Positions 1-26,000 of a stretch of 26,000 bases of DNA are shown in pieces. This stretch comes from a virus: the IMG/VR virus record IMGVR_UViG_3300035118_000108, positions 1 through 26,000 of that record; one strand, written 5' to 3'. A program made the translations under genes and the position numbers. The notes below the pieces were generated by a model. That model was not told the origin of the DNA. It saw only the letters and a program-made list of their open reading frames with translations, and ran no database searches. The stretch's first letter is position 1; every line of letters begins with the position of its first letter.

Positions 1-110
1 CTCATCTGCCCAGGGCAATGGTGGTGGTATGGTACACTTCAAATAACTTGTATTTTCGGGAACAATGCTGCAAATTACGGACTCGCAACTTGGGCGCTAG
101 GGGAGGATCT

Positions 111-539
111 ATGGCGAAGCTGTTTCCGGTAATGCTGCATCTCGAGCGTGTTGCTGCGCTTGATATCATCGACAAGCTTGAGGGAATGCCTGGTGTTGCC
201 AAGATGGATTTTGCATTTGGCAAAAACAAAAAGAAGGTAAAATTCGGAGCCAACGGCGCTGATGAACCACAAGAACGCCCTGCACGCGGGCCGTATAAAA
301 AATACCAGGAAACCGGCCAGGATACGCTGATCAAAATGTTATTTGGCAAACCGCCGATGACAGCACGCCAGTTGGCCGATGCCTTTGAGGCGCGAGGCCG
401 CTCACCAAAGTCGATCAACTCGCTTTGTCACGTCATGAAAAAAAATGGCGATCTGATCCTGGGCGAAGAGGGCTACACGCTGTCGAAAAAGATCAAGGAC
501 CGTTTACGTCATCGTGCGAATAAAAAAACACGGAGGTAA
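111..539 (+). CDS. Putative winged-helix DNA-binding protein
   Basis: A 142-residue basic protein of unknown function. The start at 111 is preferred over an in-frame ATG at 18 because a GGGGAGG ribosome site lies 4 bases upstream. The first 35 residues (LFPVMLHLERVAALDIIDKL) look like a small alpha/beta domain. The region around residues 78-115 (MTARQLADAFEARG, then SPKSINSLCHVMKKNGDL) reads like a winged helix-turn-helix with a following wing. The C-terminus is Lys/Arg-rich. It is followed 3 bases later by another DNA-binding protein, so it heads a short rightward regulatory operon. From memory the pattern resembles Bradyrhizobium hypothetical proteins. The function is inferred from fold only. 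Confidence 0.75.
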   Translation: MAKLFPVMLHLERVAALDIIDKLEGMPGVAKMDFAFGKNKKKVKFGANGADEPQERPARGPYKKYQETGQDTLIKMLFGKPPMTARQLADAFEARGRSPKSINSLCHVMKKNGDLILGEEGYTLSKKIKDRLRHRANKKTRR

Positions 540-542
540 TGC

Positions 543-953
543 GTGGCAAAAATCCACATTTACCGCACTTATCGCTGGATCACCAAGGATCCGATCATTG
601 ACGCCATTAAAACTGTTGTGAAGTCGGACGAACATTTGAAAAATTCGCAAGTTCACGCCATTTCTGGCGTTGCTACCGCTACGCTCGACAATTGGTTTGA
701 TGGCGCAACCAAAAAACCGCAGAACTCAACGATTTGTGCCGTGAGTACCTCACTTGGCTATGTGCGAGCCGATCGAATCCGAAAGGACGGTACGCTCGAG
801 GTCGCATTCCGCAAAGATCGTGCGCTCGACTACAGCAAAGAGATTGAGAAACAAGCTGACTGGCTATTAGAACACGCCTCGCCAAAGAAAAAGCGCGTGA
901 AGCGGAAAACCAATGGCGCGGGTGGAAAACATGGCTCGGAGCGCAAGCCGTAA
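543..953 (+). CDS. Small HTH-containing protein
   Basis: A 136-residue protein starting at GTG 543, with GGAGG about 5 bases upstream inside the end of the previous gene. Residues 34-70 (HAISGVATATLDNWF, then a loop, then TICAVSTSLGY) resemble the helix-turn-helix of Cro/C1-type proteins: a recognition helix followed by an Asn/Trp and a support helix. The C-terminal tail (KKKRVKRK) is strongly basic and may add non-specific DNA binding. It overlaps the next gene, an XRE regulator. A phage regulator is likely, but the target is unknown. Confidence 0.75.
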   Translation: MAKIHIYRTYRWITKDPIIDAIKTVVKSDEHLKNSQVHAISGVATATLDNWFDGATKKPQNSTICAVSTSLGYVRADRIRKDGTLEVAFRKDRALDYSKEIEKQADWLLEHASPKKKRVKRKTNGAGGKHGSERKP

Positions 954-1173
954 TACGACGAGAAACCTCAGGTTTGACCAAGAGATCGGCGCGCGGATCC
1001 TGCGATTCCGCAAAGCGTCCAACATTACGCAAGAAGCTTTAGCGAGCAAACTGCGTGTGTCGTTTCAGCAGATTCAAAAATACGAAAAAGGCACCAATTC
1101 CGTGCCGTCAACCCGGATCCCGGACCTGTGCAAGGCGTTGAGTATCAAACCCAATGATCTCTTTGGCCTATGA
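931..1173 (+). CDS. XRE-family HTH regulator
   Basis: An 80-residue protein that is almost entirely one HTH_3/XRE domain. Residues 19-75 contain IGARILRFRKASNITQEALA, a turn, then SFQQIQKYEKGTNSVPSTRI and LCKALSIKPNDLF, the canonical five-helix lambda-repressor-like fold. No dimerisation or protease domain follows, so it is a Cro-like or regulator type rather than a full CI. The start at 931 has a GGTGGA site upstream. An earlier ATG at 913 is possible and would overlap the upstream gene more deeply. The stop overlaps the next start (ATGA). Confidence 0.88.
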   Translation: MARSASRNTTRNLRFDQEIGARILRFRKASNITQEALASKLRVSFQQIQKYEKGTNSVPSTRIPDLCKALSIKPNDLFGL

Positions 1174-1391
1174 AGAAAACCAAAATTTTCACGATCGCGG
1201 AAGTTACTGAAGGCCTCGAACAAAAGTGGCTGCAGCATCTGCGCGACTTCGATACCGCAAATCCTGGGTGTCATTTTGTCGTGGCGGCCGACATGATCAC
1301 AAAACCAATGGTGGAAATGATCGATATGCTCAAGATCGAGCCTGGGCTCACGTTTCAGGAGATATTTGAGCGCGAGGCGAAGAAGAAATGA
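1170..1391 (+). CDS. Hypothetical small protein in regulator operon
   Basis: A 73-residue soluble protein whose ATG overlaps the stop of the XRE gene (ATGA), which implies translational coupling. It has no recognised motif. It is mixed alpha/beta by eye, with an aromatic patch (EQKWLQHLRDFDTANPGCHF) and a helical acidic/basic C-terminus. Its position suggests a partner or co-regulated protein for the HTH protein immediately upstream. Function unknown. Confidence 0.72.
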   Translation: MKKTKIFTIAEVTEGLEQKWLQHLRDFDTANPGCHFVVAADMITKPMVEMIDMLKIEPGLTFQEIFEREAKKK

Positions 1392-1546
1392 TTGACAAAT
1401 CCGACATCGAGTCGCTGGCCATTGAAGCTCTCATTCGTCATGCCGCACAGTCTACTGACCCAAAAGAAATGGAAGTCTACCTCGTAGAGGCATTGAAGCT
1501 TGTCAGGCGCTGGCGTGAAAAAACTACGTCAACCGATGACCGTTGA
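1388..1546 (+). CDS. Very small hypothetical protein (52 aa)
   Basis: A 52-codon frame starting with an ATG that overlaps the previous stop (ATGA at 1388-1391), so it is probably translated by coupling. The predicted peptide is helical and amphipathic (ESLAIEALIRHAAQST, then EVYLVEALKLVRRWRE). Its end runs 23 bases into the 3' end of the convergent HNH gene. It has no recognised family. The evidence is the start-stop overlap, sensible amino-acid composition and operon position. Confidence 0.55.
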   Translation: MIDKSDIESLAIEALIRHAAQSTDPKEMEVYLVEALKLVRRWREKTTSTDDR

Positions 1547-1547
1547 C
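1518..1547 (-). terminator. Possible terminator of the leftward operon
   Basis: On the minus strand, GTCAAC (1547-1542) and GTTGAC (1533-1528) form a 6-bp stem around an 8-base loop. It is followed a few bases later by six T residues (A-run at 1518-1523 on the plus strand). It lies exactly at the end of the HNH gene and inside the convergent small gene. The stem is short, so the call is weak. Confidence 0.3.
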
Positions 1548-1835
1548 CGGATGGCGCGGATCCATCGGCCAGCCGTCAGCGCCGATGTCACTGCGGTAAC
1601 CCATTTTTTCTTCTTGCTGCTTCGCACTGTCGTGATGAAATTTGCAAAGCGACTGTAACTCACCAAACCAAAACTGCTGTTCATCGCCTTTGTGCGGAAC
1701 GACGTGATCGGCAACCGTTGCTCCCACCACCGATCCGTGCTGCAGACACACGGCGCACAGTGGATGCGCGCGCAATTGTTCGCGCGATCGTTTGCGCCAG
1801 CGCCGAAGTCCGTACCAGGGAGTCCGATCGCTCAT
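1524..1835 (-). CDS. HNH endonuclease (phage type)
   Basis: A 103-residue protein with a complete small HNH fold. It has CAVC at residues 27-30, the DH pair at 43-44 (ADHVVPHKGD), and LCKFHHDSAK at 63-72, which supplies the second metal-binding or zinc cysteine and the last histidines. Proteins of this size and pattern are common in phages, often next to terminase genes, where they assist DNA packaging. Here it is the last gene of the leftward operon. The start at 1835 overlaps the preceding stop (ATGA). A longer frame to 1871 lacks support. Confidence 0.88.
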   Translation of the reverse strand: MSDRTPWYGLRRWRKRSREQLRAHPLCAVCLQHGSVVGATVADHVVPHKGDEQQFWFGELQSLCKFHHDSAKQQEEKMGYRSDIGADGWPMDPRHPVNGHRLT

Positions 1836-2071
1836 GGTTGCCTCACCGCGCGCCAACCTTTGCGTTGACAATAGGCCAACAGCACTGACGCTTTTTTACC
1901 GATCGCCCAGTTGACGATGGGGGCCGCCTTCACGACCACGTCATTGTCGTCAAGACCAACGGCCGCGTAGAAGTGCGGCGCATCGATTATGATCATGTTT
2001 TGTAAGGAGAAATGCGGGCGCAACTCTGCCGCTGCATAATTTCCGCGCGCAACGTGTCCAGCTTTAGGCAT
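1832..2071 (-). CDS. Conserved phage hypothetical protein
   Basis: A 79-residue protein. Its C-terminal half (VVKAAPIVNWAIGKKASVLL, then AYCQRKGWRAV) resembles a small family seen in many alphaproteobacterial phages, with the recurring pattern AAPI...GW/K...YC...KGW. The role is unknown. The start is uncertain: ATG 2071 is used, and GTG 2083 is the alternative. Its stop overlaps the HNH start by 4 bases, which argues that the two are co-translated. Confidence 0.7.
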   Translation of the reverse strand: MPKAGHVARGNYAAAELRPHFSLQNMIIIDAPHFYAAVGLDDNDVVVKAAPIVNWAIGKKASVLLAYCQRKGWRAVRQP

Positions 2072-2099
2072 TTTGTCAAACACCCTACCCGTGTGAATG

Positions 2100-2726
2100 T
2101 TAGCTTTTGGTATTAAGCCACGGCAATTCCTTACGAATTTGCGCTAACAGCATGTCCGGTGCAACCTGCGAACGCTGGTTTTGCGCAAGAGAACGAATCA
2201 GCACTCGTTTGATTCGATCCATGATTGCCCAGTACGGCCAGGCCGTTTCGCCCTGGCGCTGCCGCTCGAGCCGGTAGCGTTTATAGTCCTGGTTGATGCC
2301 GCGCAGCCCGCCATTGGCGCGCAATTGATCCATCACGTCATTGATGTGACCGCTCAAGTCGTGGGCGCGTTCGAGCACGAGATCGTGGTTTGTCAGGGTG
2401 ACGTTCAGCCTGGCGGCGGCGCACTCAATAGCAAAGATTACTTGCGGCAACGTGCGGGCTACCGTGACGCCGTCTGGATGTTGGCAAACCATGAGGCGTG
2501 GAATCTTTGTGATCTGTTGAGCGCCGTCATGGTTCATTGTCCAGGCTGCCCATTCGAACTCGAGGCCCGGATGATGATGTTGGTGAAGATTGGCAAGCGT
2601 TGATCCGAGGTTTCTCGAAATGCCGATGCTGAACGGCAATCCATTGAGTGTGCAAATATAAATTGCCGTCGCGTCGATCGCGGCCAGATACGAGCGAACG
2701 TCGCTGTCCATTTCTGTGATCGACAC
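2100..2726 (-). CDS. Hypothetical protein with degenerate GIY-YIG-like N-terminus
   Basis: A 208-residue protein starting at GTG 2726 with AAGGA 6 bases upstream. Residues 19-50 (AIYICTLNGLPFSIGISRNL, then a helix with LANLHQHHHP) resemble the start of a GIY-YIG nuclease: a strand with IY, a short loop, a second strand with xIG, then a helix ending in His. However, the second catalytic-type Tyr is replaced (SIG) and the usual helix Arg is not obvious. The C-terminal half is helical and basic (DYKRYRLERQRQGETAWPYW), possibly DNA-binding. It may be a nuclease-derived non-catalytic binding protein. The family assignment is tentative. Confidence 0.7.
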   Translation of the reverse strand: MSITEMDSDVRSYLAAIDATAIYICTLNGLPFSIGISRNLGSTLANLHQHHHPGLEFEWAAWTMNHDGAQQITKIPRLMVCQHPDGVTVARTLPQVIFAIECAAARLNVTLTNHDLVLERAHDLSGHINDVMDQLRANGGLRGINQDYKRYRLERQRQGETAWPYWAIMDRIKRVLIRSLAQNQRSQVAPDMLLAQIRKELPWLNTKS

Positions 2727-2735
2727 ATTTTTCCT

Positions 2736-2924
2736 TCAGGACTCGTGAGCGGATATACCAGCCGATAGTTGTTCGCTGTTTAGCTCAAACCAATCCTCGA
2801 CCGCCTGCTGGATGGCCAAGGCCAAACTCTCGACATCGCTGGCATCAAAAACAGCATCACGGTCATTCTCTAAAAAATGACCGGCCAGGTCTGCGCATTT
2901 TCCGTCGTAGGTTTTTACAGTCAT
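2736..2924 (-). CDS. Small conserved acidic protein
   Basis: A 62-residue acidic protein with GAGGAACGAC before its ATG. The sequence (YDGKCADLAGHFL, then SLALAIQQAVEDWF) is like small hypothetical proteins often seen in Rhizobiales and their phages. It is predicted all-helical. No enzymatic motif is visible. It sits in the leftward operon 14 bases after the preceding stop. Confidence 0.72.
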   Translation of the reverse strand: MTVKTYDGKCADLAGHFLENDRDAVFDASDVESLALAIQQAVEDWFELNSEQLSAGISAHES

Positions 2925-2938
2925 GTCGTTCCTCGCGT

Positions 2939-3112
2939 TTAAGGGCCATTAAGGTCGAAGCCATCGGGATGCGGTGACGGCTCGAATTGTCTCAGCCGTT
3001 CAATTTCATTAGCTGCTTTTGTCAAACCGTCCGACAGGTCATCGGCGGGGCCCTTTTCCGCAGCCAAGTAAACACAGGTCGCCATCTTCCGAAGTCTATC
3101 AACCAAATCCAT
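2939..3112 (-). CDS. Very small helical protein (57 aa)
   Basis: A 57-codon frame starting at 3112 with an AGGTG site, 7 bases after the stop of the upstream gene and 14 bases before the next start, so it fits the operon spacing exactly. The peptide begins MDLVDRLRKMATCVYLAAEK and ends with a helix (TKAANEIERLR) followed by a short polar tail. The DLVxRLR...AxxEIERLR pattern is common in tiny phage proteins. Function unknown. Confidence 0.65.
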   Translation of the reverse strand: MDLVDRLRKMATCVYLAAEKGPADDLSDGLTKAANEIERLRQFEPSPHPDGFDLNGP

Positions 3113-3119
3113 CGGTCAC

Positions 3120-3323
3120 CTATTGTGCGGCGGACAACGCGGCATCGAGCATTTCGGCCCAAACCTCATCATGCGACTTGTGCGGGCCGTCCTCGATTTG
3201 CGCCATCCGTTCTCGCATTGCGTCGGTTAGCTTGATTGGCACCAATACGCTTTTCCTGCCACCGCGCGCTCGCGCTGATGGTCCGTATATTGGACCCGTC
3301 CCAGTCATCTCCTCGTCGCACAT
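3120..3323 (-). CDS. Small hypothetical protein, possible ribbon-helix-helix fold
   Basis: A 67-residue protein. ATG 3323 is chosen because GGGAG lies 8 bases upstream; a TTG at 3347 is a weaker alternative. After a flexible Gly/Arg-rich start comes KSVLVPIKLTDAMRERMAQI and then a helix (SHDEVWAEMLDAALSAA). One strand followed by two helices is the layout of ribbon-helix-helix DNA-binding proteins. This is a fold guess and no family was recognised. Confidence 0.65.
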   Translation of the reverse strand: MCDEEMTGTGPIYGPSARARGGRKSVLVPIKLTDAMRERMAQIEDGPHKSHDEVWAEMLDAALSAAQ

Positions 3324-3404
3324 TTCAAAATCTCCCGGTTGTCGCAAGAGGCGCAGTTAATGCGCGACTTCCGCACGATTTATTTATCGGTTTGATTTTG
3401 GTTG

Positions 3405-3593
3405 TCACTGCAAGCCTCGCTTAAATTTGGCGAGACCGTTTTTAAAGGTCTCGATCATAAGCTCAAAATCATCAAGCTCGATGTCGAGGCGCGCAAAAGT
3501 GTTTGTTTCATCGTCTGTCATATCGAGGTGCAAACAACCACACGCTGGACAATGGGTGAGATGCAGCCCGGTGCCGAATACGAGACATTTCAT
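3405..3593 (-). CDS. Small CxxC protein
   Basis: A 62-residue protein with one CPAC motif and an adjacent cysteine (HCPACGCLHLDM), then an acidic helix (LDIELDDFELMIETFKNGLA). It may bind zinc, although only one clear CxxC pair is visible. ATG 3593 is used. A TTG at 3608 would overlap the previous stop (TTGA) and is plausible through coupling. Function unknown. Confidence 0.6.
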   Translation of the reverse strand: MKCLVFGTGLHLTHCPACGCLHLDMTDDETNTFARLDIELDDFELMIETFKNGLAKFKRGLQ

Positions 3594-3604
3594 TTCGCTG
3601 GTTT

Positions 3605-4132
3605 TCAAAACACCATCACCCTTTGCTCGATCAACCCGTCAGCAATGCTGTCGCAATAGTCCCAATTCAGTTTTTGCCATTGCTCGCCGCTGCCTCCGTA
3701 GCGGCGTCGGCGGATCTCACGATCGAGATCTCCATCAAACGATGCAATGCGTGCGCAGACGTGGACGATTAAAACCTGGCGCGCGGCTTTAAGAAATACC
3801 ACCGGCCAGGCCATTGCTTGTTCCATCCGGGAAATTTCCTTCGCTGTCGGCAATATACGCACGCGATTTACTTCGCGCTGCATTGCTTCAAGCTCGGCAC
3901 CGACCATTGCTAGCAAATCCTCCCACTCGTGCCGGTATTGTGGCCAGCAGCGGCCGTAGGCACGGGGCGTGATCCGTTCAATTGGCATCTTGGATAAAAC
4001 CCTCCAGGCATCTGCTAAACGCACGCCCACGTGCGGCCCTGTCCATTCTGGCGGCACAAATTCCGGCGCGGGTACGCCGTCGAGCGGGTTCCAGTCGTCG
4101 AGAACTTCAGCGCCGGTAAACAGCCGGGCCAT
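3605..4132 (-). CDS. Conserved phage protein, possibly DUF6362-like
   Basis: A 175-residue protein starting 1 base after the upstream stop. Pattern: GVRLADAWRVLSKMP, then RCWPQYRHEWEDLL, then PTAKEISRMEQAMAWPVVFL, then a long helix region and RRRRYGGSGEQWQKLNWDYC. From memory this order resembles the DUF6362 family found in Rhizobiales phages, whose C-terminal part looks like a helix-turn-helix (a region IxxxL..S..T..R). Here the last HTH-like part is degenerate. The role may be regulatory or packaging-related. The family name should be confirmed. Confidence 0.72.
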   Translation of the reverse strand: MARLFTGAEVLDDWNPLDGVPAPEFVPPEWTGPHVGVRLADAWRVLSKMPIERITPRAYGRCWPQYRHEWEDLLAMVGAELEAMQREVNRVRILPTAKEISRMEQAMAWPVVFLKAARQVLIVHVCARIASFDGDLDREIRRRRYGGSGEQWQKLNWDYCDSIADGLIEQRVMVF

Positions 4133-4133
4133 G

Positions 4134-4334
4134 TCATGCCCTTTCGTGCCGGTCTTGCCGGACCTGTTTACGTAGTTTTCGGATTTCACTTGATGCCCGT
4201 AAAAACCGGATACGGGCAACTGGTGCGCGATGCTTGCGTGCGATCGACCGTATCGACAGGTTGGTGAACGCCAGGTCGTAGAGAAGTTGGCCTTCTGGCG
4301 TTCGCCCGTACACGATTTGATCCTGTTGTTTCAT
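4134..4334 (-). CDS. Small HTH-like protein
   Basis: A 66-residue basic protein. ATG 4334 has a near-perfect GGAGG 6 bases upstream. The middle (LAFTNLSIRSIARKHRAPVA, then RIRFLRAS) reads as a helix-turn-helix similar to those that start with 'SIRSIARKH', and the tail is Lys/Arg-rich. It is probably DNA-binding and located one gene upstream of the DUF6362-like protein, which also has HTH-like features. The two may act together. Confidence 0.7.
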   Translation of the reverse strand: MKQQDQIVYGRTPEGQLLYDLAFTNLSIRSIARKHRAPVARIRFLRASSEIRKLRKQVRQDRHERA

Positions 4335-4351
4335 TTGGACCTCCACCGACG

Positions 4352-6100
4352 TTACCGCACCGATTGCCCACCGCGACCGCTATCGATCCATCCAGATATT
4401 TTTTTGCCGAGTTCCGCCATGCCGAGAGTTTTTTCGCCCTTGCGAATCCAGTATTCGTCGCTCACGCCAACATCAAACTCAGGCAGCATAAAATGATCGC
4501 GGCCAGGCACCGTGATAGATATCTGATAACCAGCCCAGGTAAACTCGCGCTCACCACGGAAATGAAATTTCACGGCATGCGTGCCAGTGGTCGTGTGGCG
4601 CTCATGTGCGCGTACTATGTGAAACACTGGCTTGCGCGCGCCGTTTTCGGTCAAAACATAATCCCGATCTTTGAAAAAATACGCCATGCGGCGGACGTTG
4701 ACGCTAAACACAGCCGTCATATCGGCCTTCCTGGCCGCGATCCGCACCATCGAATATTGTGCGGTTTCGTAGTGTGACATGGCGTTGGTAAAGATGCTGC
4801 CAAGATGGACCTGAACGTCCTCATGATAGTCGTCGGCCCAGTCTCGAAATGTTTTTGGAATCTGCCAGCACCGTTGCGGGATAAGGAAGTGCGACTCTTT
4901 ATTTTTACGGCGCTTTGCCATCACTTGGAGCATTTTTGTTTTGCACGTGCGCAGAATTTCCAGGCGCGTTCCGTCGCTGGACACAAACACCGCATACTCT
5001 GTGGGGCCCGCTTTTTTCTTTTTGAAGTCTGGATCGTGTGGACGATCCCACCAGATCGACATTAAATAAATATCGCCGCCGCTCATCGGCTGTACTTCCG
5101 GGGGAGCCTGTCGATATTTGTGAAAATACATAAACTTTGGCACAACGATCCACTTACTGGATTTTTTTGCTCGTTCGCTCTCACTCGCCTCTAATTCTCT
5201 TTTTTCAGCCAGTGGGTTTGATCCGTAGGCGAAGCAGCCGAACGCTGGCCGGTTCTTTTTGAACCAGGGCGACAGTTCAGGCATTTTGGTTAGAGGTTTA
5301 CGCTTGTCACCTTCATCGCACCCGGTGGCCCAATCGGGCATGATGCTAGCGTAGGGAATAAGGATCGCACCGATTTCTTTATAGAGCCCGTAAACATCCG
5401 GTGCGTTTTTTTTCATGCGCCGCAGGTAGACGAAATAGCGCTCGAGTTGGTCAAGGATGCTGTCGCGAAAATTATACTCGCCGTAAAATTCAGCCTCTTT
5501 GTAGAGAACGTCCTCACCGTCGCTAGCGAAGTGTGTATCGACGATGTGTAGCTCGGCATCCGGTATCTCGGGCGCGGGCTCTAAAACAATCGCCGTCTTT
5601 GGTTTAGGCGGGGCCGCCGTTCGCTCTGTGTTTTTATGTACTGGTGGCGTGCCCTGTGGCTCGACAAACTTGTCGTACTTGCGCCGCTTACGCTCGAGTG
5701 CGCTCATTCGCCGCCGCAGCGTTCGACTTAGCTGCGGGTGCTCTAGCTTTGTTTCTGGCTCAGGGTTGGGTGCTAGCTCGATCGGCGCTCCGCTGGGAGC
5801 CAGTAGCGGCTTCACCGGCCCAATCGGGTCTCGCTCCTTACGCTGAAGCTTCTCAGGGCCTTTTGGCTTAACCCATTTGCCGCGCGGGGCCCGTGGAAAT
5901 ACTTCAGTCGTTGGCCAAACCGCAGGCGACTGCTCCGCAATATCAGGCGGTGGTGGTATTTTATGCTGTGGTGGGACTTCACTGACTTCGGTGTCTGACG
6001 ATAATTTTTCCGCCCTGTCATGAGGTGGAACCTGTGTTGCTTGTTCCGGCCGGAACCAGGTCACCATCTGCCGGAATGTTTTCTTCAGCCACGTAAACAT
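4352..6100 (-). CDS. Large protein of unknown function (582 aa)
   Basis: The longest gene of the window. The start ATG 6100 has GGAGGG 8 bases upstream; GTG 6103 is adjacent. The first 20 residues are amphipathic and aromatic/basic (FTWLKKTFRQMVTWFRPEQ). Residues about 25-185 are Pro/Lys/Glu-rich and probably disordered, with a basic helix (RTLRRRMSALERKRRKYDKF). Residues about 190-580 form a compact, aromatic-rich region with many Trp, Tyr and Lys. No signal peptide and no catalytic motif was recognised. It lies between HTH-like small genes in the leftward operon. Size and domain order suggest a two-part protein, a flexible tether and a globular domain. I do not recognise the family. Confidence 0.85.
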   Translation of the reverse strand: MFTWLKKTFRQMVTWFRPEQATQVPPHDRAEKLSSDTEVSEVPPQHKIPPPPDIAEQSPAVWPTTEVFPRAPRGKWVKPKGPEKLQRKERDPIGPVKPLLAPSGAPIELAPNPEPETKLEHPQLSRTLRRRMSALERKRRKYDKFVEPQGTPPVHKNTERTAAPPKPKTAIVLEPAPEIPDAELHIVDTHFASDGEDVLYKEAEFYGEYNFRDSILDQLERYFVYLRRMKKNAPDVYGLYKEIGAILIPYASIMPDWATGCDEGDKRKPLTKMPELSPWFKKNRPAFGCFAYGSNPLAEKRELEASESERAKKSSKWIVVPKFMYFHKYRQAPPEVQPMSGGDIYLMSIWWDRPHDPDFKKKKAGPTEYAVFVSSDGTRLEILRTCKTKMLQVMAKRRKNKESHFLIPQRCWQIPKTFRDWADDYHEDVQVHLGSIFTNAMSHYETAQYSMVRIAARKADMTAVFSVNVRRMAYFFKDRDYVLTENGARKPVFHIVRAHERHTTTGTHAVKFHFRGEREFTWAGYQISITVPGRDHFMLPEFDVGVSDEYWIRKGEKTLGMAELGKKISGWIDSGRGGQSVR

Positions 6101-6103
6101 CAC

Positions 6104-6526
6104 TCAAACCCTCCGTTTTAGAAGCTCCTTTTTCTCATCAAGCGCGCTGCGACCTGGCAGCGGATCGCCCAGCAAAATTGCTGTGATCGAACGCGCGTTT
6201 TGCGCAAGCTCTCGGCTTCTTTCGCGCTCGATCAGCACGGCGGCCGGTATCTGACTTCTCGCGGAATCCTTGACGGCGTGATCGCAAATTTGCCGTTGCG
6301 GCGTTGACGGTTTTGCCGCCTGCAGCTTGCGCTCTCGGCGGCGCTCACTCGGCGGCGCTCCGATTTTCCGGTAGCTTTGATCCAGCAGGCACCGCAGCGT
6401 GTGGCTCGAGCATTTCAGGGTTCGGCCAATACGCTCCCAGCCCACGGGCGGCTTTATGGCCCGCATTTTGCGTGCCTGTTCCAGCAGCGCTGGCGAGACC
6501 GCCACTTTTCCGTCACTTTGCTTCAC
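6104..6526 (-). CDS. Putative HTH DNA-binding protein
   Basis: A 140-residue very basic protein. The most likely start is GTG 6526, which overlaps the upstream gene by 14 bases; further upstream the frame looks like shadow coding. Residues about 10-45 (SPALLEQARKMRAIKPPVGW, then ERIGRTLKCSSHTLRCLLD) read as a helix-turn-helix typical of resolvase- or phage-type DNA-binding proteins. The rest is Arg/Lys-rich. The stop is directly followed by the start of the 582-residue gene (TGAGTGATG). Confidence 0.68.
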   Translation of the reverse strand: MKQSDGKVAVSPALLEQARKMRAIKPPVGWERIGRTLKCSSHTLRCLLDQSYRKIGAPPSERRRERKLQAAKPSTPQRQICDHAVKDSARSQIPAAVLIERERSRELAQNARSITAILLGDPLPGRSALDEKKELLKRRV

Positions 6527-6842
6527 GTGAAACAAGCTTGCGCCCTTCCTCGGTGATATAGCCGTCGAGATCGATGAGCCCTTGCAGCGTTGCCTTCGAC
6601 ACGATGCGCGCCGACGCCCAATAGAGAACCTGGTGCCGATTGCGCACGGCATAGCCGCGCCCTGGATCCGTTTCCGTCACCGGCAGCCCTGTTTTGTCGA
6701 GCTTTCGCAGCAGCAGCATTGTCGTCACATCCGGCTGCGCAATTTCGTTCGGCATTTCTGCTGTCCCTTGCGCCACTGCAATTTCTTCGAGTTTTTGCAG
6801 TAGGACGGAAACGGGTTCGATTTCCGGTGAGACGCGCACCAT
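6513..6842 (-). CDS. Hypothetical protein
   Basis: A 109-residue protein starting at ATG 6842, with GAGG 6 bases upstream. The C-terminal half (HQVLYWASARIVSKATLQGL, then IDLDGYITEEGRKLV) resembles a winged-helix end, with a recognition helix and a short wing followed by GYITEEGR, but the match is weak. It is 8 bases downstream of the previous gene and overlaps the next one. Function unknown. Confidence 0.7.
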   Translation of the reverse strand: MVRVSPEIEPVSVLLQKLEEIAVAQGTAEMPNEIAQPDVTTMLLLRKLDKTGLPVTETDPGRGYAVRNRHQVLYWASARIVSKATLQGLIDLDGYITEEGRKLVSREAK

Positions 6843-6850
6843 GGATGACC

Positions 6851-7096
6851 TCAAGGTTTTTCACCGTCGTTTCCGATGATTGATAGGGCCTCGCGCAATT
6901 TTGTTATCGCATCCTCGATGTCGACTGGTTCGCCAGGAACTGCCGGGATGCCGAACGCCAGCACAACCAGGGCCACCGTCTTGACGATGACGGCGTTTTT
7001 TATTTTCTCGCCGCCGCTGTGCAGGTCGTCACCGTGAAACGCGACGATGTCGTCGGCAAGTTGTTGGGCGAGTTCCTCAGCCATTGCTGTTTTCAT
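6851..7096 (-). CDS. Hypothetical protein
   Basis: An 81-residue protein starting at 7096 with GGGGAAAAAG in front. It has an acidic helical start (MAEELAQQLADDIVAFHGDD), a hydrophobic centre (NAVIVKTVALVVLAFGIPAV) and a helical end. The centre might be a membrane-associated segment but could also be the core of a soluble fold. No family recognised. It is separated from the DUF1376 gene by about 100 bases containing a palindrome. Confidence 0.68.
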   Translation of the reverse strand: MKTAMAEELAQQLADDIVAFHGDDLHSGGEKIKNAVIVKTVALVVLAFGIPAVPGEPVDIEDAITKLREALSIIGNDGEKP

Positions 7097-7175
7097 CTTT
7101 TTCCCCGTCTTCCTCGTAAGTCCTCTTGAGAATTGGCACGGACTTTGCGCTTAAGCTTACTTACTTGGTGATTGT

Positions 7176-7192
7176 CTCAAGCCTGGCTTGAG
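7176..7192. repeat. 17-bp perfect palindrome after DUF1376 gene
   Basis: CTCAAGCC (7176-7183), one central base, then GGCTTGAG (7185-7192): 8-bp arms, fully complementary. It touches the stop codon of the DUF1376 gene (7193-7195). On the minus-strand RNA it would fold into a tight hairpin, but no U-run follows, so it is more likely an operator or an RNA-processing/stability hairpin than a terminator. Confidence 0.6.
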
Positions 7193-7567
7193 CTATTGCT
7201 TCCGTGGCATTTGGATCACGCTGGACCGTCCAACATTTTCGTTGCCGCGAGTCGTGCGGCCACCCTTCGCGCCGTAGACCTGGCGCTTCAATCTGAGATC
7301 GTTTGCTTTTTTAAGTTCGCGCTCGATGCGTTCATGTTGCCAATCAGGACCGAATAGCGAAGCAATTGCTAACCTATTGCTTCGCCATTGCTTGCGAGTC
7401 ATGCCCGTCACTCGGGCCCTCTCAGCGTCCGTGCCAGGCACTCGACCCTTCGTCCAATATTCCATGATCAGCAGCAGGTACGCGCCATGCTGCAACGTCG
7501 TCAGATGGCGCGTGTCACGCACATAATCTGCGATATAGAGCGGCATCCAGATCGGGTGCGAGGTCAT
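7193..7567 (-). CDS. DUF1376 (YdaU-like) protein, short form
   Basis: A 124-residue protein. The first 40 residues (HPIWMPLYIADYVRDTRHLT, then LQHGAYLLLIMEYW) match the DUF1376 N-terminal domain very well: PLYIADYxxDTxHLT and HGAYLLLIxxYW. In lambdoid and Rac-type phages such proteins (YdaU) lie in the replication region and are thought to aid replication initiation. Here the domain is followed only by a basic tail (LRLKRQVYGAKGGRTTRG), so the usual long C-terminal half is missing or supplied by another protein. Its start overlaps the preceding stop (ATGA). The role is by family only. Confidence 0.9.
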   Translation of the reverse strand: MTSHPIWMPLYIADYVRDTRHLTTLQHGAYLLLIMEYWTKGRVPGTDAERARVTGMTRKQWRSNRLAIASLFGPDWQHERIERELKKANDLRLKRQVYGAKGGRTTRGNENVGRSSVIQMPRKQ

Positions 7568-8130
7568 AGCTCACCCAATTCGATGTAGCGGGGCCCACCG
7601 ATGATCGCTTTGAGTTCGTCGATCGGCCGCAATTCCTCTTGCGGCACGAAAAAGGCCGGACGACCGCCAGCAGGATCGCTCCAGAATTTTTGAAGTTTGC
7701 CGTCGCCGCCGTAGATCCAACCAACGAGTTGAAACGTCGGCGGATTATGGGCCGACACCAACACGTGCGGACGATCATCCTTGTCATCAGGATGCAAGAT
7801 TAATTGATGCCAGTGCTTGCGCCTGGTCCGCGTCTCGACGCCGCTTTCACCGCCAACATCGACGGACCCGTAAAGCCCAACAGTTCCCGACCAAAACAAG
7901 TTCAGATATTTTGCCGTTGCCATTTCACCTTGGCACGAAAAGAAGTCTGGCTCCCACGCGCCCTCATCTTCGGGTGCGCCATATTTTCCTCGGATGCAGC
8001 GGCGCATATTGCCGATCCGCCGCATCAACGCGGCGTGCGAGGCGAGATACATTTCCGGCCACGTCAGCGTTACCGCTACCGCCGCAGGCAGACAGCGTTC
8101 CGTGATCGTTGAATCGACCAGACGGTTCAT
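7564..8130 (-). CDS. Possible PD-(D/E)XK-fold protein
   Basis: A 188-residue protein whose ATG overlaps the methyltransferase stop (TAATG). Features consistent with a PD-(D/E)XK nuclease core: a helix with Glu69 (CQGEMATAKYL), a strand with Asp91 (GSVDVGG), then GVETRT at 98-103 where the E-x-K motif would be, with Arg in place of Lys, and later strands (HQLILHPDD, HVLVSA, FQLVGWIYGGDG). The order E, D, ExR and a terminal GWI segment fits phage members I know by pattern. The Lys-to-Arg change may alter activity. It is directly translationally coupled to an adenine methyltransferase, which makes a restriction-modification-like or protection role conceivable. Confidence 0.75.
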   Translation of the reverse strand: MNRLVDSTITERCLPAAVAVTLTWPEMYLASHAALMRRIGNMRRCIRGKYGAPEDEGAWEPDFFSCQGEMATAKYLNLFWSGTVGLYGSVDVGGESGVETRTRRKHWHQLILHPDDKDDRPHVLVSAHNPPTFQLVGWIYGGDGKLQKFWSDPAGGRPAFFVPQEELRPIDELKAIIGGPRYIELGEL

Positions 8131-8705
8131 TACGCCACCTCGACGAATCTGTTGACCTGGTTTCCCCAGGTCGTCCAACCAGATCGCGGCTGCCGTGCAA
8201 AAAGCTCGAGGTATGGGCCAGCAACGAGCCGTTGGATGCGACCGTGAATTTCATCCGGCTTGCGCGAGTGCTCGCGCCTCGGCGCAATGATGCCCTGGCG
8301 CACGTCGGCCTTGAGCCGCTTCGGATGTCCGCGCGTGGCCAGCAAACACACTTCGGAATTTGCGCGCGTCCAATAGCCGGTTCCGGCCCACACGTTTTGT
8401 GCGCTGTCGGTCTTCATCCACGCGAAGGCACACGTTTTATATTTGAAGCCCCACCGCTCGATCAGGTGGATGCCGTCGAGCAACATCGGCCAGGTGACCC
8501 ACAAAAATAAAACGCAATCCTTTTTTGCCAGCGAGCCGACATCAAAAAAACCGATCTCGGGATAGGAGATCGTTTGGTAGTGGCGATCGGGCGAGCGATC
8601 GCGACCTTTGTCCGACCAGGTTTCAAAGCGCCAGGGCGGATCGGCAAGGATCGCACCGTAATGAGCTTTGGGAATGTCTTTGAAGGGGACTTGCTTCACA
8701 GCCAT
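8130..8705 (-). CDS. MT-A70 family adenine N6-methyltransferase
   Basis: A 191-residue protein with the MT-A70 signature DPPW at residues 22-25 (YGAILADPPWRFETW). Around it are the usual elements: SYPEIG, CVLFLWVTWPMLLDGI, GFKYKTCAFAWMK, a gate with GTGYWTRANSEVCLLATRG, and RREHSRKPDEIHGRIQRL near the end. This is the phage type that methylates DNA adenine. Start 8705 is inferred: it overlaps the GcrA stop by 10 bases, and the longer frame to 8858 is not supported. It is encoded between the GcrA homologue and the PD-(D/E)XK-like gene. Probable role: modify phage (or host) DNA, or change GcrA-type promoter activity. The target sequence is unknown. Confidence 0.93.
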   Translation of the reverse strand: MAVKQVPFKDIPKAHYGAILADPPWRFETWSDKGRDRSPDRHYQTISYPEIGFFDVGSLAKKDCVLFLWVTWPMLLDGIHLIERWGFKYKTCAFAWMKTDSAQNVWAGTGYWTRANSEVCLLATRGHPKRLKADVRQGIIAPRREHSRKPDEIHGRIQRLVAGPYLELFARQPRSGWTTWGNQVNRFVEVA

Positions 8706-9223
8706 CCCCTCTGCGGGCCGAGCCAGTAGCCACCGTTTCGGTGGTGATGCGATGACCTGTAGTGCGACAGTTGGTGGCAATATTCGCAGAAGCTCGAGCC
8801 AGTCTGCGTCGGTTGACCGCAGTAGAAATACGGACCATCGCCGCGCGGATAGCGACAAAGTCCGGGGCGTAATTGTTCAAACTGCAGTCCGAGAAAATTA
8901 TCCGGCGTCGGGTCGGGATCTATTTCTTCTTGCGGTGTTTGCGCGGTGGCTGGTTTTGGCGACGGCTTCGGTTTCCATGTTGACCTGGCGCGCGGCGGCC
9001 GTGGCACAGACGGCTTTTTATTGCTGAGCGTGAGGCGAAGTCGCCAAACTTTGCCGATCACCGCGTTGCGCGTGAGACCGAGTTCGCTGGCTATTTGGCT
9101 GGCCGATCTATTCGGCCAAAGGCTTTTGAGAAGTTCGACTTGTTCGTCGGTCCAGTAGTTTCTTGCAGCATAAGTGGGCGAGCCGTCCAACAGCACAGTC
9201 GGGGATGACAACGCCTGAGCCAT
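8696..9223 (-). CDS. gcrA: GcrA-family cell-cycle regulator homologue
   Basis: A 175-residue protein. Residues 24-66 (YWTDEQVELLKSLWPNRSAS, QIASELGLTRNAVIGKVWRL) are the hallmark GcrA helix-turn-helix. A Pro/Lys/Ser-rich linker follows, then the C-terminal part LRPGLCRYPRGDGPYFYCGQ and SFCEYCHQL, the Cys-rich sigma-factor-interacting end. In Caulobacter, GcrA binds the housekeeping sigma factor and activates promoters carrying N6-methyladenine at GANTC (made by CcrM). Phage copies occur in alphaproteobacterial phages. The neighbouring gene being an adenine methyltransferase is notable. The symbol names the family and does not claim orthology to the host gene. Confidence 0.93.
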   Translation of the reverse strand: MAQALSSPTVLLDGSPTYAARNYWTDEQVELLKSLWPNRSASQIASELGLTRNAVIGKVWRLRLTLSNKKPSVPRPPRARSTWKPKPSPKPATAQTPQEEIDPDPTPDNFLGLQFEQLRPGLCRYPRGDGPYFYCGQPTQTGSSFCEYCHQLSHYRSSHHHRNGGYWLGPQRGWL

Positions 9224-9286
9224 GGTTTCGGCCCGCCCTTTACGCTTGTGATCAACACGCCACGCGCACGAAGACTTGCGCCTGGT

Positions 9287-9541
9287 TCAGCAGGCTTGAC
9301 GTTCGGCCTTGATCTCTCGCATGCCCCACAACGAAGGCGGCGCGTAGAAGCCCAAGTCCATGAGTGCCGTTCGGAACAGCACATAAGTGTTGGATGGAAA
9401 GCGCCCGGCCGCGCGCCAGTTCGAAACGTTGGCCGCCGTGGTGCATGCAAGCTTCATGACGGCCTGGTTGCCGCCTAAAGCGTCAATCACCGTGCCACTG
9501 GTTTTGAGAATTGCCGGATTGTCTGAAGTTTTTTTTGCCAT
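9287..9541 (-). CDS. Cro-like HTH repressor
   Basis: An 84-residue protein, first gene of the leftward operon and divergent from the CI-like gene. Residues 17-50 (TVIDALGGNQAVMKLACTTA, then ANVSNWRAAGRFPSNTYVLF) are the Cro/YdaS-type HTH seen in rhizobial prophages, with the VSNWRAAGRFP recognition-helix pattern and the APPSLWGM C-terminal signature. No ribosome site is clear, and the candidate -10 lies only 9 bases upstream, which allows a leaderless message. It probably sets the lytic side of the switch. Confidence 0.9.
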   Translation of the reverse strand: MAKKTSDNPAILKTSGTVIDALGGNQAVMKLACTTAANVSNWRAAGRFPSNTYVLFRTALMDLGFYAPPSLWGMREIKAERQAC

Positions 9542-9650
9542 CGCGGCAAAACGATATTTGAACTTCTTGTAGTTTTCAAGCCATAGGAATGTTTACATAA
9601 AGTTCAAGAAACTTGACATTTTAGGGCCACTGGCCCCAAAACTTTCAGTT
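9542..9650. promoter_or_regulatory. Divergent Cro/CI promoter-operator region
   Basis: Leftward promoter candidate: TTGAAA (9579-9574) and TATCGT (9556-9551), 17-base spacing, 9 bases from the cro-like start. Rightward: a perfect -35 TTGACA (9613-9618) but no good -10 at normal spacing, so it may need activation. Operator candidates: half-sites GAACTTCTTG (9560-9569) and CAAGAAACTTG (9605-9615), which are imperfect inverted copies, and GGGCC-ACT-GGCCC (9624-9636) just before the CI-like gene. The organisation is like lambda OR. Site boundaries are by eye. Confidence 0.6.
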
Positions 9651-9677
9651 GTGGCGACAATGGGAGTCGGCGTGCCG

Positions 9678-9992
9678 ATGGCTTCAGTTACAGCGATAAT
9701 GGCAACGAGCGGCAAGCGCATGAAGAAGCTGCGCCGTGCGGCCGGGTTCAAAAACGCCTATAACTTCGCAAAGTTCATCGACGTTTCAGCGCCGCGCTGG
9801 AGCAACGTCGAAAACGGCTATCCGATCAGCCGGGACGTGGCCAATAAGATCAAGAAAAAGCTGCCTGGAGTCGATCTGGACTACATCTACGACGGCGAAA
9901 AATCAGGTCTGAGCTTGCTCTGGTTGCAGCGTCTGGACGAGATCCCAGGAGACGCCGAGGCGTCGGGCCTGAAAGGTATCACGTTGCGCTGA
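9678..9992 (+). CDS. CI-like XRE-family repressor (short form)
   Basis: Taking ATG 9678, the protein is 104 residues. The HTH runs from about residue 15 (MKKLRRAAGFKNAYNFAKFI, then APRWSNVENGYPISRDVANK), followed by PGVDLDYIYDGEKSGLSLLW. This is the rhizobial prophage repressor type with a GLS C-terminal signature. It lacks a LexA-like protease domain, so it would not be RecA-cleavable. The start is uncertain: GTG 9651, ATG 9660, 9678 or 9699; GGGAG 11 bases before 9678 gives a slight preference. It is divergent from the Cro-like gene and overlapped at its 3' end by an antisense gene. Confidence 0.82.
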   Translation: MASVTAIMATSGKRMKKLRRAAGFKNAYNFAKFIDVSAPRWSNVENGYPISRDVANKIKKKLPGVDLDYIYDGEKSGLSLLWLQRLDEIPGDAEASGLKGITLR

Positions 9993-10210
9993 CGGTCCTT
10001 TTTGGGCTTTTCTAGCCCGGTTTCCGCCAGTTTTTTGTATAATCGATCGACCGTACCAGGTGGCAGGTACGGGCTGATGCGCTCTATGTGGGAAAAGCAT
10101 TCCCTGATCGTCAAGCACGCCTGGGTGATCGCCTTTAGGTCGTCCTGCGCTTGCCGGTACGCCTCGGCGCGAGCACCGAACGCCGTTTGCCGCTTGAGAC
10201 TACGGCTCAT
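9887..10210 (-). CDS. Hypothetical protein overlapping the repressor gene antisense
   Basis: A 107-residue basic protein with an excellent ribosome site (GGAGGG, 6 bases before ATG 10210), so it is likely real although its last 106 bases are antisense to the CI-like gene. It has a helical N-terminal half (RAEAYRQAQDDLKAITQACL, then IRECFSHIERISPYLPPGTV) and a Lys/Arg-rich C-terminus. There are no cysteine clusters and no membrane segment. Family unknown. Transcription from here would run against the repressor gene and might itself regulate it. Confidence 0.68.
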   Translation of the reverse strand: MSRSLKRQTAFGARAEAYRQAQDDLKAITQACLTIRECFSHIERISPYLPPGTVDRLYKKLAETGLEKPKKDRQRNVIPFRPDASASPGISSRRCNQSKLRPDFSPS

Positions 10211-10359
10211 TTCAAGCCCTCCGATCTTTTACAACGCTCTCCCCATGCCGCCCCTTTGTTCCCTATCGCGTTTTTGACGTTTGCCCCTTTGAGCAACCCA
10301 GGCCAGTGCGCCAGGTTGTCGCAAGCAATTTGACGTAGGTTTTATTTTTCGTCCAGCGA

Positions 10360-10377
10360 AATGTCGTTGACGACATT
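10360..10377. promoter_or_regulatory. Palindromic operator candidate
   Basis: AATGTCGT (10360-10367), TG, ACGACATT (10370-10377): two fully complementary 8-bp arms around a 2-base centre. It lies about 45 bases upstream of the -35 of the rightward promoter and 150 bases upstream of the minus-strand gene at 10210. The size and symmetry are those of a dimeric HTH repressor site. Which protein binds is unknown. Confidence 0.6.
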
Positions 10378-10421
10378 ATCGGGAACTGAATACCGGGGGA
10401 AAACCATTCGAAAATTGTGAC

Positions 10422-10451
10422 TTGCAAATACAAATTTTTCAAAGTTATAAT
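10422..10451 (+). promoter_or_regulatory. Sigma-70-type promoter for the rightward operon
   Basis: A -35 TTGCAA (10422-10427) and perfect -10 TATAAT (10446-10451) separated by 18 bases. The expected start point is near 10458, about 20 bases before the first gene at GTG 10481. An AT-rich spacer (ATACAAATTTTTCAAAGT) adds to the match. This is the best promoter in the window and should drive recA-independent recombination genes downstream. The 10211-10480 stretch otherwise holds no gene. Confidence 0.72.
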
Positions 10452-10480
10452 TCCGGGTAGCAGTTGGGGAGTACGACCCC

Positions 10481-10753
10481 GTGAGTGCTACCACCGACAT
10501 CCTCTCATTCGAAGAAGAAGCGGCAAAACGGCGGCCGTGCGTCACGATCGAGCGCGGCGTTGATCCAAAAAATCCAGACCGATCCGCCTATCGCATCACG
10601 GGCCCAAACTCCTGGGATGTGCAGGAACAGATCAACGCATTGACGGCCGAGGTCGAGGCTTTCGGCACCGGTTATGCGCGCTTCATCGGGCCGCACCGCA
10701 TTGACGTTTCCAAATATGTCGCGCTTGGCGAAGTCGTGCTCGTAAGAGGTTAG
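10481..10753 (+). CDS. Hypothetical protein, first gene of the recombination operon
   Basis: A 90-residue protein with GTG start and GGGGAG 9 bases upstream. Sequence features: SFEEEAAKRRPCVTIERGV, then SWDVQEQINALTAEVEAFGT and a strand-rich end (DVSKYVALGEVVLVRG). It has no recognised family. It is probably a small soluble early phage protein and lies directly behind the strongest promoter, so it should be well expressed. Confidence 0.72.
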   Translation: MSATTDILSFEEEAAKRRPCVTIERGVDPKNPDRSAYRITGPNSWDVQEQINALTAEVEAFGTGYARFIGPHRIDVSKYVALGEVVLVRG

Positions 10754-10755
10754 TC

Positions 10756-10884
10756 ATGATGCTCGACGCTAACGGCAATTTCGTCGCGCCGGTCACGGCA
10801 TCCGACCTGCACACCATCATTCTATTTAGCATCGGCGCTTTCTGCGTCGTGGCCATCGCCGCCAAACGATTCCTCGAGCCTTAA
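10756..10884 (+). CDS. Single-pass membrane micro-protein (42 aa)
   Basis: A 42-codon frame starting 2 bases after the previous stop, with AGAGGT upstream. The N-terminal half is polar (MLDANGNFVAPVTASDLH) and the second half is hydrophobic (TIILFSIGAFCVVAIA) followed by a basic end (AKRFLEP). It is predicted to span the inner membrane once, by the positive-inside rule with the N-terminus outside. It lies between the first operon gene and ERF. Possible roles include superinfection exclusion or a regulator of membrane processes; unproven. Confidence 0.55.
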   Translation: MMLDANGNFVAPVTASDLHTIILFSIGAFCVVAIAAKRFLEP

Positions 10885-10893
10885 AAGGCAATC

Positions 10894-11676
10894 ATGAAGT
10901 CGTCAGCCAAAAAACGCGAAGTCATCCCCGCACGTCCACGTCCAATCGCGACGGGGGAGCCCGCGCCACTGACACCTATGGGCATGCTCGATCATGCCGT
11001 GCGCAGTGGCGCGGGTTTGGACACCATCAGCAAACTTATGGACCTGCAGGACAGATATGAAAAAACGCAAGCGCGCAAAGCCTTCGACGCGGCAATCGCC
11101 GCAGCGAAAGCGAAAATCCCGGTCATCATTAAAAACAAAACGGTCGACTTCCCGAACAAAACGGCGGGTGGCCGAACCAGTTATCGACACGAAGACCTCG
11201 GAGAAATTGCCCGAACCATCGATCCCATCCTCGGAGAGTTCGGGCTCAGCTACCGATTCCGAACCGAAACCACCAACGGCACCATCCGTGTTACCTGCAT
11301 AATTTCGCACCGCGACGGCTACAGCGAAGAAAATTCGTTGCCGTCGAGCCCCGATGCCAGCGGCAACAAGAATCCGCTTCAGGCTGTCGGCAGCGCCATC
11401 ACCTATCTGCAGCGGTATCTGCTCAAGGCCAGCCTCGGGCTTGCCGCTGCAGCCGATGACGACAATGCCAGCCAGGGGTTCTTTGGTGACCCGATCACGC
11501 AGCAAGAAGCCGAAAACCTGAAAAACTTGCTCACGGCCAAGGGCCGCTCCGAAGAGACGTTTTTGCGCTGGGTCAACATCGAGTGCCCCACCGTTCAAGA
11601 GATCAAAGAGATCCCGGCGCAATATTACGGATCCTGCCTGGAAAAAATTACCAGCCTGGCAGTCGCACCAAAATGA
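10894..11676 (+). CDS. ERF-family single-strand annealing protein
   Basis: A 260-residue protein of the ERF (essential recombination function) superfamily. The start (10894) has AAGG nearby. Family features: helical N-terminus (ARKAFDAAIAAAKAKIPVII), the DNA-binding core start with KTVDFPNK and TSYRHEDLGEIARTI, GLSYRFRTE strand, and the terminal motif LQAVGSAITYLQRYLLKASL, which is the strongest ERF marker. ERF proteins anneal complementary single strands for phage recombination and circularisation. It is followed at once (ATGA overlap) by a YqaJ exonuclease, which makes the standard exonuclease-annealase pair. Confidence 0.95.
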   Translation: MKSSAKKREVIPARPRPIATGEPAPLTPMGMLDHAVRSGAGLDTISKLMDLQDRYEKTQARKAFDAAIAAAKAKIPVIIKNKTVDFPNKTAGGRTSYRHEDLGEIARTIDPILGEFGLSYRFRTETTNGTIRVTCIISHRDGYSEENSLPSSPDASGNKNPLQAVGSAITYLQRYLLKASLGLAAAADDDNASQGFFGDPITQQEAENLKNLLTAKGRSEETFLRWVNIECPTVQEIKEIPAQYYGSCLEKITSLAVAPK

Positions 11677-12302
11677 CTGACCTGCAACGCACCGAAGACT
11701 GGATCAATGCGCGGCTTGGCAAAGCCACTGCCTCGCGGATCCACGAGGCCGTGGCGCGCACCAGGAACGGCTGGGGCGCAAGCCGGGCTAACTATATGGC
11801 CGACCTCCTGCTCGAGCGGCTTACCGGCAAGCCAGCGCCGGTCTACCGCAGCCAGGCGATGGAACGGGGAACGGCATTTGAAGCCGATGCCCGCATTGCC
11901 TACGAGCTTGAGAAAAACATCCAGGTCGTGCCCGTTGGCTTTGTCGACCATCCGCGCATCAAGATGTCCGGCGCTTCGCCGGACGGTCTCGTGGGCGATG
12001 ACGGCCTCGTGGAGATTAAATGCCCGAACACGGCCACGCACATTGCAACGCTGCTCGGTGCATCGATCGACGGCGACTACATCAAGCAAATGCAGTGGCA
12101 AATGGCCTGCACCGGTCGCCTGTGGTGCGACTGGGTTTCCTATGATCCTCGGTTGCCGCTGGCCTTGCAATTGGTGGTTCATCACGTCCCGCGCGATGAA
12201 GTGCTGATCGCCACGCTGCAAAACGACATCATCGAATTTCTCGTCGAGTTGGATCTGGCGCTGCACAGCTTGCAAAGCCTCGAGAGGGCCAAGGCAGCAT
12301 GA
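11673..12302 (+). CDS. YqaJ-type viral recombinase exonuclease
   Basis: A 209-residue protein, lambda-exonuclease-like family. The catalytic PD-(D/E)XK features are visible: Glu70 in RGTAFEADA, Asp104 in GASPDGLVGD, and Glu114-Ile-Lys116 in LVEIKCPN, then Gln residues in YIKQMQWQMACTG. It degrades one strand of double-stranded DNA from ends to make single-stranded substrate for the ERF annealing partner. The start ATG overlaps the ERF stop (ATGA), so the two are translationally coupled. Length is near the family norm. Alternative start 11583 is not supported. Confidence 0.95.
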   Translation: MTDLQRTEDWINARLGKATASRIHEAVARTRNGWGASRANYMADLLLERLTGKPAPVYRSQAMERGTAFEADARIAYELEKNIQVVPVGFVDHPRIKMSGASPDGLVGDDGLVEIKCPNTATHIATLLGASIDGDYIKQMQWQMACTGRLWCDWVSYDPRLPLALQLVVHHVPRDEVLIATLQNDIIEFLVELDLALHSLQSLERAKAA

Positions 12303-12814
12303 CGGCCCCTATTCTATTTCGCTGGACCGACGACGGCACAATGGTGCCGATGCCGCGCTTTATGCGGCGGTGCCAATCTGAATTTAAGCCCGGCAAGCTC
12401 TATCCGCTGGTCGTCGAAGAAGGCCGATCGATGGCCTCGCACAACCACTATTTTGCGACAATCGATGAAGCCTGGAAGAATTTACCCGAGGGCGCGGCCG
12501 AACACTTTCCGACGCCGGATCATTTGCGCAAGCACGCGCTGATCAAAGCCGGGTTCTGCGATAAGACAGTCGGCGTGTTTAGCAGCCACGCCGATGCTGT
12601 GCGCGCCGCAGCGCTGGTGATCCCGGCCGACAGTTACGCGATTGTCAGTGTCGTCGGCCGCACCGTCACGCTCTATCGCGCCAAGTCGCAGCGGCTAGTC
12701 AAGATGGGCAAAGCCGACTTTCAAGCCAGCAAGCAAGCCGTTCTCGAAATTGTTGCAGGTCTCCTCGGTGTGGATTCGGCGGTTCTTTCGGCCAACGCTG
12801 GAAAGGCTGCGTGA
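12299..12814 (+). CDS. Conserved phage protein near recombination genes
   Basis: A 171-residue protein starting with an ATGA overlap with the exonuclease gene. Features: FKPGKLYPLVVEEGRSMASH, then HYFATIDEAWKNLPEG and FPTPDHLRKHALIKAGFCDK, then a SYAIVSVVGRTVTLYRAKSQ strand region and KMGKADFQASKQAVLEIV. I recognise the pattern from rhizobial phages but know no function. The consistent location behind exonuclease and annealase suggests an accessory role in recombination or replication. Confidence 0.85.
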   Translation: MTAPILFRWTDDGTMVPMPRFMRRCQSEFKPGKLYPLVVEEGRSMASHNHYFATIDEAWKNLPEGAAEHFPTPDHLRKHALIKAGFCDKTVGVFSSHADAVRAAALVIPADSYAIVSVVGRTVTLYRAKSQRLVKMGKADFQASKQAVLEIVAGLLGVDSAVLSANAGKAA

Positions 12815-12815
12815 T

Positions 12816-13154
12816 GTGGCAAGACCCCATGAATTTTCAGCCAAGACTAAACAGCAGGCTGCCGAGCGCGCCAAGGGACACTGTGAGCGCTGCACCGCGC
12901 CGCTGCGTGAGGGTCACTATCGCTATGACCACGACATCCCCATCGCTCTTGGGGGAGAGTCAACGCTCGAGAACTGCGTCGTGGCCTGTAAAAATTGCGA
13001 CGACACTAAAACGTATCAGCACGATCTTCCGCGCATTGCCAAGGCCGAGCGCAATTCACGCAAGTCGCACGGCATCAAAAAGCGATCGCGCTTTCCAGGA
13101 TCCAGGGATTCTCCCTGGCGCAAAAAGATCAGCGGAAAGATAGTGCCGCGATGA
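12816..13154 (+). CDS. HNH endonuclease (second copy)
   Basis: A 112-residue protein starting at GTG 12816, just after the upstream stop. Motifs: CERC at 23-26, DHDIP at 38-42, ALGGESTLENCVVACKNCDD with the catalytic Asn (LEN) and the second CxxC. The tail is Lys/Arg-rich. It belongs to the same general class as the HNH gene at 1524-1835 but not a close copy, since spacing and surroundings differ. It is probably a nuclease in replication or recombination. Confidence 0.88.
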   Translation: MARPHEFSAKTKQQAAERAKGHCERCTAPLREGHYRYDHDIPIALGGESTLENCVVACKNCDDTKTYQHDLPRIAKAERNSRKSHGIKKRSRFPGSRDSPWRKKISGKIVPR

Positions 13155-13375
13155 ATTTCCACCCACCGCCAAATTGCAAACTTTTGGATAATTGGCGCGG
13201 TTGCCGTTGCCCCTCGCATCGGACGTGGCTGCACAAACTTCTCGGTACGCGACCGCATTGCATTCTCGATCGCCTGGATAGCCCGCGCGACGGCGAATGG
13301 GAGTGCCCGGATCAACAGCCGTTTCCAATGCCGAAGCCGCCGACAACCGGGAGCGGTGTGAGGATGCCCCGATGA
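13151..13375 (+). CDS. Small cysteine-rich protein
   Basis: A 74-residue protein whose ATG overlaps the HNH stop (ATGA) and whose stop overlaps the next start (ATGA). Six Cys or His positions are clustered (CKLLDNWRGCRCPSHRTWLH, then PHCILDRL and WECPD), suggestive of a zinc-stabilised small fold. Codon overlap on both sides supports the frame. No family recognised. Confidence 0.62.
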   Translation: MNFHPPPNCKLLDNWRGCRCPSHRTWLHKLLGTRPHCILDRLDSPRDGEWECPDQQPFPMPKPPTTGSGVRMPR

Positions 13376-13548
13376 AGTATCTCGCCGCCGTCATCCTGGT
13401 CATTCCGCTGTTCAATGGCTGCGTGCGCCAGGCCGACGAACCGAAAGATCAGACTCGTTATTACGTGCCGGAAAAACCCATCGTCCCGGATCTCGACCAA
13501 TGCATTTCTGCAAAAGGTGAGGTGATGCGATGCGACAAAGCAAAATAG
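13372..13548 (+). CDS. Small putative lipoprotein
   Basis: A 58-residue protein with a typical lipoprotein signal: MKYLAAVILVIPLFNGC, whose last residues resemble a lipobox though position -3 is Phe. Mature part is short and polar (RQADEPKDQTRYYVPEKPIV, then DQCISAKGEVMRC) with two cysteines. Overlaps its neighbours at both ends. It is coupled to the next gene, which also has an N-terminal membrane segment, so the two may form an envelope pair. A spanin-like role is possible but no endolysin or holin is adjacent. Confidence 0.7.
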   Translation: MKYLAAVILVIPLFNGCVRQADEPKDQTRYYVPEKPIVPDLDQCISAKGEVMRCDKAK

Positions 13549-14009
13549 TCCTTCTGGAATTGATCGCTTTCACTTTCGTTGTGTTTGTCATTCTCGCAAT
13601 TGCGCGGGCTGCCGCGTCTCCCGCTTGCATGACGCAGTCCGAAGCTCGCGCAACATTCCCGCACAGTCATTTGTGGTGGCACACTCGGGAGAGATGTTGG
13701 AACGCGACCCAACAAGTGACTGTGCGGGACACCAAACAACGCCGCCGTCCCGTGCCGGTGCCAGGCCCCACCGACATGAAGGATCCTACAATTCTGTTCC
13801 CAACGCTGGCGCACAACGATTTTGCTGTCGGACCCGAACTGATGGCCGGTGATCTGACCAACGGACCGCTGATCCTCGACATCGATGACGTCACCGCCAG
13901 CAAGGATCCGCCCGAGGACGGTGTGTGGCCAAAGCTCGACGAGCCGACCTTTGCCGAACGCTGGGCCGCCGTGCCGAGTAATTTCATGATGGCGGCGGCT
14001 TATCAATGA
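13530..14009 (+). CDS. Exported or membrane-anchored protein with HxxWW...CW motif
   Basis: A 159-residue protein. Residues 6-30 are a hydrophobic signal or anchor (IVLLELIAFTFVVFVILAIA). The next part, CMTQSEARATFPHSHLWWHT then RERCWNA, resembles a motif seen in many Bradyrhizobium exported proteins (sEARAxxPxxHLyWHxxxxCWx), which supports this host group. It continues with a Pro-rich basic linker and an acidic Trp-containing end. It overlaps the lipoprotein gene by 19 bases. It could modify or exclude at the cell surface; function unproven. Confidence 0.78.
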   Translation: MRQSKIVLLELIAFTFVVFVILAIARAAASPACMTQSEARATFPHSHLWWHTRERCWNATQQVTVRDTKQRRRPVPVPGPTDMKDPTILFPTLAHNDFAVGPELMAGDLTNGPLILDIDDVTASKDPPEDGVWPKLDEPTFAERWAAVPSNFMMAAAYQ

Positions 14010-14188
14010 CGATCAATCTATTCGCGCCGTTCAGTAAGACCGACAAGCTTAAATGCATCGAGCGTGAAATTGCGCTGCGCGAGCGCGTCTACGCTAAATA
14101 CGTCGAGCGCGGAATGATGACGCGGGAAAAAGCCGATCGCGAACTGGCGCTGATGAAGTCAATTGCTGACGACTATGAAGGAGACTGA
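14006..14188 (+). CDS. Small helical conserved phage protein
   Basis: A 60-residue protein beginning with an ATGA overlap. Highly charged helices (DKLKCIEREIALRERVYAKY, then MMTREKADRELALMKSIADD). This pattern, a short protein ending in a MxxIADDY helix, recurs in alphaproteobacterial phages. Function unknown. The next gene starts 1 base after its stop. Confidence 0.75.
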   Translation: MTINLFAPFSKTDKLKCIEREIALRERVYAKYVERGMMTREKADRELALMKSIADDYEGD

Positions 14189-14189
14189 C

Positions 14190-14801
14190 ATGCACACCGA
14201 AAAAATCACGGTCGACCGCGCGCAAGCCGAAGCGCTCTATCGTAAATACAAAGAGCATGCCGCCTACTCCGAGCCGATCGACTGGGAAATCCAGCGCACC
14301 TATGACCTGCTGCGCAAGGGCAAGGTCATTATCCGGGCGCTGGAGTCAATCAAGCAGGCCGGGTTGAACCGCGAGTTTCTACCCAAGCTCGCGCTCGCGC
14401 CAGCGGTCGCTACGGAATGCCATCTTGAACGCTACCGCGACGGTCAATTCCAGATGACTCCGCTGATGCCCGGCAGACGTTGGCCGCACCGGGGCAAGCA
14501 CAACCTTGTCTTCCGCGAAAACACGTTCGTCTTTCCGGTGGAAAGTTTTCCGATGAACTGGAACCGGACGGATCGCGCCTCGCGCAGTGATCACAAGGCA
14601 ATGGTGCCGCCGATCCCGGTACATCTGCGGCCGAAACGCGGTCTGCAAAATTATCACGTGCTGTGGGAGGCCGAGTGGGAGCGCATTCCGCCAAGAGATC
14701 CATATCTGCTGCGCCGCATCGGCAAGGCCGATCTGTGGCTGGTGGTTGCGCACTGGGATTTGAGCGAAGTGGAAAGAGCCGCGCTATCGACGCGCATTTA
14801 A
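14190..14801 (+). CDS. Hypothetical phage protein (203 aa)
   Basis: Start ATG 14190 has GAAGGAGA about 5 bases upstream. The N-terminal third is helical (DRAQAEALYRKYKEHAAYSE), the remainder is rich in Pro, Trp and Arg (RRWPHRGKHNLVFRENTFVF, then PPIPVHLRPKRGLQNYHVLW). The centre has alternating hydrophobic residues consistent with beta structure. No catalytic motif recognised. Similar proteins are probable in rhizobial phages, but no function is known. Confidence 0.78.
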   Translation: MHTEKITVDRAQAEALYRKYKEHAAYSEPIDWEIQRTYDLLRKGKVIIRALESIKQAGLNREFLPKLALAPAVATECHLERYRDGQFQMTPLMPGRRWPHRGKHNLVFRENTFVFPVESFPMNWNRTDRASRSDHKAMVPPIPVHLRPKRGLQNYHVLWEAEWERIPPRDPYLLRRIGKADLWLVVAHWDLSEVERAALSTRI

Positions 14802-14817
14802 CCAAGGGGAACGATCA

Positions 14818-15234
14818 ATGACTGACATACAGCCGATCAGAAAAACTGCACAGCCATCACCGCCGCTAAAGGCCAACGGTGCGCCGCCGCTGCCATCGTT
14901 GACCACCGAGGGCGCAAAGGCGGTTGAGGCTGGCCTTGCCCAGCACTTGTTTGTCGCCGCCGAGCGCGACCAGGCCTTGAAAGATCTCGCCGCCGCTCGG
15001 GAAGAAAACACGCGCAAGGAAGTCGAGATCGAAGCACTGCGGTCATTTGTCACCATGCTCGAGAGCCGCATGCAATCGAGCCGACTGGAGTGCGAGCGCG
15101 CCGTTGCGGAGCGCGCAACCTGGGAGGCGCTATTCGTGTCGATCGCTAGTTTGCTGCGCACGTTCAACGTCCCGGCCGCGCCGCTCATCAAGCCGCTGAC
15201 GACGGACGAGTGTCTAACGCCAGCGACGGAATAA
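14818..15234 (+). CDS. Coiled-coil protein of unknown function
   Basis: A 138-residue protein with AAGGGGAA upstream. A Pro-rich N-terminus is followed by about 70 residues of continuous helix with heptad-like spacing (AAERDQALKDLAAAREENTR, then VEIEALRSFVTMLESRMQSS and CERAVAERATWEALF). It is likely a dimeric coiled coil. The C-terminus is short and hydrophobic/proline-rich. No family recognised. Confidence 0.78.
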   Translation: MTDIQPIRKTAQPSPPLKANGAPPLPSLTTEGAKAVEAGLAQHLFVAAERDQALKDLAAAREENTRKEVEIEALRSFVTMLESRMQSSRLECERAVAERATWEALFVSIASLLRTFNVPAAPLIKPLTTDECLTPATE

Positions 15235-15235
15235 A

Positions 15236-15445
15236 ATGTCCGACTGGCACGACGCCTGGCAAGACATGGCGAGCGCCCCGCTTGACGGGTCCGAAGTATG
15301 GCTGCGGCTCGATCTCGATCGCGTCAAAGCCTACTGGGATGCCGAGCTAAACCGCTGGGTGCTCTCGCATCCGCTGCACATGGAATCCATCTTTGTCCCT
15401 TCACGCTGGAGACCGATCATCGATGCCAACAGCAAAAGTGAGTGA
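15236..15445 (+). CDS. DUF551-like small protein
   Basis: A 69-residue protein starting 1 base after the previous stop. The pattern W.DMASAPLDGSEVWLR...AYWD...W......PSRWRPI matches the DUF551-type small phage proteins (conserved W-x-M-xSAP-xDG near the start, and a C-terminal xxWxP). Function unknown. Compact beta-rich domain expected. Confidence 0.75.
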   Translation: MSDWHDAWQDMASAPLDGSEVWLRLDLDRVKAYWDAELNRWVLSHPLHMESIFVPSRWRPIIDANSKSE

Positions 15446-15704
15446 GGCGCAGAACGATCACATCAAGGCAGTTGGCCGCGTCAAATTTGAATTGGCGCTC
15501 GCCAACGCGACCATGGCGGTACGCTCTGACAACCGCCTTGTGGGCCTCGATAAGATCCGTGTGCCGTTGGCCTTCCAGGCAGCGCTGGAAGCCACCGGGT
15601 ATCCGAAGCAACCATTCATGCTCGGCCGCCAGGAAATGTCGGCCGAGTTGCAAGCCATCTGCAATTCTATCCTGGACAAGGCGAGAGCCGCCGCCGCGCC
15701 GTGA
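15423..15704 (+). CDS. Hypothetical small protein
   Basis: A 93-residue protein overlapping the previous gene by 23 bases. ATG 15423 is the best start; GTG 15438 is an alternative. Mostly helical (RVKFELALANATMAVRSDNR, then DKIRVPLAFQAALEATGYPK, QEMSAELQAICNSILDKARA). No recognised motif. It overlaps the next gene with GTGA. Confidence 0.7.
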   Translation: MPTAKVSEAQNDHIKAVGRVKFELALANATMAVRSDNRLVGLDKIRVPLAFQAALEATGYPKQPFMLGRQEMSAELQAICNSILDKARAAAAP

Positions 15705-15910
15705 CAGCCAGAGCCCGCATTCAAGACGCCAAACAACGCTTGGTGGATCTCGCTGATGAACTTGAGAGTGATCGCGATCTCGACCGCGCCCGGCTGCAGT
15801 TACTGGCCTCGTGCATTGATATCGCGCTCGACGGGCTCGAAGACGAACTCACCCTTGCCGTTCACGACATTGAGGCCGCGCTGAGAAAAATATGGGGATC
15901 GCTGACATGA
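15701..15910 (+). CDS. Small helical protein
   Basis: A 69-residue protein starting at GTG 15701, overlapping the previous stop (GTGA). It is nearly all helix and charged (RIQDAKQRLVDLADELESDR, then LDGLEDELTLAVHDIEAALR). It may be a helical bundle. No motif recognised. The stop overlaps the next start (ATGA). Confidence 0.72.
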   Translation: MTARARIQDAKQRLVDLADELESDRDLDRARLQLLASCIDIALDGLEDELTLAVHDIEAALRKIWGSLT

Positions 15911-16113
15911 CACTGCGAACGTGTGTGCTCACCAAAGATGAGCAGGTCAATTTTCATCCGGGAAAGTTTTTCGACAAGCTTAAGGCGCACGGCTTCCGCT
16001 TCGAATCGGATGCCTGTCCGTTCAAACTTGTTGAACCGTGGGACCGTGTCGATGGCGGCGACGGCAGTGTCGTCTACCGGCAGTGGGAGGCGAAAAAGGA
16101 CGATAAAACATAG
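15907..16113 (+). CDS. Hypothetical small protein
   Basis: A 68-residue protein, start chosen at ATG 15907 because it overlaps the previous stop (ATGA); a start at 15892 would be longer. Features: CVLTKDEQVNFHPGKFFDKL, then HGFRFESDACPFKLVEPWDR and VVYRQW. Two cysteines and several aromatic residues suggest a small folded domain. It is the last gene of the rightward run before the excisionase promoter. Confidence 0.72.
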   Translation: MTLRTCVLTKDEQVNFHPGKFFDKLKAHGFRFESDACPFKLVEPWDRVDGGDGSVVYRQWEAKKDDKT

Positions 16114-16135
16114 GGTTATTATTTATTCAAATTTC

Positions 16136-16164
16136 TTGTATTTATCCCCCGGCGTCGGTATATC
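16136..16164 (+). promoter_or_regulatory. Promoter of the excisionase-integrase operon
   Basis: TTGTAT (16136-16141) and TATATC (16159-16164) separated by exactly 17 bases, in an AT-rich stretch after the previous stop. The predicted transcription start lies about 6 bases before the excisionase ATG at 16177, so the message would have almost no leader. This gives the integration module its own promoter. Confidence 0.6.
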
Positions 16165-16176
16165 AGGGTACGTGGT

Positions 16177-16530
16177 ATGAAATTGTTGAACTCGGAGGAA
16201 GTAGCCAACGAACTGGACATCACCGTCAGGCAGTTGATCGGACTGATTGATGATGGCGAGATCACCTACATCGAACTGAGCCGGGGCCACAAGCGGCGCT
16301 GTTTCAAGTTCACGCGGGAAGATGTCGAGGCGTTCAAAGAACGGCGCAAGCACCCATGCAGAAGAACGATAAGCCCAACCTCATCAAGGCAGCGGACGGA
16401 CGCTACCACTGCTACCTCACGATCAAGGGCAAGCAGTTCCACTGTCGTACCGGAAAGACTTCTCTCCGAGAAGCGAAGGTTGCGCTTGACGGCTATATCG
16501 AGAAAAAAACAAACGCGCGAGAAGCAATGA
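16177..16530 (+). CDS. Excisionase-like (MerR/HTH_17) protein
   Basis: A 117-residue frame. The first 60 residues (LLNSEEVANELDITVRQLIG, then LIDDGEITYIELSRGHKRRC, FKFTREDVEAFKERRKH) are an excisionase/HTH_17 domain. The remainder (Ser/Thr/Arg-rich) lies out of frame inside the integrase gene, an overlap of 175 bases. Tails of this type are usual for rhizobial excisionase genes that overlap integrase, so a frameshift need not be invoked. It directs excision and controls recombination direction with the integrase. Confidence 0.82.
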   Translation: MKLLNSEEVANELDITVRQLIGLIDDGEITYIELSRGHKRRCFKFTREDVEAFKERRKHPCRRTISPTSSRQRTDATTATSRSRASSSTVVPERLLSEKRRLRLTAISRKKQTREKQ

Positions 16531-17617
16531 CCGCCGCCCCCGATGGCGACTCGTTGTTGCTGGGCGACGTCAACGATCGCTACATGCGCCTGATCGGCAG
16601 CAAGCACAAGGACGCCGAAGGCACCGAGTTGCAAGGCAAGCATATCGTCGATCACCCGGACGACAAAAACATTCCGCGCGGCTTTTTCCGCCGCAGCAAG
16701 GATATGCGCGACATCACTCACCAGGACGTTTTGGAATTAAGCGCCTGGCGTGCCACGCACACGGTTGGCAAAGGCGCAAACGAGCGCCCGATCAAACCGG
16801 CCACCGTCAATGACACGGTCGAGCGATTGAAGAAACTGTTCACGTTTATGAAACGATCCGGCGCGTTCTTTCCCAGGAGCCGGACTGGAACGGCCGCATG
16901 ATGTCGGGCTCGAGCCTCTGGCTGGTGGTGCCCAAGACTCACGTGCGCGAATTTACCGAGGAAGAATCCGAGGCGATCGACACCTACACCGAAACCAAGC
17001 GCACGGATCTCGAGCCGTTGATCCGCTTCATGCGCCACACCACGAAGCGCAAGACCAATTGCTTCACCTTGAAGTGGACACAAGTTCACGAGAAGCGCGG
17101 CGTCATCGAGATGATCGGCAAGCACAACACCATCATCACCATCGAGATCGATGACGAGATCAAAGAGATCCTCGACATGGTCCGGGGCCAGCACAAAATT
17201 TATGTCTTCACGCGCCAATCGCAGCGCACGTTCGAGAAGGTGATCAAGGGCAAGCAATACTGCGAGGTGAAGGGCGACCGGCACCCGTGGAACAAGGACA
17301 GCCTGCGCCGGGCCTGGGACACGTTGCGTAGTAATGCCGGGCTCACGGGTGAGACCAGCGCCCGCATGCATGACTTCCGGCACGACTTCGCCAGCAAGGC
17401 GTTGCGCGAGGGCAAGGACGCGGCGACCATCAAGGCGGTATCGGAAAACCTCAACCACGCCAAGATCGAGACCACGCTCAATATCTATGGCCATCTGATC
17501 AAGGGCGGCGCTGCCGATCTGCGCAACAAGGTCACCGAGGCGCGTAAAGCTGCCCGCGTGCAAGCCCGCAGGAAGGCCCTGAAGGACGTCAATGACCCAG
17601 GGCAAGCCAAAGGCTAA
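16356..17617 (+). pseudogene. int: Tyrosine-recombinase phage integrase, frameshifted
   Basis: An integrase read in two frames. Part one (16356-16901) has an N-terminal arm-binding domain (GRYHCYLTIKGKQFHCRTGK) and a core-binding helix (VNDTVERLKKLFTFMKRSGA). Near 16860-16877 the expected continuation (VLSQEPDWNGR, then MSGSSLWLVV...HVREFTEEE) is in the -1 frame. Part two (16898-17617) carries a complete catalytic set: Arg51 (KRKTNC), Lys75 (IGKHNT), His158 and Arg161 (HDFRH), His187 (NHAK) and Tyr197 (NIYGHL). The simplest reading is one lost base; an assembly error is possible. The two frames overlap as ATGA, so translational coupling of a split protein cannot be excluded. Confidence 0.88.
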
Positions 17618-18053
17618 GCCGCGCCACCAGGCGGCGTCTGTGGGCCTGCGCAAGACCCTGGTCATATCGAACTATGACCCCTTGTCCGACGAACTGATCT
17701 TCGAAAACGATCGGGCGGTCTGGAACGTGTCGCGCGCGCTGCGCGATTGTGCGGCCGGAAAGCACGAGTGCTGGGTGATCGACGTTGCGCAGGCCTACGA
17801 GAACAATTCCGCCGTCGAGGTTGACGAAGCCAAGGTCGTCCGCTTCATGCGGACCCCGGCCGTTTTCGAACTACCGCTGATCGGTGTCATGGAAGACGGC
17901 ATGGCCTGGATGATCGACGGCCATCACCGGCTGCGCGCCCTGCAGCGCCTCGGCATCAAGGATGCCGTCTCCTACATCATCAAGGAAGCCGACAGCGCGC
18001 CCTATAAAGTTTGGTACAACGGTCAGCGCAAGCCGCCGTTCAAGGTGATCTGA
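17592..18053 (+). CDS. ParB-nuclease-fold-like protein
   Basis: A 153-residue protein whose start (AAGGA 6 bases ahead) lies inside the last 26 bases of integrase. Residues 109-120 (DGHHRLRALQRL) are the ParB/Srx-fold signature (GxHRxxA-type), after a strand FELPLIGVM and before a strand for AVSYII. The N-terminal part is basic. Proteins of this fold include ParB CTPases, sulfiredoxin-like enzymes and phage ParB-like nucleases. No HTH is present, so it is not a full ParB partition protein. It may regulate or assist integration, or be an accessory nuclease. Confidence 0.78.
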   Translation: MTQGKPKAKPRHQAASVGLRKTLVISNYDPLSDELIFENDRAVWNVSRALRDCAAGKHECWVIDVAQAYENNSAVEVDEAKVVRFMRTPAVFELPLIGVMEDGMAWMIDGHHRLRALQRLGIKDAVSYIIKEADSAPYKVWYNGQRKPPFKVI

Positions 18054-18075
18054 GCCGATCGTTGACCGCCGCACT

Positions 18076-18336
18076 GTGAGCGATCAGATGAAACGACTTC
18101 GTAGTGAAATAGCTAAAGAAAAGCGGGCCAAGGTCAAAAGGCCTATTCCGCAATACTGGCCCTATCTTATCCGCGTCGGGTCGGCTGAGTGTGGTCTTAT
18201 TGTCCTTGCTGATGATTTGGCGGAGGCCGGGATGCTAATTAGTTGCGGCTTTGCGGTTGCAGAGAATGACTATGAGGGGCCGCGCATTAGGCTGAGTGAT
18301 AAAGGCCGCAAGCTATTTGAATCGCCGCGACGCTAA
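18076..18336 (+). CDS. Small hypothetical protein
   Basis: An 86-residue protein starting at GTG 18076, 22 bases after the ParB-like gene. It begins with a charged basic helix (MKRLRSEIAKEKRAKVKRPI) and has a central beta-rich part (YLIRVGSAECGLIVLADDLA), then GFAVAENDYEGPRIRLSDKG. No ribosome site is obvious. Function unknown. The gene is the last before the attachment site. Confidence 0.62.
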   Translation: MSDQMKRLRSEIAKEKRAKVKRPIPQYWPYLIRVGSAECGLIVLADDLAEAGMLISCGFAVAENDYEGPRIRLSDKGRKLFESPRR

Positions 18337-18356
18337 TGGCCCTTAAACTTTTCGAT

Positions 18357-18659
18357 CACACCACACTACGCCACGCGACAAAACTCGTTCGAATACTACA
18401 CCAAACATTACACCACGGCGTTTGTAATATTGCGTAGCGATTTGATTTTGAAAAAGAAAACGGTGTCCGGCGCACTTTCCTGGGAGACAAGGGGTCGTGG
18501 GTTCAAATCCCGCCGCCCCGACCAGCTAACCCCCTTTGAAAACAAAGAGAATTTCGCGTTTTTCTGTTCTTTTTGCGCACCCGTCTACCTGAACAAAAGT
18601 GAACAAAAAACAACCTTTGGAGACAAACATTACACCAAAACTACACCAAACTTACACCG
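18357..18659. other. attP: Putative phage attachment site (attP) with arm-type repeats
   Basis: A core (see next entry) is flanked by same-orientation TACACC-type repeats. Left arm: CACACC 18357, CTACACCAAAC 18396-18406, TTACACCA 18408-18415. Right arm: TTACACCAAAA 18630-18640, CTACACCAAAC 18641-18651, TTACACCG 18652-18659. Repeats are spaced 11-12 bases within each arm, about one helix turn, as expected for arm-type integrase binding sites. Integrase and excisionase lie immediately left. Having arms on both sides suggests intact attP rather than one prophage end. The stretch 18337-18772 holds no other gene. Confidence 0.7.
18480..18524 (+). other. tRNA-Pro(GGG) 3'-half, probable att core
   Basis: Reads as the 3' half of a tRNA: anticodon loop CTGGGAG (anticodon GGG at 18482-18484), stem 3' strand ACAAG, 5-base variable loop, T-arm GTGGG-TTCAAAT-CCCGC, acceptor 3' strand CGCCCCG, discriminator A and CCA (18522-18524). 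All lengths are standard. There is no matching 5' half upstream (the acceptor partner CGGGGCG and D-arm are missing), so it is not a complete gene. Integrases of this type commonly use a tRNA 3' end as the crossover core, restoring the tRNA on integration. Confidence 0.8.
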
Positions 18660-18772
18660 CGACTCGCCAGGTTGCCGTGATGTTCCGCTGCGAAAAAATT
18701 GGCGCTGTCAATGGCGTGAGTGTGCGGCGCACAAAACCGGTGCCGTCTCGCCTGGAAATGTGATCAAAACTT

Positions 18773-19021
18773 CTAGCGCCGCTTACGGCCGCCCGGCAGC
18801 GGCAACGGCTTCTTGCCGTGCGGCGGGGCCAACAGGTCCGGGGCCCGCAGACCCAGCGCCTTGGCCAGCCGATCGAGCATGACGACGGTGGGGTTTTCCA
18901 GGCCGCGCTCGAGGCGGCTGACGTAGGAGCGGTCAACGCCAGCGTCGGTGGCGAACTGCTCTTGGCTCAATCCGCGCTGCACCCGTAGGCGGCGGACATT
19001 CCAGGCAACGCGGGATCTCAT
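18773..19021 (-). CDS. XRE-family HTH regulator
   Basis: An 82-residue protein with a strong lambda-repressor-like HTH: NVRRLRVQRGLSQEQFATDA, then GVDRSYVSRLERGLENPTVV and LDRLAKALGL. The basic tail is GRKRR. Start ATG 19021 (MRSRVAWNVRRLR) agrees with the family's usual beginning. It has no dimerisation domain. It sits alone on the minus strand next to the att site and divergently from the small-protein chain at 19235. It may control that chain. Its promoter lies in 19022-19234, where no clear -35/-10 was found. Confidence 0.85.
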   Translation of the reverse strand: MRSRVAWNVRRLRVQRGLSQEQFATDAGVDRSYVSRLERGLENPTVVMLDRLAKALGLRAPDLLAPPHGKKPLPLPGGRKRR

Positions 19022-19234
19022 GACCGTTGATTTTAAGAAAAGTTGAAGTCTCCAATTGATGTGCGTCTTCACGCGGCACAACACCAGACACTATAGACCC
19101 CAGGTTCGCGGTCCCCGCATTGTTTGTGGATAAAATAAAAGCCAACTTGCTCACCAGCAGAGTACCTCCCTAGGGGGTTTCCCTTAGGCCCCCACCTTGA
19201 CGCGCTTCATAAACATTGTGCCAATTCTCATGTG

Positions 19235-19594
19235 ATGACAGTAACGGTGATCTGCGGTCGTGGTGTGGGAATGTCGGCCGTCTTAGGCGATGACGCCTAT
19301 TGCGACCCCGCATTTGAAGCCGTCGCGCTCCTTGAAAAAAGGGCAGCACGCCTTACCAAAACGATGCAGCGTGACGACTGCGAGGTCGTCGAAGCCGAAC
19401 AGGCGATCGCTGGCTGCCAATATCGCCGCGCCTTGGATGACCTGGTGGCGACCAAGCCGACCACTCGTTACGGGGCCCAGGCGCAGATCCGTTGCCTTCT
19501 TCGCGCAATTGATTATGACAGCAGCCGCGACGACCAGGATCCAGCGACAGCCCTGCTGGACACGCTATTGAAGGTCATACCGAGGCTTAAATGA
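19235..19594 (+). CDS. Hypothetical protein, first of the small-protein chain
   Basis: A 119-residue protein. Start uncertain: ATG 19235 or ATG 19271 (MSAVLGDDAYCDPAF); the composition after 19271 looks more like its neighbours. Sequence is acidic and helical (FEAVALLEKRAARLTKTMQR, then AIAGCQYRRALDDLVATKPT, ATALLDTLLKVIPRLK). No family recognised. The stop overlaps the next start (ATGA), opening a run of six consecutive 4-base overlaps. Confidence 0.7.
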   Translation: MTVTVICGRGVGMSAVLGDDAYCDPAFEAVALLEKRAARLTKTMQRDDCEVVEAEQAIAGCQYRRALDDLVATKPTTRYGAQAQIRCLLRAIDYDSSRDDQDPATALLDTLLKVIPRLK

Positions 19595-20244
19595 CCACGC
19601 TTGCGCCGGGAATGCCACCGCTGCCGCCGCGCTTCCTCAAGCTGCCGCTGGATCATCGCGGTTACCCGGTGCCGAAGTTCGTCTGGCATAAGCCGGACGG
19701 CACCTATGACTTCCGCGTCATCGAACCGGGCTGGCCGTCGAAATGCATGCGCAACGGTTTGTGCTGGCTGTGCGGCGAGAAGCTGGGCAAGTTCATGTGC
19801 TTTGTAATCGGCCCGATGTGCGCGATCAACCGCAATACCGCCGAGCCGCCGTGCCATCGAGAGTGCGCGGAGTTCGCCGTGCAGGCTTGTCCGTTCATGC
19901 GCTTTCCCAATCGCAAGCGCGACGAGGAAGCTCTGCCAGAAGATGGCGTCAAGGCCGGTGGCGATGCCGCCATGATCATGCGCAACCCCGGTGTGACGCT
20001 ACTGTGGATCACCAAAAGTTATCGGCCATATCGAGCGCACGATGGCTCAACGCTGATCGAGATCGGTGAACCCGTTGACGTGGCGTGGTGGGCACACGGG
20101 CGGGCTGCTACGCGCGATGAGGTCATGGCGTCGATTGATTCCGGGCTGCCAATCCTGCGCGCGATGGCTGAGAAGGAAGGCAAAGCCGCGATCGCAGACC
20201 TCGAGAAAGTAACCGAGCGCGGTCTCAAACTGGTGCCAGCGTGA
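19591..20244 (+). CDS. Cys-rich hypothetical protein (217 aa)
   Basis: A 217-residue protein. Residues 52-100 contain many cysteines: CMRNGLCWLCGEKLGKFMC, GPMCAINRNT, PPCHRECAEFAVQACPF. They suggest a zinc-binding module with CxxC and HxxxC elements. The remainder includes a beta-rich segment and a helix (VMASIDSGLPILRAMAEKEG). Similar proteins appear in rhizobial genomes and mobile elements. Probable DNA/RNA or protein binding; not proven. Confidence 0.82.
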   Translation: MTTLAPGMPPLPPRFLKLPLDHRGYPVPKFVWHKPDGTYDFRVIEPGWPSKCMRNGLCWLCGEKLGKFMCFVIGPMCAINRNTAEPPCHRECAEFAVQACPFMRFPNRKRDEEALPEDGVKAGGDAAMIMRNPGVTLLWITKSYRPYRAHDGSTLIEIGEPVDVAWWAHGRAATRDEVMASIDSGLPILRAMAEKEGKAAIADLEKVTERGLKLVPA

Positions 20245-20693
20245 CGGTTATTATTGACCTGCCGCATGGCTCGCCAGAGTTTCGTGCCCTGACCGACGGG
20301 CTTTGTCCCGATTGCGGCGCGCGCGAGTTCACCTATGGCCCGCGTGGCGGGGCGGCACAGAACATCGAATGCAAGGGCTGCCTGGCCCGCTTCAACATCA
20401 CGCGCTTGGCGCAGGGATTGGCTTTTGCGCAACGTATCCCGACGCAGGCCGATGGCGGCCCGGACTGGGTAAACCTACCGATCCGCGTCGAGGCAACGCT
20501 TGAGGAGCTTGCAACCAAGTATCCAGACATCGAGTGGCACAAGCCGATCCCGATTGTGTGGCCTGACGGCCAGTGGTTTGCCTGCCGCGTTTGCATCGCC
20601 AACTTCGGGCTGACACAGAACAGTCCATGGCAATGGTTGAGTTATGCCGATGCCGGTCGGCACATCGCGATGGAGCACGAGAAAGGATCATGA
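20241..20693 (+). CDS. Zinc-ribbon protein of unknown function
   Basis: A 150-residue protein, GTG start overlapping the previous stop (GTGA). N-terminal zinc ribbon: LCPDCGAREFTYGPRGG then IECKGCLARFNITRL, with Cys at 22, 25, 44 and 47. It is followed by a region with PIRVEATLEELATKYPDIEW and a short CRVC motif near WFACRVCIANFGL. Typical for small nucleic-acid- or protein-binding factors. Function not known. Confidence 0.8.
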   Translation: MTVIIDLPHGSPEFRALTDGLCPDCGAREFTYGPRGGAAQNIECKGCLARFNITRLAQGLAFAQRIPTQADGGPDWVNLPIRVEATLEELATKYPDIEWHKPIPIVWPDGQWFACRVCIANFGLTQNSPWQWLSYADAGRHIAMEHEKGS

Positions 20694-20947
20694 TCCTCAC
20701 CGAAGACCTGATCCCGCCCGGCGCGGTGATGACGGTGTGGGTGATCTACGACCACCCGAAGGATTTTCCGGCGAGCTACGTCGCGCGCGCGCAGTTTGTG
20801 ATGAAAGACAACAGCGTGGTGCCGTGCCGCGCTGCATGGGTCAACGACGATCTCGACGTGATCCGCAACGCACTGGCCGACACCGGCCTGACCTGCCTCA
20901 CCCGCATGCCGGGCGACGATCCCAAGATCGTGGAGACGTGGCTATGA
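20690..20947 (+). CDS. Small beta-rich hypothetical protein
   Basis: An 85-residue protein with ATGA overlap at the start and end. It begins MILTEDLIPPGAVMTVWVIY and continues DFPASYVARAQFVMKDNSVV, a mostly beta sequence, then a helix (DVIRNALADTGLTCLTRMPG). No motif recognised. Small globular fold likely. Confidence 0.75.
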   Translation: MILTEDLIPPGAVMTVWVIYDHPKDFPASYVARAQFVMKDNSVVPCRAAWVNDDLDVIRNALADTGLTCLTRMPGDDPKIVETWL

Positions 20948-21213
20948 CCGAACGACTAGGCGATGCACCAATCGAAACGGCGCTGAACGATCTGATGAAA
21001 GCAGTTGCGCGCGGGCTCGACGAGGCTTTCAACGGCGAGAAGAAGGGCGGCGACAGAGACTGGGGATTTGTCGTAATGGTCTTCCCGTTTGGGGACAAAA
21101 GTGGCCGCTGCAATTATATTTCCAATGGCGCGGATCGCAAAGACGTGGTGACCTTGATGAAGGAAATGATCGCGCGGTTCGAAGGCCAACCAGACGTGAC
21201 CGGCCACGGATGA
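20944..21213 (+). CDS. Conserved small phage protein with NYISNGADR motif
   Basis: An 89-residue protein with ATGA overlaps on both sides. Helix (ALNDLMKAVARGLDEAFNGE) then WGFVVMVFPFGDKSGRCNYI and SNGADRKDVVTLMKEMIARF. The combination FVxxVFPFG...GRxNYxSNxxRxDVVxLxKE is one I recognise from several alphaproteobacterial phages. It probably has a compact alpha/beta fold. Function unknown. Confidence 0.8.
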   Translation: MTERLGDAPIETALNDLMKAVARGLDEAFNGEKKGGDRDWGFVVMVFPFGDKSGRCNYISNGADRKDVVTLMKEMIARFEGQPDVTGHG

Positions 21214-21650
21214 CCCGCGCTCTATTGATTGGGGAGAAGGAAAGGACTGCGATCAAGGATGCGATCGCACGCGCCGCCACACATCCAATCACTCTCGAGA
21301 TGGTTAAGGCGATGCATGTCGATGCCGATCGACGACTGACACTGGCAATGCGCCGCGAGCAGCAGGGGCCGGACTGGGAAAGGAAGCAACCATATTCCGA
21401 ACACGTCGAATTGCCGATTGGCATCCGGGCCGCCATTAGCTTCGAGGAGCAGCCAATCGGAATGTGTCGCCATCTCTCTGTCTCGGTCGATAAGCCAGGC
21501 GCATTGCCCAACCCGGCAATCGTCGAGAGTCTCATGAAGGAATTTGGCTGCGAGCATGTCGTTGGCGAGCCGTGGATCGAGGAGTTCGAGCCCGGACACG
21601 AGGCCGTCAACATTGTGGCGCTGTCCGCGCTGATTGAAGGCACGGCATGA
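21210..21650 (+). CDS. Hypothetical protein (146 aa)
   Basis: Starts with an ATGA overlap and ends with one. Helical start (EKERTAIKDAIARAATHPIT, LEMVKAMHVDADRRLTLAMR), then a beta-rich region (VELPIGIRAAISFEEQPIGM, HLSVSVDKPGALPNP). The C-terminal part has an acidic stretch (EPWIEEFEPGHEAVNIV). No family recognised. Part of the small-protein chain. Confidence 0.78.
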   Translation: MTRALLIGEKERTAIKDAIARAATHPITLEMVKAMHVDADRRLTLAMRREQQGPDWERKQPYSEHVELPIGIRAAISFEEQPIGMCRHLSVSVDKPGALPNPAIVESLMKEFGCEHVVGEPWIEEFEPGHEAVNIVALSALIEGTA

Positions 21651-21964
21651 ACAAACCCGAACATCTCGGCTACGAGTATTCCGCGCCGCGTTGGCACCCG
21701 CTCTTTAATGTCGGTGATGTTCGTTTTGAGGAAGACGACATCGACGGCTTTTGCGTGATTGACGTCACGATTAATGGTGTCGTTGTCGGCAGTCTCGAGC
21801 CGCGCCCGCATTATTGCGATCGAGGGCATTGGAAATTTCTTTCTGATCTGCCGGACATTGACGGTGCTGACGGTTTCCCTCGCTACTACATGAACATCGT
21901 GACGGCAAAATTGGAGATCATCTCCTGGCTGAACTGGCGGCTGTGGCGGCGTCGAGTTGGTTAG
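21647..21964 (+). CDS. Hypothetical protein (105 aa)
   Basis: A 105-residue protein whose ATG overlaps the previous stop (ATGA). Beta-rich middle (WHPLFNVGDVRFEEDDIDGF, then VIDVTINGVVVGSLEPRPHY) and an aromatic C-terminus (AKLEIISWLNWRLWRRRVG). It ends the run of six consecutive 4-base overlaps. Function unknown. Confidence 0.75.
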   Translation: MNKPEHLGYEYSAPRWHPLFNVGDVRFEEDDIDGFCVIDVTINGVVVGSLEPRPHYCDRGHWKFLSDLPDIDGADGFPRYYMNIVTAKLEIISWLNWRLWRRRVG

Positions 21965-21968
21965 AGCA

Positions 21969-22175
21969 ATGATGAAGCGCCCCAGCAATTACAAAGTGTG
22001 GGCGATCGGCACACAGCGGCGCAACGGATTTCATGTGCGCCGGATCGTTTGGGGCTTGCTGATGGCGCAGGCCGAGCAGCGCGACGGTGAAGAGGTCCGC
22101 GCCTCGACCATTGAAGTCGAGGCCCAATTCAAGCGCCGACAAAATTTATTTTCGCAAGAAAAAAGAATGCGTTAG
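21969..22175 (+). CDS. Small basic hypothetical protein
   Basis: A 68-residue protein beginning 4 bases after the previous stop. ATG 21969 or 21972; an earlier TTG is less likely. Very basic (KRPSNYKVWAIGTQRRNGFH, then VRRIVWGLLMAQAEQRDGEE). Possible nucleic-acid contact. No family recognised. Confidence 0.62.
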   Translation: MMKRPSNYKVWAIGTQRRNGFHVRRIVWGLLMAQAEQRDGEEVRASTIEVEAQFKRRQNLFSQEKRMR

Positions 22176-22225
22176 GCCGCGCGCATACGTCGCGACGACG
22201 TGATGCACGTTTGCAAACCACACTC

Positions 22226-22251
22226 GACATTTGCCAGGCTCGACAAATGTC
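22226..22251. promoter_or_regulatory. Inverted repeat operator overlapping the XRE start
   Basis: GACATTTG (22226-22233) and CAAATGTC (22244-22251) are complementary 8-bp arms with a 10-base spacer. The right arm contains the ATG (22247) of the following XRE gene. Binding would block both transcription initiation and translation. It is a likely autoregulatory operator. An RNA hairpin would also hide the start codon. Confidence 0.6.
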
Positions 22252-22615
22252 AAAAGCGGTCGGACGGCGGATCAAATTGGCGCGCGAGCGCGCAGGCCTC
22301 AGCCAGGAAGATCTTGGAGATCTGCTGCGCGTGACGCGATCGTCGGTGTCTCTATGGGAGAAAGGCCGCTCGGTGCCAACCGGCGAACGCGCGCGCAAGC
22401 TTGCGGAAGTATTCAAGCTGTTCAAGCGGCTGCGCCGAAAGATGCCGGGGCGCGTTTACCGACGTGACTTTATCGGCCGCTGCATGCGACTGATCGCAGT
22501 CGGCTTCTTCGACGACTTCCTAGCCTCACTTGGCTATGCAAAAAAACACAAACGAAATGTGGCGGCCTCAGCAAAATCAAGACTCTCACTCACGGAATCG
22601 GAGCTAACCCATTGA
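22247..22615 (+). CDS. XRE-family HTH regulator (122 aa)
   Basis: The HTH is in residues 4-60: RRIKLARERAGLSQEDLGDL, LRVTRSSVSLWEKGRSVPTG and ERARKLAEVFKLF. The remainder (KMPGRVYRRDFIGRCMRLIA and a basic helix) gives a small second domain, so it is larger than a Cro. Start 22247 (MSKAVGRR) is preferred to a TTG at 22211. An inverted repeat covers the start, and a hairpin terminator overlaps its end. A self-contained regulator unit. Confidence 0.88.
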   Translation: MSKAVGRRIKLARERAGLSQEDLGDLLRVTRSSVSLWEKGRSVPTGERARKLAEVFKLFKRLRRKMPGRVYRRDFIGRCMRLIAVGFFDDFLASLGYAKKHKRNVAASAKSRLSLTESELTH

Positions 22616-22628
22616 CCGATTCCGTTTT
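22592..22628 (+). terminator. Rho-independent terminator of the XRE gene
   Basis: ACGGAATCGG (22592-22601) pairs with CCGATTCCGT (22616-22625), a 10-bp stem with a 14-base loop, followed by further T residues (22626-22628). The stop codon of the XRE gene (22613-22615) lies in the loop, so the stem starts in the coding region. Confidence 0.65.
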
Positions 22629-22676
22629 GACATGCGCGAAAAACTAATTGTGGCAGCTTTTCAAAAATAGTTTGCC

Positions 22677-22795
22677 TGTCGGATCAATGATCTTGACACG
22701 CTAAGTCATTGACGAAAACGCAAAACGAAATTCTGCAAAAATTTCCATGGTAAAATCTTTTTGTCAGTCGGGAAGTCCGACCGATGCGATCGCAT
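22677..22795. promoter_or_regulatory. Palindrome-rich region before a small gene
   Basis: Noncoding stretch 22629-22845 holds GATCA-A-TGATC (22682-22692) framed by TGTC (22677) and GACA (22695), an imperfect 22-bp palindrome; the GTCGG/CCGAC repeat around 22767-22781; and a perfect 12-bp ATGCGATCGCAT (22784-22795). Such spacing is usual for regulator binding sites or a leader hairpin of the gene at 22846. No fully convincing promoter was found. Confidence 0.45.
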
Positions 22796-22845
22796 GAGCA
22801 AGCGGCGTTCGCGTTATTTGAAAATCAAATCTGATGGAGATGCCA

Positions 22846-23088
22846 GTGCAAAGAAAAGCACAACGTTCATCCTCCAGGTGCCGCGACTATCCGGCGACGG
22901 ACGATATCCGCTCCGGGTGCAAGGTTGGCTGGCGCACTTACAGCGACAAGTCTCTCGCTGATAAATGTGCTGAGGCAGCCAAGCACAACGCCAAGATCAA
23001 GGCGGCACAGGGTTATGACTTCGGCTACTGCATGCCGGGGTATATCACCAAGCTGGATGACGGACGCTTCGAAGTTTGTATTCCGTAA
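22846..23088 (+). CDS. Small conserved basic protein (GYDFGYC type)
   Basis: An 80-residue protein. GTG 22846 has GGAG 6 bases upstream; ATG 22834 is possible. The C-terminal half (KAAQGYDFGYCMPGYITKLD, DGRFEVCIP) resembles a pattern found in Bradyrhizobium hypothetical proteins. The N-terminal half is basic and Ser-rich. It is followed by a strong hairpin. Function unknown. Confidence 0.7.
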   Translation: MQRKAQRSSSRCRDYPATDDIRSGCKVGWRTYSDKSLADKCAEAAKHNAKIKAAQGYDFGYCMPGYITKLDDGRFEVCIP

Positions 23089-23099
23089 AACGAAAGAGA

Positions 23100-23127
23100 C
23101 CCGGTGACCGCAGCAACGGTCACCGGG
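23100..23127. terminator. Strong hairpin after the small conserved gene
   Basis: CCCGGTGACC (23100-23109), 8-base loop, GGTCACCGGG (23118-23127): a perfect 10-bp stem. There is no U-run on the plus strand. On the minus strand a T-rich stretch (TCTCTTTCGTTTT) follows. Plus-strand attenuator or bidirectional terminator; moderate confidence. Confidence 0.5.
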
Positions 23128-23158
23128 CCATATCAGCCACATAAGGAAAGCGATCTAC

Positions 23159-23548
23159 ATGAAAACACTACAACAGAAGCTCAACGATGTCGAAACCGGT
23201 CTACGGCGCTGGCACACTCGCCTGACGCGGGCGTCCAACATGCTGCAAAAACTGGAACGCCAGCGGCGACGGTTGGCCAGCCAGCTTGCCTACATTACCC
23301 CAGCGCCTGGCCGGGCCCAGCCGGTGCCGGTTCAGGTCCAGGATCCACCGCCCGTGGTCACCGAGGCGATCAAGCAGATCGAGGATGCCGGTCTCTCGAT
23401 CCCGCCGTTCCTCAAGCGCACGCAAGCCGACGCTGACAAAATGAAGGCCGATCGGCTGGCGAAGGAAGCAGCCGACAAGAAGAAGATGCCGTTGAGTGGC
23501 AAAGCCGCACAGGCGGCGCTCAGGCCAAAGCGCAAAGCCAACGCCTGA
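23159..23548 (+). CDS. Coiled-coil Lys/Ala-rich protein
   Basis: A 129-residue protein with AAGGAAAG upstream of ATG 23159. Helical start (QQKLNDVETGLRRWHTRLTR, ASNMLQKLERQRRRLASQLA), a Pro-rich middle (PAPGRAQPVPVQVQDPPPVV), and a Lys/Ala-rich C-terminus (AKEAADKKKMPLSGKAAQAA). It is likely a dimeric coiled coil with a basic, flexible tail. It is flanked by hairpins on both sides (23100 and 23559), making it a separate transcription unit. Function unknown. Confidence 0.75.
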   Translation: MKTLQQKLNDVETGLRRWHTRLTRASNMLQKLERQRRRLASQLAYITPAPGRAQPVPVQVQDPPPVVTEAIKQIEDAGLSIPPFLKRTQADADKMKADRLAKEAADKKKMPLSGKAAQAALRPKRKANA

Positions 23549-23558
23549 AACGAAAAAA

Positions 23559-23587
23559 GACCCGCCCAGGGAATCCCTGGGCGGGTC
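23559..23587. terminator. Strong bidirectional terminator
   Basis: GACCCGCCCAGGG (23559-23571), loop AAT, CCCTGGGCGGGTC (23575-23587): perfect 13-bp stem. On the minus strand it is followed directly by TTTTTT (the AAAAAA upstream on the plus strand), a textbook terminator for the leftward late operon. On the plus strand the downstream T content is low, so it may also end the upstream gene less efficiently. Confidence 0.85.
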
Positions 23588-23610
23588 AAGTCTTTGTCGG
23601 AGGGTTAGTC

Positions 23611-23841
23611 ATGGATGCCCGCTCACCAGGCGCGGGCCGCCTTACCGTCCGGCTGGGAATGCTAGCCGGACAATTATTTATCTGCTTTTCGGCGCTGCTG
23701 TCGGCGGCAGGCCTTGTGACGGGCGTACCGGTGCGTTCGGCAGCCCGGCGTCAACATGCGGTGGGTGGATCACAATTGGGTGCGACGGATAAACCGGCTC
23801 ACCGTCTGGCAGACTGTTGTCAATTCCCGGTGGCAGTGTGA
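23611..23841 (+). CDS. Putative small membrane protein
   Basis: A 76-residue frame just behind the terminator with an excellent GGAGGG 6 bases before ATG 23611. The N-terminus has a hydrophobic stretch (LGMLAGQLFICFSALLSAAG), possibly one membrane segment. The last 164 bases are antisense to the end of the leftward proline-rich gene, which makes the C-terminal half doubtful. It is called mainly for its ribosome site. Confidence 0.42.
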   Translation: MDARSPGAGRLTVRLGMLAGQLFICFSALLSAAGLVTGVPVRSAARRQHAVGGSQLGATDKPAHRLADCCQFPVAV

Positions 23842-24145
23842 TCGGCGTATCCGGGGGGATCACGATCGGGGAGCCGGGGCACGCAGGAAGGTGGACCGGA
23901 TACACGGGAGTGATCGGTGTGCCCGGTGGAATCACGATCGGGTTTTCCGGGTGGTCAGGGTTTTTGATGTAGATCGGGTGCGTCGGATACACCGGTTGGC
24001 CCGGTGGCAGATAGATCGGTTGTGAAGGGCGGCCGCCTTCGGGGCGACCGTAGCCGGGATCAACGCCGCCGCCGCTGACGCCAAAGCCAGGATCCACGGG
24101 GCCGCCGTCACCGACCGGCATAATCATCGCTAAGAAAGGTCGCAT
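23678..24145 (-). CDS. Proline-rich repeat protein, probable virion or surface protein
   Basis: A 155-residue protein. ATG 24145 is chosen; GGAAGG lies about 10 bases upstream. After a hydrophobic/Gly start (RPFLAMIMPVGDGGPVDPGF) the chain is made of PxxPIVIPPGTPIT-like repeats (for example NPIVIPPGTPIT, then SPIVIPPDTPIT, PIYLPPGQPVYP, HPIVIHPPH). This proline-rich, low-complexity pattern with Gly-rich start is typical of small surface or tail-associated phage proteins in rhizobia. It is the last gene of the leftward late operon, upstream of the terminator at 23559. Confidence 0.78.
   Translation of the reverse strand: MRPFLAMIMPVGDGGPVDPGFGVSGGGVDPGYGRPEGGRPSQPIYLPPGQPVYPTHPIYIKNPDHPENPIVIPPGTPITPVYPVHLPACPGSPIVIPPDTPITLPPGIDNSLPDGEPVYPSHPIVIHPPHVDAGLPNAPVRPSQGLPPTAAPKSR
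23838..23951. repeat. Two imperfect 42-base repeats in the proline-rich gene
   Basis: Segments 23838-23879 and 23910-23951 are near copies (each includes TGATCGGxGT, CCGGxGG and ATCACGATCGGG). They encode the peptide repeat PIVIPPxTPIT on the minus strand. Tandem expansion of a short unit is the simplest origin. Confidence 0.75.
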
Positions 24146-24188
24146 GGGGATTGTCCTTCCAGTTGTGTCTACAGATTGTGTTTGGAGA

Positions 24189-24206
24189 TGGCGTGGCCCC
24201 ACGCCA
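24189..24206. other. Hairpin in the intergenic stretch of the late operon
   Basis: TGGCGTGG (24189-24196), CC, CCACGCCA (24199-24206): perfect 8-bp arms. It lies in the 125-base gap between the RlpA-like gene stop and the proline-rich gene start. No U-run follows on either strand. It may reduce or attenuate expression of the last gene, or be an RNA processing site. Confidence 0.4.
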
Positions 24207-24270
24207 GCGCCACCGTACTGCCCCAAAGACGTGACGGGAGTTTTGCGGCGCGGTGTTTTAATTGAGGCAA

Positions 24271-24687
24271 TCAGACGATCGACATCTCGAGCGGAAAAAT
24301 AACCTCGACTTCATCGTCGGTCTCGATGCCGAGGTCTTCCATCAAGCCGAGAGAAATATCCGCCACACGATCGGTCGAAGCGTGCGGGCCCCAGTCAGCG
24401 GGATATGCTCGCAATACAATGCCGGTGCTGACGGCGCGTACCAACGCCACCTCGCTGAGCAGCATGTCGCGGGGCGTGAGATCGTAGTCCCACCGGACTG
24501 CGATAAAATGCACATTTGGGTTTAGCCGCCGCGCCAGGCCAGTCGTTCCTTCCGGCTGATACGGCAGAAACAAATGCGGGGCGTCCATGATGTCATAGAT
24601 GAAGGCGAGTTGCTCATCCGGCGCAACGCCCGAGTCGTCGGGGCCTCCAAACCAAGACACCCTTCCGGCGAGGTTTACGAGGCTCAT
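24271..24687 (-). CDS. RlpA-like double-psi beta-barrel protein
   Basis: A 138-residue protein starting at ATG 24687, which overlaps the upstream stop (ATGA). Pattern: RVSWFGGPDDSGVAPDEQLA at the start, GTTGLARRLNP with a strand, AVRWDY, then a conserved region with DWGPHASTDRVADISLGLME and LGIETDDEVEVIFP. The sequence DWGP...RVADIS resembles the RlpA/DPBB motif DRGP...RxIDLS, and the overall order fits a double-psi beta-barrel. RlpA proteins act on peptidoglycan; here it could be a cell-wall-binding or cleaving virion component. The exact catalytic residues are not certain. It lacks a signal peptide. Confidence 0.78.
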   Translation of the reverse strand: MSLVNLAGRVSWFGGPDDSGVAPDEQLAFIYDIMDAPHLFLPYQPEGTTGLARRLNPNVHFIAVRWDYDLTPRDMLLSEVALVRAVSTGIVLRAYPADWGPHASTDRVADISLGLMEDLGIETDDEVEVIFPLEMSIV

Positions 24688-24986
24688 CGACGCGGAGCCA
24701 CGCCCGGACACTCACCGCGCATATAGGCCGTGGTCATGACGTTGCCGGTTACTGGCGTGATCGCGCTGTCGAAGCCTGGACCCCCGAGACCGAGCACGTC
24801 ACCGTCGCAGTTCGTGCGCCGCGCCAGGTCATAGAACATGCCGAAGACCGGGATTGCTGCAACCGCCACACTAACGGGCGTTTGCGACGGAGCCTCCTTG
24901 TGAATGACAACGTGCGTGCGATGCCGAGCGTCTGCAGCCGTCGAACACAGCAGCATGATCACCGAAAGACATAGAAGTGTTTTCAT
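24684..24986 (-). CDS. Small secreted protein
   Basis: A 100-residue protein starting at ATG 24986 with GAGAGG 7 bases upstream. It has a clear signal peptide (KTLLCLSVIMLLCSTAADA) with an AxA-type cleavage site after residue about 20. The mature part is basic at first (RHRTHVVIHKEAPSQTPVSV) then glycine-rich (GLGGPGFDSAITPVTGN). Two cysteines (NCDGD, GECPG) may form a disulphide. Envelope or host-surface role is possible. Coupled to the RlpA-like gene by overlap. Confidence 0.75.
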   Translation of the reverse strand: MKTLLCLSVIMLLCSTAADARHRTHVVIHKEAPSQTPVSVAVAAIPVFGMFYDLARRTNCDGDVLGLGGPGFDSAITPVTGNVMTTAYMRGECPGVAPRR

Positions 24987-24997
24987 TTGTTGACCTC

Positions 24998-25288
24998 TCA
25001 TCGCCCTGTCCCGTCTTTCTTGAGTGGAAGTTCACGCAACATGATTTCAACGACCCGATCGATGCTCTGCTTGTTGTTCTCGGTTGCCTTTTCAAGCACA
25101 GTCAATCGGTTATCAATGATGCCGAGGTGCGGAGAGCCGCGCGTCTCCATCGTGTGGACGCGGGTTTCTAACCGCACCATGTAGGCTGTGATGCTCAGTA
25201 CCGCTGCGCCAATGGCAATCGCCTGCGCGACCAGGAAGTAAACCAGCGCCTGGTTGTCGTGAAACCACGACCTGACCGTTGTCATCAT
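24998..25288 (-). CDS. Membrane-anchored coiled-coil protein
   Basis: A 96-residue protein. Residues about 14-37 are a transmembrane helix (LVYFLVAQAIAIGAAVLSIT), followed by a long helix with heptad-like spacing (RLETRVHTMETRGSP, DNRLTVLEKATENNKQSIDR) and a basic end. Common type near lysis genes in rhizobial phages; might be a holin-associated or tail-associated membrane protein. It overlaps the previous gene with ATGA. Confidence 0.78.
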   Translation of the reverse strand: MMTTVRSWFHDNQALVYFLVAQAIAIGAAVLSITAYMVRLETRVHTMETRGSPHLGIIDNRLTVLEKATENNKQSIDRVVEIMLRELPLKKDGTGR

Positions 25289-25581
25289 GGTGCAGGAAAT
25301 TGTCTCACGGTCATCTTCACGATGTTGACGATCCGCGAGTTGTCTTCCAATGCGATAAATTCGTGAGTGATGGGCGCTTCGTGGTCGATCACGGCACCGG
25401 CCGAATAGTCCACCGCATCTATCGTTGGTCCGTGCATGCGAACGCCGCCGCGAGCAACGATCGTGATGTGCGAATCTAGCTCAGAGTGGAAATGCATCGG
25501 GAGCACATCGCCCTTTTGCGTGAACGTGTAGATCACACCGATAAGATCGCCGGTCGCGAAGTCTTTAGTCTTCAATGACAT
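25285..25581 (-). CDS. Cupin-fold protein
   Basis: A 98-residue protein (start ATG 25581). The cupin-like pattern is LPMHFHSELDSHITIVARGG with His residues in cupin motif 1 (HxH...H), then AGAVIDHEAPITHEFIALED, which fits motif 2. The expected six-strand cupin barrel would be complete. Metal-binding is likely given the histidines. In a phage late operon it could be a structural or sugar-related protein; a true enzyme is not implied. Confidence 0.78.
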   Translation of the reverse strand: MSLKTKDFATGDLIGVIYTFTQKGDVLPMHFHSELDSHITIVARGGVRMHGPTIDAVDYSAGAVIDHEAPITHEFIALEDNSRIVNIVKMTVRQFPAP

Positions 25582-25837
25582 TGGATGTCCCCGGTGGCGC
25601 AGTGCGGGCACGGCCAACAGGCGGCGGCGGCGGCTCGTAAGGGGCTATATCATAGCTGCCGTTGGCTAATTCTTCCCTGACGGCAACGGACATGCGCTCG
25701 CCATCGGCTGGCACATAGTGGAACGCAATCGGCGTGCCGTCATATGGAAACGGCTCACCCTCATCGAGTTGCACCGTCATCTCGATGTGGCTTTGTTCTG
25801 GATTTGTATAGCGCAAGTTTGTGAGTGTGATCGTCAT
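25565..25837 (-). CDS. Small late phage protein, possibly tail-associated
   Basis: A 90-residue protein. ATG 25837 (GAGG 5 bases upstream) overlaps the preceding stop (ATGA). It begins with strands (TITLTNLRYTNPEQSHIEMT, VQLDEGEPFPYDGTPIAFHY) and ends with a proline-rich tail (IAPYEPPPPPVGRARTAPPG). The layout recalls small proteins encoded next to phage tail fibres, which carry a beta domain and the end IAPY. The assignment is tentative. Confidence 0.7.
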   Translation of the reverse strand: MTITLTNLRYTNPEQSHIEMTVQLDEGEPFPYDGTPIAFHYVPADGERMSVAVREELANGSYDIAPYEPPPPPVGRARTAPPGTSNVIED

Positions 25838-26000
25838 GCGTACCTCACCCAAATAGTTTGGTCGAACGGCAGGCTCGTCTGCACGCTGATGTTCATCCAG
25901 GCCCCCGGCAATCCGGTCCATGCGCTAAACCCTGAACTAAAACTGGGCTGAGTTTGGCAGTTGCCGGGGCTATAAGAATACCAAACCCATCCCAATGCAC
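25834..26000 (-). CDS. C-terminus of a larger late protein (partial)
   Basis: An open reading frame enters from the right edge and runs 54 codons to TGA (25836-25834), overlapping the next start (ATGA). The end contains WVWYSYSPGNCQTQPSFSSG, AWTGLPGAWMNISVQTSLPF and DQTIWVRYA. Aromatic- and Ser/Gly-rich beta sequence, typical of the C-terminus of a tail fibre or receptor-binding-type protein. Only the end is visible, so the family is not determined. Confidence 0.65.
   Translation of the reverse strand, partial: ALGWVWYSYSPGNCQTQPSFSSGFSAWTGLPGAWMNISVQTSLPFDQTIWVRYA

Follow-up and report, generated by a model that had tools for sequence, protein, structure and literature searches.

GcrA is a sigma70 cofactor whose binding to DNA depends on N6-methyladenine in GANTC (PMC3667746, PMC7403470, PMC7987155). 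In the host GcrA/CcrM circuit of Caulobacter and Brevundimonas (PMC3667746, PMC7987155), GcrA combines a helix-turn-helix (HTH) domain with a sigma-interacting C-terminus, and the genome also encodes an adenine methyltransferase, the N6_N4-class enzyme CcrM. In Brevundimonas, host GcrA turns on an operon of 26 prophage genes (PMC7987155). Previous descriptions of phage GcrA and of CcrM-mimicking phage methyltransferases have been separate. The large phiCbK-like Caulobacter phages encode a full-length GcrA, gp222, with host replication genes as proposed target (PMC3556154), and are not known to have a methyltransferase linked to it. NPPW/F/Y phage methyltransferases have been proven GANTC-specific in Sinorhizobium and Paracoccus prophages (PMC5537653). 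The NPPF enzyme PhiLM21_p027, an adenine methyltransferase of a phage replication/early module, methylates GANTC, the mark read by GcrA (PMC5537653); phiLM21 itself has no GcrA match, and the text of PMC5537653 does not mention GcrA. Finally, temperate phage phiPA8 encodes an MT-A70 enzyme, M.EcoPA8orf6770P, which requires the ParB-like product of an adjacent upstream gene (PNB-2) and prefers 16S rRNA, with a >13-fold preference for RNA, while overproduced M.EcoGV, a related enzyme, can methylate GATC in DNA (PMC10810198). M.EcoGIX was also considered as an MT-A70 precedent and was rejected, since it is a beta-class DPPY enzyme.

At the locus studied here, a phage-borne GcrA homologue overlaps a gene for an MT-A70 adenine methyltransferase. 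As in the host circuit, a GcrA with an HTH and a sigma-interacting-type C-terminus is encoded together with an adenine methyltransferase. In contrast to that circuit, the enzyme belongs to the MT-A70 family rather than the N6_N4 class of CcrM, and its gene overlaps gcrA within a single phage operon. As in phiPA8, the MT-A70 gene has a co-encoded upstream neighbor, although that neighbor is GcrA instead of a ParB-like protein.

Results

The window, meaning the whole stretch of DNA that was analyzed, is a 26-kb IMG/VR virus record. Profile searches located integrase, excisionase, ERF, YqaJ and CI/Cro-like genes in it, bearing out the original prediction that the DNA is of phage origin; the window derives from a temperate alphaproteobacterial phage with gcrA and the MT-A70 gene in its early operon. 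This leftward operon (minus strand) encodes, in order, a Cro-like protein, GcrA, MT-A70, a phrog_18407 protein and a DUF1376 protein, followed by unknown genes to about position 2100. The small Cro-like gene (9287..9541, minus strand; weak phrog_8008 match) occupies an equivalent position in relatives L359, L365, L376 and L006, where L numbers denote individual loci. The DUF1376/primosomal-type gene lies at 7193..7567 (minus strand; PF07120, E 6.3e-16; phrog_3992). A divergent CI-like repressor gene (9651..9992, plus strand, start codon uncertain; phrog_8 and phrog_2328, E 8e-5 and 2e-3) is followed rightward by the ERF and YqaJ recombination genes, a NinB-like gene, excisionase and integrase. 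A weakly matching ParB-like protein (17592-18053; PF08857, below cut-off) adjoins the integrase; proteins of the ParB-like kind are known to partner MT-A70 enzymes in phages. The phrog_18407 protein (7564..8133, minus strand) displays a PD-(D/E)XK-like motif pattern; similar motifs follow the methyltransferases of L365 (3677-4387) and L359 (3826-4344), and these 3 proteins, which lack mutual sequence matches, may each represent a small nuclease beside a methyltransferase.

The gcrA homologue (8696..9223, minus strand) encodes a 175-aa member of the sigma70 cofactor/methyl-GANTC reader family, matching PF07750 with E 5.5e-22 (79.3 bits against a cut-off of 26.9, covering profile positions 3-151 of 155) as well as PDB entries 7ye1 and 5yiu. 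Its HTH (residues 24-63; 9035..9154, minus strand), whose recognition helix is TRNAVIGKVWRL, aligns with E 5.8e-9 to 5yiu, the structure solved for the DNA-binding domain of C. crescentus GcrA; the stretch TRNAVIGKVxRL is kept, with H-to-W and G-to-R changes at the helix end. The C-terminal sigma-interacting-type domain (8744..8887, minus strand) was assigned from alignments, with its role taken from PMC7403470, and contains C123, C135, C146 and either C149 or H150; positions C123, P126, C135 and C146 are invariant in the GcrA alignment. Taken together, the protein looks to be an intact, full-length GcrA with both functional domains kept. A scan of viral contigs with this GcrA alone as query found no close relatives. 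A GcrA-like gene is also present in a cyanophage (Pseudanabaena phage Pam5, ON014757), GcrA being otherwise known from alphaproteobacteria.

The downstream gene (8130..8705, minus strand) encodes a 191-aa MT-A70 family adenine methyltransferase that matches PF05063 with E 4.1e-30 (105.4 bits against a cut-off of 23.9), covering all of profile positions 1-172/172. The DPPW catalytic motif is at residues 22-25 (8631..8642, minus strand), and the AlphaFold model (pLDDT 86.2) has a METTL3-like Rossmann fold, with METTL3 as its best Foldseek match (E 4e-17) and its best match in sequence too; the Tetrahymena DNA enzyme MTA1c is also among the fold matches. With catalytic motif and predicted fold both kept, the enzyme looks intact. 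It belongs to the same family as the phrog_359 phage MT-A70s (E 6e-75), but lacks the first ~110 positions of that profile. There was no detectable sequence similarity between this enzyme and GANTC-specific PhiLM21_p027, so that, by sequence, the candidate writer is neither CcrM nor a known GANTC enzyme; nothing in its sequence points to a specificity, and GANTC, another DNA site and RNA are all candidate substrates. Altered catalytic motifs (DFPW, DPEW, DPAT) were observed in the MT-A70s of L157 (6001-6555), L365 (2640-3680) and L125 (6001-6600), 2 of which belong to GcrA pairs.

Both family matches were confirmed, as was the reported 10-base overlap between the end of gcrA and the start of the methyltransferase gene (8696..8705, minus strand). 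The 10-base figure assumes an ATG start at 8705. An alternative in-frame GTG at 8699, located 6 bases past AGAGGGG, is better spaced and would reduce the overlap to the 4-base GTGA found in other pairs. Overlaps of 1-4 bases also join the MT-A70 gene to 7564-8133, and 7564-8133 to the DUF1376 gene. Since tight overlap runs down the whole operon, the overlap alone says little about a GcrA/MT-A70 partnership, and the "translational linkage" of the original prediction holds as a description of overlapping genes but not as a trait special to this pair. GcrA-MT-A70 fusion proteins were sought and none was found.

We collected 159 viral GcrA loci, which formed 111 clusters at 80% identity, 17 with an MT-A70 within 6 kb; collapsing a prophage family of ~110 kb left 106 non-redundant phage GcrA clusters. 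Replication genes were the commonest neighbors of phage GcrA. An MT-A70 was present within 6 kb in 12 of the 106 clusters, on the same strand in all 12 and within 2 kb in 11. In contrast, N6_N4 enzymes near GcrA were spread out (8/24 within 2 kb, p 0.001). The same difference was evident in 50 whole records, part of them picked after their MT-A70 neighbors were already known: MT-A70 was within 3 kb of GcrA in 14 of 15 cases compared to 4 of 15 for N6_N4 enzymes, whose positions were matched by hand to GcrA coordinates (Fisher p 0.0005, rising to 0.01 when the 110-kb family is collapsed). Within the unbiased part, 11 of 42 GcrA records carried MT-A70 compared to 1 of 30 controls (p 0.011), an excess that failed to reach significance once the 110-kb prophage family was collapsed (6/37 vs 1/30, p 0.12). 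Members of a family of large prophages in records of 80-132 kb (L175, L176, L177, L180, L186 and L187) carry a divergent MT-A70 0.7-1.7 kb downstream of GcrA, and 3 of them (L176, L177 and L187) also encode one or more CcrM-class N6_N4 enzymes 9-13 kb away.

The slot directly after GcrA held an adenine methyltransferase in 12 of 104 cases, the second slot in 6 of 101, and slots 3-8 in 16 of 502 (p 0.001, first vs 3-8). Counting only MT-A70 and NPPW/F/Y enzymes, the first slot was occupied in 10 of 104 cases compared to 3 of 502 for slots 3-8 (p 3e-6). These p values are indicative only, because some NPPW cases are related (the GcrAs of L370, L371 and L389 are 57-73% identical), the N6_N4 seeds came partly from these very slots, and the gene caller was simple. 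For most phage GcrAs, no methyltransferase was detected in the nearest slots. Exact 4-base GcrA/MT-A70 overlaps with GcrA first occur in L016, L074, L157, L185, L395 and L365, and 4-base overlaps with the methyltransferase first occur in L394 and L419; the GcrAs of the 4-base-overlap loci are mostly 20-45% identical. One of these loci, L157, belongs to a Xanthobacter tagetidis prophage. By both cluster and slot counts, linkage of a GcrA reader to a methyltransferase writer recurs beyond the level of neighborhood, and these counts favor a reader-writer association over chance neighborhood.

Methyltransferases directly after phage GcrA belong to different families, namely MT-A70, N6_N4 and small NPPW/F/Y enzymes. 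In L402, a protein with 51% identity to PhiLM21_p027 lies 35 bp after GcrA, and in L209 the gene of a more distant p027 homologue has a 4-base overlap with gcrA, indicating that a likely writer of the mark read by GcrA can occupy the slot. The MT-A70 of the window would, by analogy, be a candidate alternative writer. A further small NPPW-type family, linked to p027 only through a profile, abuts GcrA in L247, L370, L371 and L407 and lies 175 bp after it in L389. In L370 (5076-5597), L371 (6486-7007) and L407 (6534-7055), NPPW is changed to NTPW or NVPW, and these GcrA-abutting enzymes may be catalytically dead or altered.

Whether the pair is kept in other phages, a point raised by the original prediction, received a divided answer. 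Among phages with window-type ERF/YqaJ genes, GcrA was present at 7 of 106 loci and MT-A70 at 1 of 106, never together, and the MT-A70s nearest to that of the window (L003, L004 and L008) are unpaired with GcrA. L359, L362 and L365, the loci most closely related to the leftward operon as a whole, differ at this point. The gcrA gene overlaps a following MT-A70 gene by 4 bases in L365 and a following N6_N4 methyltransferase gene by 4 bases in L359, and in L362 no methyltransferase follows GcrA. The GcrAs of L365 and L359 are 70% identical despite having different methyltransferases in the equivalent slot. At L006, a Cro-like gene is followed by MT-A70 at a 4-base overlap, and GcrA is absent. These arrangements indicate that the GcrA and methyltransferase genes move independently, with the slot being filled by different methyltransferases.

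GcrA and MT-A70 distances across independent pairs were likewise uncorrelated (Mantel r -0.29), indicating that the 2 genes did not travel as one cassette. A co-phylogeny of the pairs was rejected, as a single 110-kb prophage family supplied all of its positive signal, which was gone once that family was collapsed. The MT-A70 tree requires 16 changes of pairing, at least 5 of them forced by well-supported branches, which together with the uncorrelated distances indicates that pairing arose repeatedly. On the genomes compared, GcrA/MT-A70 is therefore no conserved cassette of the window's lineage, but a combination recurring in unrelated phages (12/106 GcrA clusters). Its independent assembly, and its absence among the closest relatives of each gene, argue that the pair is not an obligate switch.

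We also searched for the sites that such a pair might use. One GANTC site (GAGTC/GACTC; 9664..9668) lies in the CI/Cro switch region and is a candidate methyl-dependent element, although it was picked post hoc with a chance of about 0.014; a site in the switch region recurs in L359, L365, L362 and L376. Across intergenic and divergent promoter regions of GcrA phages, GANTC showed no enrichment relative to other palindromes and controls. Depletion of GANTC (0.4-fold) together with an excess of GATC was considered as a sign of methylation and rejected as uninformative: control phages and unrelated hosts show GANTC depletion as well. The window has 247 GATC sites compared to 125 expected from dinucleotides, and a 1.3-fold excess by trinucleotide expectation. 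YGAKTCK sites numbered 10 compared to 36 expected, with no promoter pattern. At 2194-2216, within a gene, TGATTCG, the consensus for GcrA of C. crescentus, occurs twice in facing orientation, forming an inverted repeat.

Discussion

Sequence comparison reveals apparently intact GcrA and MT-A70 genes overlapping co-directionally in an early operon, and recurrent pairing of phage GcrA with different methyltransferase families. Our preferred explanation, which we consider close to evenly balanced between right and wrong, is that gcrA and the MT-A70 gene constitute an early-expressed reader-writer pair of a kind that alphaproteobacterial phages have repeatedly assembled. By binding both DNA and the sigma70 of host RNA polymerase, the phage GcrA would switch on promoters that carry N6-methyladenine (in GANTC for the known family), freeing the phage from the host's cell-cycle-limited GcrA. 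In infection or induction, when new DNA would otherwise lack the mark, the neighboring methyltransferase would methylate adenines, and as a result host replication genes or phage promoters could be activated early, at any stage of the cell cycle. In this scheme we infer that DNA is the MT-A70 substrate, that the MT-A70 site is the GcrA site, and which promoters are served.

The "epigenetic switch" of the original prediction survives in part. The two proteins look intact, they are neighbors more frequently than expected, a p027-like writer can occupy the slot, and a prophage operon under GcrA control has precedent (PMC7987155). The idea that the same mark is both written and read finds no support, given the lack of similarity to p027, the rRNA preference of the phiPA8 enzyme (PMC10810198) and the lack of GANTC enrichment.

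A possible but less likely alternative is that the two genes are modular neighbors with separate jobs, GcrA reading the host CcrM mark while MT-A70 guards phage DNA from restriction. Small accessory genes gather in phage early operons, and phage methyltransferases usually sit beside replication genes (PMC5537653), which are also the commonest neighbors of GcrA. The unpaired nearest MT-A70s, the solitary MT-A70 of L006 and solitary GcrA of L362, the overlaps throughout the operon, and the discordant GcrA/MT-A70 distances are all consistent with this alternative. Separate jobs do not account as readily for the concentration of MT-A70 and NPPW/F/Y enzymes directly beside GcrA, when they might have been scattered over the early region, or for the substitution of different methyltransferases for one another in one slot.

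A broader version of the reader-writer pair, which we regard as rather doubtful, is that alphaproteobacterial phages carry self-contained modules in which GcrA is translationally coupled to an exchangeable writer of its mark, with unrelated enzymes (MT-A70, NPPW/F/Y CcrM-mimics or N6_N4 enzymes) taking turns in a single slot and MT-A70 being the writer in the window. In its stronger form, GcrA would also be the targeting partner of a bare-catalytic-domain MT-A70, replacing the ParB-like partner of phiPA8. We did not find repeated direct GcrA-methyltransferase coupling with interchangeable enzymes in the open-licence PMC literature, and its novelty is provisional.

It is improbable, in our estimation, that the MT-A70 is an RNA methyltransferase acting on host rRNA to tune lysis and lysogeny, as for phiPA8, with its position next to GcrA incidental. 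The strong RNA preference and adjacent ParB-like partner of the phiPA8 enzyme (PMC10810198), the METTL3 best match in both fold and sequence, the limitation of the 191-aa protein to a bare catalytic domain and the weak ParB-like gene at 17592-18053 argue for such a role. However, that ParB-like gene is 9 kb away rather than adjacent, the DNA enzyme MTA1c is among the fold matches, M.EcoGV can methylate DNA when overproduced (PMC10810198), and such a role would not explain why MT-A70 recurs close to GcrA. We consider very remote the prospect of a restriction-modification-like cassette composed of MT-A70 and a 7564-8133 nuclease with GcrA as transcriptional controller since, although 7564-8133 overlaps the methyltransferase gene, its family keeps an E..D..(E/D)xK/R pattern, and similar-looking motifs occur in genes at the equivalent place in L365 and L359, its fold prediction is poor (pLDDT 54) and matched no nuclease, the catalytic K is replaced by R in the window protein, and other kinds of genes follow most other GcrA/MT-A70 pairs.

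The matching of a regulator to a new writer is directly testable with the pairs of the window, L016, L157, L365/L359, L394, L395, L402, L405 and L419. If the GcrA/MT-A70 pair works jointly as a reader and writer, a phage MT-A70 acting on DNA would have a regulatory role, and phages would possess, in portable form, an epigenetic circuit that is central to the bacterial cell cycle.
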